64,000 bases of DNA from Paracoccaceae bacterium (GTDB lineage: Bacteria; Pseudomonadota; Alphaproteobacteria; Rhodobacterales; Rhodobacteraceae): contig CACAPQ010000003.1 in the NCBI GenBank assembly GCA_902534325.1, positions 1 through 64,000 of the forward strand. Reading direction: 5' to 3'. The position numbers and the translations under genes are program-made. Of the stretch, positions 1 through 64,000 are shown piece by piece. The notes under the pieces were generated by a model that saw only the letters and a program-made list of their open reading frames with translations, searched no databases and was not told the DNA's origin. Each line of letters opens with the position of its first letter. Position 1 is the first letter of the stretch.

Positions 1-555
1 TACTATGTCTGAGGTTTTCTCATCAAGATTACCAGTTGGCTCATCGGCTAGTAAAAGCTTTGGTTCATTGGCTACAGCTCTGCAGAATGCTATTCGTTGC
101 TGCTCTCCACCTGAAAGTTGAGAGGGCCTATGATCTGCTCTATTTTCTAAATTTACTAATTTCAATAGCTCAATAGCTCTGTCCGATGCTTGCTGAGGTT
201 TTTTACCATTTATTAACTGAGGCAAAGCAATATTTTCTAGAGCTGAGAATTCTGGCAATAAGTGGTGGAACTGGTAAACAAATCCTATATCGCGACGTCT
301 TATGAGCGTCCTGGTCATATCAGACGCTTTTTGCATATCTTGGCCTAAAAAATTAATTGTACCTCTGTCACAGGTATCAAGTAAACCGCAGATATGAAGA
401 AGAGTAGACTTTCCTGCACCGGATGGTGCAGTCAATCCAACTAAGTCGCCAGCAGCAATACTCATATCAATTGAACTCAAAACTATTAATTTTTCTGATC
501 CACTAGTTTGGTAGCTTTTGCTGATTTCGTTTAATGATAAAATAAAATCACTCAT
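1..555 (-). CDS. lolD: Lipoprotein-releasing ABC transporter ATP-binding protein LolD (3' end outside window)
   Basis: ATPase of the LolCDE complex, which releases lipoproteins from the inner membrane for delivery to the outer membrane. My translation from the ATG at 555 begins [15 protein letters not shown] and shows a Walker A motif (APSGAGKST), a Q-loop region ([11 protein letters not shown]), the ABC signature LSGGEQQR and Walker B ([12 protein letters not shown]). The frame is open to base 1, so about 185 residues are present and the last 40 or so lie outside. The start overlaps the end of the upstream lolC/E gene by 8 bases, so the two are translationally coupled. The LolD assignment, rather than a MacB/FtsE-type ATPase, rests mainly on this neighbour. 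Confidence 0.92.
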
Positions 556-1834
556 ATCTAAGCGCCTCAACCGGGTCCAATCGTGCAGCACGCCGAGCAG
601 GAAAATAGGTTATAGAAAAAGTTAAGCCAATTGATATTAAAACTGAAGTTAGCACATCTTCCCAGCGCAATTGGGCTGGGATGGAATAAATGCCGCGAAT
701 TGTCGGGTCCCAAACTTCACCACCAGATATTAAGTTTATGAACGAAAATATTGAGTCGACGTATACAGCAAATACACAGCCCATCAGAGTACCAAAAAAA
801 GTGCCTAGAATTCCAGTTATCGCGCCACATAGAAAAAAAATTCTAAGTACAGATTTCTCTGAAAGACCGATTGTTCGTAAAATAGCTATGTCGCGGCTTT
901 TGTTTTTTACGAGCATAACAAGTCCAGAAATTATGTTCATTGTCGCGATCAAAACTAAAATTGACATAATTACAAACATAACATTGTCTTCAATTTCCAA
1001 AGCGCGAAGATAATTTCCGGATGCATCTTTCCATGTCCAAAAAAGAAATTTGCCATCTGTAGCACTAGATAATTGCTCTAATATCTCTTCAATTTGATCG
1101 GGGTTATTAACGAGAACTTCAATTTCATCTGCTAGATTATCTCTGTCGAAATATTCTTGGGCAATTCTAAATGGCATGTAAATTCTGACCTTATCCATGT
1201 CATGACGTCCAGCAGAAAAAACATACTGAACCTCAAATGTTTTTACTCTTGGACTAGCTCCAAAAGCTGTTTTTACTCCAGTCGGTGAAATTAACTTAAT
1301 TTTGTCTCCAACGGAAACATTTAGAGTTTGAGCCACACCAGACCCCACAGCCAGCCCTTTGCTAAAATTTTTAATGTTACCAATTGATGTTTCAGGATCA
1401 GAAACGCGTCTGATAGAAAGAATGTTTTCAGGCGAAATTCCAAAAACGTCGACGCCAGTTGTAGTTGCGTTTGCGCTTGCCATTACTTGGCCTCTTATGA
1501 GTGGAGCGGCTCTACTAACACTATTGAGCGATGAGATTATAGAATTTACATTCTCATAATCTTTAAAACTTCTGTAGACGTTACCTTTAGAATCCTTAGT
1601 GGGCTGCTTGTAAACGGTGACGTGAGCGTTAGCACCAAGAATGGTATCCACGAGTTCAGCTCTAAACCCAGATCTGACAGAAAGAGTTGCTATTAAAGCG
1701 AAGACCGATAGAGAAATTCCGATAAGGCTGATCCAAGTCATGGTACTTATGCCACCTTCGGCGCGTTTTGATCGTAGGTAACGCCAAGCAATCAAAAATT
1801 CAAAGTTCGAAAAAATATACATTTTTTTAGACAA
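548..1834 (-). CDS. lolC: Lipoprotein-releasing ABC transporter permease LolC/LolE
   Basis: Inner-membrane permease of the lipoprotein-release complex, 428 residues, close to the usual 410-430. It has the family layout: a cytoplasmic start (FEFLIAWRYLRSKRAEGG), one membrane segment at about 33-50, a long periplasmic MacB-like domain, then three membrane segments at about 285-305, 330-355 and 390-410, ending in the FtsX-type tail [16 protein letters not shown]. Many alphaproteobacteria carry one hybrid LolC/E protein, so the two cannot be separated by eye. Translation may begin at the first ATG or at Met5. It is followed by lolD with an 8-base overlap. The region 1835-1951 between this gene and the divergent aminotransferase should hold both promoters; I see no clear boxes there. 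Confidence 0.92.
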   Translation of the reverse strand: MSKKMYIFSNFEFLIAWRYLRSKRAEGGISTMTWISLIGISLSVFALIATLSVRSGFRAELVDTILGANAHVTVYKQPTKDSKGNVYRSFKDYENVNSIISSLNSVSRAAPLIRGQVMASANATTTGVDVFGISPENILSIRRVSDPETSIGNIKNFSKGLAVGSGVAQTLNVSVGDKIKLISPTGVKTAFGASPRVKTFEVQYVFSAGRHDMDKVRIYMPFRIAQEYFDRDNLADEIEVLVNNPDQIEEILEQLSSATDGKFLFWTWKDASGNYLRALEIEDNVMFVIMSILVLIATMNIISGLVMLVKNKSRDIAILRTIGLSEKSVLRIFFLCGAITGILGTFFGTLMGCVFAVYVDSIFSFINLISGGEVWDPTIRGIYSIPAQLRWEDVLTSVLISIGLTFSITYFPARRAARLDPVEALRYE

Positions 1835-1951
1835 AAAATTGCTCCAATATTTCTCTCAAATCATTCGTACCCTGATAAAAGTGTTTAAATCAAATAGATA
1901 TGAATTAATTATTGCTTGATATTTATGTTATACTTGCTCTACCTGAATGTC

Positions 1952-3058
1952 ATGACTTATCCAAGATATACGTGCCTCGTTAATGATCTCCCGTCCACCG
2001 TTCCTTTCGTTGGTCCCGAAACACAAGAAAGAGAGAGAAAACTTTTATTTGAAGCTCGGTTGGGAGCTAACGAGAATATGTTTGGGCCCTCTCCAAAAGC
2101 TTTGTCTGCCTTAAAAAAATATTCAAATGAGCAATGGATGTATGGTGATCCAACTAGCTTTGAACTGCGATGCGCGTTGGCTGAAAAGCATAAAATATCC
2201 ACTGAAAATATTGTTGTAGGCGAAGGAATAGATGGACTACTTGGCTACCTAGTTCGACTTCTTATTTCTGAGGGAGATCACGTCGTTACTTCAGATGGAG
2301 CATATCCTACGTTTAATTATCATGTCACCGGTTTTGGGGGAAATCTTCACAAAGTACCTTATCTTGCGGACTGTGAGGATATTGTATCACTGATCAAAAA
2401 AGCCCACTCGGTAGATGCTAAACTAATTTATTTTGCAAATCCTGATAACCCTATGGGCACCCATGTGCCTGGGGATAAAATTGTCGAAGCACTCAAGGAG
2501 CTACCTTTGGGATGCTTATTTATTTTGGATGAAGCGTATTCTGAATTTGCACCAGCTGCATCACTTCCTAATCTAGAAATTAAAGATAAGAGAGTGGTAA
2601 GATTACGGACATTTTCCAAAGCATATGGAATGGCTGGTGCACGCGTAGGATATGCAATGGCCGAGGAAAACCTAATAAATTCCTTTGAAAAAATTAGAAA
2701 TCACTTTGGAATGAATAGATTAGCCCAAAAAGCAGCACTCGAGGCTTTATCTGATAATAAATGGCTTTTGGAAATGGTACAAAAAGTAGAAAATGGACGG
2801 CAGAGAATTTACAAAATAGCCGCCAGCAATAATCTAAAATCCATCACCTCCTCAACTAATTTCGTAGCTATTGATTGTGGAAAGGATGGGTTTTTCGCAA
2901 AAAAAGTATTAACGGAATTAATTTCATTGGGCATTTTTGTAAGGATGCCTTTCGTTTCTCCTCAAGATAGATGCATCAGAGTAAGCGTTGGAAAAAAAAG
3001 AGATTTAGATAGGTTTGAAGAGGCCTTACCTGCAGCATTGAAGCGAGCTTCTAAATAG
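1952..3058 (+). CDS. PLP-dependent aminotransferase, histidinol-phosphate aminotransferase-like
   Basis: Fold-type I aminotransferase of about 368 residues. Family features seen: the N-terminal substrate loop LGANENMFGPSP, the cofactor Asn/Asp region YFANPDNPMG and FILDEAYSEF, and the Schiff-base lysine in RTFSKAYGMAGARVGY. This pattern fits the HisC subgroup, but no his genes are nearby, and alphaproteobacteria often carry extra HisC-like enzymes acting on aromatic or other amino acids. The substrate is therefore not assigned. The frame stays open upstream to a TTG at 1916 and an ATG at 1925; the ATG at 1952 (MTYPRYTCLVND) is preferred because homologues begin near there, although no strong Shine-Dalgarno is visible. 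The 3' end overlaps the convergent class V aminotransferase by 8 bases. Confidence 0.88.
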   Translation: MTYPRYTCLVNDLPSTVPFVGPETQERERKLLFEARLGANENMFGPSPKALSALKKYSNEQWMYGDPTSFELRCALAEKHKISTENIVVGEGIDGLLGYLVRLLISEGDHVVTSDGAYPTFNYHVTGFGGNLHKVPYLADCEDIVSLIKKAHSVDAKLIYFANPDNPMGTHVPGDKIVEALKELPLGCLFILDEAYSEFAPAASLPNLEIKDKRVVRLRTFSKAYGMAGARVGYAMAEENLINSFEKIRNHFGMNRLAQKAALEALSDNKWLLEMVQKVENGRQRIYKIAASNNLKSITSSTNFVAIDCGKDGFFAKKVLTELISLGIFVRMPFVSPQDRCIRVSVGKKRDLDRFEEALPAALKRASK

Positions 3059-4247
3059 TACTCAAAATTTCACTAGCCGCTTCTAAAGCGCCGTTCCCGT
3101 GTTTGTAGCCAATCGCCCTTAAACCAGTTTCCACGGTTCCCAATAACGCCATTACCATTTGGGTATTTACGTGACCCATGTGGCCAAACCGAACGAAACC
3201 ATCGCCGTGTGGGTCTTCAGGCTCTGACATCCCCAGGCCTATACCTATAGTTAGGCCAGATTTGGTTTGTAGCCATTGTCTCAAACGTGTTCCATTTTTT
3301 CCCCCTAGACGGATGGACGTGACAGCATGACTACGATCAGATGGATTTTTTACATTTAGTGAAATATCGCCCTCTGAAGACCATCTATCTATTGCAGCCC
3401 AAATAGCTCGACTAAGGATTTCATGACGTTTCCAAGTTTTTTCTATCTCTTCACGTTTGATCATATCTAGTGCTGTTCTAAGACCATAAATATGATGGGT
3501 TGGTGCTGTTCCACAAAAATATTCGTAATAAAGCCTTGGGTTTACTCTGGGTTCCCAATCCCAATAAGAGCTGACGCTTGTCAAACTTTTTTGTCGTTCT
3601 TTCGCTCTATTATTGAAAAAGACAAAACCTATGCCTGGAGGAACCATAAGACCTTTCTGACAAGCGGCGACCATAATATCGACGCCCCAGTCGTCCATTT
3701 CGAAGCGATCACATGCAAGTGAAGCAATACAATCAACTGCCAGCAAGGCTGGAGACTTTATCTCGTCTAAGTTTTTCCTAACACTAGCGATATCATTCTT
3801 CACAGAAGTTGAGGTATCAACGTGTGTCATGAGGATGGCCTTATATTTAGTTTTGGGCTCAGACTTTAGTTTTTCATTCAATACATTGACATCTACAGCT
3901 CTATTTTTGCCGAAATCAAGAATATCGACTAATACACCTATTTTCCTAGCCATTTCGGCCCATCCATGTGCAAATCGCCCAGTAGCCAAAACTAAAACAT
4001 GATCCCCAGCTGAAACCATGTTTGATAGTGCCGCCTCCCAAATTCCGTGACCATTGGCTATATATATCGCAATATGTCCAGACGATCTAGCAACATAGTT
4101 TAGATCAGGTATTAAACTTTCCGTGATTTCGATTAACTCGCCCTCATAGATATTGGGAGAGGCTATGTGCATAGAACGAAGAACTGCTTCAGGTATCACA
4201 GAAGGGCCTGGTATTGCCAAATACGTTTGACCTGAAGAAACTGACAT
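3051..4247 (-). CDS. Class V aminotransferase, serine/alanine-glyoxylate aminotransferase family
   Basis: PLP enzyme of 398 residues, the usual length for serine-glyoxylate and alanine-glyoxylate aminotransferases. Visible motifs are the N-terminal IPGPSVIPEAVLRSM, the glycine-rich YIANGHGIWEAALSN, the cofactor Asp in LLAVDCIASL, and the lysine in ACQKGLMVPPGIGF. The C-terminal FVRFGHMGHVN matches the RIGHMG element of this family. Likely role: glyoxylate transamination in photorespiratory-type or serine-cycle metabolism. The actual amino donor (serine, alanine or purine-derived glyoxylate) cannot be told from sequence. It is convergent with the HisC-like gene (8-base overlap) and has its own promoter region in 4248-4369. 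Confidence 0.88.
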   Translation of the reverse strand: MSVSSGQTYLAIPGPSVIPEAVLRSMHIASPNIYEGELIEITESLIPDLNYVARSSGHIAIYIANGHGIWEAALSNMVSAGDHVLVLATGRFAHGWAEMARKIGVLVDILDFGKNRAVDVNVLNEKLKSEPKTKYKAILMTHVDTSTSVKNDIASVRKNLDEIKSPALLAVDCIASLACDRFEMDDWGVDIMVAACQKGLMVPPGIGFVFFNNRAKERQKSLTSVSSYWDWEPRVNPRLYYEYFCGTAPTHHIYGLRTALDMIKREEIEKTWKRHEILSRAIWAAIDRWSSEGDISLNVKNPSDRSHAVTSIRLGGKNGTRLRQWLQTKSGLTIGIGLGMSEPEDPHGDGFVRFGHMGHVNTQMVMALLGTVETGLRAIGYKHGNGALEAASEILSTI

Positions 4248-4369
4248 TTATGGCCTCTAATTTTTTGCCTTTTTGATATAGATACGTTAATCGTCTGAGA
4301 CGTCAATCGATCTATTTTCCTTTTTTGGTGATTAGTTTGAATTAGGTGATTAAAAAAGATGGAAATATA

Positions 4370-5104
4370 ATGATCGTAAGTTTGTTAACAAAGCTTGATA
4401 ATTTTGAGCGATCGGTTCGTACTTCATTTGGTCGGGATATATCTAGTCGTTCAGGACGCTTTTGGGCGCACATTCATTTTCAACTTATGGATCATGCTTT
4501 TTTGCGTGTTCTTTGGAGTAATTTCCATCAGATTTGTGATGATGCCTATAGAGCCAGTCAGCCTAGTCCCTCAAATCTAAGGTATTACAAAGATAAAGGA
4601 ATAAAAGCTGTTCTCAATTTGCGCGGATTTACCCAGCAAAGTTATGCGCTGTTTGAAGAAGATAGCTGTAAAAAGTTGGGTCTAGAGTTGATTTCAGTCC
4701 CTTTAAGTTCCAGCTTTGCGCCGCAATCTGAAAAGCTTTTGGAAATAATAGGAATAATGGAAGAAATTCCGAAACCGTTTGTTTTGCATTGTAAATCAGG
4801 AGCTGATCGTGCGGGTCTAGTTTCAGCTATATATTTAATTGTTCAAAAAAAGTTATCAGTTGCTGAAGCAAAAAAGCAGTTAAGTTTTAAATACCTACAC
4901 CTTGATTTTACGAAAACCGGTATTCTCGATTATATTTTTAATGTATTCGATGAGCGCTTGAAAATTGAAAATATAGATTTCATTGATTGGCTAAAAAAAG
5001 AATATGATGCTGAAATTTTAAATAGTTCATTTAGAAGTAGGATTGAATGGAAAAGGACTGCTATTGATTTAATGGAGTTTTCCAATGCCAAAAGTAAGCG
5101 TTGA
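4370..5104 (+). CDS. Dual-specificity/tyrosine phosphatase-like protein
   Basis: Cysteine-phosphatase-fold protein of about 244 residues. The active-site P-loop is intact in VLHCKSGADRAG, following the C-x5-R pattern, and is preceded by the substrate-pocket segment YRASQPSPSNLRYYKDKGIK that is shared with bacterial dual-specificity phosphatases. The segment before it (residues about 20-50) is rich in aromatic and hydrophobic residues without a clear membrane span. Related Rhodobacterales proteins are annotated only as tyrosine phosphatases and their substrate is unknown. A GTG at 4346 is an alternative start; the ATG at 4370 follows a purine-rich stretch. The gene overlaps the next one by 20 bases, so the phosphatase and the dehydrogenase are probably co-translated. 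Confidence 0.82.
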   Translation: MIVSLLTKLDNFERSVRTSFGRDISSRSGRFWAHIHFQLMDHAFLRVLWSNFHQICDDAYRASQPSPSNLRYYKDKGIKAVLNLRGFTQQSYALFEEDSCKKLGLELISVPLSSSFAPQSEKLLEIIGIMEEIPKPFVLHCKSGADRAGLVSAIYLIVQKKLSVAEAKKQLSFKYLHLDFTKTGILDYIFNVFDERLKIENIDFIDWLKKEYDAEILNSSFRSRIEWKRTAIDLMEFSNAKSKR

Positions 5105-6077
5105 AGAAATTCGCAATATTTCTAAAACCGCCTTAGTGCAGCATGGTGCTCTAGATTGGATTTCTGGGGACGTAGCTGACGCAGTTGCTGCATCAGAGAG
5201 TGTTGGAAATAGAATCTGTGGTCTTTATTATTTGGAAAGCTACTGCGAACAATTGCTTTCTGGTAGAGTTAATGGTCAAGCCTCACCAGACGTGCAGTTG
5301 GCAAGAACCGGCTCAGTTTATGTTGATGCAGGCGACGGATTTGCACAGCCTGCATTTTCAAAAGGTCTTCCAGAAGCCTTAAAACTTGCTGAAAAAAATG
5401 GGATAGCTAGTTTGTCTGTTGGTCGCGCACATACCTGTACTTCATTAGGATATTTTACAAAGAAGATCGCAGAGGCTGGTTTTTTAGGTCTGGGATTAAC
5501 CAATGCTTCTCCCATCGTTGCGCCACCGGGTGGGAGATCCAGAATTATTGGTACAAACCCAATTGCTTTTTCAGTACCCAATGGAAGCGGTGGTATTGCT
5601 ATGCAATTTGATCAATCAACTACAACCGTTGCTTTGGGCAAAATAACAATGGCAAAGGCAGCTGGTAAAAGTATTCCAGTTGGTTGGGCTCTAGATAAAT
5701 ATGGAAAAGCGACTACTGATCCGGAAAGGGCACTACAGGGGACGTTGGTATCAGCTGGTGGTTATAAAGGTTGGGGCTTTGGATTGATGGCAGAAATTCT
5801 CGCCGCTGGAATGACAGGCGGAAGAATTTCTAAAAATGTTGCGCCGTTGAAAGCTAGAGATGGAGGACCTCATAATTTAGGTCAGTTTTATATAATTATA
5901 GACCCCACAAGTCGGGCTTCGTTTTATAATCGTCTTGAAGAATTGACGGCTGTTATTTCTTCCGAAGATGGCACTCGGATGCCGGGTCAATATACTGTCC
6001 CTCAGACTGAAGTTGATGTTCCCGATGATCTTTGGAGCTTAGCGATTGGTTTGAGTAAAGCTAAGCATTCTGAGTAA
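5085..6077 (+). CDS. Ldh2-family NAD(P)H-dependent oxidoreductase (malate/L-lactate dehydrogenase family)
   Basis: A 330-residue member of the family that includes sulfolactate dehydrogenase ComC, ureidoglycolate dehydrogenase and pyrroline-2-carboxylate/piperideine-2-carboxylate reductases. Recognisable elements are the conserved GRAHTCTSLGYF histidine region (about residue 118), the VAPPGGRSRIIGTNPIAF segment with the family GTNP signature, and the C-terminal GGYKGWGFGLMAEILAAGMTGG block. Substrate cannot be assigned within this family; an imino-acid reductase or a 2-hydroxyacid dehydrogenase are equally possible. Start: ATG at 5085 with GGAG eight bases upstream, inside the preceding phosphatase gene. 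The stop overlaps the convergent YdcZ-like gene by 17 bases. Confidence 0.88.
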   Translation: MPKVSVEEIRNISKTALVQHGALDWISGDVADAVAASESVGNRICGLYYLESYCEQLLSGRVNGQASPDVQLARTGSVYVDAGDGFAQPAFSKGLPEALKLAEKNGIASLSVGRAHTCTSLGYFTKKIAEAGFLGLGLTNASPIVAPPGGRSRIIGTNPIAFSVPNGSGGIAMQFDQSTTTVALGKITMAKAAGKSIPVGWALDKYGKATTDPERALQGTLVSAGGYKGWGFGLMAEILAAGMTGGRISKNVAPLKARDGGPHNLGQFYIIIDPTSRASFYNRLEELTAVISSEDGTRMPGQYTVPQTEVDVPDDLWSLAIGLSKAKHSE

Positions 6078-6495
6078 GCCAAACACCGAATACCATAACA
6101 AGAATTCCTGAAATGCGCATCATTGATAAATGATTAATTTGTGCCCCGAATAGACCGTAATGGTCGATTATTGCTGCCGAAAGCAACTGCCCAAGCAAAA
6201 CAAAAAAGATTGCATTCCCAATTCCAAAATGGGGTGCGACAAAAGAGATTGACAATACATAAAAAGCTATAAAGGCACCTGCACCAAAAAGATATTTTGG
6301 CGCAGAAGGAATTTGTTTAACGAATGATTTGTCGGTGATAACAAGAGCAAGTAAAGCAATGCAAAAAGCCATAAAAAAAGCAAATGCCGATGCTGCTATG
6401 GGCGAGCTTAAATGTTTTCCTAAAGAAGAGGTCATTGCAGCCATGACTGGTATTCCAATACCTGCTAAGAGCATAATTGTGGCAAATGATAGCAT
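6061..6495 (-). CDS. YdcZ-type (DUF606) DMT-superfamily small membrane protein
   Basis: Short hydrophobic protein of 144 residues with about five predicted membrane segments and the family elements FGIGNAIFFVLLGQLLSA and IIDHYGLFG. DUF606/YdcZ proteins are half-size relatives of EamA drug/metabolite transporters. Transport function is inferred from the superfamily and the substrate is unknown. The start is placed at the ATG at 6495 because a GGGGG Shine-Dalgarno sits just upstream; an in-frame ATG at 6531 would add 12 non-hydrophobic residues. The 3' end overlaps the convergent Ldh2-type gene by 17 bases, the deepest tail-to-tail overlap in the window. Confidence 0.83.
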   Translation of the reverse strand: MLSFATIMLLAGIGIPVMAAMTSSLGKHLSSPIAASAFAFFMAFCIALLALVITDKSFVKQIPSAPKYLFGAGAFIAFYVLSISFVAPHFGIGNAIFFVLLGQLLSAAIIDHYGLFGAQINHLSMMRISGILVMVFGVWLTQNA

Positions 6496-6600
6496 ATTAC
6501 CCCCATTGGTTATGTTTGTCTTTTTTCTCATTATTTTGGTTAGAAACCCTTTTGTTGAGCAATTAATTTAAACTCATTTTTCTAATCGAAAGATACAGAA

Positions 6601-8556
6601 TTATATGTCTAATTCGTCAGCAAATTTTGCATTTTCTTGAATGTACTGAAAACGAAGTTCGGGTTTTTTGCCCATAAGCTGGTCAACCAAATTACTGGTT
6701 TCGCCAGGCTCTTCGTCATCAATACTAACTCTGATTAGTTTTCTAGATGGAGGATCCATTGTGGTTTCTTTTAGATCTTTAGCATCCATTTCGCCCAGGC
6801 CTTTAAATCTACTTACATCGATTTTACCACTGCCACCTAGTCCATTATTAAGCCAAGTATCTTTCTCAACTTCGTCAATGCAATACACGCGGCGTGATCC
6901 TTGCGTGAGTCTAAAAAGTGGGGGGCAGGCTAAATAAAGATGACCATGGTCGATCAAAGGCCGCATTTGCGTAAAAAAGAAAGTCATAAGCAAAGATGCG
7001 ATATGGGCACCATCAACATCAGCATCTGTCATTATGATAACCTTATCATATCGCAAATCATCAAGATTGAATTTCGTACCTAGTCCTACGCCTAGAGCCT
7101 GGGCTAAATCACTTATTTCTTGATTGGATCCTAATTTAGAACTGGCTGCGCCTAAGACATTTAATATTTTACCTCTTAACGGTAAAAGTGCCTGGGTTTT
7201 GCGGTCTCTAGCCATTTTTGCTGAACCTCCGGCACTGTCTCCTTCGACGATGAAAAGCTCAGTTCCTTCACGGCTTGTTGCTGAGCAATCCACTAATTTT
7301 CCTGGTAGGCGTAATTTTTTTGTTGCTGTTTTTCTTTGAGTTTCTTTTTCTTGACGTCGCCTTAAGCGTTCTTCAGCTCTTAGTATCAAAAAGTCTAAAA
7401 TAGCCCCAGCCGACTTAGTATCTGCTGCAAGCCAATTATCAAAGTGATCTCGAACAGAATTTTCCACCAACCTTTGAGCTTCAACAGTTGCTAGCCTATC
7501 CTTGGTTTGCCCTACAAACTCTGGTTCGCGAATAAAACAGCTAACCAATGCGCATCCACCTGCAATTAAATCTTCGCGGATAATATCTTTCGCTTTTCTA
7601 TTGCTTATGAGCTCTCCATATGCCCTGATACCCTTTAAAATTGCAGACCAAAAACCGTTTTCATGCGTCCCGCCCTCTGGCGTGGGTACAGTATTGCAAT
7701 AAGACTGGATAAAGCCATCACGTGCTGGTGTCCAATTAATAGCCCATTCAACTTTGCCGGCAGTTTGAAATCTTTCCTGAAAGTCAACACTGCCAGCAAA
7801 TGGCAACTCAGAATATGTTGAATTATTTCCAAGTGTTTCACCCAAATAATCAGATAACCCTCCCGGGAAATGAAAACTGGCCTCGATCGGGGTGACGTTA
7901 TCGTCAATTGCGGATTTCCAGCGAATTTCAACACCACTGAAAAGATAGGCCTTAGACCTTATTGTTTTAAAAAGCCTGGCAGGCTTGAACCGATGGCTAC
8001 CAAAAATTTCTTCGTCTGGATGGAACTGTACCATAGTTCCACGCCTATTTGGTGCTGAGCCCAACTTTTCAATTGTTTTTATTGGGTTCCCTCGGGAAAA
8101 ACTTTGGCGAAATAGCTCTTTGTTTCTGGCTACTTCTACGACCATGTAGTCTGATAAAGCATTTACAACCGAGGCTCCCACACCATGTAAGCCACCCGAT
8201 GTTTGGTAAGCTTTGCCGCTGAACTTACCACCGGCGTGAAGTGTGCAAAAAATTACTTCTAATGCCGATTTATCTGGAAATTTAGGATGTGGGTCAGTCG
8301 GAATACCTCGTCCATTATCTTTTACACTTATCGAATAATCTGAATGCAACTCCACTTCAATTCTATTGGCTTGGCCAGCAACTGCCTCGTCCATAGAATT
8401 ATCTAGTATTTCGGAAACCAAGTGATGTAGAGCTCTCTCATCGGTTCCTCCAATATACATGCCTGGCCTCTTCCGAACTGGCTCTAAACCTTCCAGAACT
8501 TCTATCGAAGATGCATCATATTGCACTTCGTTTTCTACAGAGAGTAAATCATTCAT
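6601..8556 (-). CDS. parE: DNA topoisomerase IV subunit B
   Basis: ATPase subunit of topoisomerase IV, which separates replicated chromosomes together with ParC. At 651 residues it has the normal ParE length. The GHKL ATPase motifs are present (EILDNSMDEA, DNGRGIP, GGLHGVGASVVNALS). The TOPRIM region reads FIVEGDSAGGSAKMARDR, with the MARDR form characteristic of ParE rather than GyrB, and the metal-binding DADVDGAHI follows. The C-terminal SRFKGLGEMDAKDLKETTMDP is standard. The gene is divergent from the MATE exporter; the 163-base space 8557-8719 is AT-rich and must hold both promoters. No partner parC lies in the window. Confidence 0.96.
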   Translation of the reverse strand: MNDLLSVENEVQYDASSIEVLEGLEPVRKRPGMYIGGTDERALHHLVSEILDNSMDEAVAGQANRIEVELHSDYSISVKDNGRGIPTDPHPKFPDKSALEVIFCTLHAGGKFSGKAYQTSGGLHGVGASVVNALSDYMVVEVARNKELFRQSFSRGNPIKTIEKLGSAPNRRGTMVQFHPDEEIFGSHRFKPARLFKTIRSKAYLFSGVEIRWKSAIDDNVTPIEASFHFPGGLSDYLGETLGNNSTYSELPFAGSVDFQERFQTAGKVEWAINWTPARDGFIQSYCNTVPTPEGGTHENGFWSAILKGIRAYGELISNRKAKDIIREDLIAGGCALVSCFIREPEFVGQTKDRLATVEAQRLVENSVRDHFDNWLAADTKSAGAILDFLILRAEERLRRRQEKETQRKTATKKLRLPGKLVDCSATSREGTELFIVEGDSAGGSAKMARDRKTQALLPLRGKILNVLGAASSKLGSNQEISDLAQALGVGLGTKFNLDDLRYDKVIIMTDADVDGAHIASLLMTFFFTQMRPLIDHGHLYLACPPLFRLTQGSRRVYCIDEVEKDTWLNNGLGGSGKIDVSRFKGLGEMDAKDLKETTMDPPSRKLIRVSIDDEEPGETSNLVDQLMGKKPELRFQYIQENAKFADELDI

Positions 8557-8719
8557 GTTTCTGCTCTTTTACTTCACTATGACAGGTCAAAGGCGTAAGG
8601 GGAAGAGACCAATTCCATTTAAGGTTGTTACTCACTAATACCTTTAAAGTAAAAATTTAAAAACAAATTACAGACGTTAATTAATTTACTTTTCTAGTTT
8701 TTAAAGATAGCCGGCAATA

Positions 8720-10057
8720 ATGGAATTGTTTAGATACATTCGTTCTCTCTTTTTACTTTCCCTACCCTTAATCGGAGGCCATATAGCCCAAATTCTCATA
8801 GGTGTCGGTGATACATTGATTATTGGGCGCTACTCGACTGAAGCACTTGCTGCACTCGTTTTGGGCACCACAATCTTTTTCATTATTTTTATTTTTGGAG
8901 CCGGGTTTTCATTTGCTGCGATGGCGTTAGTCTCAACTGCAAATACGGCGGACGACACCACAAAAATAAGAAGAATTACAAGAATGGCCTTATGGTTAAG
9001 CCTTGCTTTCGGTTTGGTCGTTTCTCCAATTTTTATTTTTGCAGAGCGGCTTCTTTTATTTTTAGGCCAGGAATTCAATCTCGCAGTTTTAGCCTCTGAG
9101 TATCTCGTCTTTTCTGGTTTTGCGATGTTTCCTGCTCTAAGTGCTTCTGTTTTGAGGTGTTACTTAGCAGGAATGGAATATGTAAAAGTAACATTTTATA
9201 TATCTATTATTGCTGTTTTATTGAACCTTTTTATCAATTACTTACTTGTGTTTGGACTGTTCGGATTGCCCGAACTAGGTATTGTTGGCGCTGGTATTGC
9301 AACCGTTTTTGTCAACTTATTTATGTTTATAAGTTTTCTTATTTATGCGAAGATAAAACTACCTCAGCACAACTTGTTTGTCCGTTTTTGGAGACCGGAC
9401 TGTGGCGTAATTGGCCTCGTTTTAAAAATGGGCTCTGCAATTGGGATAACTAGCCTGGCCGAGGCAGGCTTGTTTTCAGCTAGTTCAATAATGATGGGTT
9501 GGGTTGGTCAACTTGAGCTGGCGGCGCATGGAATTGCTTTGCAATTGGCAAGCATAACTTTCATGCTTCATTTAGGCTTATCAGATGCTGCCACAATTAG
9601 AGTCAGCTCTGCTTTGGGTAAAAAAGATAAACACGAAATTATGAGCGAGTGCTGGGCTGCGCTGGTTATATCGCTGGGGCTATCGTCTTTAGCTATTTTG
9701 ATTTTTCTAGGATTTCCTAAATTGCTTATTTCGGCTTTTTTAAATTTTGAAGAACTTAATGCTAATTTGATAGTTGAATTGGGTATTTCTCTTTTAGCTT
9801 TGGCAGCATTATTTCAACTGGTAGATGGTGGACAGGCTCTGGCAATACACTTGCTTCGTGGCCTCCACGATACAACAATACCCATGTATCTTACTGTGAT
9901 AAGCTACTGGATAATAGGTCTGCCTAGCGGTTATATTTTAAGTTTTCACTATAATTTTGACGCACAAGGAATTTGGCTAGGTTTAGTTATAGGCTTAGGT
10001 TTTGCCTGCTTATTTCTATTTTTGCGTCTTATTAAAAATCTGAAGAGTTTATCTTGA
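8720..10057 (+). CDS. MATE-family multidrug/metabolite efflux protein
   Basis: Integral membrane exporter of 445 residues with about 12 hydrophobic segments arranged as two repeats, the length and layout of NorM/DinF-type MATE transporters that expel cationic compounds using Na+ or H+ gradients. Family-like stretches are LSLPLIGGHIAQILIGVGDT at the start and LVDGGQALAIHLLRGLHDT in the second half, corresponding to the conserved Q-rich loop. Substrate unknown. It is convergent with the aspartate aminotransferase, whose reconstructed stop is only 5 bases from this stop, so there is no space for a private terminator. Confidence 0.92.
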   Translation: MELFRYIRSLFLLSLPLIGGHIAQILIGVGDTLIIGRYSTEALAALVLGTTIFFIIFIFGAGFSFAAMALVSTANTADDTTKIRRITRMALWLSLAFGLVVSPIFIFAERLLLFLGQEFNLAVLASEYLVFSGFAMFPALSASVLRCYLAGMEYVKVTFYISIIAVLLNLFINYLLVFGLFGLPELGIVGAGIATVFVNLFMFISFLIYAKIKLPQHNLFVRFWRPDCGVIGLVLKMGSAIGITSLAEAGLFSASSIMMGWVGQLELAAHGIALQLASITFMLHLGLSDAATIRVSSALGKKDKHEIMSECWAALVISLGLSSLAILIFLGFPKLLISAFLNFEELNANLIVELGISLLALAALFQLVDGGQALAIHLLRGLHDTTIPMYLTVISYWIIGLPSGYILSFHYNFDAQGIWLGLVIGLGFACLFLFLRLIKNLKSLS

Positions 10058-10062
10058 TACAA

Positions 10063-11266
<1,204 letters not shown>

Positions 11267-11283
11267 TTATTTGATCCGTTTGT

Positions 11284-11300
11284 ACAATCGTTTGAATTGT
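11284..11300. promoter_or_regulatory. Inverted repeat in the divergent aspAT/XRE promoter region, possible operator
   Basis: ACAAT-N7-ATTGT lies in the 94-base space between the divergent aminotransferase and the XRE-type regulator gene. Its position fits an operator controlling one or both genes, possibly autoregulation by the XRE protein. No experimental motif is known to me, and a 5-base arm repeat can arise by chance in AT-rich DNA. Confidence 0.3.
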
Positions 11301-11360
11301 CTTAAAGTGCTGCCATAAACCATTCAAGCAATATATAAGAGGCGTCGCAGGTAAAATAAT

Positions 11361-11738
11361 ATGGATTGGTACGGACCAGATAAGGCTACTTTTGGTGACA
11401 GATTGGTGGCTGCAAGGGAAAAATCAAATTTATCGCAGCAGGATTTGGCGAAGCGCCTTGGAGTGAAAAATTCAACTATTAAATCATGGGAAAATGATAA
11501 CTCTGAGCCACGCGCAAATCGGCTCTCCATGCTGGCTGGTTTATTAAATGTATCAATTACTTGGTTAATTAGTGCTGAGGGGTCAGGCGTTGAGGACCCT
11601 CAGAAACAATATGAGATGCCGGATGATTTGCAAGAGCCCCTCGAAGAGTTGACGGCATTAAGGATAAACTTACTGAAAAGTATTGATAGAATTAATAGTA
11701 TAGAAAATAAGCTCAGAGCTAGCGGAAAACTTAACTAA
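11361..11738 (+). CDS. XRE-family helix-turn-helix transcriptional regulator
   Basis: Small DNA-binding protein of 125 residues. The Cro/CI-type helix-turn-helix covers about residues 12-66: FGDRLVAAREKSNLSQQDLA, KRLGVKNSTIKSWENDNSEP, then the closing helix NRLSMLAGLLNVSITWLI. The C-terminal 50 residues are charged and probably helical (LEELTALRINLLKSIDRINS), suited to oligomerisation. Only three bases separate it from sdhE, so the two form an operon; this arrangement next to sdhE is the only functional hint. Target genes are unknown. The start is ATG with AGG about ten bases upstream. Confidence 0.87.
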   Translation: MDWYGPDKATFGDRLVAAREKSNLSQQDLAKRLGVKNSTIKSWENDNSEPRANRLSMLAGLLNVSITWLISAEGSGVEDPQKQYEMPDDLQEPLEELTALRINLLKSIDRINSIENKLRASGKLN

Positions 11739-11741
11739 ACC

Positions 11742-12014
11742 ATGGAAGAATTGGAAATAAAACGCAAAAGATTAAAGATGCGTTCCATGCGCCGTGGAAT
11801 AAAGGAAATGGATTTAATTTTAAAAAATTTTGCTGATTTAAATTTAAATTTGATGTCAGAGCTGGAACTTGAAAATTTTGAAAATTTACTTTTGGAAAAC
11901 GACCAAGATCTATACCAGTGGTCTACTGGCCAAGTTGAACCAAAAAAAGAGTTTGTTGACCTTATTCAGGACATAAAGAACTTTATTTCCAATTCAGGTG
12001 GCTTATGTTCTTAA
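11742..12014 (+). CDS. sdhE: FAD assembly factor SdhE (DUF339/Sdh5 family)
   Basis: Small protein (90 residues) that helps attach FAD covalently to succinate dehydrogenase SdhA. The signature is present near the N terminus as RSMRRGIKEMDLIL, corresponding to the conserved RG-x-x-E-x-D motif that contacts the flavoprotein, followed by the helical bundle ELENFENLLLENDQDLYQW. Cytoplasmic. The gene follows the XRE regulator with a 3-base gap. No sdh genes are in the window, so it acts in trans. Confidence 0.9.
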   Translation: MEELEIKRKRLKMRSMRRGIKEMDLILKNFADLNLNLMSELELENFENLLLENDQDLYQWSTGQVEPKKEFVDLIQDIKNFISNSGGLCS

Positions 12015-12037
12015 AATATCAGGTATAGTTCTTATTT

Positions 12038-12466
12038 TTACCAGTGCCCAATATTTTCCATAGAAGCCCAAGGTTCTTTAATTTCCAATGCTCCTCCAGC
12101 TTGTAAAATCTCTACTGATATATTGTCCGGAGACCTCACAAACGCCATTCTTCCGTCTCTCGGTGGTCTGTTAATCGTTACGCCATTTTCCATCAAATGG
12201 TCACACATTTCATATATATTTTCTACTTCATATGCCAAATGTCCGAAGTGTCTGCTATCGCTTGGAAGACCTTCGTCTCCATCCCAATTATATGTGAGTT
12301 CGACAGGACATTCTTCTTGTCCCTCAGGTGCCATGAAGATTAGGCTGAACCTTCCCTGTTCACTGTCATGATGGCGAATTTTTTTTAAACCCAAGAGCTC
12401 ATAAAATGCTATCGAAGCTTCAAGGTTTTTTACACGTACCATTGTGTGCAGATATTTAGTTTTCAT
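12038..12466 (-). CDS. gloA: Glyoxalase I-type VOC metalloenzyme (lactoylglutathione lyase)
   Basis: A 142-residue vicinal-oxygen-chelate protein with two beta-alpha-beta-beta-beta modules. Likely metal ligands are His7 in YLHTMVRVKNLEASIAFY, Glu in CPVELTYNWD, His in FGHLAYEVENIY and Glu in NISVEILQ, the H/E/H/E set of glyoxalase I. It would convert the methylglyoxal-glutathione hemithioacetal to lactoylglutathione. Length is typical of bacterial GloA and slightly extended at the C terminus (GALEIKEPWASMENIGHW). It is convergent with sdhE and 23 bases apart. Confidence 0.87.
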   Translation of the reverse strand: MKTKYLHTMVRVKNLEASIAFYELLGLKKIRHHDSEQGRFSLIFMAPEGQEECPVELTYNWDGDEGLPSDSRHFGHLAYEVENIYEMCDHLMENGVTINRPPRDGRMAFVRSPDNISVEILQAGGALEIKEPWASMENIGHW

Positions 12467-12651
12467 TTTTTACACCTTTCCCCACAGTCTTTCTTTAAAC
12501 ACAATTTTTTCATTCGTTCGAAGTAATTTTTAGCTAAGGTTTTGGAATAAAGCCAGTCCATATCGGATCTAGGGAATAAAATGTATGTTGCGGTTTATTA
12601 TCATAGATGCACAATATATGGTAAGCCAAAGTTGAGTAAAAGGATTCGAAG

Positions 12652-13557
12652 ATGCCAGTGACCCCCGAACAGAAAGCCGATATCGATGCGCTGAGGTCCG
12701 AGCAAAACCAGACACTTCGAGCGGTCAGCGTGGGCATGGAAAACCACTTGTATAAGGTTTATCCTGTTCTAGATCATGGCTTTGTAAGAGTGATAGATTA
12801 CATGGGTGACGATGCTGCAATATGTCAAGCAGCCCGTGTAAGCTATGGCCGTGGTACAAAGTCAGTACAAAATGATGAGGGGCTAATCAGATATTTAATG
12901 AGGCACTGGCATTCAACGCCGTTTGAAATGTGCGAAGTGAAATTACACGTTAAATTACCGGTTTTTGTTGCTAGGCAATGGATCCGCCACAGAACAGCCA
13001 ATGTAAACGAATATTCAGCGCGTTACTCTATTCTTGATCGGGAGTTTTACATCCCTGAGCCAGATGCCTTGGCGGCTCAATCAGTTATAAACAATCAAGG
13101 TCGAGGAGAGGTATTGACTGGAGAAGAGGCAGAAAAAGTCCTGCGATTGCTCAAAAATGACTCGGCTCAAACTTATGATCATTACGAACAAATGATAAGC
13201 CAAGAGGGTCAAAAAGGTCTGGCGCGTGAGCTTGCGCGAATGAATTTACCAGCAAACATTTATACCCAATGGTACTGGAAAGTAGATCTACATAACTTAT
13301 TTCATTTTTTACGGTTACGCGCAGATAGTCACGCACAGTTTGAAATTAGAGTATATGCTGATGAAATTTGTAAATTAGTTAGCGATTGGGTTCCATTCGC
13401 ATATGGGGCCTTCGAAGATTATAGACTAGGCGGGGCGACATTATCCTCTAAGGCATTAGATTGCATTAAACGAATGATTAAAGGAGAGCAGGTCACGAAA
13501 GAGACCAGCGGTATGTCAGCAGGTGAATGGCGTGAATTTAGCGCTTTGGTCGAGTAA
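12652..13557 (+). CDS. thyX: FAD-dependent thymidylate synthase ThyX
   Basis: Makes dTMP from dUMP using methylene-tetrahydrofolate and NADPH-reduced FAD. The ThyX signature is intact: [15 protein letters not shown] beginning at residue 112. The later blocks [20 protein letters not shown] and [19 protein letters not shown] form the remaining nucleotide and flavin site. At 301 residues it is longer than classical ThyX because of an N-terminal extension ([20 protein letters not shown]) common in this order. ATG at 12652 follows AAGGA by eight bases. The first 90 or so bases are noticeably richer in G and C than the surroundings. No thyA is in the window. The 185-base upstream gap 12467-12651 shows no RNA gene. 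Confidence 0.96.
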
Positions 13558-13559
13558 AT

Positions 13560-13874
13560 TTATTCTAAATCTTGAACTGTTATAGATTGAATCAATGTTC
13601 CATCGTTTTTGTAAATCATAATTTCATTTGTGTCTGTAATAACAGAATACCAATCCTTTGTTTGTGAAAAAGCTATGGGCTTAGTCCCGTCAGGAAGAAT
13701 CAGTGTCTGAGGAAAATTGATATTTTCGGAGCGAAGTTTAATGGCAAGTAATGCAGCGATAGTTAAAATTCCTGCAATCATTGATACAGTAAGTAAAGTT
13801 ACTAAACGTTGCAAAAACCTTAAATTTCGAGGTAATTGGAAAGCGGCGTTAGGAGGTTGATCGTCTTTGTCCAT
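13560..13874 (-). CDS. Small single-span membrane protein (DUF6476-like)
   Basis: Protein of about 104 residues with one membrane segment (VTLLTVSMIAGILTIAALLAI) preceded by a short cytoplasmic stretch containing NLRFLQRLV. The rest, ending SITVQDLE, should lie outside the membrane. The look matches small Rhodobacterales proteins classed as DUF6476, of unknown function; this family name is from memory and not checked. The start is set at the ATG at 13874, which has GGAG upstream, rather than the ATG at 13889. The first codons overlap the start of rluD head to head by 8 bases, and the stop lies two bases from that of thyX, so the gene has no free flanking DNA. Confidence 0.7.
   Translation of the reverse strand: MDKDDQPPNAAFQLPRNLRFLQRLVTLLTVSMIAGILTIAALLAIKLRSENINFPQTLILPDGTKPIAFSQTKDWYSVITDTNEIMIYKNDGTLIQSITVQDLE
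13851..13856 (+). promoter_or_regulatory. Shine-Dalgarno of rluD inside the opposing gene
   Basis: A perfect AGGAGG ten bases before the TTG at 13867. It decides the rluD start, since no ATG or GTG occurs in frame before the conserved S4 domain. It lies within the coding sequence of the divergent small membrane protein, so it does double duty as codons of that gene. Confidence 0.75.
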
Positions 13875-14886
13875 AATAAGTTTCTCCATTTCAAGTAGTC
13901 CGCCTTCTAGACTAGATAAAGCGCTTTCACGCGATGCGCCAGCCCAAGCTGGTCTATCTCGGACGCGATTAACCCGACTTATAACTGAGGGCTATGTAGA
14001 AGTTGATGGCAATATAGTTAAAAATCCAACCGCTAATGTAAGTGAAGGACAATCCGTCAAAGTTCTGATGCCCGAACTGGAGCCAGTGGAAACATTACCC
14101 CAAAAAATCAAATTAGATATAATTTTTGAGGATGAGGATCTCTTGGTTGTTAACAAGGTTGCTGGCATGGTTGTTCATCCGGCTCCTGGTTCGCCAAAAG
14201 ATACGCTAGTGAATGCATTACTTTACCATTGTCAGAATAGTCTATCTGGTATTGGAGGTGAAAAAAGACCTGGAATTGTTCATAGAATAGACAAGGATAC
14301 GAGCGGCCTTCTGGTCGTTGCCAAAAACGATAAAGCACATCACGGACTGGCTGAACAATTTGAACAACATAGTGTTGAGAGGGTATACCACGCATTTTGC
14401 CATGGAGCTCCTGATATGGGGTCCCCTCGTTTGAAGGGCGTCAAAGGCGTTTCGTTTGAGGTGGGAAGTGTGGTTAAAATTTCTACACATTTGGCTCGTC
14501 ACAAACATGACCGTCAACGTCAAACAGTTTTATTTGAGGGAGGCAGGCATGCAGTTACTCGTTTCAAAGTACTTGAAAAGTTTGGAAACCCCAAAGTTGT
14601 TTCACTAATTGAGTGCTGGCTCGAAACTGGTAGGACTCATCAAATCAGAGCACATATGGCCCATTTAGGTCACGCTTTAATTGGAGACGCTACATACGGA
14701 AGACGAAAAAAAATTTCTAACAAAGCATTGAATGAAAATGGCTTTAATTCGGTCAACGAATTTCAACGTCAGGCTTTGCATGCATCAGTTCTTGGTTTTA
14801 TTCACCCTTTAACAGGTGATCAGATGAAGTTTTCAGTTGATATGCCATCAGATATGCAAAACTTGGCCCTGGGGTTGAAAAAATAA
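13867..14886 (+). CDS. rluD: 23S rRNA pseudouridine synthase RluD family
   Basis: RNA-modifying enzyme of 339 residues. An S4 RNA-binding domain occupies about residues 14-80 (RLDKALSRDAPAQAGLSRTR, VEVDGNIVKNPTANV). The catalytic domain follows, with the aspartate in GIVHRIDKDTSGLLVVAKND, the HRxD motif of the RluA/RluD family, and the C-terminal GRTHQIRAHMAHLGHALIGD. By similarity it modifies helix 69 of 23S rRNA; RluA/RluC-type specificity cannot be excluded. The TTG start is supported by a perfect Shine-Dalgarno at 13851. rpoH follows in the same direction 111 bases on. Confidence 0.9.
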   Translation: MSIISFSISSSPPSRLDKALSRDAPAQAGLSRTRLTRLITEGYVEVDGNIVKNPTANVSEGQSVKVLMPELEPVETLPQKIKLDIIFEDEDLLVVNKVAGMVVHPAPGSPKDTLVNALLYHCQNSLSGIGGEKRPGIVHRIDKDTSGLLVVAKNDKAHHGLAEQFEQHSVERVYHAFCHGAPDMGSPRLKGVKGVSFEVGSVVKISTHLARHKHDRQRQTVLFEGGRHAVTRFKVLEKFGNPKVVSLIECWLETGRTHQIRAHMAHLGHALIGDATYGRRKKISNKALNENGFNSVNEFQRQALHASVLGFIHPLTGDQMKFSVDMPSDMQNLALGLKK

Positions 14887-14952
14887 ATAATATTAATATA
14901 TCAAAGTAACAGTTAGTTTTTTTGCCAAGCTAACAGTGACTTTTTGCAGATT

Positions 14953-14975
14953 AAACGCCAATATTTTAAGCGTTT
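14953..14975 (+). promoter_or_regulatory. Hairpin in the rluD-rpoH spacer
   Basis: AAACGC, an 11-base loop, then GCGTTT followed by two more T, ending 22 bases before the rpoH start. It could be a weak terminator of rluD or part of a structured rpoH leader. The stem is only six pairs, so support is modest. Confidence 0.35.
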
Positions 14976-14997
14976 TTGAGAAAAATCGATTATAAAA

Positions 14998-15891
14998 ATG
15001 AGTAATTACAAAAACCTTCCAGCTCCAAGTCCAGAAAATGGATTGAGTAGATATTTGCAAGAAATACGTAAGTTCCCAATGTTGGAGCCGGAACAGGAAT
15101 ATATGTTAGCAAAACGTTGGATTGAGGAACAAGATTCTGATGCTGCCCATCAGATGGTAACGTCTCACCTTAGATTGGCAGCCAAGATAGCCATGGGTTA
15201 CCGTGGGTATGGACTGCCGCAGGCTGAAGTTATTTCGGAGGCTAATGTCGGGCTGATGCAGGCGGTAAAGCGTTTTGACCCAGAAAAAGGTTTTCGTCTT
15301 GCGACCTATGCCATGTGGTGGATACGAGCGAGTATTCAGGAGTATATCCTGAGAAGTTGGTCTCTTGTAAAAATGGGAACAACTAGTGCTCAAAAAAAGC
15401 TATTTTTCAATTTGAGAAAGGCTAAATCCAGAATAGGTGCTTTAGACGAAGGGGATATGCATCCCGATAATGTAGCAAAAATTGCCGGAGATTTAGGCGT
15501 TTCCGAGGCTGAGGTGGTTTCGATGAACCGCAGATTGTCTGGAGGTGATGCATCACTGAACGCGATGATAAGCGCAGACGGTGAGAGTTCGATGGAATGG
15601 CAAGACTGGTTGGAAGACGAAGATGCCGATCAGGCTGCTGACTATGAATTTCAGGATGAATTATCTATGCGCCGCGATATGCTAAATTCTGCTATGAGTG
15701 GGTTAAATGATCGAGAGAAAGATATTTTAACGCAAAGACGCTTGGTCGACGAGGTAAAAACACTCGAGGAATTGAGCGAAAATTATGGCGTAAGTAGAGA
15801 GCGCGTAAGGCAAATTGAAGTTCGCGCGTTTGAAAAAATACAAGAAAAAATGCGCGAGATGGCTTTGGATAAGGGTATGATTTCCCAATAG
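14998..15891 (+). CDS. rpoH: RNA polymerase sigma-32 factor RpoH
   Basis: Heat-shock sigma factor, 297 residues, the standard alphaproteobacterial size. Region 2 reads MVTSHLRLAAKIAMGYRGYG and GLMQAVKRFDPEKGFRLATYA, followed by MWWIRASIQEYILRSWSLVK. The RpoH box that separates this group from other sigma-70 proteins is present as AQKKLFFNLRKAK. Region 4 ends with YGVSRERVRQIEVRAFEKIQ, the -35-binding helix-turn-helix. It directs transcription of chaperone and protease genes. No clear Shine-Dalgarno precedes the ATG (the nearest GAG lies about 20 bases upstream), and a hairpin occurs in the leader, so translational control is possible but unproven. Confidence 0.96.
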   Translation: MSNYKNLPAPSPENGLSRYLQEIRKFPMLEPEQEYMLAKRWIEEQDSDAAHQMVTSHLRLAAKIAMGYRGYGLPQAEVISEANVGLMQAVKRFDPEKGFRLATYAMWWIRASIQEYILRSWSLVKMGTTSAQKKLFFNLRKAKSRIGALDEGDMHPDNVAKIAGDLGVSEAEVVSMNRRLSGGDASLNAMISADGESSMEWQDWLEDEDADQAADYEFQDELSMRRDMLNSAMSGLNDREKDILTQRRLVDEVKTLEELSENYGVSRERVRQIEVRAFEKIQEKMREMALDKGMISQ

Positions 15892-15951
15892 CTATTGAAT
15901 TTTGCTCTGAAATAACCTCAAGTTCAAAACTGAAGGATTTTGGAGATTGAA

Positions 15952-16923
15952 ATGGAATATTTAAGGTGGGGTGTTTTAGGAGCATCAAAATTTGCACTGG
16001 AGCACTTAACCCCGGCAATTCAATTAGCAAAAAATAATCGTTTTAAGGCGCTAGCTTCTGGATCTAAAGAAAAAGCCGCTGAATTTATGCAACTTGAGCC
16101 AGAATTAGAACTCTATGAAAGTTATGATGAATTGTTGGCAGACGACGGAGTTGACGCCGTTTACATTCCTTTACCCAACACCATGCATGTTGATTGGACA
16201 ATTCGGGCAATTAAATCTGGAAAACACGTCTTATGCGAAAAACCGATCGCGATGAGAGCTGAGGAAATTAATGAGTTGATAAAACTGAGAGATGATAACG
16301 CGTTATTAGTAGCTGAAGCTTATATGATTGTGCACCATCCGCAGTGGCAAAAGGCAAAAGAGATTGTTCAATCGGGTGTTTTGGGAGACTTAATTCAAGT
16401 TGACTCAGTGTTCAGTTATAATAACCAGGCGGACCTCAAAAATATTCGCAATAATTCGAACATGGGTGGAGGTGGTTTGCCTGACATAGGAGTTTATACC
16501 CTTGGGTCAGTTAGGTTTGTCACAGGCCAAGAACCGGAAGCAATTCAGCATGCTGATGTAAAATACGAAAATGGTGTGGATGTATGGGCGCTGGCCGCAT
16601 TTGATTTTCCAAAATTTAAATTTACCAGCATTACATCTATGAGAATGGCGCCGCGACAAGAAGTTACGTTTCAAGGAACAGAGGGTTTTATAAAACTTAA
16701 AGCGCCCTTTAATCCAATGGTTTATGATAAAGCAGAAATTATTCAACGGATGAATGATGGTACAGAAAAAGTTTTTAGTTACCCAGGTGCTTCTCATTAC
16801 GTAAACCAAATAGAAGCATTCAGTGATGCCGTTTTAAACAGCAAAACCTACCCTTGTAGTTTAGAGTTTTCCCAAGGAACCCAGGCTATGATTGATAGCA
16901 TTTTTGATTTTTCTTCAAGTTGA
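15952..16923 (+). CDS. Gfo/Idh/MocA-family NAD(P)-dependent oxidoreductase
   Basis: Two-domain sugar/polyol dehydrogenase-type protein of about 323 residues. The N-terminal Rossmann fold has WGVLGASKFALEHL in place of the canonical GxGxxG, then VDAVYIPLPNTMHVDWTIRA and the highly conserved GKHVLCEKPIA, whose EKP lysine is the catalytic/cofactor residue. The C-terminal domain contains NMGGGGLPDIGVYTLGSVRF, typical of glucose-fructose oxidoreductase and xylose dehydrogenase relatives. Substrate is unknown. The start is the ATG at 15952 with GGAG upstream; a TTG at 15940 is in frame. The stop is 6 bases from the convergent phaZ. Confidence 0.9.
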   Translation: MEYLRWGVLGASKFALEHLTPAIQLAKNNRFKALASGSKEKAAEFMQLEPELELYESYDELLADDGVDAVYIPLPNTMHVDWTIRAIKSGKHVLCEKPIAMRAEEINELIKLRDDNALLVAEAYMIVHHPQWQKAKEIVQSGVLGDLIQVDSVFSYNNQADLKNIRNNSNMGGGGLPDIGVYTLGSVRFVTGQEPEAIQHADVKYENGVDVWALAAFDFPKFKFTSITSMRMAPRQEVTFQGTEGFIKLKAPFNPMVYDKAEIIQRMNDGTEKVFSYPGASHYVNQIEAFSDAVLNSKTYPCSLEFSQGTQAMIDSIFDFSSS

Positions 16924-16929
16924 GGAAGT

Positions 16930-18156
16930 CTAAATTTTTTCCATAGTATCCAAAACTAAGGGTCTGATATTGTTGCGCCAGTAGCGTCCGGCAAATATAC
17001 CGTAGTGCCCCGCGTCAGGCTCAACATAACTAGATTTTTTATTGTCCTTTAATCCAGTGCAGAGTGCTAGAGCTGCATAACACTGTCCTGGTGCCGAAAT
17101 ATCATCTTTTCCACCCTCTACTGTCATGACGTTTACATTAGTAATTTTTGAGAAATCTATTTTTTTACCATTTATAGAGAACTTATTATTAGCGATTTCA
17201 CGATTTTGGAAAATTCGTTCTACGGTAGATAGATAAAATTCTGCGGGCATGTCCATCACGGCTAAATACTCATCATAAAATTTATTATGCTTATCATGAT
17301 CTGATGCTTCGCCCTTAGTGACCCGCAGGATTTGATCCACAAAAGCGCTGGCATGCCGGCCGGCATTCATTGATAAAAATGATGTTAACTGCAATAAGCC
17401 AGGGTATACTTGACGCCCAACCCCAGCATATTTGACACCCACATTTTGTATCATTGCATGCTCCAGTTGGCCCATGGTGATACGGTTTCCAAAGTCGGTT
17501 ACCTCTGTAGGGTTGGCGTCAGGGTCAATTGGCCCACCTATGAGAATTAAACTTTTCGGAATTTTACTTTTTTCATATTCGCTGATAAAAGCAGTTGCCG
17601 CCAGGGCGAGAGGAGCGGGCTGACATACGGCAATGACGTGTATATCCGGACCAAGATACTTTATAAAATCAATTAGATATTGAGTATATTCCTCTATATC
17701 AAACTTTCCTGCAGAAACTGGAATATCTCGGGCATTATGCCAATCAGTAATATAAACTTCACAGTCAGCTATAAGGCTACGGGCAGTAGAGGTTAAAAGT
17801 GTGGCGTAGTGACCAGACATTGGGGCTATTAATAAAACTTTTTTATCGGCGTCTTGCCTGCCCTGCACGTTAAAATGAATTAGATCCCCAAAAGGTCGTT
17901 CTATTTTTAAATCAATATCTACTAAGTGATCACGTCCATCTTCGCATGTGAAACTATCAATGTTCCAATCAGGTTTTGCAATCATCCGTTCAAAACTACG
18001 CTCTGTAACTTCTCCCCAAGCTGCCAACCAATTCATCATTGGGTTTGGAGTAGCGGCAATAGTCGGATAGGAAGCGAATGCTTTGGCACTGGCTCCCAAC
18101 CATTGATTAGTATTTCTAATGGTTTCCATAAAGTCGTAGCTGAATGTCTTATGCAT
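16930..18156 (-). CDS. phaZ: Intracellular polyhydroxyalkanoate depolymerase
   Basis: Mobilises stored PHB granules. At 408 residues with an alpha/beta-hydrolase core, it matches the intracellular PhaZ1-type family, not the secreted enzymes: there is no signal peptide, and the nucleophile is a cysteine in VIAVCQPAPLALAA at residue 178 rather than a GxSxG serine. Other family stretches are PMSGHYATLL (oxyanion region), VYITDWHNARDIP, and the C-terminal VEGGKDDISAPGQ and DAGHYGIFAGRYW with the probable catalytic Asp and His. Divergent from phaC across 97 bases that contain a CTGC-AAA-GCAG operator, suggesting joint control of synthesis and degradation by PhaR. Confidence 0.94.
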   Translation of the reverse strand: MHKTFSYDFMETIRNTNQWLGASAKAFASYPTIAATPNPMMNWLAAWGEVTERSFERMIAKPDWNIDSFTCEDGRDHLVDIDLKIERPFGDLIHFNVQGRQDADKKVLLIAPMSGHYATLLTSTARSLIADCEVYITDWHNARDIPVSAGKFDIEEYTQYLIDFIKYLGPDIHVIAVCQPAPLALAATAFISEYEKSKIPKSLILIGGPIDPDANPTEVTDFGNRITMGQLEHAMIQNVGVKYAGVGRQVYPGLLQLTSFLSMNAGRHASAFVDQILRVTKGEASDHDKHNKFYDEYLAVMDMPAEFYLSTVERIFQNREIANNKFSINGKKIDFSKITNVNVMTVEGGKDDISAPGQCYAALALCTGLKDNKKSSYVEPDAGHYGIFAGRYWRNNIRPLVLDTMEKI

Positions 18157-18219
18157 GCCGCATCCTAAGGCCTACCTGTTGCACTTCTTAGTCTTTTCTT
18201 GTAACTCAAAATTATTATG

Positions 18220-18230
18220 CTGCAAAGCAG
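18220..18230. promoter_or_regulatory. Putative PhaR operator between phaZ and phaC
   Basis: CTGC-AAA-GCAG, a perfect match to the CTGC-N3/4-GCAG target described for PhaR in Paracoccus and Rhodobacter. It sits 24 bases before the phaC start and about 64 before that of phaZ. PhaR is encoded at 20690-21250. Function is inferred from motif and place. Confidence 0.72.
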
Positions 18231-18253
18231 AAAAACCACATGGAAAATTTATC

Positions 18254-20038
18254 ATGGTAGATAAAAATAATTCACTTGTGGAAGCCAGTGATGTTTTAAA
18301 ACAAAATTTGGAAAAATTAGATGTGCTTACTAAGCGCTTCGTGGCAGTAGTACAAAAAAAGAGATCTTTAGACCCAGGCTTGCAGGGGCCTGGCCAGGAT
18401 TTGGCGATGACAACAACTGTTGCTTATTGGCAAAATATGACTGAAAACCCATATAAAATCTTAGAGCACCAAGTAGAATTTTGGGGAAAGACATTACAAA
18501 ATATGATGGATGTGCAGAATGCATTTTTGACGTCTGATCCATCAATGCTAGGCTCTAAAGAAACGGATACAAGATTTGAAAACCGCTTATGGAATACAAA
18601 TCCTTATTTTAATTTTGTTAAAAACCAATATTTGCAAAACTCGAATTTAATAAAAAATACAGCTCGAAACATTGATGGTTTGCCAGAACAAGAGAAGAAA
18701 CGTTTAATCTATTTCACTGATCAAATTGTTGAAATGATGGCACCAACTAACTTTTTAGGTACTAACCCGGATGCTATTGAACTCGCTTTGGAAACCAATG
18801 GGCAATCGCTGATTGATGGTCTCGAGAATTTGATTACCGATTTGGAAGCAAACGATGGTGAGCTTATAGTTCGCCTGGCTGATGATAAAGCATTTGAAGT
18901 CGGAAAAAATTTAGGGACACAAGAAGGAAAAGTCGTTTACAGAAATAATTTATTAGAGCTTATCCAGTATACTTCTGAGACTGAAAATGTTTTCGAAATA
19001 CCGTTAGTTATATTTCCACCTTGGATAAATAAATTTTACATTCTTGATTTGAGAAAACAAAATAGTTTGGTTTCATGGCTGGTATCCAAAGGATATAGTG
19101 TTTTTGTAGTTTCGTGGGTTAATCCGGACGAAACTTATTCAGATATTGGAATGGATGACTATATAACGGATGGCTATCTTAGGGTAATACAGGTTATCAA
19201 ATCGATCACAGCCAAAGATCAGATAAATGCACTAGGTTATTGCATTGGAGGAACGGCGCTTGGTTTAACGTTAGCATATCTTAACAAAACTAAAGATAGT
19301 TCTATTCGATCTGCCACTTTTTTTACAACACTCACTGACTTTGCTCAGCAGGGAGAATTTACGCCCTTCCTTCAAAATGATTTTATAGATGCGATAGAAG
19401 AAGAAGTTAGTCAGTCCGGTATTCTTAAAAGCTTTATAATGGCACGTACTTTTAGTTTTTTAAGATCCAATGATCTTATATATTCTCCCGCTATAAAGAG
19501 TTACATGATGGGTCAGACGCCGCCGGCTTTCGATCTATTATACTGGAATGGCGATGGCTCAAACTTGCCTGGGAAAATGGCAATTGAATATCTTCGTGGT
19601 CTTTGTCAGAAGAATAGCTTTACTTTGGGTGAATTTGAAGTGAAAGGTATTCCTGTTGCGTTGGATAATATTCGTATACCAGTATTTGCTATTGGATGTG
19701 AAACCGATCATATAGCGGCATGGAAAGATAGCTATAGGGGCGTTCAATTAATGGGCTCAGAGGAAAAAAAATTCATCCTCGCTGAATCTGGACATATTGC
19801 CGGCATAATAAATCCACCTGCTAAGAATAAATATGGCTACTACCTTAACCAAAATTTAACCTTAGACTCAGAAAGTTGGAGAAGAAAAGCTAACCATATT
19901 TCAGGTAGTTGGTGGCCGGAATGGGAAAAATGGATAAATTCTTACTCGGGTAATCAAGTAGAAGCTAGAAAAGAGGGATCAACAATTTATCCCCCTTTAT
20001 CTGAAGCGCCGGGTTCTTATGTTCTGAAAAAGAGTTAA
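18254..20038 (+). CDS. phaC: Class I polyhydroxyalkanoate synthase
   Basis: Polymerises 3-hydroxyacyl-CoA into storage polyester on the granule surface. With start at the ATG at 18254 it has 594 residues, the class I size. The lipase-like box is GYCIGG with the nucleophile Cys330, the Asp is residue 485 in CETDHIAAW and the His is 514 in ESGHIAGI, closely matching the spacing of the Ralstonia enzyme. The N-terminal 200 residues, including NPYKILEHQVEFWGKTLQNM, are the PhaC N domain. An in-frame ATG at 18155 would add 33 residues unlike any PhaC and would overlap the phaZ start, so it is rejected. A PhaR operator lies just upstream, and phaP and phaR follow. Confidence 0.96.
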   Translation: MVDKNNSLVEASDVLKQNLEKLDVLTKRFVAVVQKKRSLDPGLQGPGQDLAMTTTVAYWQNMTENPYKILEHQVEFWGKTLQNMMDVQNAFLTSDPSMLGSKETDTRFENRLWNTNPYFNFVKNQYLQNSNLIKNTARNIDGLPEQEKKRLIYFTDQIVEMMAPTNFLGTNPDAIELALETNGQSLIDGLENLITDLEANDGELIVRLADDKAFEVGKNLGTQEGKVVYRNNLLELIQYTSETENVFEIPLVIFPPWINKFYILDLRKQNSLVSWLVSKGYSVFVVSWVNPDETYSDIGMDDYITDGYLRVIQVIKSITAKDQINALGYCIGGTALGLTLAYLNKTKDSSIRSATFFTTLTDFAQQGEFTPFLQNDFIDAIEEEVSQSGILKSFIMARTFSFLRSNDLIYSPAIKSYMMGQTPPAFDLLYWNGDGSNLPGKMAIEYLRGLCQKNSFTLGEFEVKGIPVALDNIRIPVFAIGCETDHIAAWKDSYRGVQLMGSEEKKFILAESGHIAGIINPPAKNKYGYYLNQNLTLDSESWRRKANHISGSWWPEWEKWINSYSGNQVEARKEGSTIYPPLSEAPGSYVLKKS

Positions 20039-20042
20039 AATG

Positions 20043-20053
20043 CCGCACCGCAG
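20043..20053. promoter_or_regulatory. Degenerate PhaR-type site upstream of phaP
   Basis: CCGC-ACC-GCAG, one mismatch from CTGC-N3-GCAG, immediately after the phaC stop and 18 bases before a perfect site. The pair suggests cooperative binding at the phaP promoter. It is weaker than its neighbour. Confidence 0.4.
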
Positions 20054-20070
20054 AAAAAAGGGTTGAATTT

Positions 20071-20081
20071 CTGCAATGCAG
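20071..20081. promoter_or_regulatory. Putative PhaR operator upstream of phaP
   Basis: CTGC-AAT-GCAG, a perfect CTGC-N3-GCAG site, 54 bases before the phasin start in the phaC-phaP spacer. Phasin genes are the classic target of PhaR repression, relieved when PhaR binds nascent polymer. Confidence 0.72.
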
Positions 20082-20134
20082 CAATTATAGCTAATTTAAG
20101 TTAAAAATTGTTGAATGGAAAAAGGAACACATTG

Positions 20135-20581
20135 ATGTCAAACCTGGGCGATATGAATAAGCTAATGAACGATATGATGGGAAACTTCCCATTTGACACA
20201 GTTGCTATTGAAAAGGCAGTGAAAAAATCAGCTTCTTTAAATGAAAAATTGGCTAATTTAGCTTTAGACGCAGCAGGTACATCAACTGAAATCTCTACCT
20301 CTTGGGCGAATGAAACCTTTGATAAATTTCGAGCTATAGCGGAAGCCAAGGATGAGCCAGTAGATTATGGTAAAGCAATGGCGGATTTTTGGTCAGCTCA
20401 AACAGAAATTGCTACAAAGAAAATGGAATTGTTTTCTGACGTTGTGAAAAAAGCTCAGATGGAAACAGTAGAACTTATGGTGTTAGCTGGGAAAGATATG
20501 ACCAAAGACGCATCTGAAGCGGTAAAAAAGACTACTAAAGATGTGACCGCAGCAAGTAAGAAAATGGCGACAGTTAAATAA
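20135..20581 (+). CDS. phaP: Phasin (PHA granule-associated protein)
   Basis: Small helical protein of 148 residues that coats PHB granules. It is rich in Ala, Lys and Met with amphipathic stretches (EKAVKKSASLNEKLANLAL, AKAMADFWSAQ-like DYGKAMADFWSAQTEIA, VVKKAQMETVELMVLAG) and an alanine/lysine tail (AVKKTTKDVTAASKK), the usual phasin_2 composition with no enzymatic motif. The start is the ATG at 20135, with AGGA nine bases upstream; earlier in-frame TTG codons lack this. It lies between phaC and phaR, is preceded by PhaR-type sites and followed by tandem hairpins, so it is probably a strongly expressed single-gene transcript. Confidence 0.9.
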   Translation: MSNLGDMNKLMNDMMGNFPFDTVAIEKAVKKSASLNEKLANLALDAAGTSTEISTSWANETFDKFRAIAEAKDEPVDYGKAMADFWSAQTEIATKKMELFSDVVKKAQMETVELMVLAGKDMTKDASEAVKKTTKDVTAASKKMATVK

Positions 20582-20604
20582 ATTCGAAACCCTCCCTTCG
20601 AATT
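20581..20604 (+). repeat. Perfect inverted repeat at the phaP stop codon
   Basis: AATTCGAA, eight bases, then TTCGAATT, beginning at the last base of the phaP stop and running into a short T stretch. It may act as the first of two tandem terminator/mRNA-stabilising hairpins. Confidence 0.55.
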
Positions 20605-20607
20605 TTT

Positions 20608-20642
20608 AAGGGTGTGTTTTAATCACACCCTTTATTTTTTTT
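20608..20642 (+). terminator. Rho-independent terminator after phaP
   Basis: AAGGGTGTG, a seven-base loop, CACACCCTT, then TATTTTTTTT. The nine-pair GC-containing stem and long T tract make this the best intrinsic terminator in the window, separating phaP from phaR. Confidence 0.92.
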
Positions 20643-20661
20643 CTGCATGAGCGTAATGTAT

Positions 20662-20674
20662 GCTGCAGTGCTGC
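20662..20674. promoter_or_regulatory. CTGC/GCAG-rich site before phaR, possible autoregulatory operator
   Basis: Overlapping half-sites CTGC (20663), GCAG (20665) and CTGC (20671) lie 16-27 bases before the phaR start. The arrangement differs from a simple CTGC-N3-GCAG, but the same half-site words recur, consistent with the known autoregulation of phaR in relatives. Confidence 0.45.
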
Positions 20675-20689
20675 GTGGGAGAGACTGGT

Positions 20690-21250
20690 TTGTCCAACAA
20701 AAAAAAGGCTCTATTGATAAAGCGTTACGCTAGTCGTCGTTTGTATAATACTGAAACAAGTGACTACGTGACGCTCGAAGATATTGCGCGATTTATACAT
20801 GATGGCAGGGATGTACAAATACTTGATCTTAAGTCTGGTGATGATTTAACACGTCAATATCTTTTGCAAATTATTGCTGAGCATGAAAGTCGAGGAGAAA
20901 GTGTTCTACCGATCGACGTTCTTACAGATCTGGTTAGGTCATATACCACTCAAGCGACATCTGTTGTCCCTCAATTTCTAGAAATGTCATTTGAAATGTT
21001 GAGAGAAGGTCAAGAAAAGATTATTGAAAATATATCGTCTTCCAAATCTATCCCAGGTTTTGAGGCGATTAAAGCACAGCAAGAGGCATTCTTGGCCGCT
21101 TTCGCTAATGGCTTTGGAAATTGGCCAACGCAACCAGCCTTCGATAGTAGTAACGAAAAAGAAGAAGTAAAAGAAAAGACAAAAGACCTAGAGGCAATCA
21201 AACAGCAACTGTCTAATTTGCAGGATCAGCTAAACAAACTGAGCAAATAG
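20690..21250 (+). CDS. phaR: PHA synthesis regulator PhaR
   Basis: Repressor that binds DNA and polyhydroxybutyrate, adjusting phasin level to the amount of polymer. The conserved N-terminal DNA-binding domain is unmistakable: LLIKRYASRRLYNTETSDYV, LEDIARFIHDGRDVQILDLK and DDLTRQYLLQIIAEHESRGE. The PHB accumulation domain follows (VVPQFLEMSFEMLREGQEKI), then a charged coiled-coil tail (LEAIKQQLSNLQDQLNKLSK). The start is taken as TTG at 20690, where homologues begin, with GGGAGAGA just upstream; an ATG at 20660 would add ten cysteine-containing residues. 187 residues. Probable targets are the CTGC/GCAG sites at 18220, 20043, 20071 and 20662. Confidence 0.94.
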   Translation: MSNKKKALLIKRYASRRLYNTETSDYVTLEDIARFIHDGRDVQILDLKSGDDLTRQYLLQIIAEHESRGESVLPIDVLTDLVRSYTTQATSVVPQFLEMSFEMLREGQEKIIENISSSKSIPGFEAIKAQQEAFLAAFANGFGNWPTQPAFDSSNEKEEVKEKTKDLEAIKQQLSNLQDQLNKLSK

Positions 21251-21258
21251 ATATTGAA

Positions 21259-22563
21259 TTAAATTCCAAGTTTATCGCGTAAAGCGTACCAGCTCATAGC
21301 AAGAATGAGTAAGGGAGTTTTGTATCTAGCCCCACCAGGAAAAGACTTGATTGGGATACTTGCCATTGTGTTAAAGCCATCTTGCTGTCCATTTATGGCC
21401 ATTGATATTAGCTTTCCTGCATGCGTTGCAGTTCCCAGACCATGGCCCGAGTAACCAGAAACAGATAAAATTGTATCTGTGACCCTACAAAAATATGGCA
21501 TTCGCTGTCTGGTTATTCCTAAAGTGCCACCCCATGCATAGTCTATCTTTACATTGAATAATTGAGGGAATATTTCCAACATTGGCTTTAAAACAGTGGA
21601 AGTAATATTTTTTGGAAATTTATAGGAATAATTTTCACCACCACCAAAAAGAAGTCGCTTATCCTTTGAAAGCCGAAAATAATTAACCACAAATTTTGTA
21701 TCGGCAACAGCTATGTCTTTTGTGAGAACTTCTTCGGTTCTTTCTCCAAGCGGCTCAGTAGCTATTATGAAATTATTTATTGGCATTACTTTTGCCGCAA
21801 CTTTTGTTTCAAGGTTGCCTAAATAACCATTACATCCGAGAACAACAAAATCAGACTGAATTTCGCCTGCTTTTGTAACTGTCCTGTTTACCTTGCCTGG
21901 TATCAATTGTATTACTTCAGACTGTTCAAAAATATTTGTTCCAGCTAGGACTGCTGCTTTGGCTAATCCAAAAACAAACCTAAGTGGGTGTAGATGTGCT
22001 GCGTTCATATCTAAAATGCCACCGGTGTATTTTTCAGAGCAACACAAAGTATTACAATCTGCGTGGCTCAACAATTCTAATCCTTTGTAACTATATCTTT
22101 TTTCGAGATACTCGGCATAGTTATGAAGCTCTTTTACTTCATTGGAATTAAATCCTAGTGTAGCGACTCCAGGCTTGATGTGACAGTCAATCTTATTTGT
22201 TTTTATAATGTCTTTAACGGTACTCACCGCATCATGTGCAAGATGCCACATCTTATCAGCATTATTTTCACCTAATTTATTTACAAGTTCATCTTGATAT
22301 ACCCTTTGACCTGCGCCGAGTTGACCACCATTGCGGCCGGAGGCGCCAAAGCCTACTCTATGAGCATCTAATACCGCCACAGAATAACCTAAATTAGATA
22401 GATGAAGAGCAGAACTTAAACCCGTATAACCAGCACCTACGATGCATATGTCATATTTCTTGGAGCCTTTGAGATTTGGGAATGCACTTAACGGTTCTGC
22501 AGTTGCTGAGTACCAGCTCTCTGGATAGTTTCCTTGGATATCGTTTGAATACAATAAATTCAT
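21259..22563 (-). CDS. FAD-dependent amine oxidoreductase, PuuB-like
   Basis: DAO-family flavoprotein of about 434 residues. The dinucleotide-binding motif is CIVGAGYTGLSSALHLSNLG, followed by FGASGRNGGQLGAGQR, a stretch typical of gamma-glutamylputrescine oxidase. The C-terminal VSGYSGHGLGTATHAGK is the second FAD contact. Probable role: oxidation of a gamma-glutamylated amine made by the neighbouring synthetases, giving an aldehyde; direct oxidation of an amino acid is the alternative. The start is the ATG at 22563, overlapping the upstream stop by ATGA, so translation is coupled. It is the last gene of the long minus-strand operon and lies tail to tail with phaR, 8 bases apart. Confidence 0.88.
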   Translation of the reverse strand: MNLLYSNDIQGNYPESWYSATAEPLSAFPNLKGSKKYDICIVGAGYTGLSSALHLSNLGYSVAVLDAHRVGFGASGRNGGQLGAGQRVYQDELVNKLGENNADKMWHLAHDAVSTVKDIIKTNKIDCHIKPGVATLGFNSNEVKELHNYAEYLEKRYSYKGLELLSHADCNTLCCSEKYTGGILDMNAAHLHPLRFVFGLAKAAVLAGTNIFEQSEVIQLIPGKVNRTVTKAGEIQSDFVVLGCNGYLGNLETKVAAKVMPINNFIIATEPLGERTEEVLTKDIAVADTKFVVNYFRLSKDKRLLFGGGENYSYKFPKNITSTVLKPMLEIFPQLFNVKIDYAWGGTLGITRQRMPYFCRVTDTILSVSGYSGHGLGTATHAGKLISMAINGQQDGFNTMASIPIKSFPGGARYKTPLLILAMSWYALRDKLGI

Positions 22564-23927
22564 ACGTTTAATAGAAGGTGCTCTCTTTCCCATGGACTGA
22601 TAACTTGCAAAAACTCTTCATATTCCGCTCTTTTGACAATTGAATAAACTCGAGCAAATTCTGGATGCAGTACTTGATGCAATTCAGTGGCCCCTTCAAA
22701 AATATCTAGAGCTTGACCCATAATCCTTGGGATCTCAGCCTCTCCTTCATAGGCTTCTCCCCGGAATTGCTTTATTGGGCGTATTTCATTTACCATTCCT
22801 AGATATCCACAAGCTAGTGAGGCCGCTATACCCAGATAAGGATTGCAATCCATTCCACCCACTCTATTTTCGACCCGTCGCGCTTCTGGGTCCGACAAAG
22901 GTATTCTAATTCCTGTGGTTCTATTATCGCGTCCCCATTCCAAGTTTATGGGTGCCGCGTGATCTTTTACATAACGACGATAAGAATTCACATATGGTGC
23001 CATGACGGCAATCGCTGCTGGCATATACTTTTGAAGGCCACCAATAAAATGATAAAAAAGATCTGTTTCACCACCTTGGGGTCCTGAAAAAGCGTTAGAA
23101 CCGCTGTCTAAATCTAGAATTGAATGATGAATATGCATTGCACTTCCAGGCTCGTTCTCAATTGGTTTTGCCATAAATGTTGCAAAACAGTCATGCCTGA
23201 GTGCTGCTTCCCGGATTAGTCTTTTAAAAAAGAAAACTTCATCGGCAAGTTTCACTGGACATCCATGTCTAAGATTTATTTCTAATTGGCCTGCACCACC
23301 TTCTTGTGTAATTCCATCAATTTCAAAACCTTGCGCTTCAGAAAAATCATAAATGTCATCTATAACTGGTCCGAACTCATCAACTGCTGTCATAGAATAA
23401 GCTTGACGAGCAGCAGCAGGGCGCCCTGAACGCCCCATCATCGCTTCGATAGGATTTGCCGGATCTAAATTCCGTGCAACAAGAAAGAATTCCATTTCGG
23501 GGGCAACAATTGGATCCCAGCCTTTTGCATGGTACAAATCAACTACTCGTTTAAGAACGTTTCTGGGAGCAAATGGTATTGGCTCTTCTTTACGGTCAAA
23601 CGCATCATGAATAACTTGTAACGTCCAGTCACCTGTCCATGGCGCAGCAGATGCGGTAGAAATGTCAGGTTTTAGTACCATGTCTCTTTCGACGAAGCCC
23701 TCTTCACCAGCGGCTTCTCCCCAACCACCTGTTATTGTTTGAAAAAAAATCGAATCTGGAAGGTGAAAAGATTTTTGACGTGAGAATTTTGTGGCTGGAA
23801 CAGCTTTTCCGCGAGCTATTCCTGGTAAATCAGCAATGACACATTCAACTTCATCTAATTTTTTGTTCTTGATATATTCTTTTGCGGCCTCGGGAAGTCC
23901 AGAGATCATCTCATCCAATTTATTCAT
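22560..23927 (-). CDS. Glutamine synthetase-like gamma-glutamyl ligase (PuuA-like), copy 1
   Basis: GS-fold enzyme of 455 residues. Catalytic-domain elements are EMEFFLVARNL (metal glutamates), QEGGAGQLEINLRHG, the ATP/metal histidine region SAMHIHHSILD, and the arginine-rich RDNRTTGIRIPLSDPEARRV. The N-terminal beta-grasp (VECVIADLPGIARGKAVPA) is also complete. The GlnA adenylylation tyrosine segment is not recognisable, and the gene lies beside an amine oxidase, an amidotransferase and a second GS-like gene, so gamma-glutamylation of a polyamine or other amine is more likely than ammonia assimilation. It overlaps both neighbours by ATGA. Confidence 0.88.
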   Translation of the reverse strand: MNKLDEMISGLPEAAKEYIKNKKLDEVECVIADLPGIARGKAVPATKFSRQKSFHLPDSIFFQTITGGWGEAAGEEGFVERDMVLKPDISTASAAPWTGDWTLQVIHDAFDRKEEPIPFAPRNVLKRVVDLYHAKGWDPIVAPEMEFFLVARNLDPANPIEAMMGRSGRPAAARQAYSMTAVDEFGPVIDDIYDFSEAQGFEIDGITQEGGAGQLEINLRHGCPVKLADEVFFFKRLIREAALRHDCFATFMAKPIENEPGSAMHIHHSILDLDSGSNAFSGPQGGETDLFYHFIGGLQKYMPAAIAVMAPYVNSYRRYVKDHAAPINLEWGRDNRTTGIRIPLSDPEARRVENRVGGMDCNPYLGIAASLACGYLGMVNEIRPIKQFRGEAYEGEAEIPRIMGQALDIFEGATELHQVLHPEFARVYSIVKRAEYEEFLQVISPWEREHLLLNV

Positions 23928-24601
23928 CGGGCACCATTCAATACTGAGCTGAACTTAGCAACTATTTCATTCAGCGATGTTTTCTTTTCAAAATTGTTTA
24001 GAGCCTCGTCCAATAATTGCTCTGGTACGCGGCCTTTTCCCCTTGTTTCGATCAGGCCTTTAATAACTTCATGAGTAAACTCTGGGTGAGGTTGTACCGT
24101 AAGAATAGTCTCACCGTAGCTTAGTGCTGCAAATTTGCAAAATGAATTTTCTGCTAAAACTTCGGCCTTTTTAGGCTTTTTAACAACCTGATCTTGATGC
24201 CAAGCATTCAAATGAATGCTCTCGTTTCCCCATTTGTATTCTTTAAGCCCTACTGACCAACCACCAGAAAATTTCTCTACTTTTCCACCAAGTGCTTGGG
24301 CAATAATTTGATGCCCAAAGCAAATACCTAAAAGGGGAATTTTCTCTTCTTCAATTCTTCTGATGAACTCTTCTAGTGGTCGAATAAATTTATGATCTTC
24401 ATAAACACCATGTCGTGACCCTGTTATTAACCAACCCTCGGCTTCAAAAGGTGATCCAGGAAAAACCATATTTTCCACATCATAAGATACAAAGCTAAAA
24501 TCATGGCCTGAAAATAGAGTCTGAAACATTTCCGAATAGTCCCCAATAGTTTTTTGAATTTGAGAAGGGGCGTGGCCTGTTTCTAAAATGCCAATTTTCA
24601 T
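23924..24601 (-). CDS. Class I glutamine amidotransferase-like hydrolase
   Basis: A 225-residue stand-alone GATase1 domain. The nucleophile cysteine is in LLGICFGHQIIAQALGG, and the His-Glu pair in TVQPHPEFTHEV, so the hydrolytic triad is intact. No synthetase domain is attached. Within this operon the natural role is removal of glutamate from a gamma-glutamyl intermediate, as PuuD does in E. coli; the sequence, however, looks closer to the GuaA-type GATase group than to PuuD. It is translationally coupled to the GS-like gene downstream (ATGA overlap) and 9 bases from the other GS-like gene upstream. Confidence 0.87.
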   Translation of the reverse strand: MKIGILETGHAPSQIQKTIGDYSEMFQTLFSGHDFSFVSYDVENMVFPGSPFEAEGWLITGSRHGVYEDHKFIRPLEEFIRRIEEEKIPLLGICFGHQIIAQALGGKVEKFSGGWSVGLKEYKWGNESIHLNAWHQDQVVKKPKKAEVLAENSFCKFAALSYGETILTVQPHPEFTHEVIKGLIETRGKGRVPEQLLDEALNNFEKKTSLNEIVAKFSSVLNGAR

Positions 24602-24610
24602 ATAATAGCC

Positions 24611-25960
24611 TTAAATTGCTGACACATAATATTTCCAATGTTTGCTCGATTCAATCTTTTTAAATTCATTTAATTCCTGTCGCTTGGTTCTAACCAGATT
24701 TTCAATTAAATCGTTTGAAAAGATCTGTTTAATTTCTTTATTATTTTCAAAATAGTTTATAGCGTCTTCCCAGTTAAGAGCCAAATTTTCGGCACCATTA
24801 CTATATGCATTATTCATAGCTGGTTTTATTGGAGTTAATTTTTTTTCAATTCCCAGCAGCGCGGACCCAAGTATTGCCGCCATGACGAGATATGGATTTG
24901 TATCACCACCGGCCACTCGGTGCTCTATTCGTTTTGATGCCAAGTCGCCACCCGGAATTCTGATTGCAGTCGTCCTGTTTTCATAGCCCCACTGCGCTGA
25001 GGTCGGTGCATGAGCATCTTTTACAAATCTCTTATAACTATTAGCAAAAGGAGCAAAAATTAAAGTTGATCCCTGAAGACATTGCAGGCAACCAGCAACG
25101 GCTGATTTCAAAAGTTTTGATCCCTCATTTTTATCATTATTGAAGACATTTTTTCCGTTTTGGTCTATAATAGAAAAGTGAATATGCATTCCATTTCCTG
25201 CGTCCTGAAAATAGGGTTTTGCCATAAAAGTTGCTGCAATACCGTGTTTTCTTGCTAAACCTTTCGTGAGCAACTTGAATAGCCAAGCATCATCACTGGC
25301 TGTGAGCGCGTCGCAATGTTTGAGTGTAACTTCAAATTGGCCACAGCCGGACTCGGAAGTAATAGATTGAATAGTTATGCCACTTTGTTCACATCCATTT
25401 TGCAGGTCATTGAAAAAATCATCAAAGCAATCCAATTCTGATATTCCCAGAACATCTGAAGTGGATAATCTTTTTCCTGAAATTGGGTTAATAGGGGGCA
25501 AAAGTGAAGTCTTGCGCTCATCGATGAGATAAAACTCCATTTCTGTTGCTGCAATAGCTTTTAGACCTTTTGATTTATAGCTTTTTAAAACTCGTTCTAG
25601 GGCGTATCGCGGATCACCCTCAAAAGGCTCTTCGTCTTCCGTGAACATAGACATAGGTACAAGTGCTGTTGGGTTTTTTAGCCATGGAACTGGAATGACT
25701 CCCCGACTTGTGTTTTTCAACAAACCATCTTGATCCCCGGTTTCAAAAACTAAAGGACTATTTTCTATATCTGCTCCAAAAATATCCACATTAAGAGCTG
25801 AAAGAGGCATTCTGATACTACCATCTTTAAATTTTTCCTTTTCAAACCCGGGTAGACGTTTGCCCCGCATCTGGCCATTTAGGTCACACGCCGCTATTCT
25901 GACACTTTTTACTTTTTCAGGGTCTATCATGAATAAAAATCTTTTTTGCGAGGGTCTCAT
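24611..25960 (-). CDS. Glutamine synthetase-like gamma-glutamyl ligase, copy 2
   Basis: A second GS-fold protein, 449 residues and clearly divergent from copy 1. It keeps ATEMEFYLIDE, SESGCGQFEVTLKHCD, GNGMHIHFSIID and ENRTTAIRIPGGDLASKRIE, so the metal and ATP sites look functional. The differing glycine loop (SGCGQ against GGAGQ) hints at another amine substrate or subunit partner. The start may be the ATG at 25960 or that at 25930 (MIDPEKVKSVRIAACDLNGQ); neither has a good Shine-Dalgarno. 34 bases separate it from the permease gene upstream in the operon. Confidence 0.88.
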   Translation of the reverse strand: MRPSQKRFLFMIDPEKVKSVRIAACDLNGQMRGKRLPGFEKEKFKDGSIRMPLSALNVDIFGADIENSPLVFETGDQDGLLKNTSRGVIPVPWLKNPTALVPMSMFTEDEEPFEGDPRYALERVLKSYKSKGLKAIAATEMEFYLIDERKTSLLPPINPISGKRLSTSDVLGISELDCFDDFFNDLQNGCEQSGITIQSITSESGCGQFEVTLKHCDALTASDDAWLFKLLTKGLARKHGIAATFMAKPYFQDAGNGMHIHFSIIDQNGKNVFNNDKNEGSKLLKSAVAGCLQCLQGSTLIFAPFANSYKRFVKDAHAPTSAQWGYENRTTAIRIPGGDLASKRIEHRVAGGDTNPYLVMAAILGSALLGIEKKLTPIKPAMNNAYSNGAENLALNWEDAINYFENNKEIKQIFSNDLIENLVRTKRQELNEFKKIESSKHWKYYVSAI

Positions 25961-25994
25961 GCCTTTGAAGGCGTGTCTATAAGTTCCTACAGGA

Positions 25995-26801
25995 CTAACG
26001 TATTAATCTTATTCTGAATTTTATTTTAGTGTGCTTATCTTTTGGTAAGTGAATATTAAGTTTTCTATTAGCTAATCCGAATAACCCAATTAGAATAAGG
26101 GTTAAAAAAATAAAGTATCCAGCTAAAATTGGATATGGGATAAATGGATTGAACGTTTTATCAGCGAAATAATTGGCATAGTACAGGGCGTCTCCGCGTT
26201 GTTGCCATGCTGGAAAACTCGAAAAAAAGACTAAAGTAGTGGCGTGGAACAAGAATATAGCCTCATTTGTGTAAGCCGGCCAAGCCAGTCTCAACATTGT
26301 TGGCCAGACGATGCGCCTAAATCGAGAAAAACCTGACATTCCATAAGCATCAGCTGCCTCTAGGTCACTTTTGGGAATTGCTTGTAGTGCACCGTAAAAA
26401 ATCTCACCACTGTAGGCTGCTGTATTACAAAAAAGCACAAACAATGCCCCAGCCCAGGCTGACGTTAAAGGTGACAGAAAAGTAAAGTTTTGTTTTAGTG
26501 AAAGGAATAAAAAATAGGCAAAGAAAAATTGAATGAATAGAGGTGATCCCCTAAAAATAAAAATAAACCATCCAGATAATTTTCTTACATAGAAATTTTT
26601 TGAAGCTTTTCCTAAAGCTAACAGAGTGGCTAATATAAACCCGCTGGTGAGAGCAAGGGTGCCAAAATAAATGTTCCAAATCATACCGGAACCTATCAGT
26701 GTAAACTGATGGCAAAGCGTGAAATCCGATCTAGGCAATAATCTCTCTCCCAGACCGATCGATCGAAGGCCATAATCTGCAATAATATCTAAACAGGTCA
26801 T
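25995..26801 (-). CDS. Polar amino acid/polyamine-type ABC transporter permease (HisM-like)
   Basis: Inner-membrane permease, 268 residues, about five or six membrane segments. The EAA loop that contacts the ATPase reads AIPKSDLEAADAYGMSGFSRF, and the HisMQ-type region is FIFIFRGSPLFIQFFFAYFL. With the adjacent HisQ-like permease it forms a heterodimeric channel. Its start overlaps the stop of that gene by four bases (ATGA). The N-terminal 35 residues (MTCLDIIADYGLRSIGLGER) form an extension before the first span. Confidence 0.9.
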   Translation of the reverse strand: MTCLDIIADYGLRSIGLGERLLPRSDFTLCHQFTLIGSGMIWNIYFGTLALTSGFILATLLALGKASKNFYVRKLSGWFIFIFRGSPLFIQFFFAYFLFLSLKQNFTFLSPLTSAWAGALFVLFCNTAAYSGEIFYGALQAIPKSDLEAADAYGMSGFSRFRRIVWPTMLRLAWPAYTNEAIFLFHATTLVFFSSFPAWQQRGDALYYANYFADKTFNPFIPYPILAGYFIFLTLILIGLFGLANRKLNIHLPKDKHTKIKFRIRLIR

Positions 26802-27682
26802 CTTCCAACTTGCCTTTGCAAGTTACCGCCTAGTGTATCGGTTCCATGAGATAGAGTTTTCATTAAGGTGTCTATTACTGCTTCTGATACTCGCGTGAAC
26901 GCAAGATAGAAAACCAGTAATCCTAGAAAATACCAAACTCTCCAATCTCCATGGGGGTAGCTTGTAAATTTTGCAGTTTTCGTTCCACCTAGCTCGCGAG
27001 CCCAGTAAACGATATCTTCTACACCCAACAAAAATAAGAGAGGGGTGGCCTTTATTAAGATCATCCAAAGATTACCCAAACCCGGAAGAGCAAAAACCCA
27101 CATCTGGGGCACTAATATTCTGCGGAATACCTGCCGGTCTGTCATTCCAAATGAAACAGCTGTCTCGATTTGTGCCTTCGGTACTGCACGCATTGCTCCA
27201 TAAAGAACATTTGCTGCGAAAGCTCCAAAAACTATTGCAAAAGTGAATACAGCAAGGAGAAATCCATAAATTTCATGTATCCACTGTGGTGAGGAGTTTA
27301 GGGGCAGTTTAGCTATTGTGCAAACTACAAAATCATTACCCTGTCGAATGGGCTCACTCCATTCTGGACAGAAAATTTTATGCCTCGTCCACTCAAGAAA
27401 TTGATCTATTGCAATTACAAAGAATAGAAAAAAAGCAATATCGGGTACGCCTCTTACGATCGAAATATATCCGTTTCCAATTAATCTTATTAAGAGAATT
27501 TTTGATCTAGCCATAACAGCTCCACCAAAACCGAAGAGTAGTGCTGTAGGGGCGGTGAGCAATAATAAAAGAAGAACAGTTCCCACTGAATAAAAAAGGT
27601 TCATGTGCTTGGGAGTTGTTAGGTAGCAACTAAGCCAGGAAAATTCACTTAGATTTTCAGGATTTGCACAAAATTCAAACAT
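26798..27682 (-). CDS. Polar amino acid/polyamine-type ABC transporter permease (HisQ-like)
   Basis: The partner permease, 294 residues. The ATPase-docking loop is AVPKAQIETAVSFGMTDRQV and the HisMQ region is ISIVRGVPDIAFFLFFVIAI. A hydrophilic insert at about residues 100-130 (HKIFCPEWSEPIRQGNDFVV) contains cysteines and makes it longer than typical HisQ. An untranslated stretch of about 130 bases with a strong hairpin separates it from the upstream binding-protein gene. Confidence 0.9.
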   Translation of the reverse strand: MFEFCANPENLSEFSWLSCYLTTPKHMNLFYSVGTVLLLLLLTAPTALLFGFGGAVMARSKILLIRLIGNGYISIVRGVPDIAFFLFFVIAIDQFLEWTRHKIFCPEWSEPIRQGNDFVVCTIAKLPLNSSPQWIHEIYGFLLAVFTFAIVFGAFAANVLYGAMRAVPKAQIETAVSFGMTDRQVFRRILVPQMWVFALPGLGNLWMILIKATPLLFLLGVEDIVYWARELGGTKTAKFTSYPHGDWRVWYFLGLLVFYLAFTRVSEAVIDTLMKTLSHGTDTLGGNLQRQVGR

Positions 27683-27768
27683 TTAACAGAACAATTCCCA
27701 CAATATTTTCAAAATACATTTTTGAAAGTGTAATACTGATCATAAATCAGTTGATATCTGATTGGTGC

Positions 27769-27803
27769 GGTGACCCTGGCGTTAGTTTTTTGCCGGGGTC
27801 ACC
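27769..27803 (-). promoter_or_regulatory. Strong intercistronic hairpin between binding protein and permease genes
   Basis: GGTGACCCTGGC, 11-base loop, GCCGGGGTCACC on the plus strand; 11 of 12 positions pair in the minus-strand transcript. It has no U tract after it in the transcribed direction, so it is more likely an mRNA-stabilising or partial-attenuation element keeping the binding protein in excess over the permeases than a full terminator. A second small repeat, AATCAG (27745) with CTGATT (27758), follows in the transcript. Confidence 0.7.
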
Positions 27804-27810
27804 TAATCTA

Positions 27811-28536
27811 TTAGAACAATTGTTCGCTTATTCCATGTTTGGTTATCAGGGCATTTAGTGTCCCGTCACCTTTCATTGAGTCTATCGCTGCAGTGAATTT
27901 ATTACGCAAATCCGTATCACTTTTCCGTATGCCCATACCGACGCCACCGCCAATTATAGGTTTATCACCAACAAACATTAGACCTGGGTCCTCATCTGCA
28001 ATTGGTTTTAGATATGATGAATCTGCAAGCACAGCGTCTGCTTCCCCATTTCGAACAGCAGAAATTGTTTCTTCTGGCGTTGCAAACTCCACAAGAGTTG
28101 CTCCAGTCTCCGCTATATAAGCTGCTTGTATCGTATTTGATTGTGCTGCAATCACTCCAGTTTTCCAGTTGGCATCTTCTGAGGCAGCTAAATAATACGA
28201 TGGATCGCTCATTACATAATTTGTGGTGAAATCTATTTTTTCTTTACGCGCATCCGTTATAGACATTCCGGCAATGATTGTATCGTAGTTCCCTGAAACA
28301 AGATTTGGAATAATGCTGTCCCAGTCATTCTTAACCCACTCGCATTTTAATTCCGCGCGTTTGCAAAGTTCATCACCAAGTTCACGCTCAAAACCTGCTA
28401 TCTCGCCATTATCATCGACAAAATTCCATGGAGGGTAGGCGCCCTCTGTTCCCATCCGTATAACCGAATGGCCATCTGCAAGAGACAATCCTGCAGTCAT
28501 GCCCCAGATTATGGCACCAATAATCAGTTTTTTCAT
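27811..28536 (-). CDS. Periplasmic substrate-binding protein of polar amino acid/polyamine ABC transporter
   Basis: Family 3 solute-binding protein, 241 residues, with a signal peptide (KKLIIGAIIWGMTAGLSLADG) cleaved near residue 20. The fold signatures are IRMGTEGAYPPWNFVDDNGE and IAGFERELGDELCKRA, and MSITDARKEKIDFTTNYV matches the second-lobe motif of the lysine/arginine/ornithine-type group. The acidic pocket fits a basic amino acid, but family 3 ligands cannot be predicted by eye; given the gamma-glutamylation enzymes in the same operon, putrescine, an opine-like compound or ornithine are candidates. 20 bases after the ATPase gene and before a stable hairpin. Confidence 0.9.
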   Translation of the reverse strand: MKKLIIGAIIWGMTAGLSLADGHSVIRMGTEGAYPPWNFVDDNGEIAGFERELGDELCKRAELKCEWVKNDWDSIIPNLVSGNYDTIIAGMSITDARKEKIDFTTNYVMSDPSYYLAASEDANWKTGVIAAQSNTIQAAYIAETGATLVEFATPEETISAVRNGEADAVLADSSYLKPIADEDPGLMFVGDKPIIGGGVGMGIRKSDTDLRNKFTAAIDSMKGDGTLNALITKHGISEQLF

Positions 28537-28556
28537 CTTTTTTCTCCCTTTGATGT

Positions 28557-29333
28557 TTAAGCTGCGCGAGTTGAACTTAAAAACTTTTGCAGCCTCTCTG
28601 ATTTAGGGGATTTAAATAAAGAGTTCGGAGATCCTTCCTCTTCAATTAATCCCATATGTAAAAAAATAATATGATCTGATACGTCTGCAGCAAGGCTCAT
28701 ATCGTGTGTAACGATAATCATTGTCCGTCCTTCTTGTGCCAAATCTTTTATAACCTTTATAACCTCTTGTTCTAACTCCGGATCGAGTGCCGAAGTTGGT
28801 TCGTCGAATAATAATGCACTAGGTTCCATACACAAGGCTCTTGCAATTGCGGCTCTTTGCTGTTGTCCTCCTGAGAGCTCAGCCGGATATGAATTCCATT
28901 TTTCTCCAATTCCAACCTTATTTAAGTAATCATGAGCATTTACCTTGGCTTTTTCCTTTTCAATACCGAGCACTGATACTGGAGCTTCCATTACATTTTG
29001 TAAAACTGTCATGTGGGACCACAAATTAAACTGTTGGAAAACCATAGATAAATTCGTTCGCATTAATCGAACCTGATTGGCATCAGCTGGCGTTCTATCT
29101 TCCCCAGTTCCTGTCCATTTAATTTCTTCTCCATCAAAAAATATCTTACCTTGCTGGCTGTCTTCCAAAAGGTTTGCGCACCTAAGAAGAGTTGATTTTC
29201 CAGACCCTGAAGACCCGATCAATGATATAACTTCGCCTTTATTTGCAACAATATCCACACCTTTAAGCACGTTGAGATCCCCAAAAGATTTATGTAGATT
29301 TTTAATTTCAATAACTGGTTCAGGCTTGTTCAC
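28557..29333 (-). CDS. Polar amino acid/polyamine-type ABC transporter ATP-binding protein
   Basis: ATPase of 258 residues, HisP/ArtP/GlnQ type. Walker A is GSSGSGKSTLLRCANLLEDS, the Q-loop MVFQQFNLWSHMTVL, the signature LSGGQQQRAAIARAL and Walker B ALLFDEPTSALDPELEQEV, with the H-loop in IIVTHDMSLAADVSD. It is the first gene of the operon that continues with the binding protein, two permeases, two GS-like ligases, the amidotransferase and the flavin oxidase. The promoter should lie in 29334-29556. Confidence 0.93.
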   Translation of the reverse strand: MNKPEPVIEIKNLHKSFGDLNVLKGVDIVANKGEVISLIGSSGSGKSTLLRCANLLEDSQQGKIFFDGEEIKWTGTGEDRTPADANQVRLMRTNLSMVFQQFNLWSHMTVLQNVMEAPVSVLGIEKEKAKVNAHDYLNKVGIGEKWNSYPAELSGGQQQRAAIARALCMEPSALLFDEPTSALDPELEQEVIKVIKDLAQEGRTMIIVTHDMSLAADVSDHIIFLHMGLIEEEGSPNSLFKSPKSERLQKFLSSTRAA

Positions 29334-29556
29334 GCGAATCTCTGCTTTCTATTCCACCTAACTTTAGGAAGAAATATTGAGGCAATGCAATGATCGAACC
29401 TTCAGAAAATTATTTTTACAGATATCCACAAGTCCCATGGGCTAATATATTTAGATAGTATTTTAGCGAATTCATCTTTGTGTTTATGCACTAATTGCCA
29501 AAATTTATTATGAGCTTTAAATAATTCATGCCAGTCATATATCGGCAGGCTGGCAA
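29334..29556. other. Intergenic region upstream of the ABC/GS operon
   Basis: The longest gene-free stretch in the window (223 bases), AT-rich, between terB and the ABC ATPase gene. It probably holds the operon promoter, but I cannot pick out convincing boxes. Near the terB stop, TGCCAG (from 29529) and CTGGCA form a loose hairpin; the T run beside it is on the wrong side for terB, so a terminator is doubtful. No RNA gene or small coding sequence is apparent. Confidence 0.5.
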
Positions 29557-29994
29557 TTATTTTTTTGTTACCTTCTGGCGGGCTCTGGCACTTTCAATAT
29601 CAGTCAGGCCTAGTAGGCTGGAAATCAATCTAATTAAAGAATCTTCCTCTGCTTCTCGTTTGCCATCGGCAAGAGTAATTTTCCACAATGTTTCTAGAAT
29701 TTCGCGCCTTTTCTCAAGTTCAATTTTTTCTTTGATTGCTCTTGTAAATCTTACTGTATCTGGAGCTTCCTGTTCTAGTTTTTCAGCTTGCTGGCGTAAA
29801 ATCGCTGCATCGGCCAAACCCATCGAGAAATGTTGGCTCAGTTCGGAATCAATACTGGAAATTTCACTTGAGTCGTAAATATTGTCTGATTTTGCAACTC
29901 TTACGCACAAAGCTGCAAGTGCAATTTTCTCATCTTCATCATTTAATTTATCTTCCTCGCTACCAAGCAGCACATCAATTAAACTTTTTAACAT
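29557..29994 (-). CDS. TerB-family protein
   Basis: Helical protein of 145 residues with the TerB-like layout: an N-terminal acidic segment (EDEKIALAALCVRVAKSDNI), the YDSSEISSID metal-binding-like acidic cluster, and a second DGKREAEEDSLIRLISSLLG module that repeats the D-x-x-x-x-x-E pattern. Despite the tellurite-resistance name, isolated TerB proteins in this order have no proven role. Its start overlaps the stop of the DUF1330 gene by one base (TGATG), so the two are co-translated. Confidence 0.85.
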   Translation of the reverse strand: MLKSLIDVLLGSEEDKLNDEDEKIALAALCVRVAKSDNIYDSSEISSIDSELSQHFSMGLADAAILRQQAEKLEQEAPDTVRFTRAIKEKIELEKRREILETLWKITLADGKREAEEDSLIRLISSLLGLTDIESARARQKVTKK

Positions 29995-30287
29995 CAGCCG
30001 TCATATCCCTCTACTATTACCATATCGCCAGTTGAAACAGCATCTCTTATTTTTTTAGCATTTTGATATTCTTCGCTTTCATAGCATTTTTTGGCTGTCT
30101 CAAAGTCATCAAATTCAATAACCACTGTTCGCGATTTCGAGTGCCCTTCCTCAATGGTTTGTTCGCCTCCTCTTACGATAAAGCGTGCTCCAAATTTTTC
30201 AAAAGCTATTGCGTTGGCTTCACGATATTTGGCGTAAGTTTCATTATCATGCACATCAACATGTACGACCCAGTATCCTTTAGACAT
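29994..30287 (-). CDS. DUF1330 family protein
   Basis: A 97-residue ferredoxin-fold protein of the DUF1330 family (dimeric alpha-beta barrel). Family features are KGYWVVHVDVHDNETYAKYR at the start, the central FGARFIVRGGEQTIEEG, and VVIEFDDFETAKKCYESEEY with the conserved SEEYQNA. No enzymatic activity is established for the family. It is upstream of and coupled to terB. 125 bases separate it from the pyrG stop. Confidence 0.9.
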   Translation of the reverse strand: MSKGYWVVHVDVHDNETYAKYREANAIAFEKFGARFIVRGGEQTIEEGHSKSRTVVIEFDDFETAKKCYESEEYQNAKKIRDAVSTGDMVIVEGYDG

Positions 30288-30411
30288 ATTTTTAAAGCTC
30301 CAAAATTTAATACAAAACTAGATAATATTATTAATTTATTGTGCAACTATAAGAATGTATTCAGAGATAATCTTATTTAGCAAGATAGACCAAATAACCA
30401 GTTTGGGACTG

Positions 30412-32055
30412 TTAAACCAATCGGGACATTTTTTTGGCGGCCCCAATAAAATCTCTAAACAAGGGATGAGTATCAAATGGTTTTGATTTCAATTCTGGGT
30501 GAAACTGGACACCTATAAACCATGGATGATCTGCCCATTCTATGATTTCAGGCAGACGTCCATCTGGAGATATTCCGGAGAAAATTAGGCCTGCACTTTC
30601 TAACTTTTTTTGGTATTTTGTATCGACTTCATATCGATGCCTATGCCGTTCTTCTATTTGAGATACTCCATAAATTGATGCAACCTTACTTCCATCCAGT
30701 AATGTTGCGTTGTAAGCACCTAGTCGCATCGTTCCGCCTTTATCATCGCTGACAGATCGTTCTATAGTTTGGTTGCCTTGTATCCACTCTTTTAAATGGT
30801 AAACAACAGGTTCAAATCTTTTCTTGCCTGCCTCATGATCAAATTCCTCAGATCCGGCATTCTTATAGCCTACTACATTTCTCGCAGCTTCAATCACTGC
30901 CATTTGCATGCCAAGGCAGATCCCAAGATAAGGAACGTGATTTTCTCTCGCAAATTGAGCTGCCCTTATTTTACCTTCCGTACCACGCTCTCCGAAGCCT
31001 CCCGGTACTAGAATTGCATTAAAACCTTGTAATTCTGACGTGGGATCTTTTTTATCAAAAGTCTCTGCATCTACCCATTCGATATTAACTTTAACTCTGT
31101 TTGCTAAACCGCCGTGGGTCAGTGCCTCAGCTATTGATTTATATGCATCCTCAAGCTGCGTGTATTTGCCTACAATGGCAACGTTCACTTCACCCTCTGG
31201 ATTATACACACGATCTGCGACGTCTTCCCAAATACTTAGATCTGGTTTTGGCGCAGGCGCGATATTAAATGCATCAAGTACCGCCTGATCGAGCCCTTCA
31301 CGGTTATATACGATTGGGGCCTCATATATTGATTTTAAATCCTGAGCTGCAATAACAGATTCAGGCCTTACATTGCAGAATAATGCTAATTTTTCGCGTT
31401 CTTTTTCAGGTATGGAGCCCTCCGACCTGCAGACTAAAATATCAGGCGCAATACCAATTGACCTCAACTCTTTAACACTGTGTTGAGTAGGTTTTGTTTT
31501 GAGTTCACCACTCGCCTTAATAAAGGGAAGCAATGTCAAATGCATAAAGATACATTGGCCTCGAGGTTTATCTTGTGAAAACTGTCGAATAGCTTCGAAA
31601 AATGGTAAACCCTCAATATCTCCAACCGTTCCACCAATTTCACAGAGCATAAAATCGACTTCATCCTCTCCAATAGAGATAAATTCTTTAATTTCATTTG
31701 TAACATGGGGAATAACTTGGATAGTTTTGCCGAGGTAATCCCCTCGTCGTTCTTTTTCCAAAACATTTGAATAAATACGGCCAGAAGAAACAGAATCAGT
31801 ATACCGCGCTGCTACACCCGTAAATCTTTCATAATGTCCTAAATCCAAGTCCGTTTCTGCACCATCATCAGTTACAAAAACTTCACCATGCTCGAACGGG
31901 CTCATAGTGCCAGGGTCTACATTTAAATATGGGTCTAGCTTTCTCAATCGGACTGAATAACCGCGCGATTGTAGCAAAGCTCCAAGCGCTGCAGATGCTA
32001 AGCCTTTTCCTAATGAGGAAACGACTCCACCTGTAATGAAAACAAACCTTGCTAT
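30412..32055 (-). CDS. pyrG: CTP synthase, apparently initiated at AUA
   Basis: Makes CTP from UTP, ATP and glutamine. The frame encodes a complete enzyme only if read from an ATA at 32055: (M)[20 protein letters not shown] continues into [20 protein letters not shown]. This gives 547 residues, exactly the family length. The first conventional start, TTG at 31977, would remove the P-loop SSLGKG essential for ATP binding. An in-frame TAG lies 27 bases before the ATA, and no ATG, GTG or TTG lies between. GGGG ends eight bases upstream of the ATA as Shine-Dalgarno. The GATase domain is intact: [16 protein letters not shown] (Cys) and [11 protein letters not shown] (His/Glu). Either AUA is the true start or the base is a sequencing error for ATG. 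Confidence 0.95.
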
Positions 32056-32094
32056 CTTGATGACCCCGCAGTTATCGTTCTAATTTTGACACAC

Positions 32095-32115
32095 GTGGGC
32101 GAATTTATCACCCAC
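32095..32115 (-). promoter_or_regulatory. Hairpin in the pyrG leader
   Basis: In the minus-strand transcript GTGGGTGA, loop TAAAT, TCGCCCAC: eight pairs with one G-U wobble, 40 bases before the pyrG start. It is not followed by a U tract. It may be a leader structure or an end for the secG transcript. Confidence 0.45.
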
Positions 32116-32209
32116 CTACGGGATTTAATGAATAAAGGATTCGCCGCAGTTTGGCAACTGAGCGTCTATATGATGGTGCCCAATTGAAACAAATATCTAC
32201 TTATTGTGT

Positions 32210-32584
32210 CTAATCTGCACTTGGAACAAGAGGTGCGCCTTCACCCTTAACTGGTGGCAACAACTCATCTGTTGGAGGAAGTAAAGCGTCGGTATCTATT
32301 TCTTCAGCCTGACTTTCATTTCCCAAGCGATCGAAAATTGACGATGAGTTTGCATTCCTAGAAGCTATTATTGTGAGCGACATTGAAGTGATAATAAATG
32401 CAATGGCCAAAACCCAAGTTATTTTGGTGAGCGCGGTTGCCGCTCCGCGTCCAGACATAATACCATCGCCACCGCCACCGCCGCCACCAAGGCCCAGACC
32501 TCCACCTTCAGAGCGTTGGAGCAATACAATTCCGACTAACGCCAAAGCGAGTATCAGATGAATTGTTAATACTATGTTTTCCAT
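32210..32584 (-). CDS. secG: Preprotein translocase subunit SecG
   Basis: Auxiliary membrane subunit of the SecYEG channel, 124 residues. First membrane span at residues 3-20 (NIVLTIHLILALALVGIVLL), then the diagnostic QRSEGGGLGLGGGGGGG and MSGRGAATALTKITW, and a second span at about 55-75. The C-terminal tail (DTDALLPPTDELLPPVKGEG) is acidic and proline-rich, common in alphaproteobacterial SecG. It is followed by pyrG 154 bases downstream; the same order is frequent in this class. Confidence 0.93.
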   Translation of the reverse strand: MENIVLTIHLILALALVGIVLLQRSEGGGLGLGGGGGGGDGIMSGRGAATALTKITWVLAIAFIITSMSLTIIASRNANSSSIFDRLGNESQAEEIDTDALLPPTDELLPPVKGEGAPLVPSAD

Positions 32585-32689
32585 AACATGCCGCCTGATC
32601 TATTCAGGAGTTAGATATTGAAGTTTTTTACTGGGGGCAAGTGCTGTTAACTCTAGACAAAAAGAATTAAGCTAATCATAATTCTGGTT

Positions 32690-33304
32690 ATGCCACACGA
32701 TGTTGAAAAACATAGTCATTCTCTGCTACCATCTGACCCAGAACTAAAAGTTAAAGCCCTAGAAACTGCGCTTGTAAAACGAGGTTTAATTGACCCGGCT
32801 GCACTCGATGAAATTATTGATACATACCAAAATAAAATTGGCCCCAAAAATGGGGCGACAATAGTTGCCAAAGCGTTGTTGGATAAAAATTTCAAAAAAG
32901 CTTTAATAGGTGATCCAATGCAAATTTTGGAAAAACATGGGTTTTTGGGTCGACAAGGTGAGCATATTAAAGTTATAGAGAACACTCCAGAACTTCATAA
33001 TATTGTGGTTTGTACTTTATGCAGTTGTTATCCTTGGCCGCTGCTTGGGATTCCTCCCACTTGGTACAAATCTGATGAATATCGCTCTCGTGTCGTCAGA
33101 GAACCCAGAAAGTGCTTGTTAGAGTTCGGCGTAACTTTACCCGAAAATACTAAAGTTAGGGTGTGGGATTCTACTGCTGAAATAAGATATTTGGTGCTTC
33201 CCATTTTACCTGATAAATACAAAGATTTCGATGAAGAGCAACTCTCAGAAATAATCTCACGAGATGCGATGATTGGAACGGCATTAATTGGTGATCAATC
33301 TTGA
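32690..33304 (+). CDS. nthA: Nitrile hydratase alpha subunit, cobalt type
   Basis: Metal-bearing subunit of nitrile hydratase, which hydrates nitriles to amides. The claw motif is VVCTLCSCYPWPLLG, with cysteines at 108, 111 and 113; the CTLCSC form (Thr) marks cobalt enzymes, whereas iron enzymes have CSLCSC. Other family blocks are LETALVKRGLIDPAALDEII, and PPTWYKSDEYRSRVVREPRK. Length 204 is normal. It overlaps the beta gene by four bases (TTGA). Thiocyanate hydrolase gamma subunits share the motif, but the following beta and activator genes favour nitrile hydratase. No amidase or cobalt transporter lies nearby. Confidence 0.93.
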   Translation: MPHDVEKHSHSLLPSDPELKVKALETALVKRGLIDPAALDEIIDTYQNKIGPKNGATIVAKALLDKNFKKALIGDPMQILEKHGFLGRQGEHIKVIENTPELHNIVVCTLCSCYPWPLLGIPPTWYKSDEYRSRVVREPRKCLLEFGVTLPENTKVRVWDSTAEIRYLVLPILPDKYKDFDEEQLSEIISRDAMIGTALIGDQS

Positions 33305-33981
33305 GCCGGGTTCATGACATGGGTGGGCGTTACGGCGATGTAGCTATTCAACCGGCCTCAATCACAGATAAGACTTTTAAAGAAACATGGCATGCCAGAG
33401 CTTTGGCTGTGACTTTGGCAACAGGGTCTCTTAGGCAATGGAACTTAGATATGTCACGTCACGCAAGAGAATGCCTGCCTCCCAAAGATTATTGCGCATT
33501 TTCGTATTATGATAAATGGATTTCTGCACTGGCAAACCTTTTAGTGGCGAAGGGGGTTATTAGTCCGGATGAGTTTTTAGATCCAATCCAAAAAATGCAT
33601 CCGTTAAGTAGCAGGAAACTTCTTGCTGCGGATGTGGCTGGGGTTTTGAGTAAAGGTGCACCTACTTCCAGATCTGTAGAGGGTTCCCCCAAATTTTTGG
33701 TAGGTCAAAGCGTAAAAACAAGACGTGCCGATAATAAATTTATTTCTGGTGGCCATACGCGATTGCCAAAATATGTCGAAAGATGTGAAGGTAAAATCGA
33801 AATTTGTCATGGTGCGCATGTATTCCCAGACACGCATGCGCATGATTTAGGCGAGCAACCTGAACATCTCTACACAGTTTCGTTTTTAACATCTGAACTT
33901 TGGGAAAGCCCTGAAAATCCAAGTGATACTTTATGTGTAGACATTTGGGAAAGTTATATGGAGCCAGTGAATGACCCTTAA
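33301..33981 (+). CDS. nthB: Nitrile hydratase beta subunit
   Basis: Second subunit, 226 residues. It begins MSRVHDMGGRYGDV, matching the conserved HDMGG start of the family, from a TTG codon that overlaps the alpha stop. The middle reads FSYYDKWISALANLLVAKGV, and the C-terminal SH3-like barrel contains TRLPKYVERCEGKIEICHG and FPDTHAHDLGEQPEHLYTV, both typical. The gene overlaps the activator gene by 11 bases, showing tight translational coupling of the three. Confidence 0.93.
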   Translation: MSRVHDMGGRYGDVAIQPASITDKTFKETWHARALAVTLATGSLRQWNLDMSRHARECLPPKDYCAFSYYDKWISALANLLVAKGVISPDEFLDPIQKMHPLSSRKLLAADVAGVLSKGAPTSRSVEGSPKFLVGQSVKTRRADNKFISGGHTRLPKYVERCEGKIEICHGAHVFPDTHAHDLGEQPEHLYTVSFLTSELWESPENPSDTLCVDIWESYMEPVNDP

Positions 33982-34303
33982 GGCTGAGTATCGACCTTTT
34001 CATGAACCATGGCATGCACAAATTTTTGCATTGACGGTGCATCTCAACGAGCAAGGTCATTTTGATTGGAAAGATTGGTCAAAGGCTTTTAGTGGTGCTC
34101 TATCGTCAAAAGGATCCAAAGAATTGATAATTAACGACGATGACTACTACCTAATATGGTTGAGAACATTAGAACGGTTTTTGGGAGAAACTGTAAATAT
34201 TCAGTCTGATGAAATAATTCAATATTTTCAAGACTGGCGGGCAGCATTTCTCAATACTCCACATGGCCAACCTGTAAAATTAGAGAATTTACCTGCTGAT
34301 TAG
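33971..34303 (+). CDS. Nitrile hydratase accessory/activator protein (P14K-like)
   Basis: Protein of 110 residues resembling the N-terminal part of nitrile hydratase beta: YRPFHEPWHAQIFALTVHLN, then GHFDWKDWSKAFSGALSSKG and DYYLIWLRTLERFLGE. In characterised cobalt systems this protein inserts the metal by swapping the alpha subunit. Its presence completes an alpha-beta-activator operon and supports an active enzyme. Followed by purA 77 bases on. Confidence 0.88.
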   Translation: MTLKAEYRPFHEPWHAQIFALTVHLNEQGHFDWKDWSKAFSGALSSKGSKELIINDDDYYLIWLRTLERFLGETVNIQSDEIIQYFQDWRAAFLNTPHGQPVKLENLPAD

Positions 34304-34380
34304 TTTATAGTCTATTATTTAGTTCCTTTCTTTGATGAACAGAGCTATATGTCAGCGCGTTTGATGGAAGGAAAATGTTA

Positions 34381-35673
34381 ATGGCAAACGTTGTAGTTGT
34401 CGGCGCTCAGTGGGGAGATGAAGGTAAGGGAAAAATTGTTGACTGGCTTAGTGAAAGGGCCGATATTATTGTTCGCTTTCAAGGTGGCCACAACGCCGGG
34501 CATACTCTCGTTATTGATGGGAAGACTTACAAATTACACGCCCTTCCGTCCGGCGTGGTAAGGGGAGGTAAACTATCAGTCATTGGAAATGGTGTGGTTT
34601 TAGACCCTTGGCATTTGATCGAGGAAATAAAAATAGTTAGTTCGCAGGGCGTTGATATATCTCCAGAAAATTTAATCATAGCCGAAAATACACCACTTAT
34701 CTTACCTATTCACGGAGAATTAGATCGTGCTCGTGAGGGCTTAAACAAAGTTGCCAAAATTGGGACTACTGGAAGAGGCATTGGGCCAGCTTATGAAGAT
34801 AAGGTGGGCAGAAGAGCTATACGTGTAGCTGATTTGGCGGATCGATCTACTTTAGAGGCTCGCATTGATAGATTACTGCTGCACCATAATACTCTACGAA
34901 GAGGAATGGAGCTTGAAGAAATTGATAAATCAGGTTTAGTTGCTGACTTGCATGAAATTGCGCCGACTATTTTAAAATACTCTGCCCCAGTTTGGAAAGT
35001 TCTGAACGAAAAAAGAAAGGCGGGAAACCGAATTCTTTTTGAGGGTGCACAAGGAGCCTTGCTAGATATTGATTTTGGAACTTACCCATTTGTTACATCG
35101 TCCAACGTTATTGCGGGTCAGGCGGCGACTGGTTCGGGCCTCGGGCCCAATGGTATTGATTTTGTTTTAGGGATTGTGAAAGCCTACACGACTAGGGTTG
35201 GAGAAGGCCCTTTCCCTACGGAATTAGACGATAATGATGGCACTCGTTTGGGGAAAAGAGGACATGAATTTGGCACCACAACAGGCCGCAAGCGCCGGTG
35301 TGGTTGGTTTGATGCTGTATTGGTTCGACAAACTTGTGCGACTTCCGGTGTGACTGGTATTTCTCTTACAAAACTTGATGTTTTGGACGGTTTTAAAAAA
35401 CTTAAAATCTGTATTGGATACGAACTTGATGGAGAAAATCTTGATTACCTGCCTACTGCCGCGGATCAGCAAGCACGATGCAAACCAATTTATGAAGAAA
35501 TATCTGGCTGGGCCGAAAGTACAGACGGTGCAAGGTCATGGGCAGATTTGCCAGCCAATGCAATTAAGTACGTTCGTAGAATTGAAGAGTTGATAGATTG
35601 CCCTGTGGCACTAGTATCTACTTCTCCTGAACGTGATGATACAATTCTGGTAACGGACCCTTTTGAGGATTGA
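34381..35673 (+). CDS. purA: Adenylosuccinate synthetase
   Basis: First committed step from IMP to AMP, using GTP and aspartate. Motifs: [20 protein letters not shown] (P-loop and catalytic Asp), [13 protein letters not shown] (catalytic His), [40 protein letters not shown], and the GTP-specificity element [11 protein letters not shown]. From the ATG at 34381, with AAGGA eight bases upstream, the protein has 430 residues, the family standard; an ATG two codons earlier is less well spaced. DUF2842 follows four bases after the stop. Confidence 0.97.
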
Positions 35674-35677
35674 TAAA

Positions 35678-35887
35678 ATGTCTTACAAACTTAAACGGCG
35701 ATTATCTTTGTTGATTTTGGTATTTGGATTGCCGGTGTATATAATCTTGATCGTAAATTTGATATCGAGTTTTAACAGGCCAAATTTCGTTGTGGAGTTA
35801 TTAATATATCTTTTATCTGGCGTTGTTTGGGCCTTTCCATTGAAATCAGTTTTTCGGGGCGTTGGGCAGGCAGAGGAAGAACCATAG
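35678..35887 (+). CDS. DUF2842 small membrane protein
   Basis: About 69 residues with two membrane segments (LLILVFGLPVYIILIVNLIS and ELLIYLLSGVVWAFPL) and the conserved end KSVFRGVGQAE. DUF2842 is widespread in alphaproteobacteria and of unknown function. The ATG at 35678 has GAGG nine bases upstream within the end of purA, so the pair is probably co-transcribed. After it, 35888-36011 is an AT-rich spacer leading to the GMC oxidoreductase. Confidence 0.85.
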   Translation: MSYKLKRRLSLLILVFGLPVYIILIVNLISSFNRPNFVVELLIYLLSGVVWAFPLKSVFRGVGQAEEEP

Positions 35888-36011
35888 TGCAGCAAATAAT
35901 CTTTACTGTATAAAATTATTGTTTCTATTCTACATACTCTAAAATCTAATTATAATTTTATTTGAATAAAATTCAAAAGTGCTTACGACACTGAGTTATG
36001 AAGTATGTGGG

Positions 36012-37676
36012 ATGATTGTGAATACTGATTACGTAATTGTTGGTGCTGGTAGCGCTGGTTGCGCTATTGCTTTTAGACTTACTGAAGCCGGATACAAAGT
36101 TACAGTAATTGAATTTGGAGGTGGCGACGGTAGTCCATTAATACAAATGCCAGCCGCTTTGAGTTATCCAATGAATATGCAGCGTTATGATTGGGGCTAC
36201 TGGTCAGAACCCGAGCCGCATCTGGGTGGAAGAAAGCTGGCTTGTCCAAGAGGAAAAGTTCTTGGTGGATCTTCGAGTATAAATGGAATGGTTTATGTGA
36301 GAGGGCACGCAAAAGACTTTGATAATTGGGCTGAAATGGGTGCCATTGGATGGTCATCTGCAGATGTTTTGCCATATTATAAACGACTAGAAAACTGGGA
36401 TAGTGCAGGTCACAATGAAGAAAAAAGCTATCGCGGTACAAATGGGCCTTTAAATATAACAAGGGGTACAAGAATAAATCCATTGAATTTGGCATTTGAA
36501 AAGGCTGGGCAGCAAGCAGGTTACCATACAACTTTGGATTATAATGGGCAGCAACAAGAGGGTTTTGGTCCTATGGACCAAACTATAAAAAATGGAAAAC
36601 GATGGTCCAGTGCTAAAGCTTATCTAGAACCGGCTATAAAATCTGGTAAATGTCAAATTATTAGAGGTTTAGTTACAAAAATTATTATAAATAAAAAGCA
36701 AGCTGTAGGCGTTGAATATCTTCAAAATGGAAAAACTGAATGTGTTTATGCTTCTAAAGAGGTCATAATTGCTGCCTCCGCAATAAATTCTCCCAAAATT
36801 CTTTTATTGTCGGGCATAGGCCCGGCAGAAGAATTAAAAACTAATGGAATTGAAGTAATAGCAGATCGTCCCGGAGTTGGGAAAAATTTACAAGACCACT
36901 TAGAACTTTACATCCAAATGATGGCAAAAACTCCTGTTTCATTGTACAAATATTGGAACCCACTTGGAAAGGCTTGGGTGGGTCTGCAATGGCTACTTTC
37001 TAAATCAGGTCCAGGCGCATCCAATCAATTTGAGAGTGCTGCATTCATCAGATCTAAGGCTGGGGTTGAGTATCCTGATATTCAGTATCATTTCTTACCA
37101 CTAGCTGTTCGCTATGATGGAAAACTACCGGTAAAAGGGCACGGTTTCCAGGCACATGTTGGTCCAATGCGAAGTAAATCTAGGGGGTATGTGAGTCTTC
37201 GATCTAATAATCCAACAGAAGCTCCCAAAATTCAATTTAATTACATGTCTCATGAAAGCGATTGGTCAGACTTTCGAAATTGTATCCGTTTAACTAGAGA
37301 GATTTTTTCTCAACCTGCATTTAAGCCCTTTGCTGATAGCGAAATTTCTCCAGGTAAAGCAATTCAAAGCGATGAAAATTTAAATGATTTTATCCGGGAT
37401 AATGTCGAAAGTGCTTATCATCCTTGTGGCACTTGTAAAATGGGTAATAAAACAGATCCGATGAGTGTAGTTGATTCCGAGACGCGTGTGATTGGGGTTG
37501 ATAAATTGCGAGTGGCGGACAGTAGTATATTTCCACAAATTACAAACGGTAATTTGAATGCACCATCCATTATGGTTGGAGAGAAAGCTAGCGATCATAT
37601 ACTTGGAAAAGACTTATTGCCTAGATCAAACGATGTTCCATGGATCCATCCAGATTGGCAAACCAGCCAGCGTTAA
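36012..37676 (+). CDS. GMC-family flavin oxidoreductase (choline dehydrogenase-like)
   Basis: FAD alcohol dehydrogenase of about 554 residues. It has the FAD motif [20 protein letters not shown], the GMC signature 1 block [18 protein letters not shown], signature 2 [17 protein letters not shown], and the active-site histidine in [12 protein letters not shown] with the closing [17 protein letters not shown]. Similar to BetA, but no betaine aldehyde dehydrogenase, BetI or choline transporter is adjacent; many marine relatives act on other alcohols such as polyethylene glycol or aliphatic alcohols. The substrate is left open. An upstream GTG at 35979 is a poorer start. Its stop overlaps the convergent exporter by four bases. 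Confidence 0.9.
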
Positions 37677-38890
37677 GCCTCTAAAAGTTTCTTTCTATAA
37701 CTCACGTAAGCAACTGAACATAGACCACAAAATACTGATACCCACATCAACATAATCAGTGGGACTTCACTACTTCCAGGTATCAAAATAAAGTTTGCAA
37801 TGGCAGAAAGACCTGCGCCTCCACCTATCATGATTGCACTCCCCAAACCAGCGGCTGTGCCTGCAAGTTTTGGGTTAATTGACATCATGGCAGCTGTAGC
37901 ATTGGGGATAGACATTCCATTTCCGAGGCCTACAAGTGTCATAAAGCCAAAAAATGATAACATTGATCCTTGACCTAAGAAACTTATAGTCAGAGATACA
38001 GAAACACCTAATAATGCAGTTGTTACGCCTAAAAAAATCATTTTGTCTAACCCTATTTTAGTTGAAAACCTGCCAGACAAGAAATTTCCTAATATGTAAC
38101 CGATTGCAGGTGCTCCAAACCAAAAACCCAAATCTTTTGGTTCAAGCCCAAATACTTCATTTCCTACGAATGGAGCACCGCCCAGATAAGAGAAAAAAGC
38201 ACCTGAAACGAAAGCGCTTGATAGACAGTATCCCCAAAACCTTTTTGATCTTAAAAGAGAAGGGTAAGTGCTGATTTGTTCCAGAAAACTTTGGTTATGG
38301 TCTGATAAGGTTTCTCCAACATCAAAAAAGGCGATTATCAGTATCACTAGTCCAAGTAGACATAAAACCCAAAAACTAGCCTCCCAACCATATTGATAAT
38401 CAAGTAGCCCTCCAATAGCAGGTCCGACCATAGGGACTAAGGCCATTCCCATAGTTACATAGGCAATCTTTGAGCCGGCTTTTTCGATACTTTCTGTGGT
38501 ATCTCTAACAATTGCTCTAGCCAAAACCATGCAACTTGCGGAAATGGCTTGAAATACACGTAAAAGTAGAAACTGTGCCGTGCTTGTTACAAAAACTGTG
38601 GCTAGAGTAGATAAACAAAAAATAATAAGCGACCAAAGTATCAAAGGTCTTCGGCCAAATTGATCAGAGAAAGGTCCAATTATTAATTGCAGTACAGCAC
38701 TACTTGCCAAATAAATACCAACCGATAGTCCCAAGATACTAGTGGAGGAGTTTAAATCCGACGCAATATTTGGAAGACTTGGCAAAAATATATTCATAGT
38801 GAGAGCTGAAATACTTGCCAGTAAGATTAGAGTGAAAATGTGTGGAGGGGTTGATCGGTTCAGAAACCGCACTTCTTTATGTTTTTTCAT
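37673..38890 (-). CDS. MFS exporter, Bcr/CflA drug-resistance subfamily
   Basis: Major facilitator protein of 405 residues with 12 hydrophobic segments. The N-terminal [20 protein letters not shown] is characteristic of the Bcr/CflA group. Motif A occurs as [17 protein letters not shown], and motif C-like glycine-rich stretches ([19 protein letters not shown]) mark it as a drug/H+ antiporter of the 12-span type. Possible substrates are bicyclomycin-like compounds, sulfonamides or endogenous metabolites such as cysteine. Convergent with the GMC oxidoreductase. 174 AT-rich bases separate it from the divergent pccB. Confidence 0.92.
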
Positions 38891-39064
38891 GTTGTGACGG
38901 TAGGGATTTGTATCTCAATGTCCAGCAAAATAAGTATAAATGTTCAAAAGCATAAACTTACCTATCGTAAAAATTTTTCGACTTTTTTAGTTCAATCTTT
39001 CATTAATTAGCCTATTACTAATTTTATTGTTAGATTGGCTGCGTGTACGAATACGAGGTAAGTA

Positions 39065-40597
39065 ATGAGTGATATTTTAGCAGAACTCGAAAAAAGAAGA
39101 GCTGAAGCACGATTAGGAGGTGGTCAGCAGCGTATTGATGCACAACACGCAAAAGGAAAACTAACGTCGAGGGAGCGTATCGAAATTTTATTGGATGAGG
39201 GATCATTTGAAGAATTTGACATGTTTGTAGTGCATCGTTGTGAAGATTTTGGGATGGCTGATCAAAGACCAGCTGGTGACGGAGTTGTAACCGGTTGGGG
39301 TACGATCAATGGTCGAATGGTTTATGTGTTTTCCCAAGATTTTACAGTTTTCGGGGGGTCTTTATCTGAGACACATGCTCAGAAAATTTGTAAAATCATG
39401 GATATGGCCATGCAGAATGGGGCGCCAGTTATTGGTATAAATGACTCTGGAGGCGCGAGGATCCAAGAGGGTGTAGCGTCTCTTGCTGGGTATGCCGAAG
39501 TTTTCCAACGAAATGTTTTGGCATCTGGAGTAATTCCACAAATTTCAGTGATAATGGGTCCTTGTGCGGGTGGAGCAGTCTATTCTCCTGCAATGACAGA
39601 TTTTATTTTTATGGTAAAAGATAGTTCTTACATGTTTGTCACCGGTCCAGACGTTGTCAAAACAGTTACAAATGAAGTGGTCTCGGCCGAAGAACTGGGA
39701 GGAGCGTCCACGCACACAAAAAAATCGTCAGTTGCAGATGGTGCTTTCGAAAACGATGTTGAGGCGCTTGCCGAAATTCGGCGGCTTATGGATTTTTTAC
39801 CACAAAATAATCGTGAAAAAGCTCCTGTACGTCCGTTTTTTGATGACCCCAATAGGATTGAGCTATCGCTTGATACGTTAATCCCTGAAAACCCAAACAC
39901 CCCATACGATATGAAAGAACTAATTGTGAAAGTCGCGGATGAAAGCGATTTTTATGAAATACAAGAGGATTTTGCGAAAAATATAATAATTGGTTTTATT
40001 CGCCTCGAAGGTCAGACAATTGGTGTTGTTGCAAACCAACCCATGGTACTGGCTGGTTGTTTAGATATAGACAGCTCAAGAAAAGCAGCCCGATTTGTCA
40101 GGTTCTGTGATGCTTTTGAAATCCCTATTTTGACATTGGTTGATGTCCCTGGTTTTTTACCTGGAACATCCCAAGAATATGGTGGTGTTATTAAGCACGG
40201 TGCAAAACTGCTATTCGCCTATGGTGAAGCAACGGTTCCCAAAGTTACGGTCATAACTAGGAAAGCGTATGGTGGTGCTTACGATGTTATGTCCTCCAAG
40301 CATTTAAGAGGAGATTTCAACTATGCATGGCCTACTGCTGAAATTGCGGTTATGGGAGCAAAAGGGGCAACCGAAATAGTACATAGGGACGATCTTGGGA
40401 ATGAAAAAAAGATTGCTAAGCATACTGCTGACTACGAGGAACGTTTCGCTAACCCATTTGTAGCAGCAGAGCGCGGATTTATAGATGAAGTTATACAGCC
40501 GCGAAGTACCAGAAAGCGAATTTCGAGGGCATTTGCAGCTCTTCGTGGAAAGCAACTTAAAAATCCATGGAAAAAACATGACAACATACCTCTATAA
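39065..40597 (+). CDS. pccB: Propionyl-CoA carboxylase beta (carboxyltransferase) subunit
   Basis: Carboxyltransferase of 510 residues, moving CO2 from biotin to propionyl-CoA. N-terminal [20 protein letters not shown] and the acyl-CoA oxyanion region [19 protein letters not shown] are standard, as are the second glycine-rich pocket [20 protein letters not shown] and the C-terminal [20 protein letters not shown]. Length and motifs fit PccB better than acetyl-CoA carboxylase. The ATG at 39065 follows GAGG. First gene of a pccB-small ORF-pccA unit, with methylmalonyl-CoA mutase nearby, giving the route from propionyl-CoA to succinyl-CoA except for the epimerase, which is not in the window. Confidence 0.95.
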
Positions 40598-40674
40598 GAA
40601 GTAATGAATGGTTTTTTTAGATTTTAATAAATTGATAATTTGATGCAATTTGTAGTCTTTTTTAAGGAGAAATA

Positions 40675-41043
40675 ATGCCTGTCCCTTACATGCTCAAACA
40701 TAGGGGGTTTCCCGGTAGATTGGCAGGGACTGACTTCCAATTTACTTTAAGACGAGCAAATCCAAAAGGCGCTGCCGCGTTGGTTAGACGAGAAAGATAC
40801 AAGGATCGAAAGTCGGCTGATAGGCGGGCAGATATCGCGTTTGTTAAAGCTTTGCTGGTGCAGTTTGGGGACGAACCTTTTGAAAGGGGGAATCTTGATG
40901 CAGGCCGTTTAAGCTGGTTGTTTGAAAGGGAGGTTAAACCACTTGAAGCAGATAGTTTTGATATTGAAAGTTATGAGGCAATATTGATACTAGATCTGGA
41001 TCTGATAAAAGTTAATTTTACCGAGGCTTTCGAGGTGGAATAA
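40675..41043 (+). CDS. Uncharacterised 122-residue protein between pccB and pccA
   Basis: I do not recognise a domain. The N-terminal half is strongly basic (MLKHRGFPGRLAGTDFQFTL, RRANPKGAAALVRRERYKDR), while the C-terminal third is acidic and hydrophobic (FDIESYEAILILDLDLIKVN). There is no signal peptide or membrane span. A good Shine-Dalgarno (AAGGAG) precedes the ATG. It lies 77 bases after pccB and 15 before pccA, so it is transcribed with both carboxylase subunits and may assist their assembly, biotinylation or regulation; that is inference from place only. Reading frame and position make it a real gene. Confidence 0.8.
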   Translation: MPVPYMLKHRGFPGRLAGTDFQFTLRRANPKGAAALVRRERYKDRKSADRRADIAFVKALLVQFGDEPFERGNLDAGRLSWLFEREVKPLEADSFDIESYEAILILDLDLIKVNFTEAFEVE

Positions 41044-41058
41044 TAATAGGGGTGCTTT

Positions 41059-43059
41059 ATGTTCAATAAAATTCTTATTGCAAACCGTGGAGAAATTGCC
41101 TGCAGGGTAATAAAAACGGCTAGAAAGATGGGCATTAAAACCGTTGCGGTTTTTTCTGATGCTGACCGACAGGCACTTCATGTACAAATGGCGGATGAAG
41201 CAATTCATATTGGAGCCTCACCCGCAAGCCAGTCTTATATTGATATTAAAAAAGTTGTTGCTGCCGCTAAATCTTGTGGAGCTGAAGCTATTCATCCAGG
41301 GTACGGATTTTTATCAGAAAATAGTAAGTTTGCCGATGCCCTGACAAAAGCAAAGATTGCATTTATTGGGCCCCCTAAAGGTGCAATTGAAAGTATGGGC
41401 GACAAAATAACGTCCAAGAAAATTGCCCAAGAGGCCGGAGTTTCCACGGTCCCAGGACATATGGGTTTGATCAATTCTGCAGATGAAGCAGTAAAAATAT
41501 CAAAAGAAATTGGTTATCCAGTTATGCTAAAAGCGTCTGCTGGAGGTGGCGGCAAGGGTATGCGGATCGCTTGGAATGATCAAGATGCTAAAGAAGGCTT
41601 CCAATCATCTAAAAATGAAGCGGCAAATAGCTTTGGTGATAATAGAATTTTTATAGAAAAATTCGTTACTCAACCCAAACATATTGAAATACAAATTCTG
41701 GCAGATTCTCACGGAAATTGTATTTATCTTAACGAAAGAGAATGCTCGATCCAACGAAGAAACCAAAAAGTTGTGGAAGAAGCGCCAAGCCCATTTCTGG
41801 ACGAAGAAACTCGACGAAAGATGGGCGAACAAGCATGTGCTTTAGCGAGGGCAGTGGGCTATGAAAGCGCTGGTACGGTAGAGTTTATCGTTGATGGCAA
41901 GAAAAACTTTTATTTTCTTGAGATGAACACGCGCCTGCAGGTTGAGCATCCCGTAACAGAATTAATTACTGGAATTGATTTAGTGGAGCAAATGATAAGA
42001 GTTGCCAATAAGGAAAAGCTAAAGTTGTCGCAAAGTGATGCAACTATAAATGGTTGGGCAATTGAAAATCGATTATATGCTGAAGATCCTTATAGAAATT
42101 TTCTTCCATCTATAGGTAGGCTCACGCGCTACCGACCTCCTGAAGAGTTTGAAAGCGCTGAGTATGTTATCCGTAATGATACTGGCGTTTTTGAGGGTGG
42201 TGAAATTAGTATGTATTATGATCCAATGATTGCAAAACTTTGCACTTGGGCACCAACACGCGAAAAGGCTATCGACCAGATGCGAGAGGCGTTAGATGGC
42301 TTCGAAGTTGAGGGAATTGGCCATAATCTACCTTTTCTGAGTGCAGTTATGGATCACCCGAGGTTCATAAAAGGAGATATTACGACTGCTTTTATCGAAG
42401 AAGAATACCCTGAAGGCTTCGTTGGAGTGGATCTCGCAGAAGAAGAATTAATGCGAATAGCTGCATCTTGTGCGGCTATGAACCGGGTCGCGGAAATTAG
42501 ACGAACAAAAATATCTGGCCGAATGGATAACCATGAACGACGGGTCGGTGATGACTGGATTGTTACGCTTCAAAATAAAAAATATGAATTAAAGATCGTA
42601 GCTGATCATTTGGGGTCAACGGTTCAATTTAAAGACGGAGCAAAAATTCGTGTTGAAGGGCGTTGGACGCCTGGTGATCAATTGGCAAAAATGCTTGTTG
42701 ATGAAACGAGATTGACAATGAAAGTAGGTAAGATAACCGGCGGTTTCCGTATTAGAAATCGGGGTGCTGACCTAAAAGTTCTTGTAAGAAGTAAAATTCA
42801 ATCTGAATTAGCTCATCACATGATTGAAAAGACCCCACCCGACACATCAAAAATTTTAACTTGTCCGATGCCAGGGTTATTAGTGAAAATTGACGTTCAG
42901 GTTGGAGAAGAAGTACAAGAAGGTCAGGCGCTTTGTACCGTTGAAGCAATGAAAATGGAAAATATTCTTCGGGCTGACCGCAAAGCACGGATTAAGAAAT
43001 TTAATGTAAAAGTTGGTGATAGTCTTGCTGTCGATGAAACTATCATGGAATTTGAGTAA
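41059..43059 (+). CDS. pccA: Propionyl-CoA carboxylase alpha (biotin carboxylase/carrier) subunit
   Basis: 666-residue biotin-dependent subunit. The biotin carboxylase domain spans about 1-445: FNKILIANRGEIACRVIKTA, the ATP-grasp glycine loop KASAGGGGKGMRIAW, NERECSIQRRNQKVVEEAPS and FLEMNTRLQVEHPVTELITG. A BT linker region follows, then the biotinyl domain at about 595-666 with CTVEAMKMENIL; the lysine at 632 carries biotin. PccA length and the PccB partner favour propionyl-CoA as substrate. It is separated from the convergent DUF4174 gene by 38 bases. Confidence 0.95.
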   Translation: MFNKILIANRGEIACRVIKTARKMGIKTVAVFSDADRQALHVQMADEAIHIGASPASQSYIDIKKVVAAAKSCGAEAIHPGYGFLSENSKFADALTKAKIAFIGPPKGAIESMGDKITSKKIAQEAGVSTVPGHMGLINSADEAVKISKEIGYPVMLKASAGGGGKGMRIAWNDQDAKEGFQSSKNEAANSFGDNRIFIEKFVTQPKHIEIQILADSHGNCIYLNERECSIQRRNQKVVEEAPSPFLDEETRRKMGEQACALARAVGYESAGTVEFIVDGKKNFYFLEMNTRLQVEHPVTELITGIDLVEQMIRVANKEKLKLSQSDATINGWAIENRLYAEDPYRNFLPSIGRLTRYRPPEEFESAEYVIRNDTGVFEGGEISMYYDPMIAKLCTWAPTREKAIDQMREALDGFEVEGIGHNLPFLSAVMDHPRFIKGDITTAFIEEEYPEGFVGVDLAEEELMRIAASCAAMNRVAEIRRTKISGRMDNHERRVGDDWIVTLQNKKYELKIVADHLGSTVQFKDGAKIRVEGRWTPGDQLAKMLVDETRLTMKVGKITGGFRIRNRGADLKVLVRSKIQSELAHHMIEKTPPDTSKILTCPMPGLLVKIDVQVGEEVQEGQALCTVEAMKMENILRADRKARIKKFNVKVGDSLAVDETIMEFE

Positions 43060-43097
43060 AAAACTACGCTTAACTTAGATCCAATTTTTTAGGTATT

Positions 43098-43568
43098 CTA
43101 ATTATTTTTCTCTTGTTTTTTTCGAGCAATCTCTTGTTGCCTGATAGGCATTTTATCAATCACCCTTGCAATTTCACGAATATTCCATGGCGAGGGCTTG
43201 CGTAATTTAACTTGAGCGTCTTTACCGATTAAAATGAATGCGAAACCGTGAGGTCTTAATTTTTTTCGAAGAGATGAGGAAAAGTTGGGGTCTGTATCGA
43301 TCAAAACAATAATATCTCTCTCTTGTAGAGCTTTAATGTCTTCTGATAAAAACTCCATTTGGCTTATAAAGTTTGGGTCTTTGTCTGAATTAGCAAATAT
43401 TACTACAGGTCGGTGAGTCCATTCGTACATTTTCAAATTCGTATCTTTGTCAACTTTTATGAAGTTATTTTCTGTTGCATTGGCAATAGGAGTGAAACTC
43501 GCAAAAATAAGTCCAAGAATAATTAAAAACCCACAAAGTGAATTTACATATTGCTTTTGGTTTGCCAT
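43098..43568 (-). CDS. Exported DUF4174-type protein
   Basis: 156 residues with a signal peptide: basic start MANQKQ, hydrophobic LCGFLIILGLIFASFTPIAN and probable cleavage after ANA at about residue 31. The mature part has alternating strands and helices (WTHRPVVIFANSDKDPNFIS, RDIIVLIDTDPNFSSSLRKK, GFAFILIGKDAQVKLRKPSP), resembling the thioredoxin-like DUF4174 family. No CxxC pair is present, so it is not a thiol oxidoreductase. Function unknown. It lies between pccA and the divergent mutase gene. Confidence 0.78.
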   Translation of the reverse strand: MANQKQYVNSLCGFLIILGLIFASFTPIANATENNFIKVDKDTNLKMYEWTHRPVVIFANSDKDPNFISQMEFLSEDIKALQERDIIVLIDTDPNFSSSLRKKLRPHGFAFILIGKDAQVKLRKPSPWNIREIARVIDKMPIRQQEIARKKQEKNN

Positions 43569-43695
43569 TTAGTATTCCTCCACAAGACTACTTAGGGCAT
43601 TAAGTTCTACAGACGAAGTGTTTATATCGAAAAAGCTTAAAAAAATTATATAACTTATTAACGATAAATATAGTTACCTTTTTTAGGAAATTAAT

Positions 43696-45828
43696 ATGGG
43701 ACAAGATAAATCAAAATGGAGCGCGCTTGCTGATAAAGAGTTGCGAGATAGATCAGCTGAAGATTTAACTTGGAAAACTCTAGAAGGCATAGAAGTTAGT
43801 CCACTATATACCCAAGAAGATTTGAACAATCTGAAACATTTAGGAACTTTACCTGGTCAGGAACCATTTACTCGTGGAGTAAAAGCAACAATGTATGCTG
43901 GGCGCCCCTGGACTATCAGGCAATATGCAGGATTTTCCACGGCTGAGGAATCAAACAAATTTTATCGAAAAGCTTTGGAGGCTGGGCAGCAGGGTGTCTC
44001 GGTGGCTTTTGATCTTGCTACCCACAGAGGCTACGATAGTGACCACCCCAGAGTTTTGGGTGACGTTGGCAAGGCTGGTGTTGCGATAGATAGCGTAGAG
44101 GATATGAAGATACTTTTTGAGGGTATTCCTCTGGAAAAGGTATCAGTATCTATGACGATGAACGGCGCAGTTATTCCTGTGCTTGCAAACTTTATAGTCA
44201 CTGGTGAGGAACAAGGCGTTGATAAAAGCTTGCTTTCAGGGACTATTCAGAATGATATTTTAAAGGAATTCATGGTGAGAAACACTTACATATATCCACC
44301 AGAACCCTCTATGAGAATAGTAGCAGATATTATTGAGTACACCTCTGCTGAAATGCCAAAGTTCAATTCAATCTCAATTTCTGGTTACCATATGCAAGAG
44401 GCTGGAGCGAATTTAGTTCAAGAACTCGCCTACACATTAGCCGATGGCAAGGAATATGTTAAAACTGCAATTCAGAGAGGAATGGACGTAGATAAATTTG
44501 CTGGTCGCTTATCTTTTTTCTTTGCTATCGGGATGAATTTTTTTATGGAAGCAGCCAAGTTACGTGCAGCGCGTCTTTTGTGGCACAGGATTATGGATGA
44601 GTTAGGGGCAAAAAACCCGCGCTCCAAAATGCTTAGGACGCACTGCCAAACATCGGGTGTTTCTCTTCAGGAACAAGATCCTTTTAATAATGTAGTGAGG
44701 ACTGCATATGAAGCTATGTCAGCCGTATTGGGAGGGACTCAATCCTTGCATACCAATGCATTAGACGAAGCTATCGCTCTGCCAACGGAGTTCTCAGCAA
44801 GAATAGCCAGAAATACTCAGTTAATCTTGCAAGAAGAAACAGGTGTCACCAATGTGGTAGATCCCCTTGCAGGATCTTACTATGTAGAAAAGTTAACCTC
44901 TGATCTGGCAGATGCTGCTTGGCAATTAATCAAAGAAGTAGATGACATGGGAGGAATGACAAAAGCCGTTGCCAGTGGTATGCCAAAATTACGTATAGAA
45001 GAAACAGCTGCAAAAAGGCAGGCTGAGATTGACAAGGGCGAACAGGTCATTGTTGGCACAAATAAATATAGATTAAGTAAAGAAGAGGAAATTGAAATTC
45101 TCGATGTGGATAATTTAGCGGTCAGAGAAGCGCAAATTGTTCGTTTGCAAGAAATTAGAAAAAGTAGAGATGAAAAGGCCTGTTTAGCTGCGCTTGAGGA
45201 AATAACTATGCGGGCTGAAAATGGAGGGAACTTACTTGAAGCTGCTGTTAAGGCGGCGCGCTGTAGAGCAAGTGTTGGAGAAATCTCTATGGCTATGGAA
45301 AAAATATTTGGACGTCACAGTGCAGAGGTAAAAACATTGGCTGGAGTTTATGGAGCTGCTTATGAAGGTGATGAAGAATTTGTCACCATTCAAAAATCAG
45401 TAGAAAAATTTGCAAAAGAGGAGGGTCGCCGACCTAGAATGTTAGTTGTGAAAATGGGTCAAGACGGCCATGATCGAGGCGCCAAAGTCATCGCAACAGC
45501 ATTTGCTGATATAGGTTTCGATGTGGATGTAGGGCCTCTTTTCCAAACACCTGAGGAAGCGGCCCAAGATGCAATCGATAACGACGTACACGTGATTGGG
45601 ATTTCATCACAAGCGGCAGGCCACAAGACACTTGCGCCAAAGTTAATTGATATTCTTAAAGAAAGAGACGCGGATGATATTCTTGTCATCTGTGGAGGAG
45701 TTATTCCACAGCAAGATTATGAATTTCTAAAAGATGCTGGCGTGAAGGCTATCTTTGGACCTGGAACGAATATTCCTAATGCCGCTCAGGAAATTATCGA
45801 TTTAATAAGAACGACATCAAAAATATAG
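43696..45828 (+). CDS. scpA: Methylmalonyl-CoA mutase (large, B12-binding subunit)
   Basis: Converts methylmalonyl-CoA to succinyl-CoA with adenosylcobalamin. 710 residues in one chain: a TIM-barrel catalytic domain (about 1-540; [68 protein letters not shown]) and a C-terminal cobalamin domain with the D-x-H-x-x-G motif [15 protein letters not shown] (His592) and [14 protein letters not shown]. No small subunit is needed for this homodimeric type. A chaperone MeaB/ArgK gene is not in the window. It completes the propionate route begun by PccAB. Confidence 0.96.
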
Positions 45829-45876
45829 TTCTTCTCCGGATACAATCACCTTGGCTTAGGATAAGCAGAACTAAAA

Positions 45877-46542
45877 ATGTATTATTCCACTCAAAAAAAG
45901 TTATTAATCGTGGGCGGAGCTAACTTTTCAGAAGAACTGTTTAAAGAGGTTTATGATAATAAAATTCCCATTATTGCAGCCGATGGAGGAGTAAATTTTT
46001 TGACTGAAAAAAATATATCTCCTGAGCTAGTAATTGGTGACCTAGATAGTGTTTCAGAACAGAAAATTCAGAATATAAAGCCCGAAAAGATCATTAGGAT
46101 TTCTGAACAAGATAGTACTGATCTGGAAAAAGTTTTATTCAACACGCAATCTCCTTTAACAATAGGTATTGGTTTTTTAGGGTCGCAGATTGATCATGAA
46201 CTAGCTGCCTTGTCTGCTCTTGTTAAATTTGCACACAAAAAAATAATCTTCATTGGTGAACATGATATTGTTTTTTTGGTTCCGCCTAGTTTCTCATTAC
46301 GTTCTTTTGATGGGATGCGGGTTTCTCTCTATCCTTTAGATGAAGTAAAAGTTCACTCTGATGGCTTACAATGGGCCACTGATGGATTAACGATGAAACC
46401 AACGGGGCAACTTGGGACGTCAAATAAGGCTATTGGCAAAAGTATACATCTGGCTCCAGATAAACCCAAACTACTCCTTATTTTGTCAAAAACAGTGCTA
46501 AACGAAGCTATTTCGCAGTTAATGCTTGCGCAGAGTTGGTGA
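45877..46542 (+). CDS. thiN: Thiamine pyrophosphokinase
   Basis: Transfers pyrophosphate from ATP to thiamine. 221 residues, with the family motifs PIIAADGGVNFLTEKNISPE, VIGDLDSVS (metal aspartates) and QDSTDLEKVLF; the later GFLGSQIDHELAALSALVKF corresponds to the usual G-x-x-G-R-x-D-H segment with Ser-Gln in place of Gly-Arg-like residues. The C-terminal beta domain (DGLQWATDGLTMKPTGQLGT, then SNKAIGKSIHL) binds thiamine. It lies 48 bases after the mutase gene and is convergent with sdaA, 36 bases apart. Confidence 0.88.
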   Translation: MYYSTQKKLLIVGGANFSEELFKEVYDNKIPIIAADGGVNFLTEKNISPELVIGDLDSVSEQKIQNIKPEKIIRISEQDSTDLEKVLFNTQSPLTIGIGFLGSQIDHELAALSALVKFAHKKIIFIGEHDIVFLVPPSFSLRSFDGMRVSLYPLDEVKVHSDGLQWATDGLTMKPTGQLGTSNKAIGKSIHLAPDKPKLLLILSKTVLNEAISQLMLAQSW

Positions 46543-46578
46543 GCTAGACCGCTCAAAAGTTTCATATAGTTTTGTTGG

Positions 46579-47955
46579 TTAACAATTTGGTATATTTACT
46601 GCCAAACCACCCAAGGATGTTTCTTTGTACTTATTTATCATGTCTTCACCGGTCTGGCGCATTGTTTCTACACAGGCATCTAATGGAACTAAATGGGTTC
46701 CATCTCCCCTCAGAGATAGTGAAGCAGCTGAAACGGCTTTGATGGCGCCAAGGCCATTACGTTCAATACAAGGAACTTGGACCAAGCCAGCAACTGGATC
46801 GCATGTCATTCCCAAGTGATGCTCTAATGCGATTTCTGCTGCATTTTCTATCTGTTCTGAGGTTCCGCCAAGTACTGCGCAAAGGCCCGCAGCTGCCATA
46901 GCGCTGGCGCTTCCCACCTCAGCTTGGCATCCTGCTTCTGCTCCACTTATTGATGCGTTAAATTTGATAAGACCTCCAATAGCTGCAGCAGTTAGAAGAA
47001 AATCTTCAATTTTATTTTCTGCTGCATTGGGAACATGGTTCAGGTAATATTTTAAAACAGCCGGAATTACTCCAGCAGCACCATTCGTTGGAGCTGTAAC
47101 AATCTGACTGCCGAATGCATTCTCCTCATTAACAGCCATTGCATAAACGCTCATCCAATCATTGATAGTGTGAGGTGGTGTTAAATTTAATCCTCGTTCG
47201 GCTAGTAAAGCGTCATATATACCTTTAGCTCTGCGTTTTACGTTGAGGCCTCCTGGAAGAGATCCAGACTGACTGAGGCCACGCTCAATACACTTATCCA
47301 TCGTCTCCCAGATAGTTTTTATACCATTTTCTAGTTTAACATTGCTAATTCTTGAAAGTTCGTTTTCCTTTTTCATCTGAGCGATAGGTTTATTGAATTT
47401 TTGTGACATAAAAAGCATTTCTTCAGCAGAACTAAAAGGGAAGGGTACTTCAGATCCCTGATCTTTATCTTTGCCATGTGCAAGCTCATCTGCGGTTAAA
47501 ACAAAGCCTCCCCCAATAGAGTAGTAAGTTTCTTGGAATAAAATGTCTCCTCTGTCGTCCAAACCCATAAAAATTAATCCATTAGGATGACCCTCTAGAG
47601 GTGCTCCATAATCAAATTTTAGGTCTGTTTGCGGGCTAAAAGATAACTTTCCTAAATCATTGGATTTTATAAATTTTTTATTTGATATTTCTTGAAGGAT
47701 TTTTTCACTAGCTTCATGGTCATAATTTTCTGGTGCAAAGCCTGCTAAGCCTAGAACAACTGCACGATCTGTAGAATGACCTTTTCCGGTAAATGCCAAT
47801 GAGCCATATAATGTCACACGAATTCCTGAGAAGTTAAAAGGCGAATTTTTCAGACTTTGCAAAAAGCGTTTTGCGGCAACCATTGGTCCCATCGTGTGAC
47901 TGGAGGATGGACCTATACCAATTTTAAACATATCGAAGACTGATAAAAACATCAC
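46579..47955 (-). CDS. sdaA: L-serine ammonia-lyase (iron-sulfur type)
   Basis: Deaminates serine to pyruvate with an oxygen-labile 4Fe-4S cluster. 458 residues, single-chain type. The beta-type domain begins MFKIGIGPSSSHTMGPMVAA. The alpha-type domain contains APTNGAAGVIPAVLKYYLNH and the cluster cysteines in AEAGCQAEVGSASAMAAAGL and MTCDPVAGLVQVPCIERN. In a marine heterotroph it would feed serine carbon and nitrogen into central metabolism. The gene is divergent from rpiA. Confidence 0.95.
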   Translation of the reverse strand: MMFLSVFDMFKIGIGPSSSHTMGPMVAAKRFLQSLKNSPFNFSGIRVTLYGSLAFTGKGHSTDRAVVLGLAGFAPENYDHEASEKILQEISNKKFIKSNDLGKLSFSPQTDLKFDYGAPLEGHPNGLIFMGLDDRGDILFQETYYSIGGGFVLTADELAHGKDKDQGSEVPFPFSSAEEMLFMSQKFNKPIAQMKKENELSRISNVKLENGIKTIWETMDKCIERGLSQSGSLPGGLNVKRRAKGIYDALLAERGLNLTPPHTINDWMSVYAMAVNEENAFGSQIVTAPTNGAAGVIPAVLKYYLNHVPNAAENKIEDFLLTAAAIGGLIKFNASISGAEAGCQAEVGSASAMAAAGLCAVLGGTSEQIENAAEIALEHHLGMTCDPVAGLVQVPCIERNGLGAIKAVSAASLSLRGDGTHLVPLDACVETMRQTGEDMINKYKETSLGGLAVNIPNC

Positions 47956-48123
47956 TTAAACCGTAAAACTGTTGTGTCAGATTTGTAAATGGAACTAATT
48001 AGTATAATTGAGCAAATGCGACGATAGCAGTCTAAAAAGGACTTTGTATCAGAAAAATGCAAATCACACTCGCAACTTTGACTTGTGTTGCCTATAACGT
48101 CTCAAAAATTTGGAGTCGTAACG

Positions 48124-48852
48124 ATGATTGCTGACCTATCCCCTTCAGATCGCAGTAAATATGCTTGTGCTTTGCACGCCTCACAGCTGGTAGAGAGTGG
48201 GATGAAAGTAGGTTTGGGAACTGGCAGCACAGCATATTGGCTGGTCCATCACTTAGCAGAACGTGTACGAAATGAGGATTTAAAATTCGTTGGGGTGCCA
48301 ACTTCTACGCAAACAAGAGATCAAGCAGATGCTCAGGGTATACAGCTTATTTCGATGAAAGAAGCGGGCAGGCTAGACATAACAATTGATGGGGCCGATG
48401 AATTTGATCAATCAATGAATTTAATTAAAGGAGGTGGGGGGGCACACCTTCAAGAAAAGATTGTAGCTTTTGGATCTGATCTTATGGTTGTAATCGCTGA
48501 TGAGAGTAAAAGGGTCAAGAAACTTGGCAAGTTTCCACTTCCTGTAGAAGTACTAAAATTCGGAAGCACATCATCGCAAATGAAAATCGAAGAATTACTT
48601 ATTGCGAGAAAATACAAAGATTTTAATGTAAAAATGCGTATGAAGGATGACAAACCCTTCATAACTGACGAAGGAAATTATATCTTTGATTTAAAATTAA
48701 ACGATATTGAGGATCCTAGGGGCCTTTGTAGCGATCTGAATATTATTCCTGGCGTTGTAGAAAATGGTTTATTTATAGACGTCTGTGGTGCAGTTGTTAT
48801 CGGTTACTCTGATGGGACAGCTAAAATTACTTGGAAAAAAGAGATTGCGTAA
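48124..48852 (+). CDS. rpiA: Ribose-5-phosphate isomerase A
   Basis: Interconverts ribose-5-phosphate and ribulose-5-phosphate. About 242 residues from the ATG at 48124, which has GGAG nine bases upstream; a frame-extending TTG at 48085 adds 13 residues not usual in the family. Motifs: VGLGTGSTAYWLVHHLAE (phosphate loop), DGADEFDQSMNLIKGGGGAH (catalytic Asp and Glu region), and VIADESKRVKKLGKFPLPVE. It is the first gene of a likely operon with gor and the hfl genes (49-base gap). Confidence 0.95.
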   Translation: MIADLSPSDRSKYACALHASQLVESGMKVGLGTGSTAYWLVHHLAERVRNEDLKFVGVPTSTQTRDQADAQGIQLISMKEAGRLDITIDGADEFDQSMNLIKGGGGAHLQEKIVAFGSDLMVVIADESKRVKKLGKFPLPVEVLKFGSTSSQMKIEELLIARKYKDFNVKMRMKDDKPFITDEGNYIFDLKLNDIEDPRGLCSDLNIIPGVVENGLFIDVCGAVVIGYSDGTAKITWKKEIA

Positions 48853-48901
48853 TAAGCTGCAAAGAAAACCTGATTACTTGATGATTTAATGGGTGAATTA
48901 T

Positions 48902-50257
48902 ATGAACTTTGATTATGATCTTTTTGTAATCGGCGGCGGATCAGGCGGGGTAAGAGCGGCGCGTGTAGCAGCATCTGAGATTGGAGCTAAGGTTGGCTTG
49001 GCAGAAGAGTATCGATATGGCGGAACCTGCGTCATACGTGGCTGCGTTCCTAAAAAGCTTATGGTTTATGCGAGTGAATTTAGCAGAAATTTAGAGGATG
49101 CTGGTGAATTTGGGTGGAGCGTAGCAAATAACGGCTTTGATTGGCAAAAATTTAGAAAAAAGCTCCATTTAGAACTTGATCGTTTGGAAACCGTATATCG
49201 AAACTTACTACAAAATGCTGGTGTAGATACTTATGATCAAAGAGCAAAACTACTGGACCCAAATACAGTAGTAATTGGGGAAAAAAAATTAACTGCAAGG
49301 ACAATCTTAATAGCGACTGGCGGCCGACCTTTCAGACCGGATATTCCAGGAATTGAAAATGCATTAGTCTCTGATGATATTTTTAATCTCAAGAAACTTC
49401 CCAAATCGATGGCGATAATTGGCGGAGGCTATATCGCTTGTGAAATGGCAAGTATAATGAATGGCTTTGGTGTTAATACAAAACTCATTTACCGTGGTGA
49501 TCAGATTTTGCGCGGTTTTGATAAAGAAATTAGAAACCATGTTGCTGAAGAAATGGCTAAAAATGGTATTTCAATTTCTCTTAATGAAGATGTCACAAAA
49601 ATAAATGCGACAGCAGAAGGTTTAGAACTCATAAATTCCGAAGGTAAGAAAGAAAATTTTGATAAAATTTTGACTGCAACTGGACGAACACCTAACTCAG
49701 ATGACTTAGGGTTGGATAACTCAGGTGTTCAAATTGGTGAGAAAGGTGAAATATTAGTAGATAATTATTCTAAGAGTTCTAAAGAGTCTGTCTATGCAAT
49801 TGGGGATGTTACAAACCGCAGTAATCTAACGCCGATTGCTATTAGAGAAGCTATGTCCTTTATTGAAACTGTTTTTAGAGGCACACCTGAAAAACTTGAT
49901 TATCGATTTATTCCTACTGCTGTCTTTACTACACCAGAAGTTGGAACAGTCGGGTTGACTGAGGAAGAAGCATCTCAATTTGCTCCTCTTGCGATTTATA
50001 CCACAAAATTCAAATCTATGCGTGAAGGTTTTGCAGGAAGGGAGGATAGAGTTTTCATGAAATTGATTGTAGAAGAAAAAAATCAAAAGGTTTTGGGTTG
50101 TCATTTTGTCTCACCTTTTGCAGGGGAATTAGTGCAATTAGCTGCAGTAGCTGTTACGATGGGTGCAACAAAACTTGATTTTGATAAAACAATTGCGGTT
50201 CATCCAACAATTTCGGAAGAATTGGTGACAATGCGAAAACCGACTCGAAGAGCTTGA
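48902..50257 (+). CDS. gor: Glutathione-disulfide reductase
   Basis: Flavoprotein disulfide reductase of about 451 residues. FAD motif DLFVIGGGSGGVRAARVAAS; redox pair in GGTCVIRGCVPKKLMVYAS, where the CVIRGC spacing is that of glutathione reductase rather than the CLNVGC of lipoamide dehydrogenase; NADPH domain AIIGGGYIACEMASIMNGFG with downstream basic residues; C-terminal His-Glu of the active site in IAVHPTISEELVTM. Keeps glutathione reduced, linking to the GloA enzyme at 12 kb. The ATG at 48902 (with GGGTG upstream) is preferred over the GTG at 48893. Confidence 0.93.
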   Translation: MNFDYDLFVIGGGSGGVRAARVAASEIGAKVGLAEEYRYGGTCVIRGCVPKKLMVYASEFSRNLEDAGEFGWSVANNGFDWQKFRKKLHLELDRLETVYRNLLQNAGVDTYDQRAKLLDPNTVVIGEKKLTARTILIATGGRPFRPDIPGIENALVSDDIFNLKKLPKSMAIIGGGYIACEMASIMNGFGVNTKLIYRGDQILRGFDKEIRNHVAEEMAKNGISISLNEDVTKINATAEGLELINSEGKKENFDKILTATGRTPNSDDLGLDNSGVQIGEKGEILVDNYSKSSKESVYAIGDVTNRSNLTPIAIREAMSFIETVFRGTPEKLDYRFIPTAVFTTPEVGTVGLTEEEASQFAPLAIYTTKFKSMREGFAGREDRVFMKLIVEEKNQKVLGCHFVSPFAGELVQLAAVAVTMGATKLDFDKTIAVHPTISEELVTMRKPTRRA

Positions 50258-50324
50258 AAAATTTATTTAAATCCCCAGTTATTAGGGAACATCGAAAAGT
50301 CATATTACCGGTAAAGGAATAAAA

Positions 50325-51461
50325 ATGGCAGGAAATTCTGGCGGCCCGTGGGGCGGTGGTGGCGGCAACGGCCGTGATAGTGGTAAAGAAGGTGGACGAA
50401 AGCAGCCCACCGGAGGGAAAAATAAGCCTGAAGGTAACAATCCCGTACCTCCTGAAATCGACGATATGTTGAGGAAAGGTCAGGAACAACTTCGAGTTCT
50501 TATGGGCGGCAGAGGTTCTGGCGGTGCAAACGGGTCGGGCCGAGGAAGCGGTGGTGGTGGATTTGGACGTAGTGGGTATTTTCTAATTATTGCAGGTTTA
50601 GTCGTATTTTGGCTTTTCAATAGTTTGTATACAGTTCAAAACTTTGAAAAATCGGTTGAATTGTTCTTTGGCAGATATATTGAAACTGGCGAAGAAGGTT
50701 TGAACTTCGCACCCTGGCCAGTTGTGCGAGCAGAAGTTGTCCCTGTTGATAGGGAGCAAACTGAAGATATCGGCGTTGGTATTAGAGGCGGGGATGCTGG
50801 TTTGATGCTCACCGGTGATGAAAATATCGTTGATATTGATTTCCAGGTAGTTTGGAATGTCAACGATCCTGCCCGGTTTCTTTTCAATCTGCGAGAGCCA
50901 CAAGCAACGATTAGAGCTGTTTCTGAATCAGCCATGCGAGAAATTATTGCGCAGTCAGATCTTGCTCCCATTCTAAACCGCGATCGTGCTGCGATTTCTG
51001 ACAGCCTAGAACTCTTAATCCAAAATACGTTAGATAGTTATGACAGTGGTGTGAATGTTGTTCGAGTAAACTTTGACAAGGCTGATCCCCCTGAGCAAGT
51101 AATTGATAGCTTCAGAGAAGTTCAGGCTGCTGAGCAACAACGTGACAGATTGGAAAAAGAAGCAGATGCTTATGCCAATCGTATTTTAGCGCAGGCTCGA
51201 GGTGAAGCAGCTCAGGTTAGAGAGCAGGCTGAAGCCTACCGAGCTCAAGTTGTAAATGAAGCTACAGGTGAAGCTAGTCGGTTTGGTGCAGTTTTAACCG
51301 AATATAAAAAAGCACCCGATGTGACCAGAAAGCGTCTCTATCTGGAGACTATGGAGAAGGTTCTAGGAGATGTAGAAAAAGTAATTATCGATGAATCAGC
51401 AGGTGGAAGTGGTGTCGTACCTTATCTCCCCTTGAACCAATTACGGCAGGAGACAAAATAA
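50325..51461 (+). CDS. hflK: FtsH-protease modulator HflK
   Basis: SPFH/prohibitin-domain membrane protein, 378 residues. A flexible glycine-rich cytoplasmic start (NSGGPWGGGGGNGRDSGKEG) is followed by one membrane span (YFLIIAGLVVFWLFNSLYTV, about residues 85-105) and the periplasmic SPFH domain (SVELFFGRYIETGEEGLNFA, IVDIDFQVVWNVNDPARFLF), then a charged coiled coil with EVQAAEQQRDRLEKEADAYA. With HflC it forms the large HflKC cage around FtsH. The stop overlaps the hflC start by one base (TAATG). Confidence 0.94.
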   Translation: MAGNSGGPWGGGGGNGRDSGKEGGRKQPTGGKNKPEGNNPVPPEIDDMLRKGQEQLRVLMGGRGSGGANGSGRGSGGGGFGRSGYFLIIAGLVVFWLFNSLYTVQNFEKSVELFFGRYIETGEEGLNFAPWPVVRAEVVPVDREQTEDIGVGIRGGDAGLMLTGDENIVDIDFQVVWNVNDPARFLFNLREPQATIRAVSESAMREIIAQSDLAPILNRDRAAISDSLELLIQNTLDSYDSGVNVVRVNFDKADPPEQVIDSFREVQAAEQQRDRLEKEADAYANRILAQARGEAAQVREQAEAYRAQVVNEATGEASRFGAVLTEYKKAPDVTRKRLYLETMEKVLGDVEKVIIDESAGGSGVVPYLPLNQLRQETK

Positions 51462-52342
51462 TGAATAGAATGGTGATATTATTAGCTGCAGTCTTTCTGA
51501 TTTTCATTGGCGCTATGTCTTCAATCTTTGTGGTTGATGAACGCGAAAAAGTTCTGGTGTTGCAGTTTGGTAGAGTTGTAGCAACAAAGGAAGACCCTGG
51601 TCTATCGTTCAAGATCCCGATTATTCAAAATGTCGTAAGATATGACGATCGCATTTTGAGCCGCGACATAGATCCTTTAGAAGTTACGCCACTAGACGAC
51701 CGCCGGCTCGTTGTTGATGCTTTTGCTCGCTACAGAATAACTGACGTAAACAAGTTTCGAGAAGTTACCGGTGCATCAGGCGATACAGCAATCTCAATCG
51801 CCGGGACCAGGCTAGATCGCATACTAAGCTCTCAAACTCGTGAGATCTTGGGTTCCGTTTCGTCTAATAACATCCTGAGCCAGGATCGTTTTGCTTTGAT
51901 GTTACGAATACGAAATGGAGCAATTTTGGAAGCAGAAAAAATGGGTATTGAAGTTGTTGACGTGCGTTTAAAGCGGACAGATTTACCCCGACAAAACTTA
52001 GAGGCCACTTTTGCCAGAATGCGCGCGGAAAGAGACAGAGAAGCTGCTGATGAAATCGCGAGAGGTAATGAAGCTGCACAACGTGTGAGGGCACAGGCAG
52101 ATAGAGAACAAGTTGTTATTGTATCTGAAGCTAGGCGTGAGTCTGAAATTATTCGAGGTGAAGCGGATGCCGAGCGAAACGCGATTTTTGCAACAGCCTT
52201 TGGAGAGGACCCAGAATTCTTTGAGTTTTACAGATCGCTAAATGCTTACGAAAAATCAATTAAGGGGTCGAATTCGACAATGGTTATGTCGCCAAATTCA
52301 GAGTTCTTTAATTATTTTAAGTCTGATTTTGGAGCTAAATGA
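51461..52342 (+). CDS. hflC: FtsH-protease modulator HflC
   Basis: Partner SPFH protein, 293 residues. Signal-anchor span MVILLAAVFLIFIGAMSSIF, then VDEREKVLVLQFGRVVATKE and DDRRLVVDAFARYRITDVNK. The coiled-coil region includes RMRAERDREAADEIARGNEA, followed by HflC's FATAFGEDPEFFEFYRSLNA near the C terminus. It is coupled to hflK upstream and to the DUF2065 gene downstream (ATGA overlap). Confidence 0.95.
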   Translation: MNRMVILLAAVFLIFIGAMSSIFVVDEREKVLVLQFGRVVATKEDPGLSFKIPIIQNVVRYDDRILSRDIDPLEVTPLDDRRLVVDAFARYRITDVNKFREVTGASGDTAISIAGTRLDRILSSQTREILGSVSSNNILSQDRFALMLRIRNGAILEAEKMGIEVVDVRLKRTDLPRQNLEATFARMRAERDREAADEIARGNEAAQRVRAQADREQVVIVSEARRESEIIRGEADAERNAIFATAFGEDPEFFEFYRSLNAYEKSIKGSNSTMVMSPNSEFFNYFKSDFGAK

Positions 52343-52530
52343 TTTCAGCAATCTTATATGGATTAGGATTGGTATTGATCATTGAGGGGCTAGTTTATGT
52401 TCTGGCCCCTCATTTTGTAGAAAAGATGTTAGTTTCGCTCAAAGAAATGCCTAATGAACAACGTCGCTTGGTTGGGGCTTGTATGGCACTACTTGGAGGT
52501 ATGATACTTCTTTTGATAAAAACATTTTAA
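52339..52530 (+). CDS. DUF2065 small membrane protein
   Basis: 63 residues forming two hydrophobic helices (SAILYGLGLVLIIEGLVYVL and LVGACMALLGGMILLLIKTF) joined by a short polar loop (EKMLVSLKEMPNEQRR). DUF2065/YjeT proteins commonly follow hflC in proteobacteria, and the 4-base overlap with hflC here points to a role with the HflKC complex, though none has been shown. 99 bases separate it from degP. Confidence 0.9.
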   Translation: MISAILYGLGLVLIIEGLVYVLAPHFVEKMLVSLKEMPNEQRRLVGACMALLGGMILLLIKTF

Positions 52531-52629
52531 TTTGAAAATATTGAACTTTAAATTTCGAGGCTGTTGCAAACTTTGAATGTCATCCTAAATACAAAAGACC
52601 GGCCACTATAAAATTTTCTTGAGGACTAA

Positions 52630-54111
52630 ATGCGACAATTTTATATTTTTAAAACTGCACGAATTTCGACTGCAGAAGATATAAGAAAATTACAACAGGT
52701 TATCTTAACAGCGTTTTTTGTGATTATAAGCGTCTTTCTACAAACTATAGTTTTAAATGCTCGCGGTGCGCCGGAAAGTTTTGCTGATTTAGTTGAAGAT
52801 GTGGGTTCTTCTGTGGTCAATATAACCACAACGACAAAAGTTGAATCTCCAGTGGTTCCAAGGGGTGTTGTGCCTGAAGGCAGCCCATTTGAAGAATTGT
52901 TTCGAGATTTTCAAAACCCGAATAGTCCTCGACAAAGACCGCGCAATGCAAATGCTTTAGGTTCTGGTTTTGTTATTAGTAGCGATGGTTTTATCGTGAC
53001 AAACCATCATGTCATAAATGGCGCTGATCAGATAACGATAGAGTTCAATGATGGCTCCTTTCGTGATGCGGCCGTTATCGGTAGTGACGAAAATATAGAC
53101 ATTGCGTTATTGAAAGTTGATGCAGAAACAACGTTAGAGTTTGTAGAATTCGGTGATAGCGATATATCACGGGTTGGTGATTGGGTCATGGCAATGGGTA
53201 ATCCACTCGGCCAAGGTTTTTCTGTGTCAGTCGGAATAATATCTGCGCGCAATCGTGAGTTGGCAGGAAACTATGATGATTACATACAAACAGATGCGGC
53301 CATCAACAGGGGTAATTCAGGTGGGCCACTGTTTAACATGGATGGGGAAGTAGTAGGCGTTAATACGGCTATTTTGTCACCAACTGGCGGATCTATAGGC
53401 ATTGGATTTTCAATGGCATCGAATGTGGTCGAACCAGTTGTTAATCAATTGAAAGAGTTTGGAGAAGTACGCCGTGGTTGGTTAGGCGTAAGTATTGGTG
53501 ATCTTAATCAAGACATGGCTGATGCTTTGGGTATGAAAGAGCCTAGCGGCTCTATTGTTCTGGAGGTGTATGATGGCCCCTCTAAAGATGCTGGTCTCTT
53601 GGCTTCAGACGTTATTGTTATGTTTGATAACAAAGAAGTTGGTAATTCAGGCGAATTGGTTCGTATCGTTGGTGATACAACAGTCGGAAGAACAGTAGAT
53701 GTTATTGTGTTAAGACAAGGTGAGCGTATAAAGGTGAGCGTGAAACTTGGTCAGCGACCAACGAATAAAGAACTTAACGCACAAGTTACATCGCCTGAAC
53801 CAGCCAAGCCAAATGAAGATGCAATTGATGGAATTGGTTTGTCTGAACTGACAGATAGTTTGCGAGAAGAATATGGAATAGATCCTGCAATTTCAGGTGT
53901 AATAATTATGTCTGTAGATGAAACGTCTTCGGCATACGAAAATGGTTTGCGTAAAGGCGATGTAATCACTGATGTTGCCCAGAAACCAATTGGTTCGGTC
54001 GAAGAAGTAGAGGAGCTCGTTTCGAGTGCTAAAAGTGAAGGCCGTCAGTCGGTTCTTCTCTTAGTTCGAAGAGAGGGACAGCCTAGGTTTATAGTACTAA
54101 AATTTAAATAG
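52630..54111 (+). CDS. degP: Do/DegP-type periplasmic serine protease
   Basis: HtrA protease/chaperone of 493 residues. An extended signal peptide ends near residue 46 (VILTAFFVIISVFLQTIVLN, then ARGAPESF). The protease domain has the triad His in IVTNHHVING, Asp in DENIDIALLKVD and Ser in AINRGNSGGPLFNMDG. Two PDZ domains follow, at about 275-365 (RRGWLGVSIGDLNQDMADAL) and 395-490 (GIGLSELTDSLREEYGIDPA). It degrades or refolds damaged envelope proteins. Likely in one transcript with hflKC, and closed by a perfect hairpin at 54123. Confidence 0.95.
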   Translation: MRQFYIFKTARISTAEDIRKLQQVILTAFFVIISVFLQTIVLNARGAPESFADLVEDVGSSVVNITTTTKVESPVVPRGVVPEGSPFEELFRDFQNPNSPRQRPRNANALGSGFVISSDGFIVTNHHVINGADQITIEFNDGSFRDAAVIGSDENIDIALLKVDAETTLEFVEFGDSDISRVGDWVMAMGNPLGQGFSVSVGIISARNRELAGNYDDYIQTDAAINRGNSGGPLFNMDGEVVGVNTAILSPTGGSIGIGFSMASNVVEPVVNQLKEFGEVRRGWLGVSIGDLNQDMADALGMKEPSGSIVLEVYDGPSKDAGLLASDVIVMFDNKEVGNSGELVRIVGDTTVGRTVDVIVLRQGERIKVSVKLGQRPTNKELNAQVTSPEPAKPNEDAIDGIGLSELTDSLREEYGIDPAISGVIIMSVDETSSAYENGLRKGDVITDVAQKPIGSVEEVEELVSSAKSEGRQSVLLLVRREGQPRFIVLKFK

Positions 54112-54122
54112 TTATTCCTAAA

Positions 54123-54147
54123 AGACTGGGAGTAGAACTCCCAGTCT
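54123..54147. terminator. Bidirectional hairpin between degP and the OB-fold gene
   Basis: AGACTGGGAG, loop TAGAA, CTCCCAGTCT: a perfect ten-pair stem placed exactly between the convergent stops (54111 and 54161). T runs are short on both sides (TTTT in the minus-strand direction), so it may need help from Rho, but position and stability support a shared terminator. Confidence 0.7.
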
Positions 54148-54160
54148 AAACTAGTCTGAA

Positions 54161-54511
54161 TTACAAATTTATCTTTGGTAAATCATCGAGCATGTATGAA
54201 ATATCTTCAATATACTCAGCTATTACATGTATAACTGAATTTTCGCTCTGAACCCGTCCTTTTATTTTCAAAAGGCGCCCCGAAATTATAGCACGGCGAA
54301 ATTTTTCATATAAAGTTCGCCAGATTACTATGTTTACTGTTCCTGTTTCATCTTCCAATGTGAGAAAAATAACACCTTTTGCTGTTCCAGGACGTTGCCT
54401 AAGTATCACTAATCCTGCGACGCAGACAATTGTACCAGGTGAAGGACGATCTAGAAAAGATGCGGGACAAGCACTTGGTGGCTTTGGCCATTTTAAGAGA
54501 GTATTTTCCAT
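54161..54511 (-). CDS. Stand-alone OB-fold protein resembling the C-terminal domain of DnaE2
   Basis: 116 residues. Residues 25-110 match the nucleic-acid-binding OB domain at the very end of the error-prone polymerase DnaE2/ImuC: VAGLVILRQRPGTAKGVIFL, TLEDETGTVNIVIW and LLKIKGRVQSENSVIHVIAE. The preceding part (WPKPPSACPASFLDRPSPGT) looks like compressed DnaE2 sequence. No polymerase domain is encoded upstream (54512-54668 has no matching frame), and imuA/imuB are absent. It is either the remnant of a deleted dnaE2 or an independent small OB protein. TATAAT lies seven bases before the ATG with no Shine-Dalgarno, so a leaderless message is possible. Confidence 0.75.
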   Translation of the reverse strand: MENTLLKWPKPPSACPASFLDRPSPGTIVCVAGLVILRQRPGTAKGVIFLTLEDETGTVNIVIWRTLYEKFRRAIISGRLLKIKGRVQSENSVIHVIAEYIEDISYMLDDLPKINL

Positions 54512-54656
54512 TTTTTTATTATATTAAATTTTTTGGTCACTATTTTTGGAACAAAAGTAGAACATATCAAATAATATGACAAGATTCTTTTAATAATTTC
54601 TAAAAAGGTATGGTCGAATTAAATTTAGCTGATTAGAAGAGTTTCACGAATTATAA

Positions 54657-54992
<336 letters not shown>

Positions 54993-55008
54993 TTAAATAT
55001 GATCTAAA

Positions 55009-55557
55009 TTAATTTAACTTTTTCAATGAGTCCCCGTTTCGAATTTGTCCTGCTGATACGACAGAGCACAGTAACCCTCGTAACCTAAGCAGTTTGTTTT
55101 CCTCTAAGGTTATCCAGTTTTTTGCATCCACACCGTAGCGAACCTTCCATTTAACACAGCCTTCATTAAAAATCCCTGATACTTTCAATTTAGCAGTTCC
55201 TGCAGAAAGAATAGTACCTGCTGGGCAATTCTCCTCTGATGTATCAAAATCAGACATGAATGTATCGCCTGGGTGAATTGCTTCGGGTCCAAATTTCACC
55301 GCATTCCAAACTCTAGTAGCTAAAATAGAGACTTGGATACCAGGGTCCGGCTTCCCATTTGAAAGTTTCAGCCAAGGACTTTCCAGCCATCGGTCTCCCT
55401 TAATTCCTTCATTCGGCGTTAATTCCAAAAATTCTGGAAAATTTCTTTGGTTTCGTTTTGGTCGAAAGCATAAATTTTCAATTACAGATTCTTTTTTTGG
55501 TGCATCTTTTATATGTGGTATTGCAGCTAATAATTCTAATTTTGATCTAAAGGTCAT
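55009..55557 (-). CDS. MOSC-domain-like protein
   Basis: 182 residues with MOSC (molybdenum cofactor sulfurase C-terminal) features: EGIKGDRWLESPWLKLSNGK, IHPGDTFMSDFDTSEENCPA, FNEGCVKWKVRYG with the conserved cysteine, and LLCSVVSAGQIRNGDSL at the end. Such stand-alone proteins are thought to handle sulfur or the molybdenum cofactor, often unproven. It is translationally coupled to purD (ATGA overlap), an arrangement that gives no direct clue. The assignment is by motif and is less certain than for neighbours. Confidence 0.7.
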   Translation of the reverse strand: MTFRSKLELLAAIPHIKDAPKKESVIENLCFRPKRNQRNFPEFLELTPNEGIKGDRWLESPWLKLSNGKPDPGIQVSILATRVWNAVKFGPEAIHPGDTFMSDFDTSEENCPAGTILSAGTAKLKVSGIFNEGCVKWKVRYGVDAKNWITLEENKLLRLRGLLCSVVSAGQIRNGDSLKKLN

Positions 55558-56816
55558 AGCGCTCTCCAGCCAATGTCTTTCCTATAAAAACCTCCTGGCC
55601 AATCAATATTTTCAATCATTTCATATGAATTCTTTTGAGCTTCGATTAAAGTTGCTGCTCTTGTTGTTATGTTTAAAACACGTCCACCGTTTGCCACTAC
55701 TTTTCCATTCCTCTCAACTGTTCCAGCGTGGAAACACATAAAATTACTATTGGAAGGCAGATCAGCTAAACCAGCTATCTCAGTACCTTTTTCATAAGAA
55801 CCCGGATATCCATTACTAGCCATAACAACTGTTAAAGAGTGATCATCAGCCCAATTAATTTTTACATCACTTAACTTACCTTTGGCAGTAGACAGTAAAG
55901 CATCTAAAATTTGCCCACCTAACCGCATCATCAAGACCTGACATTCGGGGTCACCAAATCTTACATTATACTCAACCAGACGAGGATCGGAATCCTTTAT
56001 CATAAGGCCTGCGTAAAGAACGCCAGTAAATGGCATGCCTCTCCTTACCATTTCGCGCATAGTTGGGCGTATAATTCTTTCAATAGTCTTGTTTAATACT
56101 ATCTCGTTCAATATTGGTGCTGGTGAATAAGCTCCCATGCCTCCAGTATTTAATCCAGTATCGCCATCTCCTACACGTTTATGATCTTGCGCAGTACCAA
56201 TAGGTAGGATTGTTTCGCCGTCAACTAAAACAAAAAGGGACGCTTCCTCGCCTTCCATAAATTCTTCAATCACAACGCTTGCACCGGCGTTCCCAAAAGA
56301 TCCGCTAAAAATTTCATTAACTGCAGATAAGGCCATCTCAATATCTGTGGCTATGATCACACCTTTGCCCGCAGCTAGTCCGTCGGCTTTAACAACCAAA
56401 GGTGCTCTCTTAGTTTTTATATAAGTTAAAGCTGGTTCCAGTGAGTCAAAGCTTTTATATTCGGCAGTGGGCGCTCCGCAGGCATCGCAGATTTCTTTTG
56501 TAAACTTTTTACTTGTTTCCAACTGAGACGATGCTTTAGAAGGTCCAAACGTCAAAATTCCTTCTCTTTTTAAAATATCACTAACACCCTCCGCTAGAGG
56601 TGCCTCGGGGCCAATTAGAACAAAGTCGATATTGTATTCTTTTACAGTGTTTACGATCTGCGTAGCGTTAAGAATATCGACGCTTATACATTTCGCAATT
56701 TGAGCAATACCTGCATTTCCTGGTGCTACGAATATATTATCACACTTGGGGTTTTGTTTGATAGCCCAGGCTAGAGAATGTTCACGGCCTCCACTCCCTA
56801 ATATCAATATATTCAT
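55554..56816 (-). CDS. purD: Phosphoribosylamine-glycine ligase
   Basis: Second step of purine synthesis (GARS). 420 residues. N domain NILILGSGGREHSLAWAIKQ; ATP-grasp elements VVKADGLAAGKGVIIATDIE, VIEEFMEGEEASLFVLVDGE, then DGDTGLNTGGMGAYSPAPIL and FTGVLYAGLMIKDSDPRLVE with VRFGDPECQVLMMRL supplying metal ligands. Divergent from xseA, the spacer 56817-56935 holding both promoters. Confidence 0.97.
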   Translation of the reverse strand: MNILILGSGGREHSLAWAIKQNPKCDNIFVAPGNAGIAQIAKCISVDILNATQIVNTVKEYNIDFVLIGPEAPLAEGVSDILKREGILTFGPSKASSQLETSKKFTKEICDACGAPTAEYKSFDSLEPALTYIKTKRAPLVVKADGLAAGKGVIIATDIEMALSAVNEIFSGSFGNAGASVVIEEFMEGEEASLFVLVDGETILPIGTAQDHKRVGDGDTGLNTGGMGAYSPAPILNEIVLNKTIERIIRPTMREMVRRGMPFTGVLYAGLMIKDSDPRLVEYNVRFGDPECQVLMMRLGGQILDALLSTAKGKLSDVKINWADDHSLTVVMASNGYPGSYEKGTEIAGLADLPSNSNFMCFHAGTVERNGKVVANGGRVLNITTRAATLIEAQKNSYEMIENIDWPGGFYRKDIGWRAL

Positions 56817-56935
56817 AATTGAATCACCTTAAGATCTCTAATTTTTAATAATCAACAACATTTGATTGGGCAAGGCTCACCAAAACTAATTGCTCTTGTG
56901 CTCATCAAGGTTTAAATTTTTTTAAGGAGTTACTA

Positions 56936-58435
56936 ATGTCAGATCTTTTCGAAAACCCAATAGCGGGAATCAATGAGCCGGAGTTTTCAGTAAGTGAGAT
57001 TTCCAATGCTATTAAAAGACTTATTGAAGATGAATTTTCTTATGTTCGAATTAGAGGTGAAATTGGCCGTGTAAGTTTGCCTAGGTCTGGTCACGTTTAT
57101 TTGGATTTGAAAGATGAAAAATCAGTAATCGCTGGTGTTATCTGGAAGGGCGTTGCTGATAAATTAATCACAAGACCTGAAGAAGGGATGGAGGTAATTG
57201 CCAGAGGAAGAGTGACTACTTTTGGGGGTCAATCTAAATACCAAATAATTATTGATGATTTAAGACCTGCTGGTGTTGGCGCTCTAATGGCCATGCTGGA
57301 GAAAAGAAAAAAACAGTTTCAAACCGAAGGGATTTTCAATCCGGAACATAAGATGCCGTTGCCTTATTTGCCTGAAATTATAGGCGTCGTAACTTCCCCA
57401 TCTGGTGCTGTTATCAAAGATATTTTACATCGTTTGGCCGATCGTTTTCCTAGAAAAGTAGTTTTATGGCCCGCTGCAGTGCAAGGAGAGAATTGCGCTA
57501 AAGAAGTTTCTGCAGCGATCGAGGGATTTAATTCGTTGGCTAAAAAAAATCCACTTATTGCGCCTGATTTAATAATCGTGGCTCGAGGAGGAGGGTCGAT
57601 AGAAGATCTTTGGGGTTTTAATGAAGAGCTGGTGGTCAGGTCAGCATTTAAATCGACAATTCCTTTGATATCAGCAATAGGTCATGAAACAGATACAACG
57701 CTTCTCGATTATGTTGCCGATGTTAGAGCTCCTACTCCTTCGGCAGCGGCAGAAATAGCTGTTCCTGTCAGGCATGAATTATTGGCTGCACTAGACAACA
57801 ATGAAGCACGTCTCAGCAGAGCTGTCAGTCAGATTTTATCAAACCGTTCTCAACGATTGTTGGATTTTTCTAGATCACTACCTAGAGTGTTTGGATTACT
57901 AGAAGGACCAACTCAACGGTTGGATTCTATAAGTACTAGGTTGCCATCCTCTTTAAGTTCTACCGTAAGATTGAAAAAAAGTAGGCTGCTTGAAATAAGC
58001 ACTGGTATCAAGCCAGTGTCTTTATTTATGCGGTTGGAAAATTCGCGAGGTAAACTCGATTTACAGGCGAAGCAACTAGTAAATTTATTTGGTCATTTTA
58101 TTGACTTAAGGAAACAAATTTTAAGTTCACTCTTTTCAAGAATTGAGAGTTTGTCTTTAATACGTGATATACAGCGGGAGCATAAAAGCCTTAAAGACTT
58201 ATCATTAAGGTTAAAAAAAGCTTATGACATCAGAATAAAAGACCTTGGAACAAAACTACAGTCCATTGATCGATTGAGAGAGACACTCGGGTATCGTCAG
58301 ACTTTAGACAGAGGGTATGCAGTAATTAGATCGAGCGACAGTGTTATTACAGATAAATATAAAACTTTGCATTTGACGGATTTAGTTATTGAATTTCGGG
58401 ATGGTGAATTATCAGTTAAAAAAGATAAAGGCTAA
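56936..58435 (+). CDS. xseA: Exodeoxyribonuclease VII large subunit
   Basis: Nuclease subunit of 499 residues. An N-terminal OB fold (EFSYVRIRGEIGRVSLPRSG, HVYLDLKDEKSVIAGVIWKG) is followed by the catalytic core with IIGVVTSPSGAVIKDILHRL, DLIIVARGGGSIEDLWGFNE, and the metal region ISAIGHETDTTLLDYVADVR with APTPSAAAEIAVP. A long coiled coil and the C-terminal LDRGYAVIRSSDSVITDKYK complete the family pattern. The small subunit xseB is not adjacent. The ATG has TAAGGAG close upstream. Confidence 0.96.
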   Translation: MSDLFENPIAGINEPEFSVSEISNAIKRLIEDEFSYVRIRGEIGRVSLPRSGHVYLDLKDEKSVIAGVIWKGVADKLITRPEEGMEVIARGRVTTFGGQSKYQIIIDDLRPAGVGALMAMLEKRKKQFQTEGIFNPEHKMPLPYLPEIIGVVTSPSGAVIKDILHRLADRFPRKVVLWPAAVQGENCAKEVSAAIEGFNSLAKKNPLIAPDLIIVARGGGSIEDLWGFNEELVVRSAFKSTIPLISAIGHETDTTLLDYVADVRAPTPSAAAEIAVPVRHELLAALDNNEARLSRAVSQILSNRSQRLLDFSRSLPRVFGLLEGPTQRLDSISTRLPSSLSSTVRLKKSRLLEISTGIKPVSLFMRLENSRGKLDLQAKQLVNLFGHFIDLRKQILSSLFSRIESLSLIRDIQREHKSLKDLSLRLKKAYDIRIKDLGTKLQSIDRLRETLGYRQTLDRGYAVIRSSDSVITDKYKTLHLTDLVIEFRDGELSVKKDKG

Positions 58436-58558
58436 TACATCTGTTTTAAAAAAGAAGACAGCTATCTATCGTATGTAATTGTTTCAACGTCGTTTTTAAG
58501 TACTAAAAAAGTTCACTTTGATTATAAAACTTAATATAAAGATCTGGGGAGTAACTAA

Positions 58559-60244
58559 ATGGCTTTAGACCAAAATAAAGGTGTTTGGAAATCGGCCAAA
58601 GGAAAGGGGCGCCGTACTCCTAAAGGTCGCCAATTTGAAGATGAGTCTCTAACCGAGGTCAAATCTCTTTTAGCAAACCGACCCAGGCAAAAAGATCTTC
58701 TGATAGAGTTTTTACATCTTATTCAAGATAAGTATGGTTATTTATCTGCTCAGCATCTCTGTGCTCTGGCTGAAGAATTAAAATTATCAATGGCAGAAGT
58801 TTATGAGGTGGCATCATTTTATGCGCACTTTGATATCGTTAAGGAGGATGAAACGCCACCTCCCAAATTGACAATTAGGGTCTGCGACTCCCTATCTTGT
58901 GAATTAGCTGGAGCTCAGAGGCTTCGTGAAGAACTTCAAAATGGTTTAGATCCCAAACAAGTGCGAGTGTTACGTGCCCCCTGTATGGGCAGATGTGATA
59001 CTGCCCCGACTTTGGAAATAGGGCATAATCATATAGACTACGCATCTACTGAAAAAGTTAAAGCTGCGATATCTGATCAGCATTTTCACTGTAGAATTCC
59101 AGAATATGAAGGGTTTCAAGATTATTTTAGTAATGGAGGTTATCAAACACTTTTAGACTTGAGACTAGAAGGTGACTGGGAAGTTATTCAAAACAAAATC
59201 TTGGACTCAGGCTTAAGGGGGCTCGGTGGGGCTGGATTCCCTTCTGGTAAAAAGTGGGGGTTTGTTCGCATGAACGAAGGTTCACGTTTTATTGCAGTTA
59301 ATGGAGATGAAGGCGAGCCCGGAACGTTTAAAGATAGATTTTATCTGGAAAGAACTCCTCACTTGTTCCTTGAGGGAATGCTTATAGCTGCCTGGGCCAT
59401 AGAGGCGGAAAAAGCATATATTTATATGCGTGACGAATATCCTGCAATTTTGGAAATACTACGCAGGGAAATAAATGCACTGGAACAAGCAGGGATAGTG
59501 GAGCCAAATTATATAGAGCTGCGCAGAGGTGCTGGCGCCTATATTTGTGGCGAAGAAAGTGCAATGATAGAGTCCATTGAGGGCAAAAGAGGGTTACCAA
59601 GACACCGTCCTCCGTTTGTTGCTCAAGTAGGGTTGTTTGGTAGGCCAACGCTCGTTCACAATGTTGAAACACTCCACTGGGTTGCTCGGATTTGTAGAGA
59701 AGGTCCCGAAATACTAAATAGTGTGGAAAAAAATGGTAGAAAAGGCCTTCGAACCTACTCCGTATCAGGTCGGGTTCAAAATCCTGGTATTTATTTACTG
59801 CCCGCTGGATCAACAATTCTAGACATTATTGATGCTGCTGGTGGGATGAAGGAAGGTCATATATTTAAAGCGTATCAACCAGGTGGGCCTTCTTCTGGAT
59901 TATTACCTGCCAAACTCAATGATGTGCCGATGGATTTTGACACACTCCAACCACACGACACTTTTATTGGATCAGCAGCGGTGGTTATTTTGTCCAATAA
60001 AGATAGCGCTCGTGGCGCTGCTTTAAACATGTTGAAGTTTTTTGAAGATGAAAGCTGTGGACAATGCACTCCATGTAGGGTTGGCTGCGAAAAAGCTGTA
60101 AAATTAATGGAAAATAAGGAGTGGGATACGGAACTGTTGGAGGAAGTATGCCAAACTATGGTTGATGCTTCTATCTGTGGGTTAGGTCAGGCAGCGCCAA
60201 ATGCAATTAAATCAACAATAAAATATTTCAATGACGAAATTTAG
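58559..60244 (+). CDS. NuoE-NuoF fused flavoprotein, formate dehydrogenase beta (FdsB/FdwB) type
   Basis: 561 residues fusing a NuoE-like thioredoxin-fold domain (about 35-160; 2Fe-2S ligands in RVCDSLSCELAG and APCMGRCDTAPT) to a NuoF-like domain with NADH/FMN motifs (SGLRGLGGAGFPSGKKW, AVNGDEGEPGTFKDRF, GAGAYICGEESAMIESIEGK) and 4Fe-4S ligands (DESCGQCTPCRVG and SICGLGQ). It passes electrons between formate dehydrogenase and NAD. The usual molybdenum-containing alpha subunit and FdhD do not follow; ftsY does. It therefore works with a partner encoded elsewhere or is a different NAD(H) dehydrogenase. Start ATG after GGGGAG. Confidence 0.88.
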   Translation: MALDQNKGVWKSAKGKGRRTPKGRQFEDESLTEVKSLLANRPRQKDLLIEFLHLIQDKYGYLSAQHLCALAEELKLSMAEVYEVASFYAHFDIVKEDETPPPKLTIRVCDSLSCELAGAQRLREELQNGLDPKQVRVLRAPCMGRCDTAPTLEIGHNHIDYASTEKVKAAISDQHFHCRIPEYEGFQDYFSNGGYQTLLDLRLEGDWEVIQNKILDSGLRGLGGAGFPSGKKWGFVRMNEGSRFIAVNGDEGEPGTFKDRFYLERTPHLFLEGMLIAAWAIEAEKAYIYMRDEYPAILEILRREINALEQAGIVEPNYIELRRGAGAYICGEESAMIESIEGKRGLPRHRPPFVAQVGLFGRPTLVHNVETLHWVARICREGPEILNSVEKNGRKGLRTYSVSGRVQNPGIYLLPAGSTILDIIDAAGGMKEGHIFKAYQPGGPSSGLLPAKLNDVPMDFDTLQPHDTFIGSAAVVILSNKDSARGAALNMLKFFEDESCGQCTPCRVGCEKAVKLMENKEWDTELLEEVCQTMVDASICGLGQAAPNAIKSTIKYFNDEI

Positions 60245-60358
60245 GGTACCCCTCGAAACAAGTAACTGGATAATCTTAAATGAATGCAGTTATCTTCGAT
60301 TGTTAATTTATATTGATTTAGTACTAATCAGTATCAGAAATTTCAAATGGTGTAGTTG

Positions 60359-61609
60359 ATGGGATTTTTTAAAAAACTCAAAGAGCGTTTGTTCAAGTCT
60401 TCTTCTAAAATAGATGAAGGCTTAGATGCAATTGTAGAAGATGGAGGTGAAGCGGAGGAAGTTGAATTAGAGGAAGAGCTCAAAACGCAAAAAGAAACTG
60501 TTGATGACGCTACAAATGATCAAGCCGATATTGGATCTGTTCCAATTGAGCCTCAATTAGAACAAAACGCTCCAACCACATCACAATCTATCGAACTTGA
60601 GGAAAAAAAAGAAACTGGTGAACTTGATACAGACGATGATGTCGAAATTGAATCTGTCTCGATTAACCCTCAAATTGAGCAAAACGCAGTAACCAATTTA
60701 AAACCTACCGAGCCTGAGGAAAAAAAAGAAACTTTTGTTGGAAAAATTCTAGGTCGAAGGAAAGTAAAAGTCATTAAACGCAAATTTGATGATGATATGC
60801 TTGAACAACTGGAGGAGTTATTAATCGCTTCCGATATGGGTGTAGATACTGCTATGAGAGTTGCGGCCAACATGGCTCAAGGAAACCTTGGAAGTCGATT
60901 ATCTACATCTGAAATAAAAAAATTATTGGCGGATGAGATAGAGCAAATAATGGAGAACGTTGCGCAACCATTGCCAATCTATCCTAAGCATCCACAAGTT
61001 GTTCTCGTAGTCGGTGTTAACGGTTCGGGAAAAACCACAACAATAGGAAAGTTGGCCAGCCAATTCAAAGAAGCTGGTAAAAATGTAGTGATAGCTGCTG
61101 GTGATACTTTTAGAGCCGCTGCTGTTGAACAGCTTCAAATTTGGGGAGATCGAGCAAATGTTCCTGTTTTGGTTGCTCCAGAAGGTTCTGATCCGGCATC
61201 ATTGGCCTTTGATGCCCTGGAAAAAGCGCAGCAAGAAGAAGCAGACCTTCTTATGATTGATACTGCCGGAAGGCTTCAAAACCGAACAGATTTAATGGAA
61301 GAACTTGCAAAAATTGTAAGGGTTTTGAAAAAAAAGGATCCAGAAGCACCGCAAAATACTATTTTAGTTTTGGATGCAACTACTGGTCAGAATGCAATTT
61401 CTCAGGTTGAGACTTTTCGTGAAATAGCTGAAGTAAGCGGTCTCATAATGACAAAGTTGGATGGAACAGCGAAGGGGGGTGTTCTAGTAGCTTTAGCTGA
61501 TAAGTTTGGTTTGCCAATTCATGCTATTGGAGTTGGCGAACAAATAGATGATTTAGCGCCGTTTGATCCAGCAGAATTTGCTCAAGCACTTACTGGTTCT
61601 GAGAGTTAA
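60359..61609 (+). CDS. ftsY: Signal recognition particle receptor FtsY
   Basis: SRP receptor GTPase of 416 residues bringing ribosome-nascent chain complexes to SecYEG. A short basic/hydrophobic start (GFFKKLKERLFKSSSK) precedes a long acidic A domain to about residue 125, which contains a tandem duplication. The NG domain follows: helical N (FDDDMLEQLEELLIASDMGV) and GTPase G with GVNGSGKTTTIGKLASQFKE (G1), DTFRAAAVEQLQIWG, LLMIDTAGRLQNRTDLMEEL (G3), and TKLDGTAKGGVLVALADKFG (G4/G5). The ATG at 60359 is preceded by an in-frame TTG. Upstream of the EamA and yciB genes as in related genomes. Confidence 0.96.
   Translation: MGFFKKLKERLFKSSSKIDEGLDAIVEDGGEAEEVELEEELKTQKETVDDATNDQADIGSVPIEPQLEQNAPTTSQSIELEEKKETGELDTDDDVEIESVSINPQIEQNAVTNLKPTEPEEKKETFVGKILGRRKVKVIKRKFDDDMLEQLEELLIASDMGVDTAMRVAANMAQGNLGSRLSTSEIKKLLADEIEQIMENVAQPLPIYPKHPQVVLVVGVNGSGKTTTIGKLASQFKEAGKNVVIAAGDTFRAAAVEQLQIWGDRANVPVLVAPEGSDPASLAFDALEKAQQEEADLLMIDTAGRLQNRTDLMEELAKIVRVLKKKDPEAPQNTILVLDATTGQNAISQVETFREIAEVSGLIMTKLDGTAKGGVLVALADKFGLPIHAIGVGEQIDDLAPFDPAEFAQALTGSES
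60527..60733 (+). repeat. In-frame tandem duplication in the FtsY acidic domain
   Basis: Two 90-base copies (60527-60616 and 60644-60733) repeat with a 117-base period, 39 codons. At protein level DIGSVPIEPQLEQNAP and EIESVSINPQIEQNAV align, each copy ending in EEKKET, encoded by a matching GAGGAAAAAAAAGAAACT-type stretch. The copies differ at many bases, so the duplication is not recent. Confidence 0.85.
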
Positions 61610-61623
61610 AATACATTAATAAG

Positions 61624-62547
61624 ATGAGTTTTGATCCCTCATTTTTAGTAGCTTGGATTTTTCAAATTGAGGGAACTAGCACTGGTAGTCGTGTAGCTTT
61701 GTGGCTTGCTATATTAGCAGCCTTTTTACATGCTGTTTTTGGTGCTTTACAAAAAGGGCGCCATGATCCCTGGTTATCACGCGGTGCTATGGATGCCAGT
61801 TCTGGTCTAGCAATGCTCCCATTGGCGATATTTATCGTTCCAGTACCCGAGCCTGAGCTTTGGCCAATTTTTTTGATAATTTTTATAATACATTTTATGT
61901 ATAAGCTCCTTCAGGCCTTTGCATATTCGAAAGGGTCTTTTACTGTAGTCTATCCTGTCGTCCGAGGAACGAGCCCGATTTTCACTGTCATTGGGGCTTA
62001 TATTTTGTTCGGTGAAACATTTTCGTCAATGCAATGGTTCGGTGTTTTTCTACTTTTGATGGGCATATTCGGGTTGGCTTTATACAACTTAATTTTTCTG
62101 GAAACATCGAGAGAAACCTTGCCGACAGCTTTAATTCTTGCTGTTTGTACGGGAAGCTTTGTTGCTCTCTATACTACGGTTGATGCGTACGGTATCAGAG
62201 TTGCTATTAATCCGTTGGCATTCATTGTATGGTTTTTTCTAATTGATAGTTTATCAATTACGCCCTATGCAATTTACCGTTGGAGCCATTTGATCGATAA
62301 GCCGAGATTTTTTCCTTTGGCGATCAGAGGTGTTGTAGGTGGGGTTGTAGCTTTTTTTAGTTTTGGATCGATAATGTTGGCGACCCGACTAGATAAAGTC
62401 GGAGAGGCTGCAGTTCTGAGGGAAACTTCGACAATCTTCGCCGCCGTTATAGGATGGCTGTTTTTAAAAGAAGCTGTTGGCCCTCGTAGGGTATTGTTAA
62501 TGGCCTTGATTGCGTTTGGGGCACTTATCGTTGAAATTGGAGGATAA
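61624..62547 (+). CDS. EamA/DMT-family transporter
   Basis: Ten-span drug/metabolite transporter, 307 residues, made of two EamA repeats (first ending ILFGETFSSMQWFGVFLLLM, second ending LFLKEAVGPRRVLLMALIAF, each with the family GE/KE motif at the end of a helix). An extra N-terminal span (VALWLAILAAFLHAVFGALQ) is included. Substrate unknown. It sits between ftsY and yciB with gaps of 14 and 3 bases, an order conserved in Rhodobacterales, so the three are one transcript. Confidence 0.9.
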   Translation: MSFDPSFLVAWIFQIEGTSTGSRVALWLAILAAFLHAVFGALQKGRHDPWLSRGAMDASSGLAMLPLAIFIVPVPEPELWPIFLIIFIIHFMYKLLQAFAYSKGSFTVVYPVVRGTSPIFTVIGAYILFGETFSSMQWFGVFLLLMGIFGLALYNLIFLETSRETLPTALILAVCTGSFVALYTTVDAYGIRVAINPLAFIVWFFLIDSLSITPYAIYRWSHLIDKPRFFPLAIRGVVGGVVAFFSFGSIMLATRLDKVGEAAVLRETSTIFAAVIGWLFLKEAVGPRRVLLMALIAFGALIVEIGG

Positions 62548-62550
62548 ATA

Positions 62551-63165
62551 ATGTCGTCAAATCAAAAAAATTCAGGCATCAAATCTACCTTAGAATTTGG
62601 ACCTGTAATAGTATTCTTTGCAGCCTATATTTTGTTTGATCGCTATGAAATAAGCTTGAATTTTTATGGCCAAAACTACGAAGGTTTTGTTTTAGCAACG
62701 ACAATTTTTATCCCGTTAATTTTATTTACAACTTTTTTAAGTTGGAAGTTGACTGGTGAAGTTTCAAAAATACAGCTTTTTACAGCGATTTTAGTAGTTG
62801 TCTTTGGTGGTATGACTATTCTTTTTAACGATGATCGCTTTTTTAAAATGAAACCAACACTCGTTTATTTTCTATTTGGTGCTATACTTCTAGTCGGTTT
62901 ATTTAGAGGGAAATCTTACTTACAATCATTGATGGGAACCATGCTTCCTATGGACAATGAAGGCTGGATGATAATAAGTCGTAGAATTACGGGCTTCTTC
63001 TTTTTTTTAGCGGTTTTAAATGAATTTGTCTGGAGAACATTCTCAACCGAAGTTTGGGTTTATTTTAAAACTTTTGGGTTAAGTGTAGCACTATTAGTAT
63101 TTCTTGCGTCTCAATATCCAATTTTGTCAAAATATGGCGATTTCGATAATGATGATAAAAATTAA
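62551..63165 (+). CDS. yciB: Inner membrane-spanning protein YciB (septation protein A family)
   Basis: 204-residue membrane protein with five or six spans. Diagnostic stretches are LEFGPVIVFFAAYILFDRYE at the N terminus, GGMTILFNDDRFFKMKPTLV with the invariant DDRFFKMKPT, and WMIISRRITGFFFFLAVLNE, then FVWRTFSTEVWVYFKTFG. The IspZ/YciB family affects envelope synthesis and division; its exact activity is unknown. Last gene of the ftsY unit. Confidence 0.94.
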   Translation: MSSNQKNSGIKSTLEFGPVIVFFAAYILFDRYEISLNFYGQNYEGFVLATTIFIPLILFTTFLSWKLTGEVSKIQLFTAILVVVFGGMTILFNDDRFFKMKPTLVYFLFGAILLVGLFRGKSYLQSLMGTMLPMDNEGWMIISRRITGFFFFLAVLNEFVWRTFSTEVWVYFKTFGLSVALLVFLASQYPILSKYGDFDNDDKN

Positions 63166-63206
63166 GTCCTTGGTCGAGAATTGGAAGATACTGGTAATCT
63201 CGTAAA

Positions 63207-63223
63207 TGACGTTTCGTCAGTTT
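63207..63223 (+). terminator. Weak hairpin after yciB
   Basis: TGACG-TTT-CGTCA followed by GTTTT, 41 bases after the yciB stop. The five-pair stem and short T run make it only a possible terminator for the ftsY-eamA-yciB transcript. Confidence 0.35.
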
Positions 63224-63254
63224 TAAATACTCTTTAATTGATCTGTAACTTAAA

Positions 63255-63284
63255 TTGTTGCGTACTATTAGTCGTATATAGTAC
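63255..63284 (+). promoter_or_regulatory. Candidate folE2 promoter overlapped by a palindrome
   Basis: A -35-like TTGTTG (63255-63260), 16-base spacer and -10-like TATAGT (63277-63282). GTACTAT (63262-63268) and its exact inverse ATAGTAC (63278-63284) straddle the spacer and the -10 box, nine bases apart, an arrangement suited to repression. In other bacteria folE2 is often controlled by the zinc regulator Zur, but I cannot confirm a Zur consensus here. Confidence 0.45.
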
Positions 63285-63334
63285 AGTAAAATTTACGCAA
63301 TTTATCAGGGTCAGTTACTGAAAAGGGGTCCGGA

Positions 63335-64000
63335 ATGAATGTTCATACCCGCAAATTAGAATCGGAAATCTCTGATTCTGATGTCAACGAAGCGCTATCA
63401 GTGTTAAAAAAATGGAGAGATCAAGGCGGTAAATTAGACTTCTCCGATAATAATTTGATACCCCCTGAGCTTGCAAGCTTATGGATGCAATATCCCGAAC
63501 TAACCGATGATTATTCAGATGATTTTAAACTGGATGGTGAGTACAGAGCTTCGTTGCCTGATTTGCAGAATGGTCCTAGCTCTTTAATCAAAGGTGCCAA
63601 CCAGATTATCCAGCATGTTGGCATTTCTAATTTCAAGCTCCCTATACGATATCGACTACGCGGCTCTGGCGAAAGAGTTTTGGAAACTTCTGTAACTGGC
63701 TCAGTTAGTTTAGGTGCCGATAAAAAAGGGATTAATATGTCTCGTATAATGCGTAGTTTTTACAAACACTCTGAAGAGCAATTTAGCTTTTCTGTCATAG
63801 AGGCAGCGCTCGACGATTATAAAACAGATTTGGAAAGTTTTGATGCTAGAATTTCCATGAAGTTTTCATTTCCAATGCAAGTTGATAGTCTACGGTCTAA
63901 TCTGGTCGGCTATCAATATTATGATATCTCACTAGAATTAATTGACCGAAATGGTTTCAGAACTAAAGTCGTTCACATAGACTACGTTTATAGTTCAACA
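63335..64000 (+). CDS. folE2: GTP cyclohydrolase FolE2 (3' end outside window)
   Basis: First enzyme of folate (and possibly queuosine) synthesis, type IB. My translation from the ATG at 63335 gives 222 residues without a stop: MNVHTRKLESEISDSDVNEA at the start, then LPDLQNGPSSLIKGANQIIQ, HVGISNFKLPIRYRLRGSG, and the diagnostic ETSVTGSVSLGADKKGINMS followed by RIMRSFYKHS. Full proteins are about 300-360 residues, so roughly a third is missing past base 64000. A purine-rich GGGG/CGGA precedes the ATG. FolE2 accepts several metals and often replaces zinc-dependent FolE under zinc limitation; which role applies here depends on whether folE exists elsewhere. Confidence 0.92.
   Translation, partial: MNVHTRKLESEISDSDVNEALSVLKKWRDQGGKLDFSDNNLIPPELASLWMQYPELTDDYSDDFKLDGEYRASLPDLQNGPSSLIKGANQIIQHVGISNFKLPIRYRLRGSGERVLETSVTGSVSLGADKKGINMSRIMRSFYKHSEEQFSFSVIEAALDDYKTDLESFDARISMKFSFPMQVDSLRSNLVGYQYYDISLELIDRNGFRTKVVHIDYVYSST

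Follow-up and report, generated by a model that had tools for sequence, protein, structure and literature searches.

The window analyzed here (a whole stretch of 64,000 nucleotides from a member of the Rhodobacteraceae) contains a small gene that very probably encodes the OB domain of the error-prone DNA polymerase DnaE2 as a separate, SOS-induced subunit, completing DnaE2 in trans. In the clade to which this genome belongs, DnaE2 is split at the border between the polymerase core and the OB domain, and the two pieces are encoded at unlinked loci; the same division is seen in numerous Rhodobacteraceae, marine ones among them. The features of the OB locus are collected in Table 1.

Table 1. Features at the locus of the stand-alone OB gene (positions in the window).
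Feature	Position	Strand	Remark
DegP/HtrA-family protease gene	52630..54111	+	Convergent neighbor; marks the conserved locus
Perfect 10-bp hairpin, terminator-like	54123..54147	-	Short T tail; between the convergent degP and OB genes
Stand-alone OB-fold gene, homologous to the C-terminal OB domain of DnaE2	54161..54511	-	116 aa; ATG at 54511
TATAAT, possible -10 element of a putative leaderless message	54518..54523	-	6 nt before the ATG
GTTCTACTTTTGTTC, alphaproteobacterial-type LexA (SOS) box, GTTC-N7-GTTC	54549..54563	-	37 bp before the OB ATG
2Fe-2S ferredoxin gene	54660..54992	+	Divergent neighbor of the OB gene

The OB protein was matched by NF004225 (error-prone DNA polymerase) with an E-value of 5.2e-30 (104.3 bits) over profile positions 944–1037 of 1047 only. 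The best DnaE1-type model was far weaker (E = 7.1e-8), which bears out an earlier note on this DNA that had assigned the OB fold to the DnaE2 type. Pfam PF01336 (OB fold, tRNA_anti-codon) returned 53.9 bits, above its cut-off of 27; given these two matches, the minus-strand frame is no chance frame. The intact frame of 116 residues described in the earlier note was recovered, but it had been placed at 54161–54530 with no strand; it spans 54161–54511 on the minus strand. The PHP and polymerase domains are absent from the chain, and its NF004225 score falls below the 939-bit cut-off of that profile. Because only the OB part was matched and the core is encoded apart, the protein is part of a DnaE2, not a DnaE2. 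Membership in the SSB family (PF00436) was rejected at 14.6 bits (Pfam cut-off 26).

An AF2 model of the protein (mean pLDDT 86) is a five-stranded barrel. Its structure matches include residues 1003–1099 of the M. tuberculosis DNA polymerase 7pu7 (Z = 10.8) and the OB of PolC (Z = 10.3). Foldseek and VIA-align gave their best matches to tRNA synthetases, and RPA and CST proteins also appeared; neither program ranked DnaE2-type OBs first, and polymerase OBs did not stand out. The OB gene is under purifying selection, with a median dN/dS of 0.12 (range 0.04–0.45; 36 pairs among nine close genus sequences).

No polymerase gene lies upstream of the OB gene in the window, as had been noted earlier; its neighbors are the protease and ferredoxin genes of Table 1. 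Of 16 genus genomes, 14 have a short OB frame in this position; the two with no OB match are 81% and 75% complete. Several Ruegeria genomes are also among the carriers of a stand-alone OB gene. The OB and ferredoxin genes diverge at 94 of the 95 stand-alone loci (some of which are the same genome reached twice), the exception being L058, with 250 bp of flank, and the same arrangement was seen in 12/12 further family loci. A dnaE2 occupied this place in none of the 26 frames read and in none of the 95 loci. The orthologues are neither absent nor decayed in the genus, and their conservation at one place, together with the low dN/dS, upholds the earlier view that the frame is functional. The hairpin behind the gene, which the earlier note had called terminator-like, is real: the minus-strand RNA is predicted to fold with 11 pairs at -20.2 kcal/mol (z = -3.8). 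The T run behind the stem is short, and the hairpin is not among the terminators of the strict scan. A 182-aa minus-strand frame (55009–55557) separates the ferredoxin gene from purD; among the surveyed stand-alone loci it was seen in the window's subclade only, and no family in NCBIfam or Pfam matched it. The labels hflC, hflK, purD, xseA, fdsB and gor were assigned by eye.

The remainder of the polymerase was located on another contig of the same genome (77.8% complete). A dnaE2 core at C1:138826–141702 scored 1207.6 bits over NF004225 positions 5–939, complementary to the positions covered by the OB frame in the same profile search (944–1038). The core is 961 aa long, and its C-terminal end lies 2 residues beyond the profile border. 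It retains the PDIDVDF and KVD motifs, which we take to be the expected catalytic-site motifs of the core. Since the core ends just ahead of the OB domain and that domain is encoded apart, the two were read as one DnaE2 in two pieces. Cores scoring above the cut-off were found in 13 of the 16 genus genomes, most of which are incomplete; 12 end at profile positions 938–944, and the 13th (G009), which reaches base 5 of its contig, stops at 882. The lack of linkage is plainest in G053, a single contig of 3,288 kb with the core at 25 kb and the OB gene at 2,922 kb.

This core had escaped the earlier note, as had the GTTC-N7-GTTC box of Table 1, and it overturns one of the two origins proposed there: the mutagenesis polymerase was not lost by reduction, since the genome has a dnaE2 from which precisely the OB domain is missing. 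It follows that the OB gene is almost certainly not an unused, still expressed remnant of dnaE2. The shortness of the frame and the missing polymerase next to it would suit a remnant, but the core is encoded elsewhere in the genome, the median dN/dS is low, and the gene has been kept over 80 loci with its box and place conserved.

The association between the two pieces was examined in a family sample of 150 genomes that represent 149 genera; 148 of the genomes are from genera other than the window's. Two kinds of NF004225 match over the cut-off were seen, ending either at about 937–978 (“split”) or at 1039–1047 (“fused”); stand-alone OB genes were sought with the OB profile A1. A split core was present in 66 of the 150 genomes, and a stand-alone OB gene accompanied it in 62 of these, versus 1 of the 84 others. 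The four split cores without an OB gene belong to genomes in 100–490 contigs (G052, G071, G145 and G160). The single OB gene without any DnaE2 is that of G059, a genome given as 100% complete, and its locus (L142) has the box. Neither piece was found in 83 genomes, comprising 72 with fused DnaE2 only and 11 without DnaE2. Thus, 72 of 73 genomes with fused DnaE2 have no stand-alone OB gene, and the remaining one (G043) has both kinds of DnaE2.

Fisher's test gave p = 4e-36 for this association but ignores kinship, so a DnaE1 tree was built for a phylogeny-aware test (FastTree, 151 rows including two outgroups). G111, which had no DnaE1 match, is missing, and the test therefore covers 149 of the 150 genomes. 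The tree yielded 30 independent pairs that contrast in the split core on supported branches; the OB gene was concordant in a mean of 27.8 of them and opposed in none (median sign-test p = 7e-9). Genomes with fused, split or no DnaE2 are intermixed on this tree (G067 was left out), so the link between core and OB gene is not just one clade counted repeatedly. The split core and the OB gene come and go together across the family. This result also leaves the second earlier proposal, that the domain was captured for a new task, unsupported, because retention and loss of the OB gene follow those of the split polymerase.

Two other roles were weighed against these data. The OB protein could be an SOS-induced single-strand DNA-binding factor that acts beside DnaE2 and not in it, the split DnaE2 working without an OB domain. 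Its fold is of a nucleic-acid-binding type, G059 has the OB gene without DnaE2, four genomes have the core without the OB gene, and several DnaE2 sequences are without an OB domain according to the accessible part of PMC3919608. Nevertheless, we regard such a role as improbable: gain and loss of the OB gene track the split core and never oppose it in the 30 pairs, and the only genome with fused DnaE2 that has the OB gene also has the split kind. Alternatively, the protein might serve another polymerase (DnaE1 or DinB) during the SOS response, for example by displacing the replicative polymerase. The SOS box and the distance from dnaE2 could be so explained, and DnaE1-type models do match the protein weakly (best E = 7e-8). 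DnaE1, however, was found by protein search in 149 of the 150 family genomes, whereas the OB gene tracks split DnaE2 only, and its sequence is far nearer DnaE2 than DnaE1; service to another polymerase is very unlikely. The reading of the OB protein as the missing part of the split DnaE2 is preferred.

Several individual genomes deserve comment. In G059, the OB gene could have a second use, or the core may have been lost recently. G043 carries, besides its split pair, a 126-kb contig with a SRAP gene (PF02586), imuA, imuB and a fused dnaE2 (L147:2475–8625). In G027, the split core is in two frames (L148:5933–8859; a frameshift or a sequencing error), and the OB gene was found by profile. Four candidates for stand-alone OB genes were rejected: in G023, a fused dnaE2 is interrupted where a record of 217,585 bases, probably a circular plasmid, begins and ends, and those in G158 (contig C29), G092 and G096 are pieces of fused dnaE2. 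The DnaE1 match stops at about residue 867–871 while the frame continues in G071, G093, G084, G110, G058 and G139, perhaps owing to an insertion in this part of DnaE1 in several genera.

The box upstream of the OB gene follows what we take to be the consensus of the alphaproteobacterial LexA box. It agrees with the GTTC consensus named in the accessible part of PMC6473078, where LexA sites in D. shibae are listed; neither dnaE nor imu appears in the main text of that paper. The pattern GTTC-N7-GTTC was found within 60 bp of the OB start in 77 of 80 distinct loci (it is missing in L007, L050 and L079), compared to 0/80 for the reversed pattern and 0/80 for the opposite orientation at the same loci. 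Random 60-bp windows of these loci contained the box in 67 of 19,000 cases, true sites included. The box lies 1–2 bp from the start in 68/80 loci and 30–37 bp from it in the window's subclade. Starts were assigned by rule: the ATG nearest downstream of the box was taken, or failing that a GTG or TTG, and the exact distances depend on that rule. Genome-wide, the pattern showed no excess (47 occurrences, versus 57 for the reversed control), and its weight therefore rests on position and conservation.

In the window's own genome, the box also precedes the dnaE2 core (by 12 bp, compared to 37 bp at the OB gene), imuB (by 17 bp) and recA (RecA by TIGR02012, 570 bits). A further box at C40:11469–11483 is near the imuA-like match at 11569, and all 6 genus loci examined have a box on or close to the ATG of their imuA-like gene. 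With either orientation accepted, an exact box was found before the split core in 12/12 genus genomes examined and in only 7/21 examined outside the genus; the claim of co-induction is consequently not extended to every genome. From the boxes before the OB gene, the core, imuB and recA, LexA control of the mutasome genes is predicted. The AT-rich middle of the box resembles a -10 element, so the message may be leaderless and directly controlled by LexA. The TATAAT close to the ATG, to which the earlier note had drawn attention, is present, but the -35/-10 scan listed no pair that uses it.

The search of the genome for dnaE2, imuA and imuB that had been proposed earlier returned the dnaE2 core along with imuA-like and imuB-like genes. 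The imuB-like gene is a 548-aa frame with a Y-family domain (PF00817, 48.6 bits; cut-off 23.2), and in fused cassettes the frame ahead of dnaE2 is its match; in NCBIfam the imuB-like frame returned only weak matches to DNA polymerase IV, with no ImuB model among them. The imuA-like gene matched a cassette ImuA with an E-value of 6.5e-12, and the same query found it in 14 of the 16 genus genomes. Against NF033429 (ImuA), the query itself scored 53.5 bits and a genus member 24.2 bits, both under the cut-off of 150; the matches behind the putative ImuA label are weak but specific. The four genes do not form a contiguous operon, which is the usual but not the universal arrangement: they are on contigs C40, C8, C1 and C3.

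A tree of DnaE2 cores was calculated by a quick method from 48 rows, of which 25 were split and 23 fused (including 4 outgroups; G058 and G192out were counted as fused, as both have the OB tail). All 25 split cores fell on the opposite side of one branch from all 23 fused ones (SH-aLRT 99%), and a single fission of DnaE2 is therefore likely. By eye, 19 of the 23 fused sequences carry a tail of the HPREQAKKLFPSRDFH type behind the OB domain, and an HPRN/HPRS motif is still found at the end of 4 of the 25 split cores, which have no OB domain (G117, G160, G071 and G033). Retention of this tail by OB-less cores suggests that the OB domain was cut out internally and that the split was not a simple truncation. 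Also by eye, the N-terminus of the stand-alone OB protein (WPRPPxAL.A) is similar to the linker of the fused form, LRPRLPESLPHDRL; the core and OB pieces therefore seem to share a few residues. The OB tree was too short and weak to show a single origin of the stand-alone genes, the stand-alone rows requiring 2 changes; G087 was among the fused rows and G091 on a long branch. The OB of G091 (L202) is strongly diverged, and that of G087 (L227) has a long, odd N-terminal stretch. The split probably arose once, through excision of the OB domain from within dnaE2 at a time when a copy already lay between degP and the ferredoxin gene.

The search was also extended to 340 genomes drawn from the whole class. 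Most of the matches listed outside the family were in frames of about 1000 aa or more, and nine were in shorter frames. Two of the nine were inspected and neither is a stand-alone OB gene: in G385, imuB and dnaE2 pieces adjoin in other frames, and in G486, a fused-type piece is near a contig edge. Among the matches listed in this draw, no further stand-alone OB gene was proven outside the family. In a plasmid search, 30 of 829 matching records were considered; 17 were annotated as error-prone DNA polymerase or DnaE2, 7 had no feature under the match, 3 had no annotation, and 3 were of other kinds.

The OB domain of C-family polymerases binds the single-stranded template. In the mechanism that we propose, DNA damage and RecA-driven cleavage of LexA would switch on four genes together: those for the OB protein and the core, imuA and imuB. 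The OB protein would then dock on the DnaE2 core at the place held by the covalent domain in an ordinary DnaE2; physical binding of the two proteins is thus predicted. Once docked, it would bind the single-stranded template, restoring a full mutasome with ImuA–ImuB. A detachable OB subunit acting in trans might in addition be an on-switch, several unlinked LexA genes having to be induced independently and the OB protein setting the dose or timing of DnaE2. We offer this as a tentative idea that may well be wrong; if it is true, a large bacterial clade has a form of control that is unavailable to a single-chain DnaE2.

The two-part enzyme is easily hidden, as the OB gene alone resembles a lone OB protein and the core passes the polymerase cut-off as if it were complete. 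A natural split in a C-family polymerase suggests that the OB domain can work in trans, and it provides a clean genetic handle on the role of this domain in damage-induced mutagenesis. With it, the mutasome of this widespread and mostly marine group gains a fourth gene with an SOS box.

In the PMC papers searched, no description of a separate DnaE2 OB gene was found. The accessible text of PMC3919608 (2013) notes DnaE2 sequences that lack the OB domain; in that text there is no mention of the domain being encoded elsewhere, of an SOS box or of co-inheritance. Stand-alone ImuB-C proteins and many mutasome variants are described in the available portions of PMC6511836 (Timinskas and Venclovas 2019) and PMC12926913 (2026), which do not mention a separate DnaE2 OB. 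ImuB-C is a precedent for a mutasome domain as its own protein, but it is the C-terminal domain of ImuB, occurs in other lineages and is often in an operon. Within the family, the part of PMC9426580 available reports a plasmid cassette of the imuA-imuB-dnaE2 type in Dinoroseobacter shibae, and that of PMC10883770 reports that imuB and dnaE2 co-evolve in the same operon in Phaeobacter inhibens; judging from the latter, the dispersal of genes in the window's genome is not a family-wide rule. Like the LexA-regulated ImuA-ImuB-DnaE2 cassette, this genome has an imuA-like gene, an imuB-like gene and a dnaE2 core with LexA-type boxes, but here the parts are on different contigs with no operon, and the OB domain is a separately encoded fourth part. 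The 116-aa protein shares the OB sequence, the profile position and the OB fold of DnaE2 (ImuC); it differs in being a separate protein from an unlinked gene, with a core that has no OB domain. Judged by this literature, a split DnaE2 with its OB domain as a separate SOS-boxed gene is a new mutasome variant.
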